Of a stretch of DNA of 64,000 nt, positions 1-64,000 are shown piece by piece. The position numbers were made by a program, and so were the translations under genes. Origin of the DNA: Pandoraea pneumonica (GTDB lineage: Bacteria; Pseudomonadota; Gammaproteobacteria; Burkholderiales; Burkholderiaceae); assembly GCF_902459645.1 (NCBI RefSeq), contig NZ_CABPSK010000002.1, positions 310,001 through 374,000 on the forward strand, given 5' to 3'. The notes under the pieces were generated by a model, which made no database searches, was not told the DNA's origin, and was given only the letters and a program-made list of their open reading frames with translations. Every line of letters starts with the position of its first letter. The first letter of the stretch is position 1.

Positions 1-528
1 GTGAATCACCAGATCCACCAGCGAATGAATCTCGCGCGAGAACGCACCGTCGAGCGAACGGCTCGCCGAACGCGCGGCGGCTTCGGTGCTGGCTTCGATC
101 AGATCGGCAACGGCTTCGGCCTGCGCCAGATCGAGCTTGTCGTTGAGAAACGCGCGGTGCGTGAATTCACCCGGCTCGGCCAGACGCACGCCGAGTGCAG
201 CGCCCTCGTCGATGCAACGCTGCAAGAGCAGTTGCAGCACGATGGGGCCGCCGTGGCCTTGCAACTCCAGCACATCCTCGCCCGTGTACGAATTCGGACC
301 CGGGAAGTACAGCGCAATGCCGCGATCGAGCGCGTCGCCCGCAGCATCGAGAAACGGCAGATACGACGCATGACGCGCCTTCAACGGCTGCCCGACGAGC
401 TTCGCGATCACGCGTTGCACGGCGTCGCCCCGATGCTTGCCGAAGGACACACGCACCACGCCAATCCCACCACGTCCGGGGGCGGTGGCGATGGCGGCAA
501 TCGGGGCGGCGTTGGAGGTAGCGCTCAT
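1..528 (-). CDS. mnmE: tRNA modification GTPase MnmE, N-terminal part (cut by window edge)
   Basis: Only the first 176 codons are present; the gene runs off the left edge and about 290 residues (the rest of the helical domain, the G domain and the C-terminal CxGK cysteine) are outside. The protein starts [20 protein letters not shown] and carries the TrmE N-terminal folate-binding domain, with GIGVVRVSG-like and LQGHGGP segments and the [21 protein letters not shown] helix. With MnmG it makes the cmnm5U34 modification of wobble uridine in some tRNAs. It follows yidC on the same strand, as in most proteobacterial origin regions, but a strong terminator-like hairpin separates the two, so it probably has its own promoter. 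Confidence 0.97.
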
Positions 529-586
529 AAGTCGGATCGTTGAAAAGCGGGGGAACGTCGAAAAACAGGGCTCATTCTGACATGCA

Positions 587-623
587 CCAAACAAAACCGC
601 CCGCGAGTGACACTCGCGGGCGG
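587..623 (-). terminator. Intrinsic terminator after yidC
   Basis: A perfect 12-bp stem (CCGCCCGCGAGT, positions 597-608, pairing with 612-623) with a 3-nt loop. Read on the minus strand it is followed at once by TTTTGTTTGG. It lies 50 nt past the yidC stop and 60 nt before the mnmE start, so it should end the rpmH-rnpA-yidD-yidC transcript. Confidence 0.85.
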
Positions 624-673
624 CTTCATTCGTCAGACGGCGAAATCCGGGGAGACCGGACTTCTCAACCTGC

Positions 674-2326
674 TTACGCGGGTTTCTTGTCCTTCTTCTG
701 GCCAAGCATCCGGTTGATCGACCATTGCTGGGCAATCGACAGGGTGTTGTTGACCACGTAGTACAGCACCAGGCCCGAGGGCAAGAAGAGGAACATGACC
801 GAGAAAATCAGCGGCATGAACATCATCATCTTGGCTTGCATCGGATCCGGCGGCGTCGGGTTCAGCTTGGTCTGAATGAACATCGACACGGCCATCAGCA
901 CCGGCAGGATGTAATACGGATCCTGCGTCGAAAGGTCATGAATCCAGCCCAGCCACGGCGCGCCGCGCATTTCCACCGACGACAGCAGCACCCAGTACAG
1001 CGCAATGAACACCGGAATCTGAATCACGATCGGAATACAGCCGCCGAACGGATTGACCTTCTCGGTCTTGTACAGCTCCATGAGCGACTGGTTCATCTTC
1101 TGCGGATCGCCCTTATAGCGTTCGCGCAGCGCCTGCATCCGCGGCGTGATTTCCTTCATGCGCGCCATCGACTTGTAGCTTGCTGCCGACAGCGGGAAGA
1201 ACACCAGCTTGATGATCACGGTCACGGCGATGATCGCCCAACCCCAGTTACCGATCAGGCCATGCAGCTTCGAGAGCAGCCAGAACAGCGGCTTGGCGAG
1301 GATGGTGAAGTAACCGTAGTCCTTCGTCAGCTCCAGGCCCGGCGCAATCTGCTCGAGCATGTGCTCTTCCTGCGGACCGGCGAACAGACGGGCATCGACC
1401 GTTTGCGTGCCGCCTGCCGGAATGCTCGCGAGCGGCTCTTTCACGCCAACGCGATACAGGCCGTTGTCGATCTTGCCGATGTAGTTGTCGCGCGGCACAC
1501 CTTCCTTCGGAATCCAGGCCGTGGCGAAGTAATGCTGCACCATGCCGATCCAGCCGTCGCTCGACTGCTTGTTGTACTTGGCCTTGTCCTTGTCGATGTC
1601 GCTAAACGTCACCTTCTGGAACTTGTCTTCGCTGCTGTAGACCGTCGGACCCGTGAACGTGTGCGAGAACTTCGCGCCGCTGATTTCACGGCCGTCGCGC
1701 ACGAGTTCCATGTACAGCGTCGGCTTGATCGGGGCGTCGGTCTTGTTGACGATCGTGTTCGACACGTCGATCACGTAGCTGCCGCGATGGAACGTGTAGG
1801 CACGCACCAGTTGCAGGCCGCCCTTGACCGGCGATTCGAACTTCACGGTCAGCGAGTCGCCCGTCATCGTGGTCGGGCCCGGCACTTGCGTGAAGATGTC
1901 GTTGTGGTTCGGGAAGTCGCCGCCGATCAGACCCGTGCGAGCGTAGTACTGATGGCTCGGGGTGTTATCGAACAGCACGACATGCTTGTCCGCTTCATCG
2001 GCGTCCGGCCACTTGTTCAGCGCGAGGAACGACAGCGTGCCGCCCTGCGTGCTGATGTCGGCTTCATAGACATCGGTGTTGATGCGAACCTTCTGCGCGG
2101 TGGCAGTGGCCGGTGCATTGCCAGGCGCATTGCCTGCGGCGCCCGCGTTGGCGGCTTGCGGCAGGTCGTTGGCTGGCGTTTGGTTACCGCCCGTGGCGGC
2201 CGGGGTCGAAACCTCGGGCGTCGGGAAGAACAGCGACGAATGGCCATTGGCGCGTTGCCAGTTGTCGAAAAGCATCACGACAGACAGCGCGAAAATGACC
2301 CAGAGTACGGTGCGTTTGATGTCCAT
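674..2326 (-). CDS. yidC: Membrane protein insertase YidC
   Basis: A 550-residue protein beginning [20 protein letters not shown], an uncleaved first membrane segment followed by a Pro/Ala/Thr-rich linker and the large periplasmic beta-sandwich domain (roughly residues 70-340). The conserved YidC/Oxa1 core follows, with [20 protein letters not shown] and the cytoplasmic helical hairpin near [20 protein letters not shown]. It inserts and folds inner-membrane proteins, alone or with SecYEG. The length matches other betaproteobacterial YidC proteins. It is the last gene of the rpmH-rnpA-yidD-yidC series. The C-terminus (GQKKDKKPA) is basic, as is usual for the family. Confidence 0.98.
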
Positions 2327-2350
2327 GCGGTAACTCGTGGTGGACGAAAC

Positions 2351-2707
2351 TCAGGAATGGCTCGGCGCGCGGCGCGTGACTGCCGATGCGGCCGCGGGCC
2401 TGGACGAGACAGACCGTTCTGCTCGCGACGAATCACTGCCGGCAGCCTTATCGGTGCCTTCAGCGGAGGTGTCGGGAGCGGGACGGGCGTGTCGAGCCGG
2501 CGGAACGGGATCGAAACCGCCGGGGTGAAACGGATGACAGCGGCATAGACGCTTGGCCGCGAGATAAGTGCCGTAACCGGCACCGTGCTCGACGATGGCC
2601 TCACGTGCGTAGTCGGAGCAGCTCGGATGAAAGCGGCAACGGTTCCCCAGCCAGGGACTGATCACCAGCTTGTAACCGCGCAGGAGCAACAACAGCACGC
2701 TTCGCAT
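2351..2707 (-). CDS. yidD: Membrane protein insertion efficiency factor YidD
   Basis: The start [20 protein letters not shown] was chosen because the YidD family begins there; an in-frame extension further upstream reads as low-complexity Pro/Arg sequence. The hallmark segment with [15 protein letters not shown] and the [13 protein letters not shown] end of the family domain are present. It assists YidC-dependent insertion at the inner membrane face. The family domain covers about the first 75 residues. The protein then carries a roughly 45-residue Ser/Ala/Arg-rich tail that Escherichia coli YidD (85 residues) lacks, probably disordered. It lies between rnpA (79 nt upstream) and yidC (24 nt downstream). 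Confidence 0.95.
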
Positions 2708-2786
2708 CTCGATTCCGCCTGTCAGTCCGGCCTTTGGGGGCCGGGTGGGCGGCGCATGCCCGGGTTCGGGCGCTACCGTGTGGGGA

Positions 2787-3230
2787 CTAACTACCTTCCG
2801 TCTTGTCGCCGGTCGTGCGGCTCTTACGTGCGGCCTTCTCGGCAGCATCGAAGAGTTGCGTGAACTCGGCGTGACACAGCGTGTTCAGCACCGGTGCGGC
2901 CGCCGCCGTGTACGTCCCCTTGTCGAATCGCCGGGTCAGTCGCAGTACGAAGTCCCAGCCGGCAAGGTGCAAACGGCGCTGCCGGAACATTTCGCGAGCC
3001 TGACGCTTGATCAGGTTGCGAGTGACCGCGCGCGGCGCATGCTTCTTGCCGACGACGATACCGATGCGGCCCTCATGGGGCGTGGCACCGGCATCCGGAG
3101 TGACGTCAGGCGCAGTCTCTCGCCGACGCATGTACAAGACGAAATGCGCGCTGCGACGCAGAGGGCGCAAACTAAAAACGGATGAAAACTCATCCGTTTT
3201 GAGAAGTCGCGCGGCTTTGGGAAACCCCAT
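2787..3230 (-). CDS. rnpA: Ribonuclease P protein component
   Basis: The protein subunit of RNase P, which binds the RnpB RNA and aids 5' maturation of tRNAs. Recognisable elements are the N-terminal [13 protein letters not shown] strand, the [20 protein letters not shown] region with the RNR motif that contacts the catalytic RNA, and [10 protein letters not shown]. The start [10 protein letters not shown] is taken at 3230; an in-frame start at 3266, 25 nt after the rpmH stop, would add 12 residues (MRVKSARREVSA) and cannot be excluded. The Asp/Thr/Pro-rich insertion after MRRRETAP is longer than in E. coli. It is co-directional with rpmH upstream and yidD downstream, the standard arrangement. 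Confidence 0.96.
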
Positions 3231-3290
3231 TGCCGAGACTTCGCGCCTTGCGGATTTGACGCGCAAACCGCGGTACGACCGAAACCGCGA

Positions 3291-3425
3291 TTAAACGGCC
3301 AGGCGCTTACGGCCCTTGGCGCGACGAGCGGCGATGACCTTACGGCCACCACGGGTCTTCATGCGAACCAGGAAGCCATGGGTGCGCTTGCGGCGCGTCA
3401 CGGAAGGCTGAAAAGTACGTTTCAT
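3291..3425 (-). CDS. rpmH: 50S ribosomal protein L34
   Basis: A 44-codon gene. It encodes [18 protein letters not shown] followed by [26 protein letters not shown] (split here), which is essentially the invariant L34 sequence. It is very basic, binds 23S rRNA in the large subunit, and leads the rpmH-rnpA-yidD-yidC operon. It reads away from dnaA, the classic origin arrangement, and the 811-bp region upstream must hold both divergent promoters. Confidence 0.98.
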
Positions 3426-4236
3426 GATGCACTCACTGTGTGAAAAAATTCCCGCGCAGCAGCATCGTGAAACGCCACATGGACACCGTGAAAACCTGCG
3501 AATTCAAGGACTTTCACGCTCGGTCCAGCCGTCGGGAGTTGGATAAGAATCCGGTTGTCTTTCTAACGAACCCGCTATTTAATCGGCTTTTCCGTTGTGT
3601 GTCAATAGGTTAGCGTCCGCCCGGAAGGCGGGCACGCGGCATCGCACCCTGCGTTGTCGCGCAGCCGCCACTTGGCGGGGGAAGTTGGCAAAAATCATCC
3701 GTTACGTCAATTTCCGCCATTGGGCTTATTCACAGGCAAAAGATATCCAACGCGTCGCGGCAAATTGTCGCGATTGCCAGGGTTTTGCGCAGTGATTGCG
3801 CGAACGTAGATGGGTTAACGCGGTGCGCCCGCTTGCTGATGCCGATGCTGTGGGCATTCCTGTGGATAACTCGCTTTGCCGACGCTTTGGCGGTAAAATC
3901 CCCCATCAATTTTTTTCCCAGCAGAGTACCGGTGCCGCCGCCATGTGGATAGCGCGCCGGGTTTTGTCGTCTGCGCGCGCCGAAGCACGGCCGAGCGCGC
4001 GACGCGAGCCCGAGCGCAGCGCCATGGCAAGGCGATGCCGGTCTTCTGCATTGCGCCGTCGGCCTGACTCGAGTACCGGCCAGCCGCTCCTCCGCAGCAC
4101 CTTGGAACCCAAGGCTGGCGCGGGAGAGGGCTTGGTTTTCGGTGTTCTGACCCCATATTGGATGTATCCGATAGTGCGGTCAATGACACTTAACGGACAG
4201 GTCAGACGGGCTTCGCGCCACCTGGACACACGCTGC
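3426..4236. other. Gene-free rpmH-dnaA region; candidate replication origin
   Basis: 811 bp between the divergent rpmH and dnaA genes with no supported gene. It contains a perfect DnaA box TGTGGATAA at 3861-3869 and a one-mismatch box TTATTCACA at 3726-3734. A weaker ATGTGGATA match lies near 3942, and there are AT-richer stretches around 3545-3600 and 3895-3915. An open frame continuous with dnaA runs through the right half but is not conserved-looking and contains the boxes. The region probably holds the dnaA and rpmH promoters and may be all or part of oriC. The dnaA-dnaN gap is a second candidate. Confidence 0.6.
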
Positions 4237-5781
4237 ATGAACGATTTCTGGCAACACTGCGCGACGCGTCTCGAGCAAGAGCTCACGCCCCAGCAATTCC
4301 GTACGTGGATTAAACCGCTGGCGCCGCTCGACTTCGACGAGGCTTCGCGCACGCTCAAGATTGGCGCGCCCAACCGCTTCAAGCTGGATTGGGTGAAGAG
4401 CCAGTTCTCGAGCCGCATCCAGAGTATGGCGTCCGACTTCTGGAACGCACCGGTCGAAGTGACCTTTGTGCTCGATCCGAAGGCCGGCATGCGTGTGCCC
4501 TCGTCCACCCCTGCCCCCACACCTGCGCCGGCGCCTGTTGCGGCACCTGCCCCGGTGGCTGCCGCGCGCGTGACGCCCGCTGGCGCCCAGACGGGTGCCA
4601 ATGGTGCGAATGGCGCGCATGGATCGAACCATGCTGACGGCGCAGCGCTCGATGGTGAGCGCCCCGATCTGGAAGCCAGCGAAGCCGAAGCGGTGCGTCG
4701 CAATTGGCGCGTGACGCCGCAAGAGCCGGCGCAGACGCACGAAGTCGAATCGATCTACGAGCGCTCGAAGCTCAACCCGGTGCTGACCTTCGATAACTTC
4801 GTGACCGGTAAGTCGAACCAGCTCGCACGGGCGGCGGCGATCCAGGTCGCGAACAATCCGGGTACGTCGTACAACCCGTTGTTCCTGTACGGCGGCGTCG
4901 GTCTCGGTAAGACCCACTTGATTCACGCCATCGGCAACCAGTTGCTGGCCGAAAAGCAGAACCCGCGCATTCGCTACATCCACGCCGAGCAGTACGTCTC
5001 CGACGTGGTGAAGGCTTACCAACGGAAGGCCTTCGACGAGTTCAAGCGCTACTACCATTCGCTCGATTTGCTGCTGATCGACGATATTCAGTTCTTCTCG
5101 GGCAAGAGCCGTACGCAGGAAGAATTCTTCTACGCGTTCGAGGCGCTGATTGCGAACCGTGCGCAGGTGATCATCACGAGCGACACGTATCCGAAGGAAA
5201 TCACCGGCATCGACGACCGTCTGATTTCGCGCTTCGACTCGGGACTGACCGTCGCGATTGAGCCGCCCGAGCTCGAAATGCGTGTGGCCATCTTGATCAA
5301 GAAGGCACAGGCCGAGGGTGTGGGGTTGTCGGAAGACGTGGCGTTCTTCGTGGGTAAGCACTTGCGCTCGAACGTGCGCGAACTCGAAGGCGCGCTGCGC
5401 AAGATTTTGGCGTACTCGAAGTTCCATGGCCGCGAGATCACGATCGAGCTGACCAAGGAAGCCTTGAAAGATCTGCTTACGGTTCAGAATCGTCAGATTT
5501 CTGTGGAGAACATCCAAAAGACCGTCGCCGATTTTTACAATATCAAGGTCGCCGACATGTATTCGAAAAAGCGGCCTGCCAATATTGCACGACCGCGGCA
5601 GATTGCGATGTATCTGGCGAAGGAGCTCACACAAAAGAGCCTGCCGGAGATTGGCGAGCTGTTCGGCGGCCGCGATCATACGACCGTGTTGCACGCGGTA
5701 CGCAAGATTGCGGAAGAGCGTAGCAAGGACGCACAACTCAACCACGAGTTGCACGTGCTGGAGCAGACGCTCAAGGGGTAA
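4237..5781 (+). CDS. dnaA: Chromosomal replication initiator protein DnaA
   Basis: A 514-residue initiator ATPase. The start [20 protein letters not shown] at 4237 matches the family N-terminus; an in-frame extension to 3796 is rejected. Domain I (about 1-85) mediates self-interaction and DnaB loading. Domain II (about 90-165) is an unusually Ala/Pro/Gly-rich linker. Domain III is AAA+, with Walker [11 protein letters not shown] near residue 220, Walker [11 protein letters not shown] and sensor regions. Domain IV binds DnaA boxes through [15 protein letters not shown] near residue 478. It melts oriC and probably autoregulates through the boxes upstream. dnaN follows after 263 bp. Confidence 0.98.
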
Positions 5782-6044
5782 ACAAAAGGTCGGCGGCGGT
5801 ATCGACGCCGGGGGCGAATGCGGGGAGCGAGCGGGGTTGCTCGTTTGCCTGTGGATAAGCTGGGAGCGGTTTGGGGGCAATTCGTGTTTTCGGGCACAAT
5901 AGCGGATCGGCGCACAATGCGTCCCCCAGTCATCCACAGTGTTTTCCGCCCTGTTATCCCTTTTGCAAGCGATTGATTGATAAGGGAATCTTCGGGTTTT
6001 CAGCAGAAACTGGCGCCCGTTAACAGTTACTACGAAGGATAAAT
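5782..6044. other. dnaA-dnaN intergenic region with DnaA-box-like sites
   Basis: 263 bp with a perfect DnaA box TGTGGATAA at 5850-5858 and a one-mismatch box TCATCCACA at 5930-5938. A TGTTATCCC variant lies near 5951, and the stretch 5965-6010 before dnaN is AT-richer. This is the other usual location of oriC in proteobacteria. It also should hold any dnaN-specific promoter. I cannot decide by eye which of the two gaps is the functional origin. Confidence 0.55.
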
Positions 6045-7151
6045 ATGCAATTGGTCAAAACTCAACGAGACAATCTGCTGCGGCCGCTGCAAATTGTGAG
6101 TGGCATCGTCGAGCGTCGCCATACGTTGCCGATTCTGGCCAATTTGCTCATTCGCAAGCACGGACAGGACATTTCGTTCCTCTCCACCGATCTGGAACTT
6201 CAGATCACCACGACCGCCGATTGCGGTGCAGGCGCCGACGATGTGGCGACCACCGTGGCGGCGCGCAAGCTGCTCGACATTCTGCGCAACATGCCGGATG
6301 CCGAAGTCGCGCTCTCGCTCTCCGATAAGCGTCTGACGGTGCAAGCCGGCAAGAGCCGCTTCCAATTGCAGACGCTCGCCGCGGAAGATTTCCCGACGGT
6401 GGCTGAAGCGAAAGATTACGCCGCGAGTTTCGCCCTGCCGCAGCGCACGTTCCGCCAGTTGCTGGCGATGGTGCACTTCGCGATGGCGCAGCAAGACATC
6501 CGTTACTACCTGAACGGCATGCTGCTGGTCGTCGACGGCGAAGAGATCAAGGCGGTGGCGACGGACGGTCACCGTCTGGCGTACAGCAGCACGAAGATTG
6601 CGGGCGAGAAGTTTGCCAAGCAAGAAGTGATCATCCCGCGCAAGACGATTCTCGAACTGCAACGTTTGATGGAAGACATCGACGACCCCGTGCAGATCGA
6701 CGTCGCGCCGAGCCAGGTCAAGTTCCGTTTTGCGAACGTCGAGCTGGTGTCGAAACTGGTCGAGGGCAAGTTCCCCGACTTCACCCGCGTGATCCCGAAG
6801 GGTTACGCGAACAGCTTCACGATCAGCCGTGAAGAACTGCATCGTTCGTTGCAGCGCGCCGCGATTGTGACGTCGGACAAATTCAAGGGTGTGCGTTTCA
6901 CGCTTGCCCCGAATCTGCTGACGATCATCGCGAGCAATTCCGAGCAGGAAGAAGCGCGTGAAGAAATCGAAATCGATTACAGCGGTGATGCGGTGGACAT
7001 CGGTTTTAACGTCACGTATTTGCTCGACGTGCTGGCCAACCTGAAGGTCGAGCAAGTGAAGATCAGTCTGGGCGACGCCAATTCGAGCGCGTTGATCACA
7101 CTGCCGGACAACGACGAGTTCAAGTACGTCGTGATGCCGATGCGCATTTAA
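6045..7151 (+). CDS. dnaN: DNA polymerase III subunit beta (sliding clamp)
   Basis: A 368-residue clamp protein starting MQLVKTQRDNLLRPLQIVSG, with three repeated clamp folds. Segments typical of the family are RRHTLPILANLLI, FRQLLAMVHFAMAQQDIRYYLNGMLL, ATDGHRLAYS and the C-terminal EFKYVVMPMRI, which forms part of the partner-binding pocket. As a ring dimer it tethers Pol III and many repair proteins to DNA. The length matches the E. coli protein (366). It sits between dnaA and gyrB, the canonical order, and is probably partly co-transcribed with dnaA. Confidence 0.98.
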   Translation: MQLVKTQRDNLLRPLQIVSGIVERRHTLPILANLLIRKHGQDISFLSTDLELQITTTADCGAGADDVATTVAARKLLDILRNMPDAEVALSLSDKRLTVQAGKSRFQLQTLAAEDFPTVAEAKDYAASFALPQRTFRQLLAMVHFAMAQQDIRYYLNGMLLVVDGEEIKAVATDGHRLAYSSTKIAGEKFAKQEVIIPRKTILELQRLMEDIDDPVQIDVAPSQVKFRFANVELVSKLVEGKFPDFTRVIPKGYANSFTISREELHRSLQRAAIVTSDKFKGVRFTLAPNLLTIIASNSEQEEAREEIEIDYSGDAVDIGFNVTYLLDVLANLKVEQVKISLGDANSSALITLPDNDEFKYVVMPMRI

Positions 7152-7184
7152 GCGGATAAACCGCTACACGCGCCGCCATGCGCG

Positions 7185-7204
7185 AAGGGGCCGAGCGCCC
7201 CTTT
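7185..7204 (+). terminator. Possible weak terminator hairpin after dnaN
   Basis: AAGGGGC (7185-7191) pairs with GCCCCTT (7197-7203) around a 5-nt loop, 34 nt after the dnaN stop. Only a short T-poor tail follows, so it may attenuate rather than end transcription before gyrB. Confidence 0.4.
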
Positions 7205-7306
7205 GGCGTTTCTAGAGAGTGATCCTTTTGCAGGATAAATCGCTCTCCGAGTGCCAAAAGCACCCGGGAGCGACAGGGTCATGAAGCAGTAATTCGTCAG
7301 CAATGA

Positions 7307-9805
<2,499 letters not shown>

Positions 9806-9851
9806 GGCGTCGCATCGAATCAAGCCACACCAAAGCGTGACGGAAATTGAT

Positions 9852-9882
9852 AAGGCCTTGAGACTTCAAGGCCTTTTCTTTA
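9852..9882 (+). terminator. Intrinsic terminator after gyrB
   Basis: A perfect 10-bp stem AAGGCCTTGA (9852-9861) / TCAAGGCCTT (9866-9875) with a 4-nt loop, followed by TTCTTTAT. It lies 46 nt past the gyrB stop and before the downstream permease, so it closes the replication cluster. Confidence 0.85.
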
Positions 9883-9915
9883 TCTAAACGCACCACTCAC
9901 TTTAGGAACACAACG

Positions 9916-11475
9916 TTGGCACCATCGGAACACGATCAGCACCGCGAGGGCGGCAAGGCGGGGGCATCGGCCCCGGGCGAATTGCGCCGCACATTGTCGG
10001 CGCGCCACCTGACGATGATTGCGGTGGGCGGGTCCATCGGGACTGGCCTGTTCGTGGCGTCCGGTGCCACCATCGCGCAGGCGGGCCCGGGCGGGGCACT
10101 ACTGGGTTATGTGCTGATCGGTCTCATGGTGTATTTCCTGATGACCAGCTTGGGTGAACTGGCCGCCGCCATGCCGGTGTCGGGTTCGTTCTCGACCTAC
10201 GGCGCGCGCTACGTCGAAGAGGGTTTCGGCTTCGCGCTGGGTTGGAACTACTGGTACAACTGGGCCGTCACCGTGGCAGTCGATTTAGTCGCGGCCCAAC
10301 TCGTCATGGCGTACTGGTTCCCCGACGTACCCGGTGTTTACTGGAGCGCCTTGTTCCTAGCGATCACCTTCGGCCTGAACGCGCTGTCCGCACGCGGCTT
10401 CGGCGAAGCGGAATTCTGGTTCGCGTTGATCAAAGTGGTGGCCGTGCTGGCCTTCGTCGCGATGGGCGTGATGATGCTGTTGGGCATCATTCGCGGTGGC
10501 GAAACCGGCGGCATCGCCAACTGGAGCGTCGGCGACGCACCTTTCGCGGGCGGCTTCGCCGCGCTGATCGGCGTCGCGATGGTCGTGGGCTTCTCCTTCC
10601 AAGGCACCGAACTCATCGGCATTGCCGCAGGCGAATCCAAAGACCCCGCACGCAACGTACCGCGCGCCGTACGTCAGGTCTTCTGGCGCATTCTGCTGTT
10701 CTACGTCGCAGCGATTCTGGTGATCGGCTTGCTGATCCCCTACACCGATCCGCATCTGCTGCGTAACGACGTGACCGACATCAGCGTCAGCCCGTTCGCC
10801 CTGATCTTCGAACGTGCCGGGTTGCTCGGCGCAGCGTCGGTCATGAACGCCGTCGTGCTGACGTCGGTGCTGTCCGCTGGCAACTCGGGCATGTACGCGG
10901 CAACGCGCATGCTCTACAGTCTCGCTCGCGATGGCAAGGCGCCGAAGATTTTCGGCAACGTTTCGCGCAACGGCGTACCGATGGTCGCGCTGCTGGCCAC
11001 GGCCGCCGTCGCGGCCTTGTGCTTCTTCACGTTCGTGTTCAGCCCGAACGCCGTCTATATCTGGTTGCTCAACACGTCCGGCATGACGGGCTTTATCGCG
11101 TGGCTCGGCATTGCAATCAGTCACTACCGTTTCCGCCGCGGCTATCTCAAGCGTGGCCACAGCCTGAGCGATTTGCCGTACGTCTCGCCGTTCTTCCCGT
11201 TCGGCCCGATCTTCGCATTCGTGCTCTGCCTGATCATCACATTGGGGCAGAACTACGAGGCATTCCTGAGCGACAAGATCGACTGGGGCGGCGTGGTCGC
11301 GACGTACATCGGCATCCCGCTGTTCCTGCTGATCTGGGCGGGCTATCGACTGGCGCGCGGCTCGCGCTTCGTGAAGTACCGCGACATGCATTTCCCCGAT
11401 ATGCGCGCACCCGCGAGCGTTGACATCGACGTCACGCCTCGTAACGCAGTCGATATTCCCCCTTCGTCTGTTTGA
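9916..11475 (+). CDS. LysP-type amino-acid permease (APC superfamily)
   Basis: A 519-residue polytopic protein with about 12 hydrophobic segments. The APC/AAT signature lies at the first helix: LSARHLTMIAVGGSIGTGLF. It then shows FSTYGARYVEEGFGFALGWNYWYNW and GFSFQGTELIGIAAGESKDP, sequences characteristic of basic amino-acid (lysine-specific) permeases rather than the GABA or proline branches. It should import an amino acid by proton symport at the inner membrane. The start is a TTG at 9916 with AGGAACA upstream; no ATG fits better. The last 44 bp overlap the end of the convergent hydrolase gene. Substrate is inferred, not proven. Confidence 0.88.
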   Translation: MAPSEHDQHREGGKAGASAPGELRRTLSARHLTMIAVGGSIGTGLFVASGATIAQAGPGGALLGYVLIGLMVYFLMTSLGELAAAMPVSGSFSTYGARYVEEGFGFALGWNYWYNWAVTVAVDLVAAQLVMAYWFPDVPGVYWSALFLAITFGLNALSARGFGEAEFWFALIKVVAVLAFVAMGVMMLLGIIRGGETGGIANWSVGDAPFAGGFAALIGVAMVVGFSFQGTELIGIAAGESKDPARNVPRAVRQVFWRILLFYVAAILVIGLLIPYTDPHLLRNDVTDISVSPFALIFERAGLLGAASVMNAVVLTSVLSAGNSGMYAATRMLYSLARDGKAPKIFGNVSRNGVPMVALLATAAVAALCFFTFVFSPNAVYIWLLNTSGMTGFIAWLGIAISHYRFRRGYLKRGHSLSDLPYVSPFFPFGPIFAFVLCLIITLGQNYEAFLSDKIDWGGVVATYIGIPLFLLIWAGYRLARGSRFVKYRDMHFPDMRAPASVDIDVTPRNAVDIPPSSV

Positions 11476-12280
11476 TCGGATCGATTCGCGCGAAACCCAA
11501 TTCGCCCAGATGCATTCCGGCGATCATCAGGCCGTCTGAACTGACTTGATCGAGAAGGCGCGAGCGCGTCGCTGCGGCCAGCGGCGCGTCCTGATCGAAC
11601 GCGATCGTCACGTCGGGCCGCTGAATCTGAATGTGAGGGAAATGCACGATGTCGCCCCACACGAGCAGCCCCTGATCGCGCGATTCGACGACGTAGCCGG
11701 TGTGGCCGTCGGTATGTCCCGGTAACGGCATCGCGCGGATACCGGGCACCACCTCTCCCGCATTGAACGTGCGCAGCCTGTCGCCGTACCCATCAAACAC
11801 CCGACGCGAGATCTCGAAGTTGCCGCGCGCGCGTTCATTCGCCCGGCTCAGGTTGCCGTCGTCCTGCCAAAACGCGACTTCCCGCTGATGCACGACGAGC
11901 TCGGCGTTCGTGAAGTTCACTTGTCCCTCCGCACTGACCAGCCCGCCAACGTGATCGGGATGCGCGTGCGTGAGCAGAATCGTGTCGATGGACGACGGCT
12001 CGATCCCCGCAAGCAACAAGTGCGCTTGCAGACGACCGCCCCACTGCTTGATACCACCCGCCCCGGCATCGATGAGGATCGTACGCCCTGCCCCGCGCAC
12101 GACGTAGCAGTTGATATGCACGGCGGCGGGCACGGCTTGCCCGGCGTCAGATTGCATGCGGGACGCTTCGGCGGCATCGATATTCGAGAGAAAGTCGAGA
12201 CTCGCCGTGAGGTAGCCATCGCTGATGGCGGTAATCGTGAAATCGCCAACTTGCTGGCTGGGAAAGATAAGGTCGGACAC
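11432..12280 (-). CDS. Metallo-beta-lactamase-fold hydrolase
   Basis: A 282-residue soluble protein with the MBL-fold metal motif LLTHAHPDHVGG (HxHxDH, about residue 105), a downstream PLPGHTDGHTGYVV histidine, the LLVWGDIVHFP aspartate and a C-terminal GMHLGELGF region. The fold resembles quorum-quenching lactonases and related hydrolases, but I cannot name a substrate. A GGAGA element precedes the ATG. It is read with the barrel protein encoded just upstream (stop at 12298, 17-nt gap), which suggests an operon controlled by the divergent LysR gene. No signal peptide is seen. Confidence 0.88.
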   Translation of the reverse strand: MSDLIFPSQQVGDFTITAISDGYLTASLDFLSNIDAAEASRMQSDAGQAVPAAVHINCYVVRGAGRTILIDAGAGGIKQWGGRLQAHLLLAGIEPSSIDTILLTHAHPDHVGGLVSAEGQVNFTNAELVVHQREVAFWQDDGNLSRANERARGNFEISRRVFDGYGDRLRTFNAGEVVPGIRAMPLPGHTDGHTGYVVESRDQGLLVWGDIVHFPHIQIQRPDVTIAFDQDAPLAAATRSRLLDQVSSDGLMIAGMHLGELGFARIDPIKQTKGEYRLRYEA

Positions 12281-12297
12281 GGTTTTCTCCAGAGAGG

Positions 12298-12858
12298 CTA
12301 GTCGTTGCCGCTCGTCAGTTGTGCTGCCATCGGCACGTAAAGCTGAACACGGGGATCGCGTGCGGCGACGTCCTGCGCAATCTGCACCGATCGACTAGGC
12401 ACCACAGCGAGCCAGCGACGCGCCGGATGCTTCTCTAACGCCACCGCATGCATAGCCAGCGGTGCGATGCCCATTTGCGCCAACACGTCGGGGCCGTGCG
12501 CGCTCACGGCGAGGCGTTCGTTCATGCCAACCGCCGGTGCAAGTCCGATATCGCTGTAGAGATTACGGTGCCAGTCGGTGATGTGCTGCTGCCACTTCGC
12601 GAAATTACCGCCGCCTTTCTGGCGATATGCATCGCTCGTCAGTACGTCGAGGTTATCGACCGTATGGAGGGCCAGATAGACCGGGCAGCCTTCGCTGATC
12701 TCGCTGATCGCCTTGAAGCGTTGCGACGTGTGAAAGCCACTCACGGAGATCAGGGCGGGCAGCTTTTCAAGGCTGTAGAAGTCGTTCCATTCGGCTTCGC
12801 TGGCCGGATCGGCGAAGCTGCATTCGACGGTGTAGATCATTGGGTGGCCCATGTTCAT
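12298..12858 (-). CDS. Unknown protein, possible duplicated dimeric alpha/beta-barrel
   Basis: I do not recognise a named family. The 186-residue product starts MNMGHPMIYTVECSF; the second Met (12840) is the more natural start because MIYTVEC begins a beta strand. The pattern strand-EAEWNDFYSLEKLPALISVSGFHTSQRFK resembles EthD/stress-responsive alpha-beta barrels. The second half, ending in WLAVVPSRSVQIAQDVAARDPRVQLYVP, could be a second barrel unit. It is 17 nt upstream of the MBL-fold hydrolase and divergent from a LysR regulator, so these three probably form one regulated degradative unit. Function is unknown. Confidence 0.75.
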   Translation of the reverse strand: MNMGHPMIYTVECSFADPASEAEWNDFYSLEKLPALISVSGFHTSQRFKAISEISEGCPVYLALHTVDNLDVLTSDAYRQKGGGNFAKWQQHITDWHRNLYSDIGLAPAVGMNERLAVSAHGPDVLAQMGIAPLAMHAVALEKHPARRWLAVVPSRSVQIAQDVAARDPRVQLYVPMAAQLTSGND

Positions 12859-12965
12859 TGCATGAACGTAATGCTAAGCTGGCCGTTCTCGCCAATAAAT
12901 CGATATAAAGTCAGCCTTCAGTGACATTTGCTCAAGCTGATAACACCCCCATCGACGACCCGCCC

Positions 12966-13874
12966 ATGCGACGCAAGATTCCCAGTAATGCCGCCCTTCA
13001 GGCTTTCGAGGCCGCGGCACGACACGGCAGCTTCGCCCGGGCCGCCGACGAGTTGGCGTTGACGGAAGGCGCCGTCAGTCGGCAGATTGCGCGGCTGGAA
13101 GCGTTTCTGGGCGTCGCCTTGTTCGAGCGCTCCGGAAATCGCGTGCGACTGGCGCCCAACGGCACGCGTTACGCGGCACAAGTTCGCGAGATTCTCGAGC
13201 GGTTGGAGCGCGACAGCCTGTATCTGATGGGCCAGTCGATCGAGGGCGCGAGCATCGACATCGCGGCGATTCCCACCTTCGCGACGCGCTGGCTGATTCC
13301 TCGGCTCAAGCGCTTTCAACAGGCGTATCCCAACGTCACCGTGCACATCGCGGAACGTATGGAGCCATTTCTTCTCGCCGACAGCGGTTTCGACGCCGCG
13401 ATTCATTTCGAGCATCCGGCGTGGGCGGGCATGCATCGATACCCCTTGCTGGAAGAAGTACTTGTGCCGGTGTGCAGCCCAGCGCTTTTGGCCGAGGCTG
13501 GCGAGAACCCATCGCTCGACGCACTGCCTCGTCTACACCGGCGGCAGAACCCGGACGCGTGGCAGCTTTACGCGCAGGAGACCGGCATCACGCTCGCCAA
13601 TTCGGCGGTTGGCGCGCGTTACGACCTTCATTCCATGCTGATCGAAGCGGCGCTTGCCGGGTTGGGCGTGGCGTTGGTGCCGCGCTTGTACATTGGCGCC
13701 GAGCTTGCGCAAGGCCGACTCGTGGCGCCTTGGCCGGACGGTAAAGCGATTACCAAACACTTTTGCCTCGTGCTTCCTGAGCCGGTCGAGTTGAGCGCGA
13801 AGCCGGTGCAGGCGTTTGCGAAGTGGGTGATCGACGAAGCGCGGGGCGCCGCCCCCGACCCCCTCATTCAATAA
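12966..13874 (+). CDS. LysR-family transcriptional regulator (GcvA-like)
   Basis: About 302 residues from MRRKIPSNAALQAFEAAARH. The N-terminal winged helix-turn-helix reads GSFARAADELALTEGAVSRQIARLE, and the body is a periplasmic-binding-protein-like effector domain with the GcvA-group NPDAWQLYAQETG segment. A GTG at 12921 in frame would add 15 residues, but the family normally begins at the ATG chosen. It is divergent from the unknown barrel protein and the MBL-fold hydrolase at 11432-12858 and probably regulates them. The gap to the next gene is 71 bp, without a clear terminator. Confidence 0.9.
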   Translation: MRRKIPSNAALQAFEAAARHGSFARAADELALTEGAVSRQIARLEAFLGVALFERSGNRVRLAPNGTRYAAQVREILERLERDSLYLMGQSIEGASIDIAAIPTFATRWLIPRLKRFQQAYPNVTVHIAERMEPFLLADSGFDAAIHFEHPAWAGMHRYPLLEEVLVPVCSPALLAEAGENPSLDALPRLHRRQNPDAWQLYAQETGITLANSAVGARYDLHSMLIEAALAGLGVALVPRLYIGAELAQGRLVAPWPDGKAITKHFCLVLPEPVELSAKPVQAFAKWVIDEARGAAPDPLIQ

Positions 13875-13945
13875 TTTCTCCCGACACCTGCATCCGTTGG
13901 TGGTCCTCGCTCGTATAGAGGCTAAACACCGCCAACGGAGCTCGT

Positions 13946-14791
13946 ATGCTGTTCGCTGTTGCCCTTGCGTACGCCGGACTGATCGCCGCCTTTAGCGCGG
14001 CGTGGCTGCGCCAATTGCGCACGCGCAATGCCGGTATGGTCGATCCGGTGTGGGCGGCGTCGTTGGCGGGTGTCGCGGTGCTGGCGGCGGCGCTGGGGAC
14101 GGGCGCTACCGTCAATCGCGTGTTTGTGGCGTTGGCGGGGGGGCTCTGGGGGCTGCGTCTCGCCCTCCATCTCTGGCAGCGCAACCACGGCAAGCCGGAA
14201 GACCCGCGTTACCGCCAGTTCCGTGAGCAATGGGGCGACGCGGCGAATCGCAACATGTTCTGGTTCTTCCAGTTGCAAGCGGCGATCTCGATGGCGTTGT
14301 CGATCGCATTCTTCCTCCCGGCGTTTCAGGCCGAAGCCCCGTCGCGGATCGCCCTCATCGCCGCCGCCGCGATTTGGCTGATCGCACTCACCGGCGAAGC
14401 CTCGGCCGACCGGCAACTTCGGCGATTTGTTGCCGACCCCGCGCATCGCGGGCAAGTCTGCCAGTCGGGCTGGTGGCGTTACTCGCGCCACCCGAATTAC
14501 TTCTTCGAATGTGTGCACTGGTGCGCCTATGCGGTGTTGTCGCTCGGCATGCCGTGGGGCTGGCTGACGCTGGTGCCGCCAGTGCTCATGGCAGTGCTGT
14601 TGCTGAAGATATCGGGCGTGCCGATGCTCGAAGCCCGCCTCGTCAAAACCCGCCCCGGGTATGGCGAGTACATGCGCACCACCAGCGCGCTGGTGCCATG
14701 GCCACCGAAGGCACCGCGCCGGAACATCACGCCCTCGCCCCCTTCCCCGCCTGCTCCCCCAGCACCGCCCACCTCAGGCAGCCGATCATGA
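13946..14791 (+). CDS. DUF1295 / steroid 5-alpha-reductase-like membrane protein
   Basis: A 281-residue membrane protein with about six hydrophobic segments. The C-terminal half has the family signature GWWRYSRHPNYFFECVHWCAYAV (split here), then RPGYGEYMRTTSALVPWPPK, as in DUF1295 proteins and related lipid reductases and methyltransferases. A GGAG element precedes the ATG. It opens the lipid operon, and its stop overlaps the start of the next gene in an ATGA, so translation is coupled. In comparable clusters DUF1295 accompanies cyclopropane or furan fatty acid genes. It may reduce or modify a membrane lipid intermediate; this is inference from context. Confidence 0.9.
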   Translation: MLFAVALAYAGLIAAFSAAWLRQLRTRNAGMVDPVWAASLAGVAVLAAALGTGATVNRVFVALAGGLWGLRLALHLWQRNHGKPEDPRYRQFREQWGDAANRNMFWFFQLQAAISMALSIAFFLPAFQAEAPSRIALIAAAAIWLIALTGEASADRQLRRFVADPAHRGQVCQSGWWRYSRHPNYFFECVHWCAYAVLSLGMPWGWLTLVPPVLMAVLLLKISGVPMLEARLVKTRPGYGEYMRTTSALVPWPPKAPRRNITPSPPSPPAPPAPPTSGSRS

Positions 14792-15960
14792 CCGCCCCTC
14801 CGTCCACTCATCCTTCGCAGGAGACCGCCCCGATGTCTGCGATTCCCACGACCGCCTCGCCGTCACCCACCCGCACGCCGGTGCCGACACCCGGCGAGTC
14901 GGGGCTGATCCACCTTTGCGAACAGGGGCTGGTGCCCGACGTGCTGTTGCGCGCTGGCATGCGCTCGCTCATCCGCCAGCGCCTACGCGACGAGCATGCC
15001 CGCGACGCCGAGCGCAGCACACAAGCCCTCGAAGCGCTCATCGCCGAATTACGCACGAGCCCCATCGCTATCGAAACGACTGCGGCGAACACCCAGCATT
15101 ACGAAGTCCCGAGCGACTTCTTTGCGGTGCATCTCGGCCCCGCGATGAAGTACTCGTGCTGCCTTTACCCCACGGGTGAAGAGACGCTCGAACAGGCAGA
15201 ACACGCCATGCTGACGTGCTACGCCGAGCGCGCGGGCATCGCAGACGGTCAACGCATCCTCGATCTCGGCTGCGGCTGGGGATCGCTCTCGCTATGGCTG
15301 GCGGCCCACTTCCCGAGTGCACAAATTGTTGGCCTGTCGAATTCCGCGAGCCAACGTCATCACATCGAGACGGTTGCGGCACGGCGTGGCCTGACCAATC
15401 TGCACATCGTCACCGGCAACGTCGTCGATTTCGAATTCGATCGCCAAACGCCTGCGGGTTTCGACCGCGTGCTCTCTATCGAAATGTTCGAGCACATGAA
15501 GAACTACGGCGCGTTGCTTGCCAGAATCGCCGGTTGGCTCAACGACGACGGCAAGCTGTTCGTGCATCTCTTCGCGCATCGACATCTCGCCTATCACTTC
15601 GAGAACAAGCACGGCTCCGACTGGATGTCGCGGCACTTTTTTACCGGCGGCACCATGCCGTCGGCCGATCTGTTGCTGCGCTTTCAAGACGACCTGCGCG
15701 TCACGCATCAATGGTGGTTAAGCGGACGGCATTACGAACGCACGGCCAATCAATGGCTGGCGTCGCTCGACGCGTCTCGTGACCGGGTGCTGCCGATTCT
15801 CGAACTCTGCTATGGCCCGCATGCGCGTATCTGGCTGCAACGTTGGCGCATGTTCTACATGGCCGTCGCCGAGTTGTTCGGCTACGCAAAAGGCAGCGAG
15901 TGGGGCGTGGCGCACTACCTGTTCGAGAAAGCTGGCGCAGCACGCCACGTGTCGGCATAA
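14788..15960 (+). CDS. CFA-synthase-family SAM methyltransferase, coclaurine-methyltransferase-like branch
   Basis: A 390-residue protein if started at the ATGA overlap with DUF1295; a later ATG at 14833 behind CAGGAGACC is an equally good start. The SAM-binding motif ILDLGCGWGSLSLWLA is clear. The region DWMSRHFFTGGTMPSADLLL and the segment WWLSGRHYERTANQWL resemble plant coclaurine N-methyltransferases and bacterial relatives more than classic cyclopropane synthase. The first 60 residues are Ser/Thr/Pro-rich and probably disordered. It likely methylates an unsaturated fatty acyl chain. An in-frame extension to 14230 is rejected because it runs across DUF1295. Confidence 0.9.
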   Translation: MTAPPSTHPSQETAPMSAIPTTASPSPTRTPVPTPGESGLIHLCEQGLVPDVLLRAGMRSLIRQRLRDEHARDAERSTQALEALIAELRTSPIAIETTAANTQHYEVPSDFFAVHLGPAMKYSCCLYPTGEETLEQAEHAMLTCYAERAGIADGQRILDLGCGWGSLSLWLAAHFPSAQIVGLSNSASQRHHIETVAARRGLTNLHIVTGNVVDFEFDRQTPAGFDRVLSIEMFEHMKNYGALLARIAGWLNDDGKLFVHLFAHRHLAYHFENKHGSDWMSRHFFTGGTMPSADLLLRFQDDLRVTHQWWLSGRHYERTANQWLASLDASRDRVLPILELCYGPHARIWLQRWRMFYMAVAELFGYAKGSEWGVAHYLFEKAGAARHVSA

Positions 15961-15975
15961 CGACGAGAGCACCCC

Positions 15976-17295
15976 ATGAACGCGCCCGTTGCCCCCCTCG
16001 CTCCCGGTAGCCGAATCGCCGTCGTCGGCGCTGGCATCGCCGGTCTCGCGAGCGCTTACCTGCTAAAGCGGAAATACCGCGTCACGCTCTTCGAAGCGGC
16101 GAACTACGCGGGCGGCCATTCGCACACTGTCGACGTAACACTCGACGGCACCACTGCGCCGGTCGACACCGGCTTTCTCGTTTTCAACGACCGCACGTAT
16201 CCCAATCTTCTGGCACTGTTCGATGAACTGGGCGTGCGTGCCATTGCAAGCGACATGTCGTTTTCCGTCTCGGTGAACGATGGCGATCTGGAATGGGCGG
16301 GCACGAATCTGAACACCGTTTTCGCGCAACGGCACAATCTCTATTCGCCGAGTTTTCTGGGCATGTTGCGCGATATCTTGCGCTTTAACGCGTCGGCAGA
16401 ACGTCATCTACACACCGCCGAACGCGAACGCCATTCCGTTGGCGAGTTGCTGTCGGCGAACGGCTACGGGCAACCTTTCCAGCATCACTATCTGCTGCCG
16501 ATGGCCGCGGCAATCTGGTCGAGCCGCGCCGCCGACATCCTGCACTTTCCCGCCGCTACATTCCTGCGCTTCTGTTTGAATCACGCGCTGCTGCAAGTGA
16601 ATCATCGCCCGCAATGGAAGACGGTCGCGGGTGGCGCGCGCGATTATGTGGAACGCATCGTCGCCACGCTCGATGACGTGCGTCTGCGCACCCCTGTGCG
16701 CAGCATTCAACGCAATGCCGATGGCGTCACGCTGATGTTCGATGACGAATCGCCGCAACGCTACGACGCGGTCGTGCTTGCCGGTCATGCGCCCGACACG
16801 CTTCGCTTGCTCGCCGACGCCGATCCGCAAGAGCGAAGCACGTTAGGTGCCATTCGCTACCAGCCCAACAGAGCGGTCTTGCACACCGACGCGCGGTTGC
16901 TGCCGCGCCGTCAGCGTGTCTGGTCCGCATGGAACTACTTGAGCAAGACGAGCGCCGCGCAAACGGCCAATCAAGAGAACACGCAATCGCCCGTTTGCGT
17001 GAGCTACTTGCTCAATCAACTGCAAGCGTTGCCCTTTCAGACGCCGGTGATCGTCACGCTCAATCCGATGGAGGAACCGGCGCCACACGCAACGTTGGGC
17101 CGCTACGCGTACGAACACCCGCTGCTCGATCTGGCTGCCGTCGATGCGCAGGCGCGTTTGCCTGAGCTTCAAGGCCAACGACGCACGTGGTTTGCGGGTG
17201 CGTGGACGGGTTACGGTTTTCACGAAGATGGCTTGAAGTCTGCGCTGCGCGTCGCGCGCGACTTCGGCGTCTCACCGCAGTGGGCGAAGCTATGA
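15976..17295 (+). CDS. FAD-dependent amine-oxidase-family protein of the CFA/furan fatty acid cluster
   Basis: A 439-residue flavoprotein. The dinucleotide-binding motif RIAVVGAGIAGLASAYLL is near residue 15, and the family stretch VDTGFLVFNDRTYPNLLALF follows, typical of flavin amine oxidases placed beside DUF1365 and CFA synthase. The C-terminal FAD contact region reads TWFAGAWTGYGFHEDGLKSA. In Rhodobacter sphaeroides, genes of this kind are needed for furan fatty acid formation in the singlet-oxygen response. A desaturase or oxidase acting on an acyl chain is therefore a reasonable inference. It begins 15 nt after the methyltransferase and overlaps DUF1365 by ATGA. Confidence 0.9.
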   Translation: MNAPVAPLAPGSRIAVVGAGIAGLASAYLLKRKYRVTLFEAANYAGGHSHTVDVTLDGTTAPVDTGFLVFNDRTYPNLLALFDELGVRAIASDMSFSVSVNDGDLEWAGTNLNTVFAQRHNLYSPSFLGMLRDILRFNASAERHLHTAERERHSVGELLSANGYGQPFQHHYLLPMAAAIWSSRAADILHFPAATFLRFCLNHALLQVNHRPQWKTVAGGARDYVERIVATLDDVRLRTPVRSIQRNADGVTLMFDDESPQRYDAVVLAGHAPDTLRLLADADPQERSTLGAIRYQPNRAVLHTDARLLPRRQRVWSAWNYLSKTSAAQTANQENTQSPVCVSYLLNQLQALPFQTPVIVTLNPMEEPAPHATLGRYAYEHPLLDLAAVDAQARLPELQGQRRTWFAGAWTGYGFHEDGLKSALRVARDFGVSPQWAKL

Positions 17296-18092
17296 AGACG
17301 CTCGACTTCCGCGATGGCCCAGCGGCCTATCTACTGCGTGGCAACGTGAGGCATGCGCGTTTGCGTCCAGCCCATCACGGGTTCGAATACCCGCTCTTTC
17401 AGATCGTCTGCGATGTCGACCGTCTGGGCGAATCCACACGATGGTGGTTCAGTGCCGACCGTTGGCGTCCGCTGTCGATATCCCCGCGCGATTACGGTCC
17501 GCGCGATGGCAGCGCCCTAGCGCCATGGATGCGCGCGCAGCTAGCCGAGGCGGGTATTCCTGCGGACGGGCCGATCTGGCTGCAAACCATCCCACGTCTC
17601 GCAGGCTACGCATTCAATCCCGTGAGCTTTTGGTATTGCCATGACCGCCATGGTGATCTGCGCGCGCTATACGCGGATGTGCAAAACACTTTCGGTGAGC
17701 ACCATGGATACCTGCTGAGCGCGCCCGGGCACATGGCCATTCTGAACGGCACGATTTTGCGATGTCGGAAGACGTTTCACGTGTCGCCATTTTGCGACGT
17801 CGAAGGGCACTACGAATTCCGCGCGCGCCGTTACAAGCAAAACCTGTCGGTGTCGATCGATTACTTCGACGGCGACGAAGTTTTGCTGCGCACAGCGATC
17901 GACATGCAAGCAGAGCCGCTCACGGGGCGAAGCGCGCTGCGTGCCGTGATGGCGCTGCCGCTCAATGCCATCAACGTTGTCGTGCGCATCCATTGGCAAG
18001 CACTGCGTCTGCTGCGCAAGCGCGTGCCTTTCTACGGCAAGACGCCGCCGACTCACCCCCTTCCACCCGCCGATCATGAGGTCAGATCATGA
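17292..18092 (+). CDS. DUF1365 family protein
   Basis: A 266-residue protein beginning MKTLDFRDGPAAYLLRGNVR. DUF1365 hallmarks are the HARLRPAHHGFEYPLF start, YAFNPVSFWYCHD and ADVQNTFGEHHGYLL; the KTFHVSPFCDVEGHYEFR segment is strongly conserved in the family. No enzymatic activity is firmly known, but it occurs almost always beside a flavin amine oxidase and a CFA-family methyltransferase, as here. The start at 17292 overlaps the upstream stop in ATGA, and its own stop overlaps the next ATG in the same way. An in-frame extension to 17187 was rejected. Confidence 0.93.
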   Translation: MKTLDFRDGPAAYLLRGNVRHARLRPAHHGFEYPLFQIVCDVDRLGESTRWWFSADRWRPLSISPRDYGPRDGSALAPWMRAQLAEAGIPADGPIWLQTIPRLAGYAFNPVSFWYCHDRHGDLRALYADVQNTFGEHHGYLLSAPGHMAILNGTILRCRKTFHVSPFCDVEGHYEFRARRYKQNLSVSIDYFDGDEVLLRTAIDMQAEPLTGRSALRAVMALPLNAINVVVRIHWQALRLLRKRVPFYGKTPPTHPLPPADHEVRS

Positions 18093-19300
18093 TGCCGATT
18101 CGCTTGTTCTCGCCGCATTCGGCGATCCCCTTATCGGCACGCCTTTTCTTGCGGCTGCTCGAACGCATTCGCGTCGGGCATCTGACACTGATCGCCCCTG
18201 ACGGCACGCAGCACGTCTTCGGGGATCCCCACACCTCGCCGGGCGCGACGTTGCAGATTCACGACTGGCGTGCGTGCCGACGCATCGTGCAAGCGGGCGA
18301 TATTGGCTTCGCCGAAGCCTATCGCGCGAAATGGGTCGAATCGCCAGACTTGATCGCGCTGCTGCGTCTTGCCATCCGCAATCAATCGAGCGTGTCGCAA
18401 ACGCTCACCGGTTCTCGGCTTGCGCAGCTTTGGTACCAACTGCGGCATCGTCTGCGCCCAAACACGCGCAGCGGAAGCCGTCGCAACATTCACGCGCACT
18501 ACGATCTCGGCAATCGTTTCTACGGCCTTTGGCTCGATGACACATGGACGTATTCGAGCGCGCTATTCGGTGACGATGAGCACCGCTCGCTGGCCGATGC
18601 ACAAACGGCGAAGTACCAGCACATCGTCGAGACGCTGGCGCTACGTCCGGGCGCCCGCGTGCTGGAGATTGGGTGCGGTTGGGGCGGGTTTGCCGTACAC
18701 GCGGCGCGACAAGGCATTCATGTGCAAGGTGTGACGATTTCGCAGGCGCAGTACGAGATTGCGCAGCAACGTATCGCACAGGAGGGACTCGGCGCGTTCG
18801 CTGAAATAGCGCTGATGGACTATCGAGATTTGCAGGGTGAGTTCGATGCCGTCGTGTCGATTGAGATGTTCGAAGCGGTTGGCGAATCGTTTTGGCCGAC
18901 TTACTTTGCCACGTTAAAACGGTGCCTGAAGCCGGGTGGCCGAGCGTTGGTGCAGTCGATCACCATCGATGACGCCGCGTTCGCAGCCTACCGCGCGTCG
19001 AGCGACTTCATTCGGGAATTCATCTTCCCGGGCGGCATGTTGCCAAGTGTCGAGCGATTCATTCAAGCGGCGAGCCGCGCTGCAATGCACGCCGAAGTCA
19101 CGCTGTCGTTCGGGCGAGACTACGCGCGAACGCTAAGCCTCTGGCGCTCTGCGTTCGATGCAAAACTCGATGCCGTTCGCGCCCAAGGTTTCGACGACAT
19201 CTTCATCCGAACGTGGCAGTTGTACTTGCAATACTGCGAGGCTGCGTTCATGGAGCGGCGCATCGACGTGCGGCACTTCCTTGTGAGTGTGCCGAGTTGA
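18089..19300 (+). CDS. Cyclopropane-fatty-acyl-phospholipid synthase family protein
   Basis: A 403-residue protein with an N-terminal lipid-interacting region (GHLTLIAPDGTQHVFGD) and a C-terminal SAM methyltransferase domain. Visible motifs are NIHAHYDLGNRFYGLWLD, TWTYSSALF, VLEIGCGWGGFAVHAARQG and IEMFEAVGESFW, then FIREFIFPGGMLPS. These match cyclopropane fatty acid synthases of the second, non-Cfa branch common beside DUF1365. It is the second CFA-family enzyme in this operon, so it may use a different acyl substrate or product from the first. Start by ATGA overlap with DUF1365. Confidence 0.93.
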   Translation: MMPIRLFSPHSAIPLSARLFLRLLERIRVGHLTLIAPDGTQHVFGDPHTSPGATLQIHDWRACRRIVQAGDIGFAEAYRAKWVESPDLIALLRLAIRNQSSVSQTLTGSRLAQLWYQLRHRLRPNTRSGSRRNIHAHYDLGNRFYGLWLDDTWTYSSALFGDDEHRSLADAQTAKYQHIVETLALRPGARVLEIGCGWGGFAVHAARQGIHVQGVTISQAQYEIAQQRIAQEGLGAFAEIALMDYRDLQGEFDAVVSIEMFEAVGESFWPTYFATLKRCLKPGGRALVQSITIDDAAFAAYRASSDFIREFIFPGGMLPSVERFIQAASRAAMHAEVTLSFGRDYARTLSLWRSAFDAKLDAVRAQGFDDIFIRTWQLYLQYCEAAFMERRIDVRHFLVSVPS

Positions 19301-19366
19301 TATGCGACCGCACCGCGCGCGCAACGTCGCGCGCCCCGCATCGACGGCAGTCACGAGGGCGGCGCG

Positions 19367-19894
19367 GTGACACGCATCGCATCCGGCTCGCAAGCGGCCG
19401 TCTACGCTATCGCCGGTCAGATTGGCTGGTTCGCGTGCGTACTGGGCGCGGCGCACGATAAGGCTTGGAGCGGCGCGCTCGCGGTCGCGCTCTTGGCTTT
19501 GGTTCACCTATGCGTCGTACGCGACAGACGGCGCGCGATGTTGCTGCTGTGCATCGTGACGCTCTGTGGCTGGCTTTGGGAGTGCGGCGTGATGCGCACG
19601 GGATGGGTGAAGTATCCGAGCGGTGCAATCACTGGCTACGCCCCCTACTGGATGGCAGCACTCTGGATGCTTTTCGCGTTGCAGATCAACCCAGTGTTTC
19701 ACTGGCTGCGCACCCGATGGCGGCTTGCGGCGCTGCTGGGCGGTGTTGCTGGGCCGCTGTCGTTTCGCGCAGGTGCGGCGTTGGGGGCCGTTCAACTCGT
19801 CGATCCATTCGCAGCTTTGTTGCTGATTGCCGCCGGGTGGATCGTATGGCTACCGGCGCTTGTCTGGTTCGGCAAGCGGCTGGACGATGCGTGA
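19367..19894 (+). CDS. DUF2878 membrane protein
   Basis: A 175-residue, very hydrophobic protein with about five membrane segments, starting at a GTG (MTRIASGSQAAVYAIAGQIG). The signature GWLWECGVMRTGWVKYPSG and the APYWMAALWMLFA helix are those of DUF2878, a family that travels with CFA synthase, DUF1365 and flavin oxidase genes. It is the last gene of the operon, 66 nt after the second methyltransferase, and converges on an AraC-type gene 33 bp away. No biochemical role is known; a membrane partner or flippase-like helper is only a guess. Confidence 0.85.
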   Translation: MTRIASGSQAAVYAIAGQIGWFACVLGAAHDKAWSGALAVALLALVHLCVVRDRRRAMLLLCIVTLCGWLWECGVMRTGWVKYPSGAITGYAPYWMAALWMLFALQINPVFHWLRTRWRLAALLGGVAGPLSFRAGAALGAVQLVDPFAALLLIAAGWIVWLPALVWFGKRLDDA

Positions 19895-19927
19895 CGCAGG
19901 GTCTGTCCAGCCGATGCCGCGTTGCGC

Positions 19928-20764
19928 TTACCGTGCCTTCACGGGCAACCAAATTTCGAGCGAACCAGTACCGGCAACCGGATCGAAATCTTCGCTGTAG
20001 CGCTCGAAGTCGGGGGCATCCGCTGCGTCCATACCCGAGGCGGGCAGCCACTGATGCCAGATGGTGTAGACCGTCTGATGCAGCAAGGAGATATGCCCCT
20101 TGTGCTCAAACACCGCGTACTGCACGGGCGCGAGCGCCACGCATCGAAACGCGTCGGGCAAACGGTCGCGACGGCTCACTTCCACGCCGGCGATGTACTC
20201 GAAGCTGCCCTCGCCGTCGGGGTTGCAGCACACGCCGTAAGTGGCGTCGCTCACCTGATCGGGGATATTTCGAAAGTACGGATTAAAGGCTTCCCAAAGC
20301 GCCGGAATGCCTTCGTTGGTCGCGAAGGTGAAGCGGCTGCTCAGCCCGGCAATCCAGCGCGATTGGCCGGTTTCGAAGCGTGGCGGGGCGAGGTCGATGA
20401 ACTTCACGTCTTTCATGCGTAAAGGCTCCACAAGTCTGAGTCCGTCCAGAGTGCGCCTGTCGCGTAACCGCTCGGGTGTCAGACCGAAGCCGTCGGCAAA
20501 GGCACGTGTAAACGCCTCGTGAGACCCATACCCGGCATCGAGCGCGACAGTGAGAATGCCGGGCGCATGCTCGACCAGTGTCTGTGCCGCGCGCGTCAGG
20601 CGCCGGGCCCGTACGTAACGCATCACAGACCAGCCCGTCGCGATGGCAAACAGCCGTGAGATGGCGAAGCGCGACATGCCGCTGGCGCGAGCAATATCAT
20701 CGAGCGTGAGTTCGCCGCTTAGCTGAATCTCGATATACCAAAGGGCTTTTCCTACCGGGGTCAT
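19928..20764 (-). CDS. AraC-family regulator with GyrI-like effector domain
   Basis: A 278-residue protein starting MTPVGKALWYIEIQLSGELT. The N-terminal third has two AraC helix-turn-helix units (LDDIARASGMSRFAISRLF and LTVALDAGYGSHEAFTRAF). The remainder is a GyrI/SoxS-Rob-type small-molecule-binding domain ending in DPVAGTGSLEIWLPVKAR. The order (DNA-binding first, effector domain last) is that of Rob-like regulators. It faces away from the thioesterase gene, with 166 bp between them, so it may control that gene or itself. It converges on the lipid operon. Confidence 0.92.
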   Translation of the reverse strand: MTPVGKALWYIEIQLSGELTLDDIARASGMSRFAISRLFAIATGWSVMRYVRARRLTRAAQTLVEHAPGILTVALDAGYGSHEAFTRAFADGFGLTPERLRDRRTLDGLRLVEPLRMKDVKFIDLAPPRFETGQSRWIAGLSSRFTFATNEGIPALWEAFNPYFRNIPDQVSDATYGVCCNPDGEGSFEYIAGVEVSRRDRLPDAFRCVALAPVQYAVFEHKGHISLLHQTVYTIWHQWLPASGMDAADAPDFERYSEDFDPVAGTGSLEIWLPVKAR

Positions 20765-20930
20765 AGCGTTTCCGAGAGCGTGTGGGCGGACTATAAGCAC
20801 TTCGCGCGACACGCATTTGATCGTTCTTGCGCGCCTGCTAACTTTGAGCGTTTCGCGCGCGCGCAATGGCGGGTAGTCTTCCATGCAGTGCGGTAATCGG
20901 CAATGGTCCCCCCGACAGGAAACGAAGAAG

Positions 20931-21383
20931 ATGACCCCGAACGACCTTCAGCAATACCTCTACGACCACATTCCACTCTCGAAAGCGATGCAAGTCTCGG
21001 CCGAGACTGTGACACCGGACACCGTAGTGCTGCGCGCGCCGCTGGCGCCGAACATCAACCATCGAGAGACGGTATTCGGCGGTAGCGCGTCGGCCGTGGC
21101 GATCCTTGCGGCGTGGTCGTTGCTGCACACGCGGCTGCGCGGTGAAGGCATCGAATGCCGACTCGTCATCCAGCGCAACACGATGGAGTACACGTTGCCG
21201 ATTTCGGGCGAATTTACGGCGACTTCGGCGCTTGAACACCCCGAGCAGTGGGGCAAATTTCTGCGCATGTTTGCGCGCATGGGCAAGGCGCGCGTGTCCG
21301 TGGTTTCTACGTTGGAACAGGACGGCCAGCGCGTTGGCCACCTCGTCGGCGAATTCGTCGCGCTCAGTCCTACGGCTTCATAA
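20931..21383 (+). CDS. YiiD-C-type hotdog thioesterase domain protein
   Basis: A 150-residue stand-alone hotdog-fold protein beginning MTPNDLQQYLYDHIPLSKAM. The segment LAPNINHRETVFGGSASAVA is the characteristic motif of the putative thioesterase domain found at the C-terminus of YiiD; here the acetyltransferase half is absent. It probably hydrolyses an acyl-CoA or acyl-ACP. GAAGAAG lies close to the ATG, which fixes the start. The last 14 bp overlap the end of the convergent prpR gene. Substrate is unknown. Confidence 0.85.
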   Translation: MTPNDLQQYLYDHIPLSKAMQVSAETVTPDTVVLRAPLAPNINHRETVFGGSASAVAILAAWSLLHTRLRGEGIECRLVIQRNTMEYTLPISGEFTATSALEHPEQWGKFLRMFARMGKARVSVVSTLEQDGQRVGHLVGEFVALSPTAS

Positions 21384-23385
21384 GCCGCCAGAACGTCGTG
21401 CGGCTGATGCCCAACGCACGGGCTGCCGCCGCGCGATTGCCCCCTGATGCCTGCAATGCCGCCTGCGCGGCTTCCACCGTAACGGCTTCGCGAGGCGATG
21501 CGCTCGTTGCCTCGGCGTGCTGCGACGACATCGCCGTCTTGCCGACGCCGCCAGAGAGTCGCATCAATTCCGGGAACACCTCGTGCAGCGACTGCGCCTG
21601 CGCCAGGACATCGCTGTCGAGATAAATCGCCGCGCGTGCCAACAGGTTCTCTAGTTCGCGCACATTCCCCGGCCAGTCGTAATCGGAAAAAAGCGGTGCG
21701 AGCACATCGAGAATCTGGCCGGATGCTCGCGCGTCCAATCCGTATTGCGCAGCGCTTCGGGCGAGCAACGTTTGGGCGAGCAGTCGAATATCAGCGCGTC
21801 GCTCCCGTAGCGCGGGCAACTCGATCTGCAAGAGATTGAGCCGGAAATAAAGGTCCGCGCGAAAGCGCCCCTGCGCGACAAGCTCATGCAAGTTGCGGTG
21901 CGTCGCGGCAATGACACGCACGTCGATGGGCACCGGGCGGCCGGAACCCAACCGCATGACTTCGCGTTCCTGAAGCACGCGCAGCAATCGGCTCTGCAAG
22001 GCCGCGGGCATCTCGCCAATCTCATCGAGAAAGATCGTGCCCGTGTGCGCGATCTCGAAGAGCCCCGCTTTGCCACCGCGCCGCGCGCCCGTGAACGCGC
22101 CTTCGTCATGGCCGAACAATTCGCTCTCAATCAGCCCTTCGGGGAGTGCGGCGCAGTTGAACGCCACAAACGGGTTTCCCCGCCGCTCGCTCGCATTGTG
22201 AATGCCTTGCGCGACCAGTTCCTTGCCCGTGCCGCTCTCGCCGGTCAGCAACACCGTCGCATCGTGCGCCGCCCCCGCGCGCGCGAGACGCCGTACCTTG
22301 GCGATCAACGGCGAGTCACCGACGAGTTCATCCAGTTCGTGTTTGGCGACCAAATGGCGCGGGCGTTGCGTCGTGCGTAGCGAGCGGTCGATGCGTTGGG
22401 CCATTTGGGCATCCTGCACCGTTACCACAGCGCCGGAGCGCAGGCCATGTTCCGAAATCGGCACGCAACTCACGATGAAAGCGCGGCCATCGATGTGTTC
22501 CAGCCGCTCTTCGATGGCAAGCCCGCTGGCGGCCAACTCGCGCAACATCGGCCCGAGCTTTCGCGTGAGTTCGAATTGTTGTGCCCCCGGGGTCGGCAAG
22601 CGTTCCGCGTCGATGCCTAGCAGCGCAAACATCGCTGGGTTGACGGCTTCCAACTGTCCGCCGTCGTCGAAGGCGGCGACGCCGTCGCGCATGTGCGCCA
22701 CGATCGTGTTCAGACGCATGCGCTTCGACTCTTTCTCGCGGCTCACGCGAGCGAGTTCCACCGAGCGCTCGAAGGCCTCTTCCACGGCCCCGATCGAGTA
22801 GAGAAACACGTGCTCCAGCCCGGCTTCTTGCGCGAAGTCGCACGCCATGCCCGGACCGATGATGACCTTGCACCCCTCGGCGGCGAGCGTGTCGACGGCC
22901 GCGTGCACTTCGTCGATCGAGCGGTAAGCGCGCTGATGCAGTTGAATCTTGAGCAACTGGCCAAGATCGTCGAGTTCCTGCGACACGGTTTCGTGCAGCA
23001 CCAGCCCTACCGGCTGATCGGGCCAAGTGGTCGTCGCGCGGGTGATGGCGCTGAGCACGTCGAAACCGTTCACCTTGACCGTCACCACCGGCACCGACAA
23101 GTTTTCGCGCAGATAGGCGCCGTTCGACCCGGCGGCGAGCACCACGTCCACCGCGCCCGAATCGACGTACGACTGCAAGGCGGTCACCGCGGCACCGTAG
23201 CCCTCGCGCACAGAGTAGAAGCGCGCACGGTCGGTATAGCGCGGCGCGACGGTTTCGCACAGCGTCTGCAAGCGGCTGATGCTCACCAACGCGATGCCGG
23301 GGCGTCGGGCGCGCGGATCGGCGGGGGCGGGCGAAAAGTTGGCGGCGTGGCGCGACGGCTCGGTGCCGGTGAATCGGGGGGGCAT
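21370..23385 (-). CDS. prpR: PrpR-type sigma-54-dependent activator
   Basis: A 671-residue enhancer-binding protein. The N-terminal PrpR_N domain (about 28-200) includes the VVLAAGSNGAYLRENLSVPV sensor region. A PAS-like segment follows (about 235-340). The central AAA+ domain has GESGTGKELVAQGIHNAS (Walker A), the sigma-54 contact loop GAFTGARRGGKAG and the DEIGEMPAALQSRLLRVLQE region. The C-terminus is a Fis-type helix-turn-helix, GNRAAAARALGISRTTFWRL. PrpR normally senses 2-methylcitrate. It is divergent from a PrpB-type lyase with a -24/-12 promoter, and GTTTCAT palindromes lie between them, so it very probably activates that gene. Confidence 0.93.
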   Translation of the reverse strand: MPPRFTGTEPSRHAANFSPAPADPRARRPGIALVSISRLQTLCETVAPRYTDRARFYSVREGYGAAVTALQSYVDSGAVDVVLAAGSNGAYLRENLSVPVVTVKVNGFDVLSAITRATTTWPDQPVGLVLHETVSQELDDLGQLLKIQLHQRAYRSIDEVHAAVDTLAAEGCKVIIGPGMACDFAQEAGLEHVFLYSIGAVEEAFERSVELARVSREKESKRMRLNTIVAHMRDGVAAFDDGGQLEAVNPAMFALLGIDAERLPTPGAQQFELTRKLGPMLRELAASGLAIEERLEHIDGRAFIVSCVPISEHGLRSGAVVTVQDAQMAQRIDRSLRTTQRPRHLVAKHELDELVGDSPLIAKVRRLARAGAAHDATVLLTGESGTGKELVAQGIHNASERRGNPFVAFNCAALPEGLIESELFGHDEGAFTGARRGGKAGLFEIAHTGTIFLDEIGEMPAALQSRLLRVLQEREVMRLGSGRPVPIDVRVIAATHRNLHELVAQGRFRADLYFRLNLLQIELPALRERRADIRLLAQTLLARSAAQYGLDARASGQILDVLAPLFSDYDWPGNVRELENLLARAAIYLDSDVLAQAQSLHEVFPELMRLSGGVGKTAMSSQHAEATSASPREAVTVEAAQAALQASGGNRAAAARALGISRTTFWRLMKP

Positions 23386-23413
23386 GACGTGTCTCCGTAC
23401 GGCGGGCTAAAAG

Positions 23414-23466
23414 CGTTTCATGAAGCGTTTCAATTTAGATTTAGTGTGTTTCATGAAACGTTTCAT
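23414..23466. promoter_or_regulatory. Putative PrpR upstream activating sites
   Basis: Two related elements. CGTTTCATGAAGCGTTTCA lies at 23414-23432. At 23448-23466 two perfect palindromes overlap: GTTTCATGAAAC (23448-23459) and ATGAAACGTTTCAT (23453-23466). They lie 100-155 bp upstream of the sigma-54 promoter, the usual enhancer distance, and 30-80 bp upstream of the prpR start, so they could also mediate autoregulation. Confidence 0.8.
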
Positions 23467-23568
23467 ATGTGAACGAGGCATTCTGCCACATCGGCGGACA
23501 ACGCACCGTGCGCGGTAAGTCACTGATTCGACGCGTAATGCCCGGCCATTCTCAAGTTCGATGCCCGC

Positions 23569-23583
23569 TGGCACGCGGCTTGC
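23569..23583 (+). promoter_or_regulatory. Sigma-54 (-24/-12) promoter for the prpB-like gene
   Basis: TGGCACGCGGCTTGC matches the RpoN consensus TGGCACG-N4-TTGC exactly. Transcription should begin about 11-12 nt further on, leaving a 40-nt leader before the ATG at 23637. Its position between the palindromes and the lyase gene supports PrpR/RpoN control. Confidence 0.88.
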
Positions 23584-23636
23584 GAAAGGGTTTCCTGTTC
23601 GCTCATCGATTCCATTGAAAATTACGGAGACCCACC

Positions 23637-24521
23637 ATGACCACCGCGACCGCGCAACGCCGCGCCGAATTCCGCCGCAAAGTCGAAGCTCGTCAGGGGC
23701 TGCTCGTGCCGGGCGCCTTCAATGCACTGTCTGCGCGCGTGATTGAAGACGCTGGCTTCGAAGCGCTGTATCTCACCGGCGCCGGCGTGACCAATATGTC
23801 GCTGGGTCTGCCCGACCTCGCGTTCGTGGGGTTGGCCGAAATGGCCGAGCACACCGCGCGCGTGCGCGATGCCGTGTCGCTGCCGATCATCGTCGATGCC
23901 GACACCGGTTTCGGCAACGCGCTCAACGTGCGACACACCGTGCGCGTGCTGGAGCGCAGCGGGGCCGACGCGATTCAGTTCGAAGACCAGGTGCTGCCCA
24001 AGAAATGCGGCCACTTCAATGGCAAGGCGGTGATTGGTGCCGACGAAATGGTCGGCAAGATTCGCGCAGCGGTCGACGCGCGCGAAGACGGCAACTTGCA
24101 AATCATCGCGCGCACGGACGCTGCCGCTGTCGAAGGCATCGAAGCCGCCATCGAGCGCGGCCGCCGTTTCATCGAGGCCGGTGCCGACATTCTCTTTATC
24201 GAAGCCACCGAAACGCTCGCCGATATCGAACGTTTGCCGGCGCTGTTCGATCGTCCGCAGTTGATCAACATCGTGATCGGCGGCAAGACGCCGACGCAAT
24301 CGCAACCGCGACTGGCCGAGTTGGGCTACGGCATCGTGCTCTACGCCAACGCGGCGTTGCAAAGCGCAGTCCTCGGCATGCAAAAGGCCCTGGGCACGCT
24401 GCGCGACAGCGGCCGTCTGGACGAAGACCCGTCGCTGGTCGTGCCGTTCGCCGAACGTCAGCGTCTGGTGAACAAGCCGTTTTATGACGCGCTCGACAAG
24501 AAGTACGGCACCGCCAACTGA
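23637..24521 (+). CDS. prpB: Methylisocitrate lyase-type enzyme (ICL/PEP mutase family)
   Basis: A 294-residue TIM-barrel protein. Family features are GLLVPGAFNALSARV, the metal site VDADTGFGNALNV, the active-site loop QVLPKKCGHFNGK with the catalytic KKCGH cysteine, and IARTDAAAVEG. This is the pattern of methylisocitrate lyase (2-methylisocitrate to pyruvate plus succinate), though dimethylmalate lyase and other family members share it. A GGAGACC element precedes the ATG. Unlike a canonical prp operon, no prpC, acnD or prpF follows; the next gene is an MHS transporter behind a hairpin. The exact substrate is therefore open. Confidence 0.85.
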   Translation: MTTATAQRRAEFRRKVEARQGLLVPGAFNALSARVIEDAGFEALYLTGAGVTNMSLGLPDLAFVGLAEMAEHTARVRDAVSLPIIVDADTGFGNALNVRHTVRVLERSGADAIQFEDQVLPKKCGHFNGKAVIGADEMVGKIRAAVDAREDGNLQIIARTDAAAVEGIEAAIERGRRFIEAGADILFIEATETLADIERLPALFDRPQLINIVIGGKTPTQSQPRLAELGYGIVLYANAALQSAVLGMQKALGTLRDSGRLDEDPSLVVPFAERQRLVNKPFYDALDKKYGTAN

Positions 24522-24546
24522 CATCGCGCTTTGCCAGTTTCACCCT

Positions 24547-24583
24547 AGCGACGCCGCTCCCCCTGCGGCGACGCTTGTTTTTC
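24547..24583 (+). terminator. Terminator or attenuator between prpB-like lyase and transporter
   Basis: AGCGaCGCCGC (24547-24557) pairs with GCGGCGaCGCT (24565-24575) with one A-A mismatch and a 7-nt loop, followed by TGTTTTT. It lies 25 nt after the lyase stop and 33 nt before the transporter start. It should reduce or end read-through from the sigma-54 promoter. Confidence 0.75.
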
Positions 24584-24615
24584 CAGTCATACAAAATAAG
24601 TAACGGAGACAGATT

Positions 24616-25950
24616 TTGACGCCCCCCTCGGATTCCTACGCCGCACGCCCTTCCACCGCTCAGACCCACGCACCTGCCACGACGGCAGCCCGCGCTCCGG
24701 TCAAGATCGGCTCCATCGTCGGCGGCCTCGCGGGCAACCTTATCGAGTGGTACGACTTTCTGGCGTACAGCATCTTCTCGATCTACTTTGCGAAAGCGTT
24801 TTTCCCCGGCGATAACCCGACCGTCCAACTGATGAACACCGCCGCCATCGCGGCCGTGGGCTACGTGGCGCGTCCGCTTGGAAGCTGGCTGATCGGGTTG
24901 TACGCCGACCGCCGCGGTCGCAAGTCGGCGCTCACGGGCTCGGTGCTCGCCATGAGCGTCGGTTCGATGATGATTGCGCTCACGCCCGGCTACGCGACGA
25001 TCGGCATCTTCGCGCCCATCGTGCTGATTGCCGCACGTCTGCTGCAAGGTTTGTCGATGGGCGGTGAGTACGGCACCAGCGCCACGTATCTGAGCGAGGT
25101 CGCGCCTGAGCATCGCAAGGGCTTCTATCTCGGCTTTCTGCAAGTGAGCGTGGTGGCTGGGCAACTCGTCGCGCTCGGGCTGATGCTGCTCATGCAGCGC
25201 GTGCTGCTGACGTCGGAGCAGATCGAGCATTGGGGCTGGCGCATTCCGTTTGTGATCGGCGGCGTGCTGGCGATGTTCGCGCTGTACATGCGCCGCAACG
25301 TGACGGAGAGCGAGGCGTTTGTGCACAGCGCGAAGAAGCGCGAGGCATCGATCACGCGCGAGGTGCTGCAACACTGGCGCCAGATTCTGCTCGCCATTGG
25401 CATCACGATCGGCGGTACGGTGGCGTTCTATACGTTCACGGTGTACATGCAGAAGTTCTTGGTGAACTCGGTCGGGTTGTCGAAGGAGTCGTCGACGTTT
25501 GTCTCGACGATTGCGTTGCTGCTTTATATGCCCCTGCAACCGCTGTTCGGATTGCTCTCGGACATCGTGGGCCGCCGCCCGGTGCTGATCATCTTCGGGG
25601 TGAGTACGACGCTGTTTTCCGTGCCGCTCGTCACGGCACTGAGCCACACGAAAGACCCGCTGGTGGCGTTCGCGTTGTCGTTCGCAGGTCTGGTAATGCT
25701 CTCGGGGTTCACGTCGGTGCACATGCTCGCGAAGACCGAGCTGTTCCCGCCGCGTATTCGCGCGCTGGCGGTGGGCTTTCCGTATGCGCTGACCACGGCC
25801 ATTCTCGGCGGCACGACGGAGTTCGTGGCGTTGCGCTTCAAGGCCAGCGGTCACGAATCGTATTTCTACTGGTACGTGAGCATCTGCGCTGCAATTTCGC
25901 TGATCGTCTATCTGAAGATGCCGGAGACGCGCGGGCGCAAGTACGACTGA
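24616..25950 (+). CDS. MHS-family MFS transporter (metabolite:H+ symporter)
   Basis: A 444-residue transporter with about 12 membrane segments, starting at a TTG with GGAGAC upstream. The MHS signature is clear: GNLIEWYDFLAYSIFSIYFA in the first segment, the loop GLYADRRGRKSALTGSVLAM, and LLQGLSMGGEYGTSATYLSE. Members import organic acids and betaines such as citrate, tricarballylate, 2-oxoglutarate and proline betaine with protons. Placed behind a PrpB-type lyase, it may import the lyase's substrate or a tricarboxylate precursor. A strong terminator follows at 26055. No Burkholderia-type prpC or acn gene is nearby. Confidence 0.9.
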   Translation: MTPPSDSYAARPSTAQTHAPATTAARAPVKIGSIVGGLAGNLIEWYDFLAYSIFSIYFAKAFFPGDNPTVQLMNTAAIAAVGYVARPLGSWLIGLYADRRGRKSALTGSVLAMSVGSMMIALTPGYATIGIFAPIVLIAARLLQGLSMGGEYGTSATYLSEVAPEHRKGFYLGFLQVSVVAGQLVALGLMLLMQRVLLTSEQIEHWGWRIPFVIGGVLAMFALYMRRNVTESEAFVHSAKKREASITREVLQHWRQILLAIGITIGGTVAFYTFTVYMQKFLVNSVGLSKESSTFVSTIALLLYMPLQPLFGLLSDIVGRRPVLIIFGVSTTLFSVPLVTALSHTKDPLVAFALSFAGLVMLSGFTSVHMLAKTELFPPRIRALAVGFPYALTTAILGGTTEFVALRFKASGHESYFYWYVSICAAISLIVYLKMPETRGRKYD

Positions 25951-26054
25951 GGTGCGAGGCCTTCGCGTGGCATGTGAAGCGTCGCTGCGCACGATTCATC
26001 GGTCGGTTGCATTGACTTTGCGCTGACGGCTCGATACGATTGAGTCCAATTTCG

Positions 26055-26092
26055 AACGCCCTCCCGGTCCGCCGGGGGGGCGTTTCTTTTTG
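26055..26092 (+). terminator. Intrinsic terminator after the MHS transporter
   Basis: A 13-bp stem, AACGCCCTCCCGG (26055-26067) with CCGGGGGGGCGTT (26072-26084), containing one G-T pair and a 4-nt loop, then TCTTTTTTGG. It ends the PrpR-controlled unit before the alpha/beta hydrolase gene. Confidence 0.88.
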
Positions 26093-26168
26093 GTTTCCGG
26101 CATTAGTCATCGACGATCCCCGTCATGGCTGCGCCGGAAGACAACCCCTCCAAAAAGGAAACTTCGAA

Positions 26169-26969
26169 ATGACTCATCTCTCGCCAACATCGACGACGCC
26201 GCAAGCCGACCGGCTGGGCTTCACCCTTTTCGGTACCGGCCCCGAGCCTGTGCTGGTCTTGCACGACTGGCTGGGCGATCACACGAACTACGACGCCCTA
26301 CTGCCGTATCTCGACGGCGATGCCTTCGCCTATGCCTTTGTCGACCTGCGCGGATACGGCCGGTCGAAGCACTTGAGCGGCGACTATTCCATCGACGAAA
26401 TCGCGCGCGATTGTCTCGACGTCGCTGATGCGCTCGGATGGCACCGGTTTCACGTGCTGGGTCACTCGATGACCGGCATGGTCACGCAGCGTCTTGCGGC
26501 CGATGCGCCCGAGCGCATCAAAAGCGCCATCGCCGTTTGTCCGATCTCTGCCGCGGGCAACCGTCTGCCGCCCGAGGCGGCGGCGTTCTTCGCCTCGACG
26601 TGTGAAAACGACGACGCGTTTCGACGTCTGGTGAAGTTCGTGACGGGGGGCTTATCGGATGTCTGGGCGAACCGGAAGCTTCAGCAGAACCGCGATGGCG
26701 TGGCACCGGTATGTCGCCCGCGTTACCTCGACATGATGGTGAACACAAACTTCGTCGATGACGTGCGCGGGCTGGCGACGCCGTTTCTGGTGATCGTGGG
26801 CGACAAGGACCCTGGGCTTGGTGTCGAGGCGATGCAGCAGACCTTTCTCGCGTGGCATCCGAACGCGCAATTGGCGGCACTACCGAATTGCGGTCATTAC
26901 CCGATGCAGGAATGTCCGCCGTACTTCGCGTTGCTGGTGGAAGACTTTCTGAGACAGCACGCAGGCTGA
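26169..26969 (+). CDS. Alpha/beta hydrolase
   Basis: A 266-residue cytoplasmic hydrolase beginning MTHLSPTSTTPQADRLGFTL. It shows the oxyanion region VLVLHDWLGDHTNY, the nucleophile elbow GHSMTG (Ser near residue 102), a likely acid Asp in VIVGDKDPGL and the catalytic His in LPNCGHYPMQE. The triad is complete. AAAAAGGAAA precedes the ATG at 26169, which fixes the start; a longer in-frame version from 26040 would run through the terminator. The lid insertion after ISAAGNRLPPEAA suggests an esterase or hydrolase of small esters, but the substrate is unknown. Confidence 0.88.
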   Translation: MTHLSPTSTTPQADRLGFTLFGTGPEPVLVLHDWLGDHTNYDALLPYLDGDAFAYAFVDLRGYGRSKHLSGDYSIDEIARDCLDVADALGWHRFHVLGHSMTGMVTQRLAADAPERIKSAIAVCPISAAGNRLPPEAAAFFASTCENDDAFRRLVKFVTGGLSDVWANRKLQQNRDGVAPVCRPRYLDMMVNTNFVDDVRGLATPFLVIVGDKDPGLGVEAMQQTFLAWHPNAQLAALPNCGHYPMQECPPYFALLVEDFLRQHAG

Positions 26970-27012
26970 TTGAACTTCAGGGGAGGAAATACGAGGGGTG
27001 CGTCGGAACTGC

Positions 27013-27097
27013 TGGTGCCCAGGGCGGGACTCGAACCCGCATGCCTTTCGGCGCTACCCCCTCAAGATAGTGCGTCTACCAATTTCGCCACCTGGGC
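27013..27097 (-). tRNA. tRNA-Leu (anticodon GAG)
   Basis: Read on the minus strand this begins GCCCAGGTGGCGAAATTGGT. The acceptor stem GCCCAGG/CCTGGGC is perfect, followed by discriminator A and an encoded CCA. The anticodon stem CTATC/GGTAG encloses TTGAGGG with anticodon GAG. A class II variable arm (TGCGCCGAAAGGCAT region) and a GGTTCGAGTCCC T-arm are present. It reads CUC and CUU leucine codons. Confidence 0.96.
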
Positions 27098-27311
27098 AGG
27101 GGAGCGCGATTGTAACGGGAAAATTTATTTTTGTGAATGCCTTCGGCATTTCACACCCACTTTCGCGTGATTCCTCCCATCCGGCGCTGAGCCGATTCAC
27201 AGACGCGTTGTGCATTCAAAAGATCACTCGGCATGTGTGCCAGATTGCCTTCTGGCCTGCATGGCCGAATCGACCTTGCGGACCTCTTCTCAAAACTGCT
27301 CGGAGGTAAAC

Positions 27312-28391
27312 GTGATCTACAACCCAACATTCGAATTCAATCCCACGCTCATGAACCAAGCCATCAAGACGATGGCGAGCGTTCTCGGCAGGGATATCAA
27401 GGTGAGCGATAACGGTCAGAACTTCGCTTACGGCATGTTTGTTGCGATGGGTAACGATGCATCTGAAGACGGCGGGGTGCGCGCGTTCTACAAGCTGATG
27501 AAAACGGTGGATAGCTTTGCCCGGTTCGACGGACTCGGTGACGATCTCCGGAAAATGTTCGCCGAAGCTGCTGGCACGAAGTTCGATCAGATCATCCACG
27601 CGCTGAATACCCTGGGCGATGTTCAGAGCCAGCATGCACCGGCGTTCGATGAACATCCGCACACGAGGTATTCCGATGCCGGTATCAGAGCCGGCGTGCG
27701 CGGTCTGACGAGCGCGGGCAGCATGGAGTTTGCGTTCGAGGCCGTCTCGCGGGATCAGGGCGACCTCGCCGTGCCTCATGCGCACAGCGCCCTTGGCCAG
27801 CATTTTCTCTACGTGACACGAGCACCGCAGGGCCTACCGGATGACGTGCCTCGTTACAGCCTGTTCGACCCGGACCGGGGCAACTTCGCGAACTTGAGCG
27901 AGGACGACGTCGTGGCACGTATCGGCGAATCTCGCTCGGCATTGACCGGATCGATTGATACGGAGATGAAGCAACAACACCCCGGGATTCAGTTCGAGGC
28001 GGTGGGCAAGCGCGACATCTCGGGACTCGCGCACGATCCGGCGGCGACGGGCCTCGTGGAAGCATTGAAGTCGGCGGTCGAAGACGTCGCGCAATTCGTG
28101 CCCCAAGGCGGTGAGTTTCTGACGACGGACAACCTGAGAGTCTTCGAGTACAAGGGCCTCACGCCACTCGATCCTGACCTTGCCGACAACTGCACGCGAG
28201 TGCCGCAAGACGATGACATTGAAGTGACGCCAAGAGTCACGGAAACGTTTGACGCGAGCTCCCCGCAGAAGGTCGATCGGCTGCTGCAAGGTTTGGGGGC
28301 TTTCGGCACACCCGACACCGGGCTCAACCAAACGGCAATCCGGTTAGATCCGGTGCCAGGGGCGCCGATGCTGCTGGCGGCTTCTAGATAA
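27312..28391 (+). CDS. Unrecognised protein flanking a type I secretion system; candidate cargo 1
   Basis: A 359-residue protein of no family I recognise. A GTG at 27312 with GGAGG five nt upstream is the best start; an ATG at 27210 would add a Cys-rich stretch without an RBS. No signal peptide, no membrane segment and no RTX nonapeptides are present. By eye it is a paralogue of the protein at 33547-34716. Shared features are an N-terminal F-x-F-x(4)-N-x-A-[IL]-K block, an AYGM block at 39-42, QH at 163-164, FDPDRG at 185-190, and a tail with KVDRLLQGLG (320-329) and TPDTG. It precedes the TolC-HlyB-HlyD genes, so it may be an exported substrate. Confidence 0.82.
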   Translation: MIYNPTFEFNPTLMNQAIKTMASVLGRDIKVSDNGQNFAYGMFVAMGNDASEDGGVRAFYKLMKTVDSFARFDGLGDDLRKMFAEAAGTKFDQIIHALNTLGDVQSQHAPAFDEHPHTRYSDAGIRAGVRGLTSAGSMEFAFEAVSRDQGDLAVPHAHSALGQHFLYVTRAPQGLPDDVPRYSLFDPDRGNFANLSEDDVVARIGESRSALTGSIDTEMKQQHPGIQFEAVGKRDISGLAHDPAATGLVEALKSAVEDVAQFVPQGGEFLTTDNLRVFEYKGLTPLDPDLADNCTRVPQDDDIEVTPRVTETFDASSPQKVDRLLQGLGAFGTPDTGLNQTAIRLDPVPGAPMLLAASR

Positions 28392-28437
28392 CGCTCTCGG
28401 CCACCTGCGCGCTGGTCATTTCACCCGACCGGCCGAT

Positions 28438-28467
28438 GCGGCGAATTCATGTGAATGAATTCGCCGC
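28438..28467. repeat. Perfect 13-bp inverted repeat before the T1SS genes
   Basis: GCGGCGAATTCAT (28438-28450) and ATGAATTCGCCGC (28455-28467) are exact reverse complements around GTGA. There is no T-tract, so this is either an RNA hairpin that stabilises or processes the message between cargo 1 and the outer-membrane gene, or an operator. It covers an alternative ATG at 28455. Confidence 0.8.
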
Positions 28468-28511
28468 TCGCTTGGCGTTCTCTTGCCCTACCCGTATCCC
28501 TTATCACCGTT

Positions 28512-29825
28512 ATGAACCGCGCCCGCTTGCTCCCACTTGCTTGCATGTGCTGTCTGATGCCACCGCAGGCAAGCGCCTTTGACCTACTCGATGCAGTACG
28601 CGCGTCTCGCGAGTACAACGCGGGGTTCGCCATCGCACGCGCCGACCTTGCGGCCAGTGGCGAGCAGTTCGACCAAGGGCTCGCGCAAATTCTGCCGCGC
28701 GTTCAGCTCGAAAGCCGATTCGATTGGGATCGCGACAGCGCCAGTCGTGGACGCGAAATCCGCAGCCAGACGCATGACATCGAGCTGCGCCAACCGCTAT
28801 TCGATGTCTCCCGCTTTGCCGGATTTCAGAAAGGACGAGAACTTGCGGCACTAGGCGTCGCCACGTTCGCTGGCAACGAACAGCAACTGATGCTCGATGC
28901 GGCACGGGCGTTCTTCGACATGCTCGTCGCGCACGACAAACTCGCCGCCGCCGAGGCAAGTCATGAGGCGCTCGAAGCGCAACTCGCGAACGTGACCGAA
29001 GAAGTCGGACTCGGTCTTTCCGCCAAGCTCGATCAAGACGAGGCACAAGCCGCCTTTGACGAGGCGCAGGCGAACGTTCTCGTTGCAGAGAGCGAATTGC
29101 TGCTCTCGAAGCGCACATTCGAGGGGATCACGGGGTTGAATCCATCCGAGATATCTGCCCGCTTTGGCGAGCGTTTTGCACAAGCCAACGCACTGGCCCC
29201 GCTCGACACTTACGTGCAAATCGCCGATGGCGACAGCAGCGACTTGCGCCAAAAAGCGCTCGAACTCGACGTGGCACGCACCAACATCGACGAAGCGGCG
29301 GGTCGCTTTTTGCCCGTGGTGGAACTCTTTGCTCGTCACCGCGAGAGCCGTAACACCCCGCTATATGCCTACAACGACCCATCGCGGCGCGACAACGTGA
29401 TCGGCGTGAACGTGACGATTCCGCTATTTGCCGGTGGCCTGCACGCCTCGCAGGTGCGTGAGGCACGACACAAGGCGGACAGCGCGCAGGCAAAACTCGA
29501 CGACGCGCGCGCCAAGGTGCGGGACAGCGTCATCAAAGCCTATCTCGGCGCGAATAGCGGCATGCAGCAGGTCCGTGCGCGTCTGGCGCAGCGGCAATCG
29601 ACGCAGAACAAGGTGGACGCGACCCGACTCGGCCGCGACGTCGGACTGCGCACGAATCTCGATCTTCTGCGCGCCCAGAAAGAGCACTTCGAAGCCCGTA
29701 CCGGGCTTGCGGAGGCGTTTCACGCCTACTACATGTCGCGCCTGCTGTTGGCCTACGCCACCGGCCACCTCGACGACGACGTGCTTGCCGACCTCAACAA
29801 CACACTGATGACTCAAGAAGGCTGA
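28512..29825 (+). CDS. TolC-like outer-membrane protein of type I secretion
   Basis: About 437 residues from MNRARLLPLACMCCLMPPQA, which gives a signal peptide cleaved after QASA. A start at 28455 would lie in the hairpin and lacks an RBS. The mature protein is rich in long helices with outer-membrane-efflux-protein repeats: LARADLAASGEQFDQGLAQILPRV-like and DNVIGVNVTIPLFAGGLHAS regions, in the usual two-fold duplicated order. It would form the channel across the outer membrane with the ABC exporter and HlyD adaptor encoded next. The stop lies 6 nt before the next start, so the genes are co-transcribed. Confidence 0.92.
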   Translation: MNRARLLPLACMCCLMPPQASAFDLLDAVRASREYNAGFAIARADLAASGEQFDQGLAQILPRVQLESRFDWDRDSASRGREIRSQTHDIELRQPLFDVSRFAGFQKGRELAALGVATFAGNEQQLMLDAARAFFDMLVAHDKLAAAEASHEALEAQLANVTEEVGLGLSAKLDQDEAQAAFDEAQANVLVAESELLLSKRTFEGITGLNPSEISARFGERFAQANALAPLDTYVQIADGDSSDLRQKALELDVARTNIDEAAGRFLPVVELFARHRESRNTPLYAYNDPSRRDNVIGVNVTIPLFAGGLHASQVREARHKADSAQAKLDDARAKVRDSVIKAYLGANSGMQQVRARLAQRQSTQNKVDATRLGRDVGLRTNLDLLRAQKEHFEARTGLAEAFHAYYMSRLLLAYATGHLDDDVLADLNNTLMTQEG

Positions 29826-29831
29826 TCCAAC

Positions 29832-32015
29832 ATGCGCCTGCCGTTGACCTCAACACTTCCGCCGATCCCCCCGGATGCTTCGGACGACACGTCTCGCGAT
29901 GCTGCACGCGACAGCGCCGTCGAGAGTGTCGTCATTCTTCTCAGCTTCTTCCGCCTGCCTGCCAACGCCGCACAGCTGCACCGCGAACTGGCTGGCGAAG
30001 AAGTCGATGCGGCACAGTTGGTTCGGTTGCTGCGCCGTCTCGGCCTGAAGTCGAGACAAGTGCGCGTGTCCCCCGAACGGCTCGAGAAGACACCGTTGCC
30101 CGCGATCGCCGTCATGCGCGACGGCACCTTCATGCTGCTCGGCAAAATTGCGGAGGGAATGGCCATCGTGCAGGACAGCCGCAGCGGGCAAGTGCTTGCG
30201 CTGCCGCTCGCCGATTTCGAGGCGAAATCCACGGGTGAACTGGTGTTGGCGACGCAGCGCGTGGCAGTGCTCGGTGCAGGCGGCAAGTTCGATATCGCGT
30301 GGTTCCTGCCAGCGTTCATGAAGTACAAGCGCCTGATCGGCGAAGTCCTGTTGATCTCGCTGTTTCTGCAACTCTTCGCGCTGATCTCACCGCTGTTCTT
30401 CCAAGTGGTGATGGACAAGGTGCTAGTGCACCAAAGCATGAGCACGCTCAAGGTGCTGGTGATCGGGCTGTTGACCGTCTCGGTGTTCGAGGTGGTCATG
30501 GGCGGCCTGCGCACGTACGTGTTCTCTCACACGGCGAACCGTATCGACGTGGAGCTCGGCGCCAAGCTGTTTCGACATCTGCTGGCGCTGCCGATTGCCT
30601 ACTTTCAATCGCGGCGTACCGGCGAGACTGTGGCGCGAATTCGCGAGCTCGACAGTATTCGCGACTTCATCACTAGCTCGGCACTGACGCTGGTCATGGA
30701 CTTGCTTTTCACGGCGGTGTTTCTCGCGATCATGTGGTTCTACAGCCCGTGGCTCACGATGATCGTGCTGATCTCGCTGCCCTGCTACGCGTTGATCGCT
30801 GTCTTCGTCACGCCGGTGTTGCGTGCACGTGTCGAAGAGAAATTTCGGCGCGGTGCCGAATCGCAATCGTTTCTCGTGGAGTCGGTGAGCGGCATTGAAA
30901 CGCTCAAATCGATGTCGGTGCAGCCGCAGGCGCAAAGCCGCTGGGAGACGCTGCTGGCGGCGTACGTGCGCGCAAGCTTTCGCACCGCGAACCTTGGCAA
31001 TATCGCGGGCCAGATGGTGCAGCTGGTCTCGAAGCTGTGCAGCGCTACGTTGCTATATATCGGCGCCACGAAAGTCATCGGCGGTGAGCTGACCGTCGGC
31101 CAATTGGTGGCATTCAACATGTTCGCCAATCATGTGACGGCACCGGTGCTGCGTCTGTCGCAACTCTGGAACGACTTCCAACAGGCGCGTATTTCCATCG
31201 ACCGGCTGGGCGACATTCTCAACAGCCCCACCGAACCGGGCTACAACCCGGGGCGCGCCATGATGGCGTCGATACAAGGGGACGTGACTTTCGACAGCGT
31301 GACGTTTCGCTACCGCCCCGACAAGCCCGAGGTGTTGCGCGGGGTAACGCTGGGCATTCAAGCGGGGCAAACGGTCGGGATCGTCGGACCGTCGGGGTCC
31401 GGCAAGAGCACGCTGACGAAGCTGGTGCAGCGCATGTATGTCCCATCGGCGGGGCGTGTGGTGATCGACGGTGTGGATCTTGCGATGGTCGACACCCACT
31501 GGCTGCGCACGCAGATCGGCGTCGTGCTCCAGGAGAATCTTCTGTTCAATCGGTCGGTGCGCGAGAACATTGCGATGGCCGACCCGGCAATGCCACTGGA
31601 GCGTGTGATCGATGCGGCGAAGTTGGCGGGTGCCCACGAGTTCATTCTCGGCATGTCGCACGGTTATGACACACCGATTGAAGAGCGCGGCGTGAATCTC
31701 TCCGGCGGCCAGCGCCAGCGTATTGCCATCGCGCGTGCTTTGGTGACGAACCCGCGCATCTTGATTCTCGACGAAGCCACCAGCGCGCTCGACTACGAGT
31801 CGGAGAGCATCATCCAACAGAACATGCGGGCGATTTGCGAAGGACGCACGGTGCTGATCATTGCGCACCGCTTGTCCACGGTGCGCCACGCGGATCGCAT
31901 CATCACCATCGAAGCCGGTGAAGTGGTCGAAGACGGCACACACGACGAGCTGGTCGCGCGCGATGGCCGCTATGCACGCTTGTGCAGAATTCAGGCCGGG
32001 GAGATGACCGCATGA
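29832..32015 (+). CDS. HlyB-like type I secretion ABC transporter with C39-like domain
   Basis: A 727-residue exporter. Residues 1-140 form a C39-peptidase-like domain without any Cys, so it cannot cleave a leader and should act as a docking domain, as in HlyB. A six-helix transmembrane domain follows (about 155-460). The nucleotide-binding domain shows GPSGSGKST (Walker A), LSGGQRQRIAIARAL (signature), ILILDEATSALD (Walker B) and AHRLSTV (H-loop). Such transporters export uncleaved proteins carrying a C-terminal signal. It overlaps hlyD by ATGA and begins 6 nt after the TolC-like gene. Confidence 0.95.
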   Translation: MRLPLTSTLPPIPPDASDDTSRDAARDSAVESVVILLSFFRLPANAAQLHRELAGEEVDAAQLVRLLRRLGLKSRQVRVSPERLEKTPLPAIAVMRDGTFMLLGKIAEGMAIVQDSRSGQVLALPLADFEAKSTGELVLATQRVAVLGAGGKFDIAWFLPAFMKYKRLIGEVLLISLFLQLFALISPLFFQVVMDKVLVHQSMSTLKVLVIGLLTVSVFEVVMGGLRTYVFSHTANRIDVELGAKLFRHLLALPIAYFQSRRTGETVARIRELDSIRDFITSSALTLVMDLLFTAVFLAIMWFYSPWLTMIVLISLPCYALIAVFVTPVLRARVEEKFRRGAESQSFLVESVSGIETLKSMSVQPQAQSRWETLLAAYVRASFRTANLGNIAGQMVQLVSKLCSATLLYIGATKVIGGELTVGQLVAFNMFANHVTAPVLRLSQLWNDFQQARISIDRLGDILNSPTEPGYNPGRAMMASIQGDVTFDSVTFRYRPDKPEVLRGVTLGIQAGQTVGIVGPSGSGKSTLTKLVQRMYVPSAGRVVIDGVDLAMVDTHWLRTQIGVVLQENLLFNRSVRENIAMADPAMPLERVIDAAKLAGAHEFILGMSHGYDTPIEERGVNLSGGQRQRIAIARALVTNPRILILDEATSALDYESESIIQQNMRAICEGRTVLIIAHRLSTVRHADRIITIEAGEVVEDGTHDELVARDGRYARLCRIQAGEMTA

Positions 32016-33400
32016 CATCCCTGCAATCAATATCGACGCGCTTCGCCACGGCGTGCAAGCGCTGCCTCACTCATTGCCGGTCGGTGCCTTCGCACGAACG
32101 AGAGTTTCTGCCCGCTGAACTGGAGATTCTCGATACCCCGGCATCCCCCGCCGGACGCAAAGTCGCCCTGTTGATCGTCGCGCTATTTTGCATCGCGCTG
32201 GTGTGGTCGATTCTCGGGCGGGTCGATATGGACGCCGTGGCGCAAGGCAAGGTCATTCCGTTGGGCGGCACGAAAGCCATTCAACCGTTCGAGATCGGCA
32301 TCGTTCGCAAGATTCTTGTCGACGACGGCCAGCAGGTGAAGAAAGGCGACTTGCTGGTGGTGCTCGACAGCGTGGAAGAACAAGTCGACCTGATGCAGTT
32401 GGAGCGGCAACTGACAACGGCGCAGCTCGATGCGGCCCAGTTGCAGGCGTTTCTCGCGACGCTGGACGGAAGCAAGTTGCCGACGGCATGGGCCTCTGGC
32501 GATTCGGTGCAGGTGTTACGGGCGCGAAGCCTGTTGGCCTCACGTCAGGCGCTGTATCACGCGAAGGTGGCGTCAGCCGCAGCGCAGCGCACGGAGGCCG
32601 AAGCGATGCTGGCCGCCAGTGCGAGCGAGATCGAGCGTCTCAAGGTGCGGCGCGAGGTGTTGGAGAACAAGGCCAGTGCGTTCAAGACGCTGCTCGAACA
32701 TAACGGCGTTGCGCGCGTGAAGTGGTTGGAGGCCGAGCAGGAGCTCGGCGAGACGGAGCAGACGTTGAACGCCGAGCGACAACGCAGCCGACAGCATCGC
32801 GCCACGATATCGCGGCTTGCGGAAGATCTGAATCAAGCGCGTGCCGAGTTTCGCCGTGAAGCGTTGACCGAGCTCACCAAAGCCAACGATCAGCTCCGCG
32901 AGGCGGAGTTGAGCATCGACAGGTACAAGCAGCGCGAACAATACCGGTTCTTGCGGGCGCCTGTGGATGGCACCGTGCAGCAGCGCACGATACATACGGT
33001 GGGCGGTGTGGTGCAGCCAGCGCAGACGCTGATGGTCGTGGTGCCACACGATGTTGCGATGGCGGTAGAGGCCAAGGTGCTCAATCAAGACGCGGGCTTC
33101 GTCAAACCGGGGCAGGACGTCACGCTGAAGATCGCGACGTACTCGTACACCAAGTACGGCACGTTGACGGGGACGGTCGAGCATGTGTCGCAGGACGCCG
33201 TCAATGACGAGAAACTTGGGCCGGTGTACATGGCGCGCATTCGGTTGCCCGCCGACTTGGTGAGTCATAGCGGCCGAACGCTGCGCCTTCAGACAGGCAT
33301 GGCCGTGACGGCCGAAATCAAAACCGACGAGCGCCGCGTCATCGACTATTTGCTTTCGCCTATCAAAGAAGTGGGATCGGAATCGTTCAAAGAAAGATAG
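32012..33400 (+). CDS. HlyD-family type I secretion periplasmic adaptor
   Basis: A 462-residue membrane-fusion protein starting MTSLQSISTRFATACKRCLT by ATGA overlap with the exporter. A short cytoplasmic N-terminus is followed by one membrane segment (VALLIVALFCIALVWSIL, about 50-70). Then come a lipoyl half-motif (IRKILVDDGQQVKKGDLL-like), a long alpha-helical hairpin (about 120-300), the second lipoyl half at FLRAPVDGTVQQRTIHTVGG and a C-terminal beta-barrel region. It bridges the ABC exporter and the TolC-like channel. The gap to the second candidate cargo gene is 146 bp. Confidence 0.94.
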   Translation: MTSLQSISTRFATACKRCLTHCRSVPSHEREFLPAELEILDTPASPAGRKVALLIVALFCIALVWSILGRVDMDAVAQGKVIPLGGTKAIQPFEIGIVRKILVDDGQQVKKGDLLVVLDSVEEQVDLMQLERQLTTAQLDAAQLQAFLATLDGSKLPTAWASGDSVQVLRARSLLASRQALYHAKVASAAAQRTEAEAMLAASASEIERLKVRREVLENKASAFKTLLEHNGVARVKWLEAEQELGETEQTLNAERQRSRQHRATISRLAEDLNQARAEFRREALTELTKANDQLREAELSIDRYKQREQYRFLRAPVDGTVQQRTIHTVGGVVQPAQTLMVVVPHDVAMAVEAKVLNQDAGFVKPGQDVTLKIATYSYTKYGTLTGTVEHVSQDAVNDEKLGPVYMARIRLPADLVSHSGRTLRLQTGMAVTAEIKTDERRVIDYLLSPIKEVGSESFKER

Positions 33401-33546
33401 GCCGATTCACAGCTTTTCGCTGGGGAAAAGTCACGGGATCGAATGGCATCGGACCACTTTCGCCGCTGCTTTGCGAAATTGAAGTCAGCCCCGCGCCCGA
33501 TGCGTCTGTCGTGGGGCGATTTCGTCAATCACCGGGAGGTAATGTC

Positions 33547-34716
33547 ATGTCCGTCGACTTCACATTCGATCAGTCGGAACTCAACGAAGCGCTCAAAGGG
33601 GCTTCGACATTCTTTGACAAGGCGCTCGACGTCGACGAGCGCGGCAGAGGGCATGCCTACGCAATGCTTTTTCAGATTGCCGAAAATCGTCAGCCGGGAA
33701 GTGGCCGAGACACGCTCGACAAGTTTGTGGGCGTCGTCAACGCACTTGAGCGGATGGCAAAACTCGATCCGACGTTTCGAGAGGCATTTGGCAATACCGC
33801 CGCTTTTAGAGACCTAAAGTTCGACTGGGCGCTCGACCTGAACAGCTTTCTTAAGAGTCAAAGCCTATTCAACGAGAGTCATGACACGCTTCCAACGCCA
33901 GCGACAGAATTTACGTCGAACAAATACGGTGTGACAGGCGTAGATATCCTGCGCGCCATGAATACGGAGAAGATGGAGGTCTCGTACGAAATGTTCAGCG
34001 CGACGACGCACTTGCCGCTGTCGTCCGGCGAACGGCGGCAGCATTCGGTATTCGTGCAGCGCACCATTTCAGACAAATATCCGTCCCGATACGAGCACAC
34101 GATTTTCGACCCCAATCGGGGGGTAATCGTCGGGCGCAGTGAAGAAGAAGCGGGTGAGTTTCTCGACGCTTCTCTGCGTCGGCTGAACGAGTCGACGATT
34201 TCGGATGCGTCGAAGGATGCGTTTTATCCCCGGTATGTGCGAGACGTTGCCGACGTGCCTCCGGAAGTATGGAACAGTCTCGAATCGGTGGTGCGCCACG
34301 TGCAGAATTTCATGGACGGTGGTGAAATTGCAGCGGATGGCCGGACTGAAACGGTCACGGCCGACACAACACTCACGCCCCGCTACACCTTCAGATTCGC
34401 AGACAACGTGCTGCATTTCACCGTCGACGTGACGCTGCATCGAAGCGGACAACCGGACGAAACGAGGTCGTACACCGACGACGCGGCATTTGCCAATTGG
34501 AAACAGTTCGACTGGCAGGTGAAAAACGATTTCCATCTGCCGGAACCCGACGATCTCCGGCGTGCCGCGTTCGACCCGGCGATTGCGGCGTCCGGCAAAC
34601 TCGACCAACTGGTGCAATCGTTGAGCGTCTCGCGCACCCCGGATGCGGGCGTCGCGACGGGTTTTCAAGAAGCCCGCCGCGTCGACGACGTGATCGCCTT
34701 AAGCTGCCAACATTAA
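33547..34716 (+). CDS. Unrecognised protein flanking a type I secretion system; candidate cargo 2
   Basis: A 389-residue protein with no recognised domain, signal peptide or RTX repeats. GGGAGGT precedes the ATG at 33547. Alignment by eye to the 27312-28391 product shows FTFDQSELNEALK against FEFNPTLMNQAIK, AYAM at 37-40, QH at 165-166, FDPNRG at 187-192 and a related tail, KLDQLVQSLS (351-360) with TPDAG. The His-to-Asp spacing (22 residues) is the same in both. Sequence in this gene looks less GC-rich than its neighbours. It follows HlyD on the same strand and ends 10 bp from a convergent chemoreceptor gene. Likely a second exported substrate; unproven. Confidence 0.82.
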   Translation: MSVDFTFDQSELNEALKGASTFFDKALDVDERGRGHAYAMLFQIAENRQPGSGRDTLDKFVGVVNALERMAKLDPTFREAFGNTAAFRDLKFDWALDLNSFLKSQSLFNESHDTLPTPATEFTSNKYGVTGVDILRAMNTEKMEVSYEMFSATTHLPLSSGERRQHSVFVQRTISDKYPSRYEHTIFDPNRGVIVGRSEEEAGEFLDASLRRLNESTISDASKDAFYPRYVRDVADVPPEVWNSLESVVRHVQNFMDGGEIAADGRTETVTADTTLTPRYTFRFADNVLHFTVDVTLHRSGQPDETRSYTDDAAFANWKQFDWQVKNDFHLPEPDDLRRAAFDPAIAASGKLDQLVQSLSVSRTPDAGVATGFQEARRVDDVIALSCQH

Positions 34717-34726
34717 GCGGCCAACG

Positions 34727-36598
34727 TCAGGCCGCCAACCGTTGCGGCGCTGCCGCCACCGGAGCGAACGTCGGCACCTGATGCGCCGCACGCGGCTCTT
34801 CTCGCAGACGGAAGCGCGCCACCGTCTCGGCCAGCATGCGGGCTTGTTCGCTGAGCATTGCGGAGGCGGCGGCAGACTCTTCCACCAACGCGGCGTTCTG
34901 CTGTGTCGCTTGATCCATCTCCGACACCGAGCGGTCGATCTGGCTGATGCCGGTGCTCTGCTCCGTCATCGCGCCGTGGATTTCGCTCACCAACCGCTGC
35001 ACGCGCGTGATGCCGTTCACGATTTCGTTCATCGTCGTGCCAGCGGCTTGCACACGTTCGGTGCCGCTCTTCACGTTCTGCACAGACGTTTCGATCAGCG
35101 CCTTAATCTCCTGCGCCGCCGCCGCGCTGCGCTGTGCCAGCGTGCGCACTTCCCCCGCCACCACGGCAAACCCACGCCCTTGTTCACCGGCGCGGGCGGC
35201 TTCCACCGCGGCGTTGAGCGCGAGGATATTCGTCTGGAACGCGATGCCGTCGATCACACTGATGATCTCCGTGATGCGCTCCGACGATTGCGTGATTGCG
35301 CCCATCGTCGTCACGGCATCGGTCACCACTTGTCCGCCGCGCACGGCAGCCGCGCTGGCGTCGTTGGCGAGACGCGTGGCGTGTTCGGCGGTATCGGCCG
35401 TCTGCTTCACGCTGGAGGTGAGCTCAGTCAGTGCCGATGACGTCTCCTGCAACGACCCGGCCGATTGCTCCGTGCGTTGCGAGAGGTCGCGGTTGCCCAT
35501 TTCAATTTCGCTCGTGGCCGAGGTCATCGACGCCACCCCCGAGCGCACATCGAGCATGACCGAACTGATCTTGTCGACGAACGCGTTGAACGACTTGGAA
35601 ATCTGCGCGACTTCGTCATGACCCTCGACATTGAGACGTTGCGTCATGTCGCCGTCGCCCGAGCCGATGGTGTCCATGGCATCGCGCACGATCGACAAGC
35701 GCTTGAAGGCGCGCGAGGTGAAGAGCGAGGCAATGGCCAGCGCGATCAGCGTGAGCACGACCAGCGTGATGATGGTGGCTGTGAGCACGTGCGTGAGACC
35801 TGCGGTCGCTTCGGCGCGATCGAGCGCCACCACGAGATACCAGTCAGTGCCCGGAATACGCTTGGCTTTGAGCAGCTTGGAGGCACCCGAGAGCGTCATT
35901 TCGACAGGCTTCGCATCGTCGCCCGTCATCCCGGCCAGCGAATCGGCGGTGAGTGTCGCGGCCACGTCGGTCGACGGCTTGAGCGAGAACTTGTTGTCCG
36001 GGTGGGCGATCACCTGACCGTCGCTTGCCACGACCAGTGCCAGGCTCGCAGGCGTGGGATGCACGGCCTTGATGATGTCTTGCACGCCGGTGAGCGCGAC
36101 CGCGCCGCTCAGGGCACCGATGGTCTGGCCATCGCGCACGAGCGGCGTGGTGAAGGCGACGTAAGGAATGCCCGTCGACGAATCGCCGTACGGCTTGGTG
36201 ACGGTCAACTTACCCGCCGCGACGGCGCTCTTGTACCAAGGACGCGCCGTGGGATCGTAATCGGGCGGCGTGGGGGCGGTCGAAAAGAAGGTCTTGTCCG
36301 ACCAGCCGACACTGGTGATCGGGAAGTCGTTCGTCTTCCCCATGAGTTTGACGAGACCGCCCGGGTCGCCTTTCTCCACGACTTGCGCGGTGGCGTTCAC
36401 GGCGGTTGCCTTGTCGGCCGACCAGCGTTCGATGGCGCTGGCATTGCCGTTGGCCACGGCCGAGAGCGTATGCGCAATGCTCGACATCATGCTGTCACGC
36501 ACGATCACATAGGTCGTGATGCCAGAGAGGATCAGGGCGCCAACCACCGTCAGGCAGGTGATCAGCAGAATCCGGGTTCGCAACGAAGTGACTTTCAT
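34727..36598 (-). CDS. Methyl-accepting chemotaxis protein with dCache sensor
   Basis: A 623-residue chemoreceptor. It has an N-terminal membrane segment (about 10-32), a periplasmic double-Cache ligand domain ([36 protein letters not shown]), a second membrane segment (about 280-305), a HAMP domain and a long cytoplasmic coiled coil. The signalling tip reads [23 protein letters not shown] (split in two), and methylation helices lie either side. No obvious CheR-binding NWETF pentapeptide is present at the C-terminus. dCache receptors often bind amino acids or organic acids directly. It stands alone, without che genes, and converges on candidate cargo 2. Confidence 0.95.
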
Positions 36599-36814
36599 GA
36601 GCTGTCTTCGGTTGGCCCGCGCGCGGGCCGTTGAGAGAGGGGAACCGCCGCCGCGGGGCTGTTACCCGTGGCGGCGCACTCAAACATGACTGGTCTACTC
36701 TCTCGGCTTACGGCGCAATCCCGTGACAACTTTAATGAGCGCCGGTCAATGCGCGTCAGACGGGGCTCAACCGGCCCCTGCAAAGCTTTCCGATGCTTAC
36801 CGCGCTTACCACGC

Positions 36815-38251
36815 TTACCGCGTGTAGCGGATCGCCCGCCACCACAGCGGCAGCATGACGAGGCTGACGGTGGCGGCCAGCGCGAGCGCTGCGCGCAGAC
36901 CTGCCTCAAAAGGGTGCAACGCGGCCAGCAGCGATCCGAACGTCGCGACGCCTAAGGCGGCGCCCGCTTGCCGGGCAGTGTTCAACACCGCTGCCGCAAT
37001 GCCTGCGCGAGCGGCAGATACGGTCTCTAAAGCGGGGGCTGTTGCGAGGGGCGAAACAACGCCCGATGCCAGACCGATCGCCAGCATCGGCAAAATGGCG
37101 AACTCGTACGGCATGCCGTCCGTGACAAACCACAACCCGATCGCCCCGGCCGCATAAGCACCGAAGGCCACGATCATCGGCCATGTCGAACCAAACTTCG
37201 TGGTGATGCGTCCGGCGCACAGACTGCCGGTCGCCACCATGACGGTCATCGGCAGTAACGCCACGCCGGTTTGCAAGGGCGAATAGCCGAGCGTTTGCTG
37301 AAAGCGCAGACTGACGACGAACAACAAACCGTAGAAAACAAAGGCGGAGGCCATCGAAGCGTACGCCGAGCCTGTGAAGACCCCCTGTCGAAACAGCGTC
37401 AACGGCAGCATTGGGTGTGGGTGCACCGATTCGATGCGCAGCCATACGGCCCATGCGAGACAGGTCACCATCGCCCCGCCGACGATCACCGGTGACGTCC
37501 AGCCGAGGGTGTGTCCTTCGATCAGCACGCCGACCAGCGTGCTCAACGCGACGCCGCCGCACAGCAGTCCCAGAAGGTCGATACGCGGTTGTTGCGGCTG
37601 CGGTACGGCAATCTTCTCGTCCGGAACGCGCCAAGCCATCGCTATCCCGGCGAGACAGATCGGCACATTCACGAGAAATACGCTGCGCCAGCCGAACCCA
37701 TGAATCAGGGCGCCGCCTACGAGCGGTCCGGCAGCCATCGCAATGCCGCCGAGACCCACCCATCGGCCGATGGCGCGTGCACGGGCTTGTGGGTCGGGCG
37801 TCGCGTCGCGGATGAGTTTGAGCGAACACGGCACCAGCAGCGCGGCCCCCACGCCTTGCACCGCACGCGCGGCGATCAGCATGCCCGGTGTTAGGGCTAG
37901 CGCACAGGCGAGCGACGCCAGCGTGAACAGGCCGAGACCGGCGAGATAAACGCGCCGCGCACCCCAGCGGTCGCCCAGCGTGCCGCCGGTGAGCAGCAGA
38001 CTCGCAAACATCAGCGTGTAGGCGTTGACCACCCATTGAAGCCCCGCCATCTGCACGTCGAATGCTGCGCTTAGCGGTTCGAGCGCGACATTGACAATGG
38101 AGGTGTCGAGCAGGACGACGACATAGCTAATGCACGTGGCGGCAAAAACACGGCGCTGGGCCGTGTGCAGCGCGTGATGCGGGGGAGCGACGTGTTCGAC
38201 GCTGGCAACGTCGGCCGTCGGCGATTCGAGATTGGCACGATGGGCGCGCAT
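36815..38251 (-). CDS. DHA2-family MFS multidrug transporter
   Basis: A 478-residue protein with about 14 membrane segments, of the EmrB/QacA drug:H+ antiporter group. Visible motifs are VVLLDTSIVNVALEPLSAAF in helix 1, the loop GGTLGDRWGARRVYLAGLGL and the motif-C-like GPLVGGALIHGFGWRSVFLV. It would expel lipophilic compounds or antibiotics using the proton gradient. It has no membrane-fusion partner (EmrA) and no adjacent regulator, so drug and control are unknown. A 216-bp gap without visible genes separates it from the chemoreceptor upstream. Confidence 0.92.
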   Translation of the reverse strand: MRAHRANLESPTADVASVEHVAPPHHALHTAQRRVFAATCISYVVVLLDTSIVNVALEPLSAAFDVQMAGLQWVVNAYTLMFASLLLTGGTLGDRWGARRVYLAGLGLFTLASLACALALTPGMLIAARAVQGVGAALLVPCSLKLIRDATPDPQARARAIGRWVGLGGIAMAAGPLVGGALIHGFGWRSVFLVNVPICLAGIAMAWRVPDEKIAVPQPQQPRIDLLGLLCGGVALSTLVGVLIEGHTLGWTSPVIVGGAMVTCLAWAVWLRIESVHPHPMLPLTLFRQGVFTGSAYASMASAFVFYGLLFVVSLRFQQTLGYSPLQTGVALLPMTVMVATGSLCAGRITTKFGSTWPMIVAFGAYAAGAIGLWFVTDGMPYEFAILPMLAIGLASGVVSPLATAPALETVSAARAGIAAAVLNTARQAGAALGVATFGSLLAALHPFEAGLRAALALAATVSLVMLPLWWRAIRYTR

Positions 38252-38334
38252 GACCGGCGTCTCTGTGAAGAAGATGGCCGGAGTCTACGAGCAGGCGTGC
38301 GCGCGATGTTTCTATGTGTTGTGAAGTGTCGCGG

Positions 38335-38817
38335 TTATTTGTGCTGGCCGCTGTCGCGATCTTTACGCGCTTTGCCTGCGGCGGTGTCCTCACCTTCGTC
38401 GTCGCCGACGAGTGGCGAGCCGGTGTCGACGTTACCTTCGCGCAGGGCTTGGCGTGCGGCCTCGGCGAGCGCTTCGTAGCGGTTACGAAAGCGGATCAAT
38501 TCCTTCTCGTCGAGTTCTTCCAGATCGAGCAGCGCGTTGTGCGCACCGTCCATCGCGCGGATCAGTTCGTCGAGCTTGATCTGCATCGCGGCGGTGTCGC
38601 GGTTTTGCGTGTTCTGAATGAGGAACACCATCAGAAACGTGACAATCGTGGTCGAGGTGTTGATCACGAGTTGCCACGTATCGCTGTAATGGAAGAGCGG
38701 GCCGGTGACGGCCCATGCGATGACGAGTCCAACCGCCAGCACGAATGAAACCGGTCGGCCGGTCACCGAGGAAAGGTAGCTCGAAAAGTTCGAAAACCAC
38801 TTGTCACCCATGACCAT
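38335..38817 (-). CDS. Low-affinity iron permease family protein
   Basis: A 160-residue protein matching the Fet4-like small membrane family by DKWFSNFSSYLSSVTGRPVS, two membrane segments (FVLAVGLVIAWAVTGPLF and a second in NTSTTIVTFLMVFLIQN) and the cytosolic QNRDTAAMQIKLDELIRAM helix. The C-terminal 45 residues are acidic and disordered. The family name comes from the yeast transporter, but transport by bacterial members is little tested. It stands as a single gene on the minus strand between the MFS pump and the ABC ATPase. Confidence 0.85.
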   Translation of the reverse strand: MVMGDKWFSNFSSYLSSVTGRPVSFVLAVGLVIAWAVTGPLFHYSDTWQLVINTSTTIVTFLMVFLIQNTQNRDTAAMQIKLDELIRAMDGAHNALLDLEELDEKELIRFRNRYEALAEAARQALREGNVDTGSPLVGDDEGEDTAAGKARKDRDSGQHK

Positions 38818-38889
38818 CTCCCGTGAACGGATCGATGGCCCGATGATGGCACAGGCACATGTCGCCCGGGCGCGACTTCGTCGGCAGGT

Positions 38890-39528
38890 TTAGGCCGTTT
38901 TGGCTGTGTCAGACGCGCAGAAGTCAGCGAAACCGACCGTTCTCGCGCCACAGGCTTCAGTGAGTTCCGGGTCGTGGCTGGAGAAGAACACGCAGCGATC
39001 TTTGCCCAGCGTCGTGAACAGGTCGACGAGCACGGCGCGCGCGGCGGCATCGAGACCATTGCCCGGCTCATCCGCGACGATGACGCGCGGTGCGCCGAGA
39101 AGCGTTGCGCTCAGAAAGAATTTCCGGCGCGTGCCGAGCGACATCTGCTCGAAGCGCTTCTCCATATGCGGTGCAAGTCCGAAGCGATGTGCGAGATTCA
39201 GCACGCTGTCATCGACCACCGTTTTCTTGGCAGAGGCGACCATGTCGAGGAATTCGCGACCGGTTTGAAACGGATAGGCCAGGCAGTCGTCGGGGACGAA
39301 GGCGAGCGCGCCTTTCGCCGCGAGCGGCGCGGCGCGCAGCGAATGGCCGTCGAGCCAGACTTCGCCCGCATCGGCGTCGATGGCGCCCGCGAGAATGCCG
39401 AGCAAGGTCGATTTGCCGCTGCCGTTCTCGTCGCTCAGGGCTACGCACCCGGCGTCAGCGTGGAAATGCAGATTGTCGAAGAGCGTGCGGCTGCCGAAGC
39501 GTTTGGTGAGATGTTCGAAACGAAGCAT
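38890..39528 (-). CDS. ABC transporter ATP-binding protein with atypical Walker A
   Basis: A 212-residue ATPase starting MLRFEHLTKRFGSRTLFDNL. Walker A reads SDENGSGKSTLLGILAG, so the normally invariant first Gly is Asp. The signature is the degenerate MSLGTRRKFF. Walker B (RVIVADEPGNGLD) and the switch His (FFSSHDPELTE) are present. Its companion is the integral membrane protein encoded just upstream on the same strand, with a 19-nt gap. The pair looks like a small ABC-2-type exporter or immunity system. Whether it hydrolyses ATP normally is uncertain because of the P-loop change. Confidence 0.88.
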   Translation of the reverse strand: MLRFEHLTKRFGSRTLFDNLHFHADAGCVALSDENGSGKSTLLGILAGAIDADAGEVWLDGHSLRAAPLAAKGALAFVPDDCLAYPFQTGREFLDMVASAKKTVVDDSVLNLAHRFGLAPHMEKRFEQMSLGTRRKFFLSATLLGAPRVIVADEPGNGLDAAARAVLVDLFTTLGKDRCVFFSSHDPELTEACGARTVGFADFCASDTAKTA

Positions 39529-39547
39529 GGAGAAGTGGGTTAGCAAA

Positions 39548-40741
39548 TCAAGGAACAAGGCAAAGCCACGCGGCGGTGACCCAGAGCGCCGCGAGCGTCG
39601 CACCGATCAACACCGATTGCTTCGGGACGTAGCGTTGCGGCAATCGCAAAAGGGCAACGAGCGGCAGGCCGAAGATCAGCACTATCAATGCGCTTGCGAC
39701 CGAAATCGTACCGTTTAGCGCGAGATACACCGGGCCGACGGCGACGAACGGCAGTGCAAGCGCTGCGACGGTGGCAACATCCGCGAACGTTTGCACGAAC
39801 GGGCGGCGTGGCAAAGAACGCGTGAAATGCGCTGCGCGCTGATGGGCAGCACTCAACTCGCGATAGTGCATGGCCGCCACCAACACGATGGCCGCTTGTG
39901 AGATCAGCACCAGCGGCAACGTGCGCCCATCGAATTCCCATAGGCGGATGAGATAGACGGTGACGCCTGCGATCGCCGTCATCATCAGACACCGCCCCAG
40001 CAAGGCGCTCGAATGGCGGCGAAGGATGCCAGCTTGCAGTCGCACGACAGGCGGAAAACGACGCGGTTCGCTGGCGGCGAGTGTATTGAACGGCACGGCG
40101 GACGGTTTGCGCAGCGAGACTTGTGCGACCGACGAGCGCGTGAGCGACCAAAGCGCGATCAGCAGCGCACCGATGAGCAGCGCATAGCCGGAGGTGCCTG
40201 CGATCTGCAACCCCGCCACAAGCAGGACGTTGGCCGCGACGAGGGGCCACAGGTGTTGCCGCTTGCGATGCAATACCGCCAACTGCGCTGCGAGTGTGAT
40301 GAGCGTCAGGTCGATCACATAAAGGTAATGGGCACCCGGATGGGTGGCGAGCGCGATCACCGCCGCGACGACGCTCAGCAGCAAGGGGGTGCTCGCGAGC
40401 ACCAGCACGGCGAGATCGACCGTGCGCCCGCGCCATTCAGGAATTGGCAGCGACCGGACGAAGGCGGCGAACGCACCGCCCGAAATCGCGCGGCGTTGCG
40501 CCAGCACCCAAAGCGCGCCGATGGCTTCGAGCGCATGCACCCAGAGGAATTGCCACTCGATGCCGCGCGCCGGTGCGAGCGTGGCCAGCACCGGTGCGCC
40601 GAGAATGCGGGCCTGCGCGAAAACGGGCATCGACGGCAGCACCAGCATGAGCGTGAGCACCAGCACCTGCCAGTGCCTGAGCAGCACGCGCGATGTCTCG
40701 TGGGCATACCAACGCAATCGAAGGGTCAGCATGTCGCGCAC
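39548..40741 (-). CDS. Integral membrane protein, probable permease partner of the ABC ATPase
   Basis: A 397-residue polytopic protein with roughly ten hydrophobic segments, starting MRDMLTLRLRWYAHETSRVL (or at the Met 9 bases later). No named family is recognised with confidence. Hydrophobic helices are grouped in two halves separated by a basic loop near RKPSAVPFNTLAASEPRRFP. It is co-directional with the ABC ATPase downstream and separated by only 19 nt, so it is most likely the membrane subunit of that transporter. It lies 20 nt after the rcnR stop, also on the minus strand, so it may be read through from rcnR. Confidence 0.8.
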   Translation of the reverse strand: MRDMLTLRLRWYAHETSRVLLRHWQVLVLTLMLVLPSMPVFAQARILGAPVLATLAPARGIEWQFLWVHALEAIGALWVLAQRRAISGGAFAAFVRSLPIPEWRGRTVDLAVLVLASTPLLLSVVAAVIALATHPGAHYLYVIDLTLITLAAQLAVLHRKRQHLWPLVAANVLLVAGLQIAGTSGYALLIGALLIALWSLTRSSVAQVSLRKPSAVPFNTLAASEPRRFPPVVRLQAGILRRHSSALLGRCLMMTAIAGVTVYLIRLWEFDGRTLPLVLISQAAIVLVAAMHYRELSAAHQRAAHFTRSLPRRPFVQTFADVATVAALALPFVAVGPVYLALNGTISVASALIVLIFGLPLVALLRLPQRYVPKQSVLIGATLAALWVTAAWLCLVP

Positions 40742-40761
40742 TCCGGTCCGCGAGAGAGGGA

Positions 40762-41031
40762 TTACTTCAGATAGGTTTTGATGACGTGCAGCATCGGGGC
40801 CATTTCGGTCTCCCGGTTCGCCTGATCGGGTTCGTTGACCAGATGATCGACGAGGTGGCCTTCGATGACCGCTGCCATCAGACCATTGACCGCACCGCGA
40901 ATCGCCGCGATCTGTTGCAGGATTTCGACGCAGTCGCCTTCCTGATCCAACTGGCGTTCCAGCGCCTGCGCTTGCCCCTGAATGCGGCGAACACGTGCCA
41001 ACAGCTTGTTCTTGTCTCGAATCGTATGCAC
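40762..41031 (-). CDS. rcnR: Ni/Co-responsive repressor RcnR
   Basis: An 89-residue CsoR/RcnR-family repressor starting at GTG: (M)HTIRDKNKLLARVRRIQGQA. The metal ligands of RcnR are all visible: the N-terminal His next to the start, Cys in QEGDCVEILQQ, and His pair in VIEGHLVDHLV; the IAAIRGAVNGLMAAVI helix is nearly identical to the E. coli protein. The retained N-terminal His separates it from copper-sensing CsoR and formaldehyde-sensing FrmR. It should bind the TACT-N7-AGTA site 60 bp upstream and release it on binding nickel or cobalt. It is divergent from rcnA. Confidence 0.93.
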   Translation of the reverse strand: MHTIRDKNKLLARVRRIQGQAQALERQLDQEGDCVEILQQIAAIRGAVNGLMAAVIEGHLVDHLVNEPDQANRETEMAPMLHVIKTYLK

Positions 41032-41090
41032 GTCTGACCGCGCTCCTGTAGATGCCGGGGGAAATCGTGAAAAAAATGCTAACACAAATA

Positions 41091-41105
41091 TACTGGTGGG
41101 GAGTA
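41091..41105. promoter_or_regulatory. rcnA: RcnR operator
   Basis: TACTGGTGGGGAGTA fits the RcnR site TACT-G6-N-AGTA with one change in the G-tract. It lies between the divergent rcnR and rcnA genes, 59 bp from the rcnR start and 72 bp before the rcnA start, so it can control both. Established for E. coli RcnR; assignment here is by sequence match. Confidence 0.85.
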
Positions 41106-41177
41106 TATTCGGGGCAGTTCCGTTTCGTCGAATGGCGACTGCCGTTCGATCATCTCCGACCGTTCGCGAGTTGTCCC

Positions 41178-42143
<966 letters not shown>

Positions 42144-42267
42144 TCGGCCAGATCCGGCGCGCATTCGTGCATCCGGCAAACAAATCCTGTGCGGCGGGAC
42201 GGCTGTTCGCTGCCCTGCCGCGTCCCTAGACTGGGTTCCCCGACTGTTCTTGATGAGGAACCCGCAC

Positions 42268-42981
42268 ATGACACATCTGCTGCTTCGCACGCTCAAACTC
42301 GCCGCATTCGGCCTTTCGATCGGCGCTGCCACGGCTGGCGTCGCGCACGCTTCGGAAAACCGCGATCCGGCCTCGCATCCGACGATCCGAGCGATGCTCG
42401 GTGCCAAGACCGTCGATCATCTCGACCCGAAGCGCACCGCGCTGATCGTGATCGACTTCCAGAACGAATATTTCACTGGCCGTATGCCGATCCCGGACGG
42501 CAAACGCGCCATGGAGCACGCGAAGCAACTCATCGCGTTTGCCGATGCGGCCAAGATTCCCGTCTACCAGATTCAGCACGTGGCACCCGCCGGGGCCGCC
42601 GTCTTTGCGAAGGACGGCACGAGCGTCGCGTTTGTCCCGGCGATGGCACCGCGCGCCCATGACACCGTTTTGCAGAAAACGTCCGTGAGCGTATTCGCGA
42701 GCACCGACCTCGACAAACAACTCAAGGCGCGTGGCATCGATACCCTCGTCATCGCGGGTCTGATGACGCATGCCTGCGTGGCCGGTGCGGCTCGGGATGC
42801 CGTGCCGTTGGGCTATACCGTCGTGGTAGCATCGGACGCCACGGCCACCCGCGACATTACGCGTATCGACGGCTCGCACGTATCGAGCGATGTGTTGCAC
42901 CGCGCTGCGCTGGCCGAGATCGAAGACACCTTCGGCGATGTGATGACCACGGACGCGATTCGCCGTCTGCCATTGCGTTAA
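42268..42981 (+). CDS. Exported isochorismatase-family cysteine hydrolase
   Basis: A 237-residue protein with a signal-like N-terminus (MTHLLLRTLKLAAFGLSIGA, cleavage near VAHASE). The catalytic triad of the family is visible: Asp in TALIVIDFQNEY, Lys in TVLQKTSVSVFAST, and Cys in GLMTHACVAGAARD. A GAGGAA element supports the ATG at 42268 over in-frame starts at 42250 and 42253. Members cleave C-N bonds in amides such as nicotinamide, biuret or N-carbamoyl compounds. A periplasmic location is unusual for this family. Substrate unknown. It may be regulated by the adjacent LysR gene. Confidence 0.87.
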   Translation: MTHLLLRTLKLAAFGLSIGAATAGVAHASENRDPASHPTIRAMLGAKTVDHLDPKRTALIVIDFQNEYFTGRMPIPDGKRAMEHAKQLIAFADAAKIPVYQIQHVAPAGAAVFAKDGTSVAFVPAMAPRAHDTVLQKTSVSVFASTDLDKQLKARGIDTLVIAGLMTHACVAGAARDAVPLGYTVVVASDATATRDITRIDGSHVSSDVLHRAALAEIEDTFGDVMTTDAIRRLPLR

Positions 42982-43041
42982 AGCCTGCCGGGCGAGGGTG
43001 TCTTCCGCCCTCCCCGTTCTCACTTGCCTCGACCGCTCGTC

Positions 43042-43938
43042 ATGGATCAATTGCTGGCAATGCGCATCTTCTGCGCCATCGTCGATGCCAAGAGCTTCAC
43101 GGCGGCCGCCGACGTGCTTGGCATGTCGCATTCGAGCGTGTCGCGCCAGTTGAAGCAAACCGAATCGGCGCTGTGTGTGCAGCTACTGAATCGCACAACC
43201 CGTCGATTCGCGCTCACGAGTGCTGGAGAGCGATACCACCGGCATTGTCTCGACATCCTCTCGCGTGTCGATGCCATGACAAATGCGATGTCGGGCGAGC
43301 GAGAGCATTTGCAAGGGGCGTTGCGCGTAAGCGTTCCGCTTGCCATCGGCACGTTGGAGTTGGCGGACTGGTTACCGGCATTTCAGTCGCAGTACCCCGA
43401 CGTCTCGCTCACACTCTCGTGCAGCGATCAGTTCGTCGATCTCGTCGCCGAGCGCTTCGACGTGGCGTTGCGCATCAGCAGTGCGCCGCTCGCCGATAGC
43501 AGCCTGATGGCGAAGTTGCTGACCTCGTCAGACACCGTCCTTGTCGCATCTCCCGGCTATCTCGCGCAACGGGGACTGCCGTCCGCCCCCGCCGATCTCG
43601 CGAATCATCGGCTGCTCGCGCCGCTGCGCGCCGGTCAGCCTAACGAATGGACGCTAACCGACGTGGCTGACGCGACACAGCGCGTTACCCTCACCGGCAC
43701 GTTCACCAGCGACGCGATCCCTGCGCTTTTCTCCGCAACGCTTGCCGGTTTGGGCATCGCGGCGTTCACCGAGCGCACTGTACGCACGGAACTTGCTCGC
43801 GGTACGCTTGTGCGTGTGTTGCCGCAGTATCGCGCGGGCACCCATCACTACTACGCGCTGTATCCCCGCACGCGCCACGTCAATCCGAGGGCACGCGCGT
43901 TCATCGACTTTATGGCGACGCATTACCGTCAGCGATAA
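43042..43938 (+). CDS. LysR-family transcriptional regulator
   Basis: A 298-residue regulator starting MDQLLAMRIFCAIVDAKSFT. The winged helix-turn-helix is AAADVLGMSHSSVSRQLKQTE, followed by a linker helix and a type 2 periplasmic-binding effector domain (ADWLPAFQSQYPDVSLTLSC, GRPNEWTLT-like). It belongs to the large group (DNA contact ending in LLNRTTRRFALTSAGERYH) that usually acts on neighbouring divergent genes, but here it lies 60 bp downstream of the isochorismatase-like gene on the same strand. No target is obvious. Confidence 0.92.
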   Translation: MDQLLAMRIFCAIVDAKSFTAAADVLGMSHSSVSRQLKQTESALCVQLLNRTTRRFALTSAGERYHRHCLDILSRVDAMTNAMSGEREHLQGALRVSVPLAIGTLELADWLPAFQSQYPDVSLTLSCSDQFVDLVAERFDVALRISSAPLADSSLMAKLLTSSDTVLVASPGYLAQRGLPSAPADLANHRLLAPLRAGQPNEWTLTDVADATQRVTLTGTFTSDAIPALFSATLAGLGIAAFTERTVRTELARGTLVRVLPQYRAGTHHYYALYPRTRHVNPRARAFIDFMATHYRQR

Positions 43939-43963
43939 ATCGACTTTAGCGAGGCACGTTGCC

Positions 43964-44824
43964 ATGACGAGTTCGCACGACATTGCCCCGGAGAGTTCGG
44001 CCGCGCGCGTTGCGCTGTGGCGGGCGCTCCATCGGGAAATCGACGTCGCCCCGGCGGTGCTCGATGACGACATCGGCCTGAAATTGCTAGACCCGCCCGA
44101 TGATTGGCGCGAGCGCGGCGATATGAACCCAGCGTTCACCCGCCCGTTTCGCGCCTCGATCGTGGCGCGCGCGAGGTTCATCGAAGACCTGGTCGTGAGC
44201 GAGGCGCAACGCGGCGTGGATCAGTACGTGATTCTCGGCGCGGGGCTCGATAGCTTCGCGCAGCGGCGCACCGAAGCCGCGCAGCACGTGAAGATCTTCG
44301 AAGTCGATAAGCCGGGGCCGCAACAATGGAAGCGCAACCGGTTGATCGCATTGGGTTACGGCGTGCCCGACACGCTTCGCTTTGTCGCCGTGGATTTCGA
44401 AGCGGGCCAATCGTGGCGCGAAGCGCTGCTGCGTGAGGGCTTCGACGCCAATAGACCCGCCGTCGTGGTGTCGACCGGCGTGAGCATGTATCTCTCGCGC
44501 GAGGCGAACGCCGCGACGTTGCGCGAGGTGGCGGCATTCGCGCCCGGCTCGACGTTTGCGATGACGTTCCTGCTGCCGCTGGAGATGGCCGATCCCGACG
44601 TGCGTCCCGGGCTGGAAATGGCAGAGAAAGGTGCACGCGCCAGCGGCACGCCGTTTATCAGCTTCTTCCGGCCCGACGAGATGATGGCGTTCGCGATGGA
44701 GAACGGCTTCCAGTCGGCGCAGCATGTCAGCGCCGAAGCGCTCACGCAACGCTACTTCACCCATCGCAGCGACGGTTTGCGCCCACCTGCGAACGCGGAA
44801 GAACTGCTGATCGCGACGACCTGA
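43964..44824 (+). CDS. Class I SAM methyltransferase, LCM/TIGR00027-type
   Basis: A 286-residue protein starting MTSSHDIAPESSAARVALWR. Family motifs are FRASIVARARFIEDLVVSEA, QYVILGAGLDSFAQRRTEA, FEVDKPGPQQWKRNRLIALG and VVVSTGVSMYLSREAN. This is the leucine carboxyl methyltransferase-like group, which includes polyketide O-methyltransferases; its protein or small-molecule target here is unknown. The start at 43964 follows GCGAGGC 10 nt upstream. It begins 25 nt after the LysR stop and is probably co-transcribed with it. Confidence 0.88.
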   Translation: MTSSHDIAPESSAARVALWRALHREIDVAPAVLDDDIGLKLLDPPDDWRERGDMNPAFTRPFRASIVARARFIEDLVVSEAQRGVDQYVILGAGLDSFAQRRTEAAQHVKIFEVDKPGPQQWKRNRLIALGYGVPDTLRFVAVDFEAGQSWREALLREGFDANRPAVVVSTGVSMYLSREANAATLREVAAFAPGSTFAMTFLLPLEMADPDVRPGLEMAEKGARASGTPFISFFRPDEMMAFAMENGFQSAQHVSAEALTQRYFTHRSDGLRPPANAEELLIATT

Positions 44825-44910
44825 GCGGCGAAAACCACGCTATCGCGCTATGCTTCGCGCGATGGCAATGGGTGCCGTCTCGGCCCTGAGCCGACTACTG
44901 GAGTTGTGGC

Positions 44911-45483
44911 ATGACGTTAACTGAGCTTCTGGTCCCCACGCTGTCGCAGATGCTGCGCGCCTTGTCTGCGTGGCTCGACAAAGCGGCAGACTTCGAGCGT
45001 TCCGCAGGCAAACATCCCGACGCATTGATGACATTGCGACTCGCGCCGGACATGTATCCGCTCGCCGCGCAAGTGCGTTTTGTCAGCTATCAGGCGATGG
45101 AACCTGCCTACCGCCTGCGCGGGGAACCGATTCCCGAGGCGGCGCTCGCTGTGCAACGCGAAGGCTGGAACGCCAATCAGAAGCCGGGCACGTTCGAAGA
45201 GGCGAAGGCTTGTCTCGCCAATGCCCTCGCGTTTCTCGCTGCCCTGCCGCCGAATGCACTAGATGCAGGCGCGAATGTGCCCGTGTCGCTCGCACTGCCC
45301 AACGGTGTGGTCTTCGACATGACCGGCGATCAATACGCGCGTGACTGGTTGCTCGCGCAGTTCTATTTCCACACCAACACCGCCTACGGCATCCTGCGTC
45401 ATCACGGCGTGGAACTCGGCAAAGCCGACTACGTGCCGCACGTGCTCGCGTACCTGCGCCCGGGCACGCCGCCGCAGGCATAA
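44911..45483 (+). CDS. DUF1993 family protein
   Basis: A 190-residue protein starting MTLTELLVPTLSQMLRALSA. The DinB-like four-helix DUF1993 pattern is visible: LDKAADFERSAGKHPDALM, LRLAPDMYPLAAQVRFVSYQ and the C-terminal DWLLAQFYFHTNTAYGILRH with conserved His residues. The fold usually binds a metal, but no activity is known for this family. GGAGTTGTGGC precedes the start. It ends 43 bp from a convergent LysR gene. Confidence 0.85.
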   Translation: MTLTELLVPTLSQMLRALSAWLDKAADFERSAGKHPDALMTLRLAPDMYPLAAQVRFVSYQAMEPAYRLRGEPIPEAALAVQREGWNANQKPGTFEEAKACLANALAFLAALPPNALDAGANVPVSLALPNGVVFDMTGDQYARDWLLAQFYFHTNTAYGILRHHGVELGKADYVPHVLAYLRPGTPPQA

Positions 45484-45526
45484 CCTCCCCGCTTCACCAC
45501 GCTCGCGTCACGTTCGGCCCGCCGCC

Positions 45527-46405
45527 CTATTCCCCAATCAGAAACGGCGGCCCGAAGCGCGACGCGATGTGTTCGGTCGACTCGAATAACTCACGCAGCA
45601 CCTGACTCGTGCACGTGGGCTGCACATACAGATAGAACGCCACGTCGGGCAAACGGGGCAGACCGTCGGCCTCGGAGAGCACGCGCATATTGGCGTCGAG
45701 CAACTCGGTGGTGCGCGCGGTAATACCCAGCCCGGCGCTGATCGCAGCTTTGATGCCGGTGAGCGTCGGCGAATGGAAGCTGGTTCGCCACGCAATACCG
45801 GCAGCGTTCAGCCGCTCGATCGACAACCGCCGGAACAGGCTCAACTCGTCGGCCATCACGAGCGGCACCGGCTCGGCCGGATTGAAGATGAAATCGTCCG
45901 CGCAAATCCACACCATCGGCGACGTGCGCAACTTGATGCCCGGAAACCCTTCGTCGTAGCGCGTCGAAATGGCCAGATCCAGTTCCTTGTCGCGCAAGGC
46001 GTCCATCAGGTGCGGGCTGCGCCCAACGATGATCTCCAACTGCAACTCGGCAGAAAGTTTCGACAAGCGGCGCAACATGCTCGGCAGAATCGAATCGGCC
46101 ACGTCGTGTGGCGAGCCGATGCGCAGCTTCTCCGCCGGACCGCGCGTGTGCATCACCTGCACGGCCTGATCGTTGAGCGCGAGAATTTTGTTCGCGTATG
46201 CCACCAGGCGGACACCGTCCGCCGTCATCGTCTTCTGGCGACCCTGTTTCTCGAACAGCGGGCAGCCCATTTCCTGCTCCAGCCGCTGCATCTGCTGCGT
46301 GATCGCCGACTGCGTGCGGCCGACGCGCGTCGCCGCCGCGGCAAAGGTCTCGTGCTGGGCAATGGCCACGAAGGTGCGCAGCAGATCGATGTCCAGATTT
46401 CGCAT
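45527..46405 (-). CDS. LysR-family regulator of the sulfur amino-acid operon (inferred)
   Basis: A 292-residue regulator beginning MRNLDIDLLRTFVAIAQHET. The helix-turn-helix reads FAAAATRVGRTQSAITQQMQ, and the effector domain includes ISAGLGITARTTELLD. It is divergent from a complete ABC importer and its downstream enzymes, with a 179-bp intergenic region holding an inverted repeat, so it is the most likely regulator of that operon. The start at 46405 is the usual family position; an earlier in-frame start at 46498 would extend into the promoter region. Confidence 0.92.
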   Translation of the reverse strand: MRNLDIDLLRTFVAIAQHETFAAAATRVGRTQSAITQQMQRLEQEMGCPLFEKQGRQKTMTADGVRLVAYANKILALNDQAVQVMHTRGPAEKLRIGSPHDVADSILPSMLRRLSKLSAELQLEIIVGRSPHLMDALRDKELDLAISTRYDEGFPGIKLRTSPMVWICADDFIFNPAEPVPLVMADELSLFRRLSIERLNAAGIAWRTSFHSPTLTGIKAAISAGLGITARTTELLDANMRVLSEADGLPRLPDVAFYLYVQPTCTSQVLRELFESTEHIASRFGPPFLIGE

Positions 46406-46418
46406 AAATCTCCGAGCG

Positions 46419-46445
46419 GGATACTTCAGAGTTGCTAATGTATCC
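46419..46445. promoter_or_regulatory. Inverted repeat, candidate LysR operator
   Basis: GGATAC (46419-46424) and GTATCC (46440-46445) form an inverted repeat with a 15-nt spacer, 14 bp upstream of the divergent LysR start and 140 bp before the ABC operon. The arrangement is compatible with LysR-type recognition but the match is short. Confidence 0.45.
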
Positions 46446-46584
46446 GGGATAAAAATTAAATTGTTCTTGCAGATTTTGGTCGATAACCTGCTTAACACTC
46501 AAGCAATATTTATGTGACCGAGGGCAGATCACTCCCCCGCTAATGGATCCCCTCAATCGGTCCAACCCAAGGAGACTCAGGATC

Positions 46585-47412
46585 ATGTGGCAACGACACC
46601 TTGCAGCCGCGCTGTTCGCGACCCTCGCCATGACGGGCGTCGCACACGCTGACCAACTGGCGGATATCAAGGCGCGCGGCACGCTCGTTTGCGGTACGCA
46701 AAACGCCAGCGAGCCCTACGCGTTCCCCGATGCCGCCACGCGCAAGATCGTCGGCTTCGACGTCGACGTGTGCAGCGCGATTGCCAAGGGCCTCGGCGTG
46801 AAGCTCGAACATCGCGCCCTGTCGACCGATGCCCGTATTCCTGAACTCAAGACGCGCCGCGTCGACGTGCTGGCCGCTGCCGTGGCGTGGATGCCAGCTC
46901 GCGCCGCACAGGTCGATTTCAGCGACCAATACTTCGTTGCCCCGATTCGCGTGCTGGTGCGCGCCGATTCGCCGATTCAGACGCTCGACCAACTCGCTGG
47001 CAAGAAGATCGCCGCGTCCGAAGGCTCCAGTTCGGCGGCTGTGTCGGTCACCCGTTTGCCCGACTCGAACCTGCTCACGTTCCACGACATCTCGTCGGCG
47101 TTCCTCGCGCTGCAACAGGGCAAGGTGGAAGGTCTCGTCGCCGGTCAGTTGATTCTGGCGCGCTTTGCCAACGAAGCAGCGGCCAAAGGCGGTCCGCAGC
47201 AGTTTCGCTTGCTGACCAAGCCGGTGTTCGAAGAGCGCTGGGGCGTGGTGATGAACAAGGGTGAGCCGGCGCTGATGGCAGCGGTGAACAAGATTCTGCA
47301 AGACTACGAGAAGACCAACGGCCTGCAAGACAGCTTCGACAAGTGGCTCGGCACCAAGTCGGTCTACAAGTTCACGCGCGACTATAAGGTCGAGCCGATC
47401 AAAGTGCAGTAA
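46585..47412 (+). CDS. Polar amino-acid ABC transporter, substrate-binding protein
   Basis: A 275-residue periplasmic protein with a signal peptide (MWQRHLAAALFATLAMTGVA, cleavage after VAHA). The family 3 solute-binding fold shows DIKARGTLVCGTQNASEPYA, IVGFDVDVCSAIAKGLGVKL and RRVDVLAAAVAWMPARAAQV. AAGGAG lies 9 nt before the ATG at 46585; a start at 46543 lacks this. Clustering with a thiol dioxygenase, a rhodanese and a cystathionine lyase suggests cysteine, cystine or a related sulfur amino acid as substrate, but ligand residues cannot be judged by eye. Confidence 0.93.
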   Translation: MWQRHLAAALFATLAMTGVAHADQLADIKARGTLVCGTQNASEPYAFPDAATRKIVGFDVDVCSAIAKGLGVKLEHRALSTDARIPELKTRRVDVLAAAVAWMPARAAQVDFSDQYFVAPIRVLVRADSPIQTLDQLAGKKIAASEGSSSAAVSVTRLPDSNLLTFHDISSAFLALQQGKVEGLVAGQLILARFANEAAAKGGPQQFRLLTKPVFEERWGVVMNKGEPALMAAVNKILQDYEKTNGLQDSFDKWLGTKSVYKFTRDYKVEPIKVQ

Positions 47413-47427
47413 GCGAGACGCCCCGCG

Positions 47428-48120
47428 ATGTTCGATCTCTCGTTTTTGCTCGATGACGGCTACCTGAAGCTGTTTCGCGACGGGGTGCTCACCACACTGC
47501 GCCTGTTCGTGGTCTCGGGCTTGCTCGCGATCGTGGTGGGCGTGGTGCTCACCACGCTGCGCGCGATGCCGGTGAAACTGCTCAAGGGCTTTGTGATCGT
47601 GGTGGTGGAGTACCACCGCAATGTGCCGGTGCTGGTGCAGATTCTCGTGTGGTACTTCGGCGTGCCGCAACTGCTGCCCGACGGCGCACGCGACTGGATC
47701 AATGCCGGCAACACCGAGTTCTTCTTTGCCACGGTGGCACTTGCGCTCAACTCGGGCGCGTTCATCTCCGAAGACTTGCGCTCGGGGCTGCGCGCCATTC
47801 CGCATACGCAGCAGGAAGCCGCGTGGTCGATCGGTCTGTCGTATCTGCAATCGTTTCGCTACGTGATCCTGCCGCAAGGCATTCGCGTGGCGTTGCCCGC
47901 CCTGCTCAATCAGGCGCTGTTGCTCTTCAAGAACAGTTCGCTGGCGATGGCCATCGGCGTGCACGAGTTGCTGTATCGCACGCGTCAGATCGATAACCTG
48001 ACCTTCCGCACGTTCGACGTTTTTCTGGTGGCGACGATTTTGTACCTGATCGGCACGCTGGCCCTGATGGCGCTCTCCGAGCATTTCTCCAAGCGCCGCA
48101 CGGCGCCGTCGGGAGCCTAA
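47428..48120 (+). CDS. Amino-acid ABC transporter permease (HisM/GlnP type), first subunit
   Basis: A 230-residue inner-membrane permease with about five segments, starting MFDLSFLLDDGYLKLFRDGV. The HisMQ-family N-terminal region (GVLTTLRLFVVSGLLAIVVG) and the EAA loop EEAWSIGLSYLQSFRYVILP-like (here QEAAWSIGLSYLQSFRYVI) are clear, and the loop docks on the ATPase. It begins 15 nt after the binding protein and is 4 nt from the second permease, so the two form a heterodimer. Confidence 0.93.
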   Translation: MFDLSFLLDDGYLKLFRDGVLTTLRLFVVSGLLAIVVGVVLTTLRAMPVKLLKGFVIVVVEYHRNVPVLVQILVWYFGVPQLLPDGARDWINAGNTEFFFATVALALNSGAFISEDLRSGLRAIPHTQQEAAWSIGLSYLQSFRYVILPQGIRVALPALLNQALLLFKNSSLAMAIGVHELLYRTRQIDNLTFRTFDVFLVATILYLIGTLALMALSEHFSKRRTAPSGA

Positions 48121-48124
48121 AGCC

Positions 48125-48817
48125 ATGTTCGAGATTCTTCACGACTATCTCGCGTTGTTCCTCGTCGGCAGTTGGCCCAACGGCCCGCTGGGCGGCGTGG
48201 CGATCACGCTCATTCTCTCGGCACTGGGGCTGGTGATCTCGTTTCCGATTGCGGTTGCCATCGGCATGGGGCAGGTCTCGCCGTGGCGCTGGCTGCGTCG
48301 CATCATCGGTGTGTGGACGCGTCTCGTGCGCGGCATTCCGCTGCTGATGATCATCTTCTGGGCGTACTTCGCCGTGCCGTTGCTCGTGGGGGCCGAAGTC
48401 TCGGCGTTCACGACGGCGGTGTGCGCGATCATCGTCTACGAGAGCGCGTTCCTGTCGCAGATTGTGCGTGCCGGTTTGGAAGGCTTGCCGCGCGGTCAGA
48501 TGGAAGCCGCGCGCTCGAACGGGCTGTCTTGGCTGCAAAGCATGCGCTACGTGCAACTGCCGCAGGCGCTCGCCAACATGCTGCCGTCGATCGTCAATCA
48601 GTTCGTATCGATCATCAAGGCAACGTCGCTGGCCTATGTGATCGGCGTGCCCGAGCTGACGTACTCCGCCGCACAGGTCAACACCATTACGCTGACCAAG
48701 CCGCTGCAAACGTTCCTCGTGCTCGCAGCATTCTATTTCGTGGTGTGTTTCGCCATCTCGCGCTTCGCCGGTTGGCTGGAGCGCCGCATCGCCCGCCAAC
48801 GCGCGGGGTTGGCTTGA
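48125..48817 (+). CDS. Amino-acid ABC transporter permease, second subunit
   Basis: A 230-residue permease starting [20 protein letters not shown]. It shares the HisMQ pattern: [20 protein letters not shown], the EAA loop [20 protein letters not shown] and the C-terminal helix ending in [15 protein letters not shown]. About five membrane segments. It pairs with the upstream permease, and the ATPase gene follows 40 nt later. The order binding protein, permease, permease, ATPase is the standard one for polar amino-acid importers. Confidence 0.93.
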
Positions 48818-48857
48818 GCACGTGAAGCACTCAAGTATTCAGAAGGAGAACGCGGCC

Positions 48858-49640
48858 ATGACCATGCTCGCATTCGAGAATGTCCAGAAATACTACGGCG
48901 AGCACCATGTGCTCAAGGGCATCGACGCCACCATCAACCGCGGCGAAGTCGTGGTGGTGTGCGGGCCGTCGGGCTCGGGCAAGTCGACGCTGATCCGTAC
49001 CGTCACCCGGCTTGAGGCGATTCAGCAGGGACGCATCCTGTTCGAAGGCAAGGACGTGACGGCACGCGACGTGAAACTCAACCAATTGCGCGCACGTATC
49101 GGTTTCGTCTTCCAGAGCTTCAACCTGTTTCAGAACCTGTCGGTGCGGCAGAACCTGATTCTAGGGCCCACGAAAGTGCTCGGCATGTCGCGCGACGAAG
49201 CCACCGCGCAGGCCGAAGCGCTGCTGACGAAAGTCGGCCTCGCGCATAAGATCGATGCGATGCCTGCCAATCTCTCGGGCGGCCAGCAACAACGCGTGGC
49301 CATTGCGCGCGCGCTGGCGATGAAGCCGCCGCTCATGCTGTTCGACGAGCCGACGAGTGCGCTCGACCCGGAGATGGTGCAGGAAGTGCTGCAAGTCATG
49401 CGCTCGCTGGCCGACGAAGGGCTCACGATGATGATCGTCACGCACGAGATGGGTTTCGCGCGCGATGTGTCGAGTCGCGTCTGGTTCATGGATCAGGGCC
49501 AGTTGCTCGAAGATGCGCCGCCATCGGAATTTTTCAGTCAGCCGAAGCACGCCCGCGCGCAGCGCTTCCTGCAAGACGTGTTGCGCCCGCAGTTCGTGAG
49601 CATGCCGCGCGAGCCTGTATTGGCGTCTGTACCGGCCTGA
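48858..49640 (+). CDS. Amino-acid ABC transporter ATP-binding protein (GlnQ type)
   Basis: A 260-residue ATPase starting [20 protein letters not shown], with GAAGGAGAA upstream; an in-frame ATG at 48822 is less likely. Motifs: [18 protein letters not shown] (Walker A), the Q-loop at [37 protein letters not shown] (signature), [15 protein letters not shown] (Walker B) and [11 protein letters not shown] (switch His). It powers the two permeases. It ends 92 nt before the cupin dioxygenase gene, which keeps the same direction. Confidence 0.95.
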
Positions 49641-49732
49641 TACCCCATACCTATAACGACACACGCGACACTGCCCGGGTCAGCGACCTTCGGGCATATC
49701 CATAACAAAGCTTCACGGAGAACTCCCTCATC

Positions 49733-50323
49733 ATGTCCACGCAAACTGAACAACGCCAGGCCGTCGTGGCCGATGCCATCGCCGCAATGAAGGCCGCACT
49801 GGCCCCGGCGGGCGAAACGCGTCCGGCACTCGCCGCCGTGCTCGAACAAGTCAAATCGCTCGCGGCACGCACCGCGCTGTGGGACGAAGCCGACTTCCCG
49901 CCGCCCAACGACGGCGAACTGCAAGCCCGCTACCTCATTCACGAAGATGCCGACCGCACCTACGCGCTGTATCTCAACGTGATGCGCCCGGGCAAGAAGA
50001 TCACGCCGCATAACCACACCACGTGGGCGTGCATCGCAGCGGTCGACGGCACCGAATACAACTACGTGTATCGCCGCACCGACGACGGCGCGACGCCGGG
50101 CGTCGGCACGCTCGAAGTGAGCGACACGGTGGTGGTCGATCCGGGGCACGGCATCGCGCTGGCATCGGAAGACATTCACGCCGTGGAAATCAAGGGCGAA
50201 GCGCCCATCCGCCACCTGCACATGTACGGCCGCGCGCTGGAGACGCTCACCGAGCGCATCACGTTCGATCTCGACAAAGGCACGTATCAGGTGATGGACA
50301 TCGGCGTGAAGACGCGTCGCTAA
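49733..50323 (+). CDS. Cysteine dioxygenase-family cupin protein
   Basis: A 196-residue cupin starting [20 protein letters not shown]. The core motif [20 protein letters not shown] supplies two His ligands, and [20 protein letters not shown] supplies the third, matching the iron site of thiol dioxygenases (cysteine, mercaptopropionate or mercaptosuccinate dioxygenase). It would oxidise a thiol to a sulfinate. The presence between a transporter and a rhodanese and lyase supports a role in sulfur amino-acid breakdown. CACGGAG precedes the start. The exact thiol substrate is open. Confidence 0.88.
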
Positions 50324-50458
50324 ACCCCACCGGTAATTCCTGACGGCGCGAGCGAGTCTCGCGCCTCCCGCATCACACCGCCCCAACAGGCGGTGCGGGC
50401 TCGCTCATCCCTACGTTTCGGCAAACGCCGCAGCGAACTTAGATATCGACGCTACGCT

Positions 50459-52066
50459 ATGACCTCGTTCACCCCATCATTCGTGCCAGCGGCCCTGCTC
50501 AAGGACTGGCTGCACGACGGCGCCGAGATCGCCGTCTTCGACGTGCGCGAGCACGGCCAGTACGGCGAAGCTCACCTGTTCTACGGCGTGACCCTGCCAT
50601 ACAGCCGCCTCGAGCTCGACATCCCTCGCCTCGCGCCGCGTCGCGACGCCCGCGTGGTGGTCTACGACACCGAGGCGACTGTCGCTGTGCAGGCGGCCGA
50701 GCGTCTGGCGGCGCTGGGCTACACCAACGTGCACGTGCTGGAGAACGGCACGCAAGGCTGGCAGCAAGCGGGCTATGCGCTGTTTGCTGGCGTGAATGTG
50801 CCGTCGAAAACCTTCGGCGAACTCGTGGAGATGGCGTATCACACGCCACGCGTTACGGCACGTGAACTCGCCGCGATGCGCGAGCGCGGCGACGACGTGG
50901 TGATTCTCGATGGCCGCCCCGTCAATGAGTATTTGAAGATGACGATCCCGTCGTCGATCTGCTGCCCGAATGGTGAACTCGGTTACCGCATTCGCGAACT
51001 CGTGCCGAACCCGCAAACGCCTATCGTGGTGAATTGCGCCGGGCGCACGCGCAGCATCATCGGCGCGCAGACGCTCATCAACCTCGGTATTCCGAACCCG
51101 GTGATGGCGCTCGAGAACGGCACGCAAGGCTGGTATCTCGAAGACCTGCCGCTCGAACATGGCAGCACGCGCCGGTATCCCGATGCGGTCACGCCGTCGA
51201 GCGTGGCGCAGATGCGCGAAGCGAGCGGCGCGCTGGCGGAACGCTTTGCCGTGCCGGAAATCGACGCCGACACGTTTGCCCAATGGGCCGCCGATTCGTC
51301 GCGTTCGCTGTTCCTGTGCGACGTGCGCACGCCGGAAGAATTCGCCGCAGGCACCCTGCCCGGTGCGCAACACACGCCGGGCGGCCAGTTGATTCAGGCC
51401 ACCGATCAGTACGTCGGCGTGCGTCATGCGCGGCTGGTGCTGTTCGACAACGATGGTGTGCGTGCACCGATCGTCGCAAGCTGGCTGCGTCAGTTGGGTC
51501 ACGACGCGAGTGTCTTGCGCGATGGCCTCAACAGCGGTGTGTCACTGGCGGCCACGACGGCGGCGTTCGATATCACCCTGCCTGAGATCGACGCGGCGAC
51601 GCTCGCCGCATCGATGGCGAATGGAAGCGTGAGTGTGGTCGATGTGCGTCCGAGCATGAGCTATCGGAAGGAACATATCCCCGGTGCGCAATGGGCGATT
51701 CGCCCGCAGCTGCCGCAATTGGCTGGGACGCAAAATATCGTTCTCGTCGCCGACGAGCGCGGCGTCGCCGAGTTGTTCGTGGCAGACTGGCGTCGTGCGC
51801 ATCCCGGCGACACGCGTACGTTCTCGCTGCTCGCAGGCGGTTTCAAAGCGTGGACGGCCGCAGGCCAGCCGGGCGCAAGCACGCCGGATTTGCCGCCGGA
51901 CGCCGAGTGCATCGATTACTTGTTCTTCGTGCATGACCGTCACGACGGCAACAAAGCGGCCGCGCGTCAGTATCTGGCGTGGGAGACGGGTCTGCTGGCC
52001 CAACTCGACGATCAGGAGCGCGGTGCGTTCCGTATCGGTGAGCAGGCCGCTCCCGTCGCCAAGTAA
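50459..52066 (+). CDS. Four-domain rhodanese-like protein
   Basis: A 535-residue protein starting MTSFTPSFVPAALLKDWLHD with four successive rhodanese folds of about 125 residues. Only the second carries the active-site Cys loop (IVVNCAGRTRSIIGAQTL). The equivalent loops in the others read VVVYDTEATVAVQAAERL, LVLFDNDGVRAPIVASWL and LVADERGVAELFVADW, with Asp or Ala instead. Conserved domain starts such as AEIAVFDVREHGQYGEAH are repeated. It probably transfers sulfane sulfur from a product of the neighbouring enzymes. A start at 50393 is possible, but the chosen Met fits the domain boundary. Confidence 0.9.
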   Translation: MTSFTPSFVPAALLKDWLHDGAEIAVFDVREHGQYGEAHLFYGVTLPYSRLELDIPRLAPRRDARVVVYDTEATVAVQAAERLAALGYTNVHVLENGTQGWQQAGYALFAGVNVPSKTFGELVEMAYHTPRVTARELAAMRERGDDVVILDGRPVNEYLKMTIPSSICCPNGELGYRIRELVPNPQTPIVVNCAGRTRSIIGAQTLINLGIPNPVMALENGTQGWYLEDLPLEHGSTRRYPDAVTPSSVAQMREASGALAERFAVPEIDADTFAQWAADSSRSLFLCDVRTPEEFAAGTLPGAQHTPGGQLIQATDQYVGVRHARLVLFDNDGVRAPIVASWLRQLGHDASVLRDGLNSGVSLAATTAAFDITLPEIDAATLAASMANGSVSVVDVRPSMSYRKEHIPGAQWAIRPQLPQLAGTQNIVLVADERGVAELFVADWRRAHPGDTRTFSLLAGGFKAWTAAGQPGASTPDLPPDAECIDYLFFVHDRHDGNKAAARQYLAWETGLLAQLDDQERGAFRIGEQAAPVAK

Positions 52067-52143
52067 TTGCAGAGCCAGTGCGTGCACGGCGTGACCGTGC
52101 ACGCGATGAATTCGACCTGCCGGTCATTGCCAACGCCCTGAAC

Positions 52144-53331
52144 ATGTCCCGACAATCGCCCCCCCAACGTCTCGCCACCCGCCTTGTGAAAGGCGGCACG
52201 CATACTCCTGTCGTCGGCGGCCGTGCCGTCAATCCGCCCGTGGTGCGTGCGTCCACCGTGTTGTTCGAAACGATGGACGACATGAACGACGCCCGCCGCC
52301 GCCGTGGCACCGAGCGCATGTTCACTTACGGCGCACGCGGCAATCCGACGGGTTTCGCGCTGGAGGACGTGGTGGCCGGGCTTGAGGGCGGCTATCGCAC
52401 GCGACTCTTTCCGACCGGATTGGCTGCCATCTCGATGGTGTTTCTCGCCTACGTACGCCCGGGCGATCACGTGCTGATTGCCGATTGCGTGTACCAGCCG
52501 CTTCGCCATTTCGTCGAGACGTTCCTCAAGCCGTGGGGCGTTCACGTCACCTACTTCCGCGCCGATGGCAGCGACGCCGGTGAGCACATGACCGCGCGCA
52601 CGAAGATCGTCTACGTGGAAGCGCCCGGCTCGCTCGTCTACGAGATGTGCGATATCCCTGCGCTGGCGGATTTGGCGCACCGTCATGGCGCGCTGCTCGT
52701 TGCCGACAACACGTGGGGTTCCGGCGTGCAGTATCGTCCACTGATGCTAGGGGCCGACGTGTCGGTGATGGCGGCGACCAAGTATCTGAGCGGCCACTCG
52801 GACGTCATGATGGGCACCGTCACCACGACGGAGGAAGTCTGGCAAACGTTCTCGACAATGTGCGACGCACAGGGTGTGGCCGTGAGCCCCGACGACGCCT
52901 ATCTCGTGCTGCGCGGCACCCGCACGCTGGCGGCTCGCTTGCAAATGCACGAGCGTCACGCGCTAGAGATTGCGCATTGGCTCGAAGGCTTGCCCGACGT
53001 GGCACGCGTGTTTTGTCCGGCACTGCCGACGCATCCGGGGCATGACCTCTGGCAACGCGATTGCATCGGCACCAACGGGCTGATTTCGTTTGAATTCTCG
53101 AATGCGACGGCGGCGCAAGCCAATCAGTTTGTCGATTCGCTGACGCTGTTCGGCATCGGCGCTTCGTGGGGCGGCTACGAAAGCCTCGCGACGGTGTCGA
53201 ACGTCGCGGGCACGCGCACCTGCGAAGACTGGTCGACAGCAGGCCCGATCGTGCGACTGCACATCGGCCTCGAAGACCCGCAGGATCTTATGGAAGATCT
53301 GGCGGCAAGCTTCGAGCGGATTGCGGCATAA
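52144..53331 (+). CDS. metC: Cystathionine beta-lyase-like PLP enzyme
   Basis: A 395-residue Cys/Met-metabolism PLP enzyme. The family start ATRLVKGGTHTPVVGGRAVN and YGARGNPTGFALEDVVAGLE are present. The PLP-binding Asp lies in LLVADNTWGSGVQYRPLMLG, and the Schiff-base lysine is in VMAATKYLSGHSDVMMGTVT. The segment ASWGGYESLATVSN is typical of cystathionine beta-lyases, which also act on cystine and S-alkyl or S-aryl cysteine conjugates. It follows the rhodanese by 77 nt. ATG at 52144 is the family start; an in-frame start at 52078 lacks homology. The gene ends 2 bp from a convergent GST. Confidence 0.93.
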   Translation: MSRQSPPQRLATRLVKGGTHTPVVGGRAVNPPVVRASTVLFETMDDMNDARRRRGTERMFTYGARGNPTGFALEDVVAGLEGGYRTRLFPTGLAAISMVFLAYVRPGDHVLIADCVYQPLRHFVETFLKPWGVHVTYFRADGSDAGEHMTARTKIVYVEAPGSLVYEMCDIPALADLAHRHGALLVADNTWGSGVQYRPLMLGADVSVMAATKYLSGHSDVMMGTVTTTEEVWQTFSTMCDAQGVAVSPDDAYLVLRGTRTLAARLQMHERHALEIAHWLEGLPDVARVFCPALPTHPGHDLWQRDCIGTNGLISFEFSNATAAQANQFVDSLTLFGIGASWGGYESLATVSNVAGTRTCEDWSTAGPIVRLHIGLEDPQDLMEDLAASFERIAA

Positions 53332-53333
53332 CG

Positions 53334-53945
53334 TTACGAAGCGCACGCAGCCCGCACGGCTGGGCGCGCTTCGATTTTTGCGAGCCAGCGCTGCACGTGT
53401 GGAAACGCCGCGATATCCAAATGCAGTTCTTCATGCGAACGCAGCCACGCAAACGCGGCGATATCGGCAATCGTGTACTCACCGGTCGCGAGATACGCCG
53501 ACTGCGCGAGACGTGATTCGACGACGCCGAGCAGCCGCAGCGATTCCTTGCGATACCGCTCGATGGCTTCGCGGTTGTCCGTCTTCGACCCGTGCAAAAA
53601 CCACCACAATTGCCCGAGCATCGGCCCGATGCCGCCGATCTGGAAATGGAGCCATTGCTGCACGGCGAGGCGGTCTGCTTCCTCGGCGGGCAGTAGCGCG
53701 CCGGTCTTCGCCGCGAGATACGTGAGAATCGCCCCCGATTCAAAGACCGTTTGGCCGCTTTCGTGATCGACGATGACTGGGATCTTGCCGTTCGGATTGC
53801 GTCGCAGGAATTCCGGCTGCTTTTGCTCGCCCGCCGACAGATCGACATCGACCTGCTCATAAGCGAGACCCGCTTCGCGCAGATACAGGCTGATCTTCAG
53901 CCCATTAGGGGTGTTGGCGGTGTACAGCGTGATGGGGGTTGCCAT
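53334..53945 (-). CDS. Glutathione S-transferase family protein (Ure2-like group)
   Basis: A 203-residue GST starting MATPITLYTANTPNGLKISL. The thioredoxin-like N-terminal domain ends at GKIPVIVDHESGQTVFESGA, with the glutathione gamma-glutamyl contact ESGAIL; the all-helical C-terminal domain includes YTIADIAAFAWLRSHEEL. The TPNGLK start belongs to the nu/Ure2p-like class, which often has disulfide-bond oxidoreductase activity with glutathione. Palindromic TTGCAATTGCAA sites lie upstream, shared with the next two genes, so it is probably controlled by the MarR protein encoded beside it. Confidence 0.92.
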   Translation of the reverse strand: MATPITLYTANTPNGLKISLYLREAGLAYEQVDVDLSAGEQKQPEFLRRNPNGKIPVIVDHESGQTVFESGAILTYLAAKTGALLPAEEADRLAVQQWLHFQIGGIGPMLGQLWWFLHGSKTDNREAIERYRKESLRLLGVVESRLAQSAYLATGEYTIADIAAFAWLRSHEELHLDIAAFPHVQRWLAKIEARPAVRAACAS

Positions 53946-53989
53946 GACGTTCCTCTCGTAGGTGGTCGCTCGATGACTGCGCTCAATGG

Positions 53990-54018
53990 ATTGCAATTGC
54001 AATCGTTGCAAATGCAAT
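53990..54018. promoter_or_regulatory. Candidate MarR operators upstream of the GST gene
   Basis: ATTGCAATTGCAAT (53990-54003) is a perfect palindrome, followed directly by a related CGTTGCAAATGCAAT. They lie 45-75 bp before the GST start. The same core recurs at 54605-54659. Confidence 0.75.
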
Positions 54019-54118
54019 CCTAGGCGGTTTCGTTTGGCACCGCAAGCGAGTCATCGAATGCCCACATTGGGTGTGGGCATATCGACCATCGGGAACGCCG
54101 GTTTCGCGTGAACAGGCC

Positions 54119-54577
54119 CTAGCGCTTGGCGTCGGAGAGGAGTGCGAAGGCGGCGGCGCTGGCCCGATCGAGCGCTTCGGCGGTGGGGCGCACGTCTTTC
54201 TCGCGGAATTGGCTCAGGAACAATTCCGCGACAGCGGACTGATACACCTTCCACATCTTCTTGCGCAGCGTGCGGCCTTTGTCGGTGATGGTGGCGTAGG
54301 CGGCGCGGCCGTCTTCCGGCGAACGCATGCGTGTGACCAAGCCTTCCTGTTCCAGCCTGTCGATCAGCCGCGTGAGGTTGTAGCGCTCGATGGCGAGCAC
54401 ATCGGCCAATTCATGCATGCGGCGCGTGCCTTCGGGCCCGCTCTCCAGCCCCCAGAGCGTGTCGTACCACGCGTAGGCCGGTAATCCAGCGTCCGCCAGA
54501 CGGCGCTCGATTTCGCGAATCATCGTGCGGTGCGCGCGCACGAAGGAAAACCACAGATCGGGGTCGGTTGAACTCAT
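54119..54577 (-). CDS. MarR-family transcriptional regulator
   Basis: A 152-residue winged-helix regulator starting MSSTDPDLWFSFVRAHRTMI. The DNA-binding part reads MHELADVLAIERYNLTRLID followed by the wing EQEGLVTRMRSPEDGRAAYA, with flanking dimerisation helices (YQSAVAELFLSQFRE). MarR proteins repress by binding palindromes near their own promoter and release on binding an aromatic or oxidant signal. TTGCAATTGCAA palindromes lie in the 100-bp gap to the divergent E1 gene and before the GST gene, so the three genes look like one small regulon. Confidence 0.92.
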   Translation of the reverse strand: MSSTDPDLWFSFVRAHRTMIREIERRLADAGLPAYAWYDTLWGLESGPEGTRRMHELADVLAIERYNLTRLIDRLEQEGLVTRMRSPEDGRAAYATITDKGRTLRKKMWKVYQSAVAELFLSQFREKDVRPTAEALDRASAAAFALLSDAKR

Positions 54578-54603
54578 TGGGGCCTCGTCGAATTCGGATG
54601 TGA

Positions 54604-54660
54604 GTTGCAGTTGCAATTGTACATGGCTAGAATGGCCGTCAAGACGATTGCAATTGCAAC
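54604..54660. promoter_or_regulatory. Candidate MarR operators in the marR/E1 divergent promoter
   Basis: TTGCAGTTGCAA (54605-54616, one mismatch from a palindrome) and TTGCAATTGCAA (54648-54659, perfect). They flank the presumed promoters of both divergent genes; the second ends 18 nt before the E1 ATG and overlaps the upstream edge of its RBS region. Confidence 0.78.
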
Positions 54661-54677
54661 GCATAAGGAGGCATGTC

Positions 54678-57374
54678 ATGACTCAACCGATACAGGCGGT
54701 ACACGCAAGCAATTCCACGCCCACGGATATCGACGCACAGGAAACGCGCGAGTGGCTCGATGCCCTCGACGGTGTGACGCAATACGAAGGCCGTGCCCGT
54801 GCGCATTACCTGATGGACCGTCTCGCCGATTGGGACTTCGAGCGACACGGCGACTTTCACGGGCGCGTGACGACGGCATACGTCAACACGATTTCGAAGG
54901 CGCGTCAGCCCGACTATCCGGGCGATCTGTCGCTTGAGCGCCGGCTCAATGCCTTCATTCGCTGGAATGCGATGGTGATGGTGCTGCGTGCGGGCAAGCA
55001 TTCGAACGTGGGCGGGCATATTGCGACGTATCAGTCGGCGGCGGTGCTGTACGACGTGGGCTTCAATCACTTCTTCCGAGGCCGTACCGAGACGTTCGAC
55101 GGCGACATGATCTACATTCAGGGGCACTCCGCGCCGGGCATCTATGGCCGGGCGTATCTGGAGGGCCGCATCTCCGAAGCGCAACTCGACGACTTTCGGC
55201 GCGAGGCCGGGCGCGACGGTATTTCGTCGTATCCGCATCCGAGGCTGATGCCCGATTTTTGGCAGTTCCCGACGGTTTCGATGGGGCTGGGGCCGCTGAC
55301 GGCTGCGTATCAGGCGCGGTTCATGCGTTATCTGGAATACCGCAGTTTGAAGCCGCATCAGGGGCGCAAGGTCTGGGCGTTTCTCGGCGACGGCGAGATG
55401 GATCAGCCGGAATCGCTCGCGGCGATTTCCTTGGGCGGGCGAGAGCGGCTCGACAACCTGATCTTCGTCGTGAACTGCAACCTGCAACGGCTCGACGGGC
55501 CGGTGCGTGGCAATAGCAAGGTGATTCAGGAACTGGAAGGCACGTTCCGCGCGGCGGGCTGGAACGTCATCAAGGTGATTTGGGGCAGCGGCTGGGACGC
55601 CTTGCTGGAGCGAGACACCCACGGGTTGCTGCGCGAGCGGATGATGGCTTGCGTCGATGGCGACTACCAGACGTTCAAGTCGCAGAACGGGGCGTACGTG
55701 CGTGAGCACTTCTTCGGCACGTCGCCCGAGTTGCTTGCCATGGTCGCGCATCTGAGCGACGACGAGATATGGCAACTGGCGCGCGGCGGTCACGATGCGC
55801 TGAAGGTTCACGCGGCTTATGCGCAGGCAATGCGCACTGAAGGGCGGCCGACGGTGATTCTCGCAAAGACGGTCAAGGGCTTCGGAATGGGCGAGGCGGG
55901 CGAAGGGCAGAACGTCAACCATCAACTGAAGAAGATGAGTGCCGATGCCGTGCGCGCGTTTCGCGATCGCTTCGATCTGCCCGTGCGCGACGATCAACTC
56001 GAAGACATGCCATATCTCAAGCCAGCGCCCGACAGCCCCGAAGGCCGCTATTTTGCGGCGCGATTGTCGGCGCAGGGCGGTCATCAGCCTGCGCGTTTCG
56101 GCCTTCGCGCACCGCTTGCGATTCCGCCGCTTGAGGCATTTGCGGGGCAGTTGAAGGACTCGGGCGAGCGTGAGTTATCGACGACGATGGCGTTCGTGCG
56201 CATGCTCACGACACTGCTCAAAAATCCTGAAATTGGCAAACGCGTTATCCCGATCGTGCCGGACGAATCGCGCACGTTTGGCATGGAGGGTCTGTTCCGC
56301 CAGATTGGCATTCACTCGTATGTCGGCCAACTATATACGCCGCAAGATGCCGGTCAACTGAGCTATTACAAGGAAGCCCGCGACGGCCAAATCTTGCAGG
56401 AAGGGATCAACGAATCGGGCGCAATTGCCTCGTGGATTGCCGCAGGCACGTCGTACAGCACGCACGACTTCGCGACGATTCCGTTCTACATCTTCTACTC
56501 GATGTTCGGTCTGCAACGCGTGGGCGATCTGGCGTGGGCGGCTGGTGACGCACGCACGCGCGGCTTCTTGCTGGGCGCGACATCGGGGCGCACGACGCTC
56601 ATGGGCGAGGGGTTGCAACACGATGACGGGCACAGTCACGTGCTGTCGTCGGTGATTCCGAACTGCGTGTCGTACGACCCGACGTTCCAGTTCGAGCTTG
56701 CGGTGATTCTGCAAGACGGCATGCGACGCATGTATGCGAACGACGAAGACGTCTACTACTACGTCACGCTGCTCAACGAGAACTATGCGCACCCCGCGAT
56801 GCCAGAAGGGGCCGAAGCGGGCATTCTCAAGGGTTTGTATCTGCTGCGCGAAGGCATCGCTCCCGCACCCGATGCGCCGCGCGTGCAATTGATGGGAAGT
56901 GGGGCGATTTTGCGCGAGGTCATTGCGGCAAGCGAATTGCTGGCGAAGGACTTCGGGGTCGCGAGCGACGTGTGGAGTGCGACGAGCCTGACGGAAGTGC
57001 GACGCGAGGGGTTGGCCGTTGAGCGGTGGAATCTGTTGCATCCGTCGCAGATGCCGCGCGTGCCGTATGTGCAGCAATGTCTTTCCGATCGCGACGGGCC
57101 GGTGGTGGTGGCGACCGATTACATGAAGATCGTCGGCGATCAGATTCGTCCGTTCGTGCTGAATCGACGCTTCGTGACGTTAGGCACCGATGGGTTCGGC
57201 CGCTCGGATACGCGCGAATCGCTGCGCGCGTTTTTCGAAGTGGATCGCCATTTCATCGTGCTGGCGGCACTCTCGGCGCTGGCCGATGAAGGCAAACTGC
57301 CGCGTGAGTTGGCGGCCGAAGCCATCGTCAAATACGGTATCGATCCCGAGAAGCTCGACCCGGCGTCGGTGTGA
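54678..57374 (+). CDS. Stand-alone homodimeric E1 2-oxoacid dehydrogenase (AceE/MdeB-like)
   Basis: An 898-residue thiamine-diphosphate enzyme starting MTQPIQAVHASNSTPTDIDA behind a strong AAGGAGG. The AceE-family motifs are HIATYQSAAVLYDVGFNHFF, the ThDP-metal motif VWAFLGDGEMDQPESLAAIS with the following VNCNLQRLDGPVRGN, and GTSYSTHDFATIPFYIFYSM. Main AceE partners usually follow (E2 aceF, E3 lpd), but none is here. Pseudomonas putida MdeB, a 2-oxobutyrate dehydrogenase E1 of methionine breakdown, is similar in kind. It may decarboxylate pyruvate or 2-oxobutyrate and borrow E2/E3 from elsewhere. Controlled probably by the divergent MarR. Confidence 0.92.
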   Translation: MTQPIQAVHASNSTPTDIDAQETREWLDALDGVTQYEGRARAHYLMDRLADWDFERHGDFHGRVTTAYVNTISKARQPDYPGDLSLERRLNAFIRWNAMVMVLRAGKHSNVGGHIATYQSAAVLYDVGFNHFFRGRTETFDGDMIYIQGHSAPGIYGRAYLEGRISEAQLDDFRREAGRDGISSYPHPRLMPDFWQFPTVSMGLGPLTAAYQARFMRYLEYRSLKPHQGRKVWAFLGDGEMDQPESLAAISLGGRERLDNLIFVVNCNLQRLDGPVRGNSKVIQELEGTFRAAGWNVIKVIWGSGWDALLERDTHGLLRERMMACVDGDYQTFKSQNGAYVREHFFGTSPELLAMVAHLSDDEIWQLARGGHDALKVHAAYAQAMRTEGRPTVILAKTVKGFGMGEAGEGQNVNHQLKKMSADAVRAFRDRFDLPVRDDQLEDMPYLKPAPDSPEGRYFAARLSAQGGHQPARFGLRAPLAIPPLEAFAGQLKDSGERELSTTMAFVRMLTTLLKNPEIGKRVIPIVPDESRTFGMEGLFRQIGIHSYVGQLYTPQDAGQLSYYKEARDGQILQEGINESGAIASWIAAGTSYSTHDFATIPFYIFYSMFGLQRVGDLAWAAGDARTRGFLLGATSGRTTLMGEGLQHDDGHSHVLSSVIPNCVSYDPTFQFELAVILQDGMRRMYANDEDVYYYVTLLNENYAHPAMPEGAEAGILKGLYLLREGIAPAPDAPRVQLMGSGAILREVIAASELLAKDFGVASDVWSATSLTEVRREGLAVERWNLLHPSQMPRVPYVQQCLSDRDGPVVVATDYMKIVGDQIRPFVLNRRFVTLGTDGFGRSDTRESLRAFFEVDRHFIVLAALSALADEGKLPRELAAEAIVKYGIDPEKLDPASV

Positions 57375-57396
57375 CGCCAAGGCGTGCCGCCGGTGG

Positions 57397-58392
57397 TTAC
57401 TTTGCCGCTGGCGGCGCGCTATCCGTGATCGTGTGCTCCGCGATGAAGCGTGAAACGGCGCTGACGACATTGGGCGCGAGCGGCAACGACGGATTGCCGT
57501 AGGTTGCGATGTTCGCCGCGCGGTTGTCGGTGGTCACGGTTTTCAGCACGTGATTTGTGTCGGGCAGTAGCGCGAGCGTCGCAGCAGGCTGGGCTTCCTT
57601 GAGGCGCTGCGCATCGACGACGCTCACTTGCAGGTCGCGCTCGCCTTGCACGATGAGCGTGGGGACTTGCACGTTGGCAATCAGTTTGGCCGGGTCTTGC
57701 GCGAAGAGGCTAATCAGGAATCCCTGCACGGCCGGTGCAAAGAGCGGCGCGAGCGGTGCGGGTAGCGCTTTGACGTCGACACGTTCACCCTTGGTGAGCG
57801 CACGGATTGCCTCATCACCGGCATCGGCGATCGGGCCGTTGGCGGGGTTGGCGTGCAACTGTTCGCTGATGACTTCGCCGAGCGGACGCCCGCCAGTGGA
57901 CACGAGGATTAGCCCACAAACACCCTCCGGACGCCGCGCTGCCGTTGCCAGCGCGATTAATCCGCCTTCGCTGTGACCGAGCAGCCAGACGCAGCGTGCG
58001 CTCGTTTGCTGGCGGATCGTGCCGATCCACGTCAGGGTGTCTTGCACATAGTCGTCGACGGTGACGGCGTTCGCGCTGGGAACGGCTTTCGCGCTACCGA
58101 ATAATCCGCGCTTGTCGATGCGCACACTGGCGATGCGATTTTCGGCCAGCGCATCGGCGAGCAGCTTATAGGGCTCGGCGCGGACACCCAGCGGATTATT
58201 GCCGTCGCGATCCGTCGGCCCGGAGCCGGGAATGATAAGCACCGTGGCGAGCGGTTGCGCAGGCGATTCAAGCGTCCCCGCGAGCGGCCCTTGCGGTCCC
58301 GGTGCTTGTATTTCAGTGCTGGCAGCGTGAGACATATTGGCGGCGACCGTAAGGGCAAGCGCTAACCCCAGTGACTGTGCGGACTTGAGCAT
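57397..58392 (-). CDS. Exported alpha/beta hydrolase
   Basis: A 331-residue protein with a signal peptide (MLKSAQSLGLALALTVAANM, cleavage after SHAA). The hydrolase motifs are VLIIPGSGPTDRDGNNPLGV, the nucleophile elbow WLLGHSEGGLIA (Ser near residue 142), Asp in VQGERDLQVSV and His in PDTNHVLKTV. The dienelactone/YqiA-like GPTDRDGNN segment marks the family of periplasmic hydrolases often annotated as serine aminopeptidase S33. Substrate unknown. It ends 22 bp from the convergent E1 gene, and no terminator is visible between them. Confidence 0.9.
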   Translation of the reverse strand: MLKSAQSLGLALALTVAANMSHAASTEIQAPGPQGPLAGTLESPAQPLATVLIIPGSGPTDRDGNNPLGVRAEPYKLLADALAENRIASVRIDKRGLFGSAKAVPSANAVTVDDYVQDTLTWIGTIRQQTSARCVWLLGHSEGGLIALATAARRPEGVCGLILVSTGGRPLGEVISEQLHANPANGPIADAGDEAIRALTKGERVDVKALPAPLAPLFAPAVQGFLISLFAQDPAKLIANVQVPTLIVQGERDLQVSVVDAQRLKEAQPAATLALLPDTNHVLKTVTTDNRAANIATYGNPSLPLAPNVVSAVSRFIAEHTITDSAPPAAK

Positions 58393-58505
58393 GACGAAAG
58401 CGGCAATGAGACGACGTGACGGAATGCCCCGGCCACGATCTCACCGGGTGCGCTGCCGCTATTCGTACCACAGCAATCTGACATCATGCGCAGCGCAATA
58501 ACGCA

Positions 58506-59708
58506 TCAACGCGCAGATCCGTCCAGCGTCGACAGAATCTGGTGCGCGGCGCGCACGCGCTCGGCAATCGGGAACGCCTTGTTGGCAAGCATCACGATGC
58601 CCATCTGCTTCGCGGGCACGAAGGCCACATAAGCACCGAAACCATTGGTCGAGCCGGTCTTGTTGACCCAGACAGCCTGCGTCGGCGCGATCGACGGCGA
58701 GAGCTCACGGGCCGACGTGGTCTCGTAAGCCATCTTGGGTCCGTTACCGGCGAGCAGCGAATCGAGCGTGACCGGGTACGGGTATTGCTCCCAGATCAAG
58801 TCCTGCGTCATCGGGCTGTCGAAGTAGTAACCGATACGTGTGTCGTGAATCGCTTGCTGCAACTTGGCGTCGCCGATCGGTTTGCCGAGTTGCACGCTCA
58901 CGAAGCGCAACAGGTCACCCGCCGTCGTCCTCACACCATAGGTTTTCGCTTCGAGAATGTCGGGATTCGCACGCACAGGCTTGTCGTTCTTCGCATAGCC
59001 CCACGCGTAGTTCGCCATCTGATCGGCAGGTACGCTCAAGTACGTATGCGACAGACCCAGCGGCGTGAACACGTGTTGGGTCATCAGCGCGTTGTAATCG
59101 CCGCCCATTGCGCGCGCCGTAATAAAACCGAGCGTGCCGATGCTCACGTTCGAGTACTTGCGCACGGTGCCCGGCGTGCCTTCCGGCTTCCACGACTTGA
59201 GATAACCGAGCAATTGATCGTCCGTGCGAATCTCATCCGGCACTTGCAGCGGCAGGCCGCCTGCCGTGTGGGTGCCGAGATTGAGCAGCGTGAGGTCGCC
59301 AAACGGTGTGCCTGCCAGCGACGGCAGGAAACGGCTCGTCTTGTCGGTGAGCGAGAGGGCGCCGGTGGCTTGCGCGTAAGCCGTGAGCGTCGCCGTGAAC
59401 GTTTTGGTCACTGAGCCGATCTCGAACAGCGTGTCGTCAGTCACGGGCTTGTTCGCGGCTTTGTCGGCGACGCCATAGGTGAAGACGTACGTCTTGCCGT
59501 CGACGATGACACCTACCGCCATACCCGGCACAGCGTTGTCTTTCATGACCGGCGCGATGGTTTTATCGACGAGAGACTTGATCGCAGCACGCTGCGGATC
59601 GGTGCCGGGCTGTGCCGCATAACTGCGTGCGCTGACGGCCATCCAGCCGATAGCGGCGACGGTGGCAATAGCGGCGAAGGCGGTGGTTGTGAAGTTGCGC
59701 GATGTCAT
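58506..59708 (-). CDS. ampC: Class C beta-lactamase (AmpC-like)
   Basis: A 400-residue serine beta-lactamase. The signal peptide (MTSRNFTTTAFAAIATVAAI) is cleaved near SYAAQ. All class C catalytic motifs are visible: SVTK (FEIGSVTKTFTA), YSN (RKYSNVSIGTLG) and KTG (WVNKTGSTNGFGAYVAFVP), plus the LLNLGTHTAGGLPLQVPDEI region. It would hydrolyse cephalosporins in the periplasm. No divergent ampR LysR gene lies next to it, so the usual induction circuit is missing or distant. A start at 59906 in frame adds a Pro/Arg-rich stretch and is rejected. Confidence 0.93.
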   Translation of the reverse strand: MTSRNFTTTAFAAIATVAAIGWMAVSARSYAAQPGTDPQRAAIKSLVDKTIAPVMKDNAVPGMAVGVIVDGKTYVFTYGVADKAANKPVTDDTLFEIGSVTKTFTATLTAYAQATGALSLTDKTSRFLPSLAGTPFGDLTLLNLGTHTAGGLPLQVPDEIRTDDQLLGYLKSWKPEGTPGTVRKYSNVSIGTLGFITARAMGGDYNALMTQHVFTPLGLSHTYLSVPADQMANYAWGYAKNDKPVRANPDILEAKTYGVRTTAGDLLRFVSVQLGKPIGDAKLQQAIHDTRIGYYFDSPMTQDLIWEQYPYPVTLDSLLAGNGPKMAYETTSARELSPSIAPTQAVWVNKTGSTNGFGAYVAFVPAKQMGIVMLANKAFPIAERVRAAHQILSTLDGSAR

Positions 59709-59876
59709 CGGATGCGGTCTCCCGGAAGGCTGATGCGGCGGGGCGTCGTGGGAACGACGACGCTCGTCCGCTCGTTTGGACTGCGCTAAGCCTAATCCGA
59801 AAGTTGTCGCCGGTCGTTCCCTATGCTGGTAACGGATGTAACCGATGCAACCTTCGATTGACGACAACTCGGGACG

Positions 59877-59901
59877 AAAAAAACCGCCCTCTGGGGGCGG
59901 T
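59877..59901 (-). terminator. Intrinsic terminator after the DUF3331 gene
   Basis: ACCGCCC (59883-59889) and GGGCGGT (59895-59901) form a 7-bp stem with a 5-nt loop. On the minus strand seven T residues follow. It lies 95 nt past the DUF3331 stop and about 170 nt before the ampC start, so ampC needs its own promoter. Confidence 0.85.
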
Positions 59902-59995
59902 AACACGCTGAACCGATTCCGGGGGGAGGGGGGACTAGCGTCCAGCGCGGGGGTCTTGTTCGACGCTGCTGCGTGGTGCAGCGGCGTTGGGACGA

Positions 59996-60445
59996 TCAGC
60001 CGTCCTGAAGCGCGGGCTCTTCACGCACTTCACGACGAATCGCTGCGGCGGAAATCATGGCATCCGCGTTGAGCGGCGGCACGTCGCCGAAGAGCGGACG
60101 GTAGACGAAATCGCCCACGTCGATCGGCTCGCCGGTGAGCGCGCACACGCCGGGGTGATGGGCCTTGCGCACGCGCCAGATCTGCGCGCCGTAGTTGCCG
60201 CCCATGGCGTCGTTCCACGACACGGTGATGGTCAGTTCGCTCGCGATTTCGAGCACGCGGACGATAGGCGCGCGCCGGGTGTACGGAATCACCGGGCGAC
60301 ACTCGACAGGTTCCGCATCGAGCATGGCCACCGTGTGCTGCCATACGCCTTTGTTGCGCACGGCGGCGCCCGAGGCGTTGGATATCCCGGACACACGGCC
60401 ACGGCCGCTCCGGTTGCTGCAATTGGTTCTGTTTTCGCTTCGCAT
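59996..60445 (-). CDS. DUF3331 family protein
   Basis: A 149-residue protein starting MRSENRTNCSNRSGRGRVSG. The region APIVRVLEIASELTITVSWN, then HHPGVCALTGEPIDVGDFVY, is the DUF3331 pattern found mainly in Burkholderia relatives. Two Cys/His-containing turns (CALTGEP) suggest a small metal-stabilised fold. No function is known. The start lies 2 nt after the stop of the NADH dehydrogenase-like gene, so it is translated from the same message. Confidence 0.8.
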   Translation of the reverse strand: MRSENRTNCSNRSGRGRVSGISNASGAAVRNKGVWQHTVAMLDAEPVECRPVIPYTRRAPIVRVLEIASELTITVSWNDAMGGNYGAQIWRVRKAHHPGVCALTGEPIDVGDFVYRPLFGDVPPLNADAMISAAAIRREVREEPALQDG

Positions 60446-60447
60446 AG

Positions 60448-61740
60448 TTAAGCCAGCCGGATGCGCGGCCCGAGCAGGCCGCCGAGTTTTTCGGCACCCA
60501 ACAGCGCCGTCGCGCGGGCAACCCCGTGCAGCGCATGTTGATGACGCCGGTACAACATCGCGTGGCTCCACTGCGCAAAGCGTCCGCGCACGATGCCACC
60601 TTTGAAAAATCCAAATCGCCCGAGGGCTCCGAACGCGTTGTAGTCCGAGAGCGATACGAGCGCACCATGGTCGCGATAGCTGAACGCCGGAATCGCGCGA
60701 CCTTCGAACCACGCCCCCAGATGACGGCCTAAATGGGCTGCCTGCTGGGTGGCGACCTGCGCCGTCGGCGGCAAAGCACGTTCGCCGCTAGTCGGCACGA
60801 GCGACGCACAATCGCCGATGGCGAAGATGCGCTCGTCCTGCGCCGTTTGCATCGTGGCGCGCACCACGATTTGATTCGCATCGTTGGTCGCCAGACCGCC
60901 GATGCCCTGCAAAAAGTCCGGTGCTTTGACGCCGGCGGCCCACACGAGCAGATCGCCCGGAATCAACTGTCCGTCGTCGCGATAAAAGCCGTCGCGGTCC
61001 GCGCACACAATGCGCGTATCGGTCAGCACGCGAAATCCGATGTGCTCCAGTTGCGCTTGGGTCGCAGAGGAAACTTCCGACGGAAAGGCCCCCAGCAAAC
61101 GCGGGCCGCTTTCGACGAGGGTGAGCTTCAGGCGTTCGCGAATTTGCGGGTCGCCGTAGGCCGTTGCCATTTCGAACATCCGGCTCAATTCGGCCGCCAG
61201 TTCGACGCCGGTGGCGCCACCGCCCGCGATCACCACACGTAAGGCGTCGTCGTTCACGGTGCTGCGTACGGCTTCGCAACGCAAAGCGGCGTTGAAGGCT
61301 TCCGCCTGTGGCTGACTGTCGATGAAATGACACGCGTCGCGTACGCCGGGGAGGCCGCAATCGTTGGCCTGCGAGCCTAGCGAGAGCACCAGCGCGTCGT
61401 ACGGCACCCGGCGCTCGCCTAGCAGGCGCGAGCCGTCCGGTGCGTCCATTTCTCCCAAAACGATCTCGCGGCTGCCGCGATCGAGTCCGCACATGTGCCC
61501 GACTTGATACGTGAAGCCGTTGCAACTCGCATGCGCCAGGTAGGCCACCTGCGCCCGCGCCACATCACGCGTGCCGGCCGCAATGGTGTGCAGCATCGGC
61601 TTCCAGAGATGGGTAGGGTGGCGGTCGACGAGCGTCACGCGCGCAACGCCGGTACGACCCAGCGTTCGGCCAAGGCGGGTAGCCAGCATGAGACCGGCAA
61701 CACCGCCACCGACGATCACAATTCGGTTTGCGCGGGACAT
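60448..61740 (-). CDS. Type II NADH dehydrogenase-like FAD protein
   Basis: A 430-residue pyridine nucleotide-disulfide oxidoreductase starting MSRANRIVIVGGGVAGLMLA. It has the FAD-binding GGGVAGL near the start, the second dinucleotide motif VVIAGGGATGVELAAELSRM, the LVWAAGVKAPDFLQGIGGLA stretch and FAIGDCASL for FAD. The C-terminal QWSHAMLYRRHQHALHG helix resembles the membrane anchor of NDH-2 enzymes. It should pass electrons from NADH to quinone without pumping protons. A start at 61803 is possible but lacks homology. It is divergent from a TetR regulator with 156 bp between. Confidence 0.9.
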   Translation of the reverse strand: MSRANRIVIVGGGVAGLMLATRLGRTLGRTGVARVTLVDRHPTHLWKPMLHTIAAGTRDVARAQVAYLAHASCNGFTYQVGHMCGLDRGSREIVLGEMDAPDGSRLLGERRVPYDALVLSLGSQANDCGLPGVRDACHFIDSQPQAEAFNAALRCEAVRSTVNDDALRVVIAGGGATGVELAAELSRMFEMATAYGDPQIRERLKLTLVESGPRLLGAFPSEVSSATQAQLEHIGFRVLTDTRIVCADRDGFYRDDGQLIPGDLLVWAAGVKAPDFLQGIGGLATNDANQIVVRATMQTAQDERIFAIGDCASLVPTSGERALPPTAQVATQQAAHLGRHLGAWFEGRAIPAFSYRDHGALVSLSDYNAFGALGRFGFFKGGIVRGRFAQWSHAMLYRRHQHALHGVARATALLGAEKLGGLLGPRIRLA

Positions 61741-61896
61741 TTGGGGGGAAATGTCAAATTCAACAAGTGATGAATAAGCGCATAATAGCGACCGTGCCCC
61801 CATCGTGTCAAATGGGGTGTGTCTGGGCAGGCAGGTTCGCGCGGGTCGGTTAGACTTGGCGCATTGCTGTCGCGAATTCGATTACCCCATCGCTCA

Positions 61897-62553
61897 ATGA
61901 CTCCGAATAAAGCTGTCTCGCAAGCCGACTTGCCGCGCAAACGTACGCGCGGCCGTCCCACCGATAACTGTCACGGTGCCGATGCGTTGCTCCACAACGC
62001 GCGGCGCATTTTTGCGCAGCGGGGGTTCTATGCGAGTAGCGTGCGTCAGATAGCGGAGGCATCGGGCGTCGATGCGGCACTGATTGCGCATCATTTCGGC
62101 TCGAAGGAAGCGTTGTGGGTGGCGGTGGTCGATCAAATCGCGACGCTCACGCGCTCGCTCATCGACGACACGCTCGCGCTGCGGCGTGCACCGATCGAGC
62201 CCGCCGAGCGCATCGAACAAGCGGTTCAGTTGTTCGTGGAGGCCGTGTTCGATAACCCCGACATCGGCATGTTCTTCTCGACTGCTGCGACCGAAGAGGG
62301 CGAGCGGCTCGATATCCTCACGCAGCGCCTCGTGCGCCCCTATCGCGACGCGATGGTGCCGCTGGTCGCCGACTGGCTCGTCGCGCAAGACCGCCGTGTC
62401 GAAGACGCCGACGTGATGTTCTTCATGCTGACTTCCGCGATCAGCAAAACGGTGTCGTATCGCCACATGATGGGCCCGTTCCTGCCGCCCGAAGGCATGG
62501 CGGATCTCAAGCGTACCGTGCTGGACTGTGCGATGGCGTTGATTCGACAGTGA
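61897..62553 (+). CDS. TetR-family transcriptional regulator
   Basis: A 218-residue repressor starting MTPNKAVSQADLPRKRTRGR. The N-terminal helix-turn-helix reads ALLHNARRIFAQRGFYASSV and RQIAEASGVDAALIAHHFGS. The C-terminal ligand and dimer domain (residues 90-218) is of the CerR/TetR_D-like group, with VEAVFDNPDIGMFFSTAATE. It is divergent from the NADH dehydrogenase-like gene and is probably its regulator. An in-frame start at 61819 would extend into the divergent promoter. Confidence 0.92.
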   Translation: MTPNKAVSQADLPRKRTRGRPTDNCHGADALLHNARRIFAQRGFYASSVRQIAEASGVDAALIAHHFGSKEALWVAVVDQIATLTRSLIDDTLALRRAPIEPAERIEQAVQLFVEAVFDNPDIGMFFSTAATEEGERLDILTQRLVRPYRDAMVPLVADWLVAQDRRVEDADVMFFMLTSAISKTVSYRHMMGPFLPPEGMADLKRTVLDCAMALIRQ

Positions 62554-62653
62554 GCGCGTAGCCATCGCGTTCTATGCACGTCGTAAGCATTCGCTAATGA
62601 TGTGCAATTCGGAGCGGGGCGGTGCGCGTCAGTCGTATAAGATATCGGGGCCT

Positions 62654-62680
62654 GGGCCGACGTCCGGCCCTTTTTCTTTT
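62654..62680 (+). terminator. Terminator-like hairpin in the ridA leader
   Basis: GGGCCG (62654-62659) pairs with CGGCCC (62665-62670) around a 5-nt loop, then TTTTTCTTTT. It is 100 nt after the tetR stop and ends only 11 nt before the ridA ATG. It could end tetR transcription or act as an attenuator for ridA. Confidence 0.7.
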
Positions 62681-62691
62681 ACGGTGCCCCC

Positions 62692-63045
62692 ATGTCGAAC
62701 GAAATCAAGCGTCTGAAAACCAATGCCCGCATGAGCCAGGTGGTGATCGCCAATAACGTGGTGTATCTGGCGGGTCAGGTGCCGGACACCCCGAACATCT
62801 CGGTCACGCAGCAAACGACGGAAATCCTCACGCGCATCGACGAATTGCTGGCGCTGGCCGGTGTCGACAAGACCCGTCTGCTGACCGCCAACATCTGGCT
62901 GTCGGACGCCAAGCACTTTGCTGAATTCAACGCCGTTTGGGACGCCTGGGTGCCCGAAGGCCACGCCCCGACGCGTGCCTGCGTGCAGTCGCCGCTCATG
63001 CGTGCCGGTCTCGAAGTGGAAATCGCCGTCACCGCACTGGCGTAA
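62692..63045 (+). CDS. RidA/YjgF-family enamine/imine deaminase-like protein
   Basis: A 117-residue protein starting MSNEIKRLKTNARMSQVVIA. The RidA fold markers are NNVVYLAGQVPDTPNISVTQ, ILTRIDELLALAGVDKTRLL and the C-terminal APTRACVQSPLMRAGLEVEI, with the Arg that binds the carboxylate of the imine substrate. It would hydrolyse reactive 2-aminoacrylate-type intermediates, which PLP enzymes such as cystathionine lyase release. No RBS is visible before the ATG because a terminator-like hairpin sits right upstream. It converges on the SH3/NlpC gene. Confidence 0.92.
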   Translation: MSNEIKRLKTNARMSQVVIANNVVYLAGQVPDTPNISVTQQTTEILTRIDELLALAGVDKTRLLTANIWLSDAKHFAEFNAVWDAWVPEGHAPTRACVQSPLMRAGLEVEIAVTALA

Positions 63046-63054
63046 GTCTCAAGC

Positions 63055-63080
63055 GCGTGGCTCACTGCGGTGAGCCACGC
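63055..63080. repeat. Hairpin between convergent ridA and NlpC/P60 genes
   Basis: An exact 11-bp inverted repeat, GCGTGGCTCAC (63055-63065) and GTGAGCCACGC (63070-63080), with loop TGCG. It starts 9 nt after the ridA stop and 10 nt before the stop of the opposite gene, but has no T-tract. It may serve as a shared RNA 3' end. Confidence 0.6.
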
Positions 63081-63090
63081 AGCCGCTGTG

Positions 63091-64000
63091 TCACTGCGGC
63101 ATTTCCTCTGGCGTGTCCACGCTTTTCGCGCGAGCGGCATCGCCGTTAGCATCCGCGCTCCCATCGCCGATCACACTGAGCTCGAACAGCCGCTTGCCCG
63201 CCAGCGAACGAGCGTCCGGGTCTTCCGGATAAGTCTTGAGCAACGGCAGAATCACCGAGCCGCCGATCACATTGCGACGGCTGTTATCCGCCGGCGATAG
63301 TCCCCACACGTTCTGATACGTCATCGGCACGGTTTGTCCGTCGATCTGCGTGTTGCCCAGATACAGCATGATGTGCCCGTCGATGTGGATCAGCGTCATC
63401 AATGGCTTTCCATGCTCGGCAAGCGTGCGCAAGCGCGTATCGATATCGGCGTTGCGAAGGTCTGTACGACGGCCCGCACGCAACTGATCCGAGGAATGCC
63501 GCGGCAACCAGATACCGAAAGGCGCGAAGAGACTGCGTGTCTCCGCCGAACAATCGTTGTAGAACAGCGTGTTTCCCCAGCCATACGGACGTCCGATCAT
63601 CTGCTTCATGACTTGCGCCATGTGGCGGGGCGTCAGCGTCCACGGCATCGGCACGATGGTGCTGTCGTCGAGCACGATCGTGCGCACGACCGCCGCGCGT
63701 TGCGTGTCGGCAATCGGGAACGTCACGGCCTGACGGCCATCGCGAAGCCGTGACATCGGCAGCACCGTCCCGATGGGGGCTGTGGTGCGATAGACCTGCC
63801 GCTGCGTGCCCGGCACGGTGTCGGCGAGTGGGGTGTCTGCCTGCACGATAGCGCCGAGTCCGCGCTGTGCCGCCGCCCGCCAGGTGGCCACGAAGTGCTC
63901 GTCGGCCGACGCCACGGCGCGCGCATCGACCCATCCGATCAAATCCGGCGAATAGACGAGCAGCCACGCGCCGTCGATACTGCGTGCGAGCGTGTACACG
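63091..64000 (-). CDS. SH3-domain NlpC/P60 family cell-wall hydrolase (5' part cut by window edge)
   Basis: The last 303 codons of a gene whose start is beyond the window. A bacterial SH3 region (WLLVYSPDLIGWVDARAVAS) comes first, then an NlpC/P60 peptidase domain with the catalytic Cys in PYGWGNTLFYNDCSAETRSL and His in LIHIDGHIMLYLGN. Such proteins cleave peptidoglycan stem peptides in the periplasm. The GTG at 63999 is unlikely to be the true start because the SH3 domain is already under way. The C-terminal tail is Asp/Ala-rich. Convergent with ridA. Confidence 0.85.
   Translation of the reverse strand, partial: VYTLARSIDGAWLLVYSPDLIGWVDARAVASADEHFVATWRAAAQRGLGAIVQADTPLADTVPGTQRQVYRTTAPIGTVLPMSRLRDGRQAVTFPIADTQRAAVVRTIVLDDSTIVPMPWTLTPRHMAQVMKQMIGRPYGWGNTLFYNDCSAETRSLFAPFGIWLPRHSSDQLRAGRRTDLRNADIDTRLRTLAEHGKPLMTLIHIDGHIMLYLGNTQIDGQTVPMTYQNVWGLSPADNSRRNVIGGSVILPLLKTYPEDPDARSLAGKRLFELSVIGDGSADANGDAARAKSVDTPEEMPQ

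Follow-up and report, generated by a model that had tools for sequence, protein, structure and literature searches.

The window, the whole 64,000-nucleotide stretch of Pandoraea pneumonica DNA analysed here, carries a TolC-HlyB-HlyD exporter that appears to serve a non-RTX type I secretion regulon, whose predicted cargo are encoded by cassettes ending in a tail read by this HlyB (we put the probability of this reading at about 0.8). The exporter would thus be the type I secretion system for small, acidic proteins without RTX repeats that a dispersed regulon encodes, and the two genes that adjoin it, A and B, would encode two among at least five cargo of this genome. Each cargo gene would be a stand-alone cassette composed of an upstream control region, a fast-changing body and a C-terminal tail, which the HlyB ATPase would read as an uncleaved signal.

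The exporter locus

Genes A, tolC, hlyB, hlyD and B lie in that order on the forward strand (Table 1). The preliminary description had reported that the TolC-like, HlyB-like and HlyD genes are contiguous and coupled and that unfamiliar genes with strong ribosome-binding sites stand at both ends of the exporter on the same strand; the coordinates proved right, and ribosome sites of the GGAGG type precede both A and B. A search of Rfam over positions 26900-34800 returned nothing except the tRNA.

Table 1. Features of the exporter locus and its boundaries in the window.
Feature	Position	Strand	Remarks
tRNA-Leu (gag), bounding the variable block on the left	27013..27097	-	
Operator-like palindrome	27188..27201	+	agrees with TGTGA-N4-TCACA at 8/10 positions; -124 relative to gene A
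Gene A (359 aa, GTG start), predicted type I substrate	27312..28391	+	tail match E=8.4e-19
Final 50 residues of A (tail), proposed export signal	28239..28388	+	
TolC-type outer membrane protein	28455..29825	+	TIGR01844 above cut-off; OEP in Pfam
HlyB-type permease/ATPase with C39-like N-terminal domain	29832..32015	+	TIGR01846
HlyD-type periplasmic adaptor	32012..33400	+	TIGR01843; 4-base overlap with HlyB
Gene B (389 aa), paralogue of A and predicted type I substrate	33547..34716	+	tail match E=6.6e-15
Final 50 residues of B (tail), proposed export signal	34564..34713	+	
Methyl-accepting chemotaxis protein, right boundary, outside the block	34727..36598	-	94.6% identical to the exporter-side copy of G016

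All three exporter proteins score above the NCBIfam cut-offs for their roles: the outer membrane partner TolC (244.4 against 225.2 bits), the permease/ATPase HlyB (1014.5 against 725.6 bits) and the adaptor HlyD (386 against 208.7 bits). The N-terminus of HlyB matches Peptidase_C39 of Pfam at residues 25-142, which would suit cargo that are antibacterial toxins or bacteriocins killing competitors. However, its first 150 residues contain zero cysteine: the catalytic Cys of C39-peptidase bacteriocin exporters is absent, and this cysteine-free C39-like domain fits a non-cleaving exporter.

Three of the other 31 Pandoraea genomes encode an HlyB at 94% identity. In all four exporter-positive genomes the exporter has one common site, with tRNA-Leu on one side and the chemotaxis gene on the other, the chemotaxis protein of G016 being 99 and 98% identical to the copies of G022 and G015. 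Among the exporter-less genomes, 22 were examined at the chemotaxis-gene locus, and tRNA-Leu was found on the examined flank in all 22, at 43-282 nt from the match end in 20 of them.

The family of A and B

That A and B are paralogous, as first judged by eye, was confirmed by alignment: they are true paralogues with 24% identity over 273 aa (BLASTP, E=1e-11), and in searches of their own genome A recovered B (1.3e-7) and B recovered A (5.4e-7), with no further match at E<=0.001. The conserved blocks named in the preliminary description (FxF, AYxM, QH, FDP[DN]RG and the tail) are all present in this alignment. In a third member of the family, P0003, AYxM is replaced by TYVM and FDP[DN]RG by FDPDFA, QH and FDP remaining invariant across the three proteins.

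This invariance raised the question of whether all three are degenerate enzymes of the papain-like C58/YopT type with QH and FDP as a His-Asp pair, the spacing of the two motifs presumably resembling that of C58 peptidases. However, neither Pfam (A, B and P0003) nor NCBIfam (A and B) gave a match up to E=1, a PDB profile search returned only a plant transcription factor (E=0.17), and the position at which the Cys is expected, located by eye, is occupied by Ala, Ala and Thr. The predicted model of B (pLDDT 33) is too poor to judge a papain-like fold. Owing to the lack of both profile support and the Cys, this very improbable reading was dropped.

Whole-protein pattern searches of genome contigs gave 30 matches for A and 32 for A1, with no relative among them, and tblastn of B against plasmids gave no match. 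Searched over 369 genomes of the class, A1 found its own genome only, plus one 64-position match (E=0.006) inside a long frame, and B, over 398 genomes of the family, found only its own genome and G016. The body profile A6 recovered the four exporter-positive genomes from 368 genomes of the family, besides one weak match (E=0.0026) in a 2787-aa frame of G110.

A common C-terminal tail and its likeness to RTX-type proteins

Tail profiles, made from 5 tails and then from 15, were searched in all 32 genomes of the genus. With the 15-tail profile, 15 proteins were found to end in the tail, and all are encoded in the four exporter-carrying genomes (five in G000, four in G016, five in G022 and one in G015); the other 28 genomes yielded no match of comparable strength. 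The weakest of the 15 matches has an E-value of 6.6e-15, and the best match elsewhere (E=0.037) is internal to its protein; further matches of this search had E-values of 0.087 to 1. In the ten newly found cargo the tail lies 0-10 aa before the stop. A probable sixteenth, L132 in G016 (E=0.126), has its tail 0 aa from the stop and a leader that matches those of L080 and L064 (local scores of 139 and 128 over 150 nt). Several candidates were left out of the cargo. In L066, L067, L068 and L081 between 66 and 479 residues separate the match from the stop; in L069 of G022 (E=0.05) the distance is 16 residues, and in three of the best matches of exporter-less genomes (in G030, G025 and G026) it is 215, 215 and 382 residues. 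A wider search of 398 genomes gave 13 with a match at E<=0.02, namely the four and nine others; of the short-frame matches in other genera among these nine, those of G136, G339 and G141 were inspected.

The tail, of about 45 aa, has the approximate consensus [KR]LxxL[LV]QS[LM]xxF-x5-G...LA-x-x and is joined to dissimilar bodies. The tail of A resembles those of P0004 and P0009 (z of 8.1 and 9.8; 0 of 1000 shuffles each), whereas the corresponding bodies are unlike (z of 0.6 and 1.2). Other tail pairs are less alike: A-P0003, B-P0003 and B-P0009 have z-scores of about 3 (17, 12 and 10 of 1000 shuffles), and B-P0004 has 1.7, a score reached by 81 of 1000 shuffles. The body of L080 is rich in Pro and, judged by eye, differs from the rest, yet its tail is the same. 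The cargo are 88-469 aa long and acidic, contain fewer cysteines than neighbouring proteins (0.41 versus 0.94 per 100 residues) and, as described for A and B, have neither a signal peptide nor RTX repeats: no strongly hydrophobic N-terminus was found, and GGxGxD repeats number zero in each of the 15.

When the cargo tail profile was run over 3787 distinct ORF C-termini of the DNA examined, ranks 1-15 were the cargo, and four of the next five ranks were large RTX-type proteins. A profile of six RTX tails, three of which (G136, G339 and G011) came from loci chosen because the tail profile pointed there, scored 31.9 against the cargo tail profile, compared with 7.5 +/- 1.6 for column shuffles, none of 200 of which reached it. 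The RTX proteins were assigned by their repeats and, in four of the six, a neighbouring HlyB, an assignment that is not experimental; the profile omits the G028 frame (L022), which has no clean end. Taken singly, neither the G009 nor the G001 RTX tail was among the best 40 matches. Like the cargo, the very large RTX-type proteins found in Pandoraea and elsewhere in the Burkholderiaceae carry a C-terminal [VI]xxL[VI]xAMxxF...G motif, and those of G001, G009, G011 and G024 lie near an HlyB 53-55% identical to that of the window. Unlike the cargo, they are long, their frames spanning about 1100 to 2800 aa, and between 2 and 26 GGxGxD were counted in the portion examined.

These data support the earlier proposal of a non-RTX family of predicted secreted proteins with its own type I exporter: the common C-terminal tail is probably the export signal. 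Alternatively, A and B could have no connection with the exporter and reside in the cytoplasm or at the cell surface; the tail would then serve oligomerisation or stability, and the genes would simply be co-resident on an island by tRNA-Leu. The four exporter-positive genomes form one clade (support 1.0), so that co-occurrence of exporter and cargo counts as a single event; the same would be seen with every gene family confined to one clade. Moreover, the block has a common site in the four genomes, between two genes that are close neighbours elsewhere, and linkage by descent is therefore possible. However, 10 of the 15 tail-bearing genes lie outside the block, at several sites, and the tail matches RTX-type C-termini; we give this alternative roughly one chance in ten. 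The expectation that homologues sit beside HlyB-type exporters held for the five that adjoin the exporter and failed for the ten others, yet these do not refute the proposal, as every genome in which they were found also has the exporter, even though these genomes are one clade.

Proposed control regions, variable slots and possible roles of the cargo

The sequence TGTGA-N4-TCACA is matched at 8/10 or better upstream of 12 of the 15 cargo genes versus 3 of 56 neighbouring genes, its consensus having been derived from the very sequences tested. In 10 of the 15 it lies at -127 to -121, a clustering reached by 8 of 2000 shuffles, and some cargo genes share an upstream leader. The palindrome of A has two mismatches and that of B three (7/10), and L059b and L080 score 6/10; within one mismatch it is absent from the window. 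The TolC genes have no palindrome at the cargo position, their 8/10 matches being at -217 (G016), -65 (G015) and -77 (G022), with none in G000. The control region of a cassette would consist of the palindrome about 124 bp ahead of the start in most cargo and of the common leader in some, which suggests co-regulation.

Flanking cargo genes number two, two, one and zero at the four orthologous exporter loci; it speaks against the regulon reading that in G015 the exporter is intact, has no flanking cargo and coexists with only one cargo gene elsewhere. The two paralogues bracketing the exporter are therefore real in the window but do not make a general rule, being one state of a variable locus. 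The slot upstream of the exporter holds A in the window versus an unrelated 469-aa body in a sister species, and B is 28% identical to P0003 of G016, compared with 94% for HlyB, 84% for HlyD and 78% for TolC between these two loci. From these sequence comparisons, the best reading is that cargo genes are exchangeable at fixed slots. Same-site cargo differ between sister species and evolve much more quickly than the exporter does, which makes it most likely that the bodies, if secreted, have some variable extracellular partner on or against which they act. Evolving effector repertoires are a property of type III and type VI systems. Tentatively, we propose an equivalent for one type I exporter: genome-wide cassettes with a fixed control region and a fixed tail, the bodies of which would be swapped at a few standing slots.

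Fast divergence is toxin-like behaviour, and that of the bodies between sister species would agree with the killing of competitors suggested by the C39-like domain. However, frames of at least 80 aa in nine neighbourhoods of unlinked cargo included no recurrent immunity-type partner gene (a smaller one would escape), and no toxin family was matched by the cargo searched in Pfam (14 of 15) or NCBIfam (12 of 15). PHROGs gave one match (E=0.074) and PADLOC none for 10 of the 15; the few cargo matches in these four resources are all at E of 0.04 or worse. A role as toxins or bacteriocins is thus unlikely. Matrix or adhesion proteins, as with the Rhizobium PrsDE exporter, are a better candidate but still a doubtful one: PrsDE likewise serves many dissimilar substrates, with gene tags spread over several replicons (PMC2275737), and repeated body modules occur, P0004/P0009 having an internal duplication (hhalign, 3.6e-5), but the proteins are short, and those searched in Pfam or NCBIfam gave no recognised adhesin, cadherin-like or sugar-binding domain.

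Type I systems are usually pictured as one exporter and one neighbouring RTX protein. If our reading is true, the Pandoraea locus is a type I system with dispersed, co-regulated non-RTX substrates whose tail makes them recognisable in sequence, and an unseen secretome is predicted in some Pandoraea species. What HlyB recognises is an old question, for which the cassettes would provide a natural series of proteins joining a single signal to many different bodies. As in the HlyA-HlyB-HlyD-TolC system, the three exporter proteins pass the type I cut-offs and the proposed cargo signal is C-terminal; in contrast to HlyA, the cargo have no GGxGxD, 10 of 15 are unlinked and those searched match no known family. 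The exporter shares with PrsDE of Rhizobium leguminosarum, which exports 12 of 14 putative type I substrates (PMC2275737), the service of a single type I exporter to many dissimilar substrates, here predicted. Many PrsDE substrates have recognised functions, e.g. glycanases and cadherin-like proteins, whereas the Pandoraea cargo, without a recognised domain, are distinguished by a palindrome upstream of most and a recognisable tail on all.

The exporter and its chromosomal site

The preliminary description had placed five genes here, A, tolC, hlyB, hlyD and B, and their coordinates were confirmed in the window sequence. Its assignment of a type I exporter was borne out by all three exporter genes scoring above the NCBIfam type I cut-offs, and for A and B, which it had called unrecognised, neither Pfam nor NCBIfam gave a match up to E=1. 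Their proposed paralogy held in a pairwise check, the alignment spanning 273 residues (E=1e-11); a search of their own genome with A or B at E of 0.001 or better returned nothing except the other one.

Relatives of the window HlyB at E of 1e-200 or better were found in 9 of the 32 genomes of the genus. One is Pandoraea pneumonica itself (G000); HlyB identity to the window copy is 94% in three others (G015, G016 and G022) and 53–55% in the five remaining ones. In all five, the DNA around hlyB (L020-L024) carries, near this second HlyB type, a very large GGxGxD-repeat frame; the next best HlyB, at 56%, occurs in three genomes (299 genomes of the family searched). In G000, G015, G016 and G022, the exporter sits between tRNA-Leu(gag) and one chemotaxis gene. 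This chemotaxis-gene locus was compared in 26 genomes, 22 of them without this exporter (some with the 53–55% type elsewhere). A tRNA-Leu lies on the examined flank in 22/22 exporter-less genomes, 43–282 nt from the end of the chemotaxis-gene match in 20 of them and about 0.9 and 0.8 kb away in G021 and G024, respectively. The exporter block has therefore been either inserted or lost at a single site. The flanking genes differ: G000 has A upstream of tolC and B downstream of hlyD, G016 has P0004 and P0003 at these two places, G022 has P0009 (69% to P0004) upstream and nothing downstream, and G015 has nothing on either side.

Positions of the features discussed
Feature	Genome	Position	Strand	Length (aa)	Remark
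Palindrome copy	G000	window 27188-27201			TGTGA-N4-TCACA; fixed distance also upstream of other cargo
A	G000	window 27312-28391	+	359
B	G000	window 33547-34716	+	389
P0004	G016	L008:2435-3844		469	internally repeated module, then tail (hhalign 3.6e-5)
P0009	G022	L018:11756-13165		469	as P0004
tolC-hlyB-hlyD	G015	L019:6656-11517			intact; no flanking cargo, single cargo elsewhere
Tandem cargo	G022	L059:7065-7940 and 8078-8929	-		different bodies; sisters have one cargo there
L064	G022	L064:6764-7030	+	88	by eye little more than start and tail
L132	G016	L132:1539-2285	-	248

A common C-terminal tail

The last 60 residues of A resemble those of P0004 and P0009 (z 8.1 and 9.8, each reached by 0/1000 shuffles), although the corresponding bodies show no such likeness (z 0.6 and 1.2). 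Other tail pairs are less clear: B and P0004 gave z 1.7 (reached by 81/1000 shuffles), and three more tail pairs gave z about 3 (10 to 17 of 1000 shuffles). A first profile, built from five seeds that were all exporter-flanking proteins from three genomes, was run on 32 genomes and matched new proteins ending in the tail, beyond its seeds (G016:C1, 6.2e-12; G022:C10, 3.0e-9; G015:C14, 5.0e-9; G000:C8, 1.7e-8), whereas the best match in the other 28 genomes of the genus was no better than 0.036. This jump from five seeds matters because the final 15-tail profile contains its own finds. A 14-tail profile run on 398 genomes of the family added L080 (E=3.3e-4), and the 15-tail profile gave 15 matches in the 32 genomes at E of 6.6e-15 or better, the next being at 0.037. 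In the ten newly found putative cargo proteins, the tail match stops 0–10 residues before the stop codon. Four weaker matches were inspected; those in G030, G025 and G026 lie 215–382 residues from the stop. The fourth, L132 in G016 (E=0.126), is a probable 16th cargo, because its tail match ends at the stop and its leader is almost identical to those of L080 and L064 (scores 139 and 128).

The 15 cargo are distributed as five in G000, four in G016, five in G022 and one in G015, all exporter-positive. As these four genomes form one clade with support 1.0 in the chemotaxis gene tree (26 genomes), the perfect co-occurrence of exporter and cargo counts as one event.

Bodies, slots and upstream regions

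Bodies were compared by hhalign with the tails removed, each E value being for a single comparison. The L058/L059/L060 group has remote relatives in L062/L065, P0004/P0009, L063 and L059b (8e-5 to 3.5e-7); the B/P0003 body matches this group over its last 100 residues (3e-5), and the L061 body matches weakly (6e-4 at best). The A body matches B/P0003 only (3.7e-14), L080 and L064 being outside the comparison. Inspected by eye, L080 is a repeat protein rich in Pro; L064 may be what is left of a longer cargo. No match better than E=0.04 was obtained with Pfam for 14/15 cargo (all but P0009) or with NCBIfam for 12/15.

Cargo unlinked to the exporter occupy recurrent slots, whose neighbouring genes were named by eye rather than by family search. 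A slot flanked by a 432-aa MFS-like gene and a reductase-like gene is present in all four genomes and holds L061 in G000 and L058, L060 and the L059 + L059b tandem in the other three. A second slot, with a 413-aa MFS-like gene on one side and a dehydrogenase-like gene of 518 aa on the other, is occupied in G022 and G016; the slot before a porin-like gene holds L080 in G000 and L064 in G022, and that of L063 was seen, among the four genomes, in G000 only. L132 has an upstream region of the L080/L064 kind and a third, different body; because the upstream region, the side that was read, matches theirs, L132 probably shares their slot.

Upstream regions were compared with those of 56 neighbouring genes, cargo genes being excluded from these controls. 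Among pairs of cargo with different bodies, 15/98 upstream pairs scored above the 99th percentile for pairs of neighbouring genes, against an expectation of about 1; this percentile was set after omitting 33/1391 control pairs that look like orthologues, and the controls are not mutually independent, since their genomes are related. The best pair, L080 and P0004, is similar across 78 columns, reaching the start codon. The palindrome TGTGA-N4-TCACA, matched at 8 of 10 positions or better, occurs in 12/15 cargo upstreams versus 3/56 neighbours. With a spacer of 3 or 5 it was found in 0/15 and 1/15 cargo, and with a spacer of 6 in 5/15 cargo versus 2/56 neighbours. It lies at -127 to -121 in 10/15 cargo (6/9 body families) versus 8/2000 shuffled upstreams, its consensus being derived from the sequences on which it was scored. 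The spacing between half-sites is two less than in CRP sites.

Character of the putative cargo and likeness to RTX C-termini

The cargo are acidic, without signal peptides and without any GGxGxD motif, and contain 0.41 cysteines per 100 residues versus 0.94 for neighbouring genes. They evolve much faster than the exporter: between G000 and G016, identity is 28% for B/P0003, 94% for HlyB and 84% for HlyD. Beside unlinked cargo, no partner gene of at least 80 aa was seen to recur. Judging from sequence, our best inference is that the cargo would act extracellularly, against a partner that varies. Among the titles and abstract openings listed for open-licence papers on type I secretion, secreted proteins or exporters in Pandoraea, and on non-RTX C-terminal signals, multiple unlinked substrates or shared C-terminal tails, none describes this system.

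We ranked 3787 distinct ORF C-termini from the retrieved DNA against the tail. Right after the 15 cargo came an RTX-type protein of G136 (1.7e-6), a 90-aa frame (2.4e-4) and an RTX-type protein of G339 (2.9e-4), all three having entered the ranking via a tail profile. RTX-type proteins of G011 (0.003; its end entered after a weak tail match) and G024 (0.0034; entered via its HlyB) followed, then nothing below 0.41. The C-termini of the large repeat-bearing frames of G011 and G024 resemble the cargo tail. Taken singly, the G009 and G001 RTX tails were absent from the first 40 rows. As a group, the six RTX-type tails scored 31.9 against the cargo tails, versus 7.5 +/- 1.6 for 200 column shuffles. 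According to a review, the signal of RTX proteins is C-terminal, about 60 residues long and not cleaved off (PMC3034196). A 2022 analysis (PMC8861453) likewise places common features of type I substrates in their C-terminal 20–60 residues.
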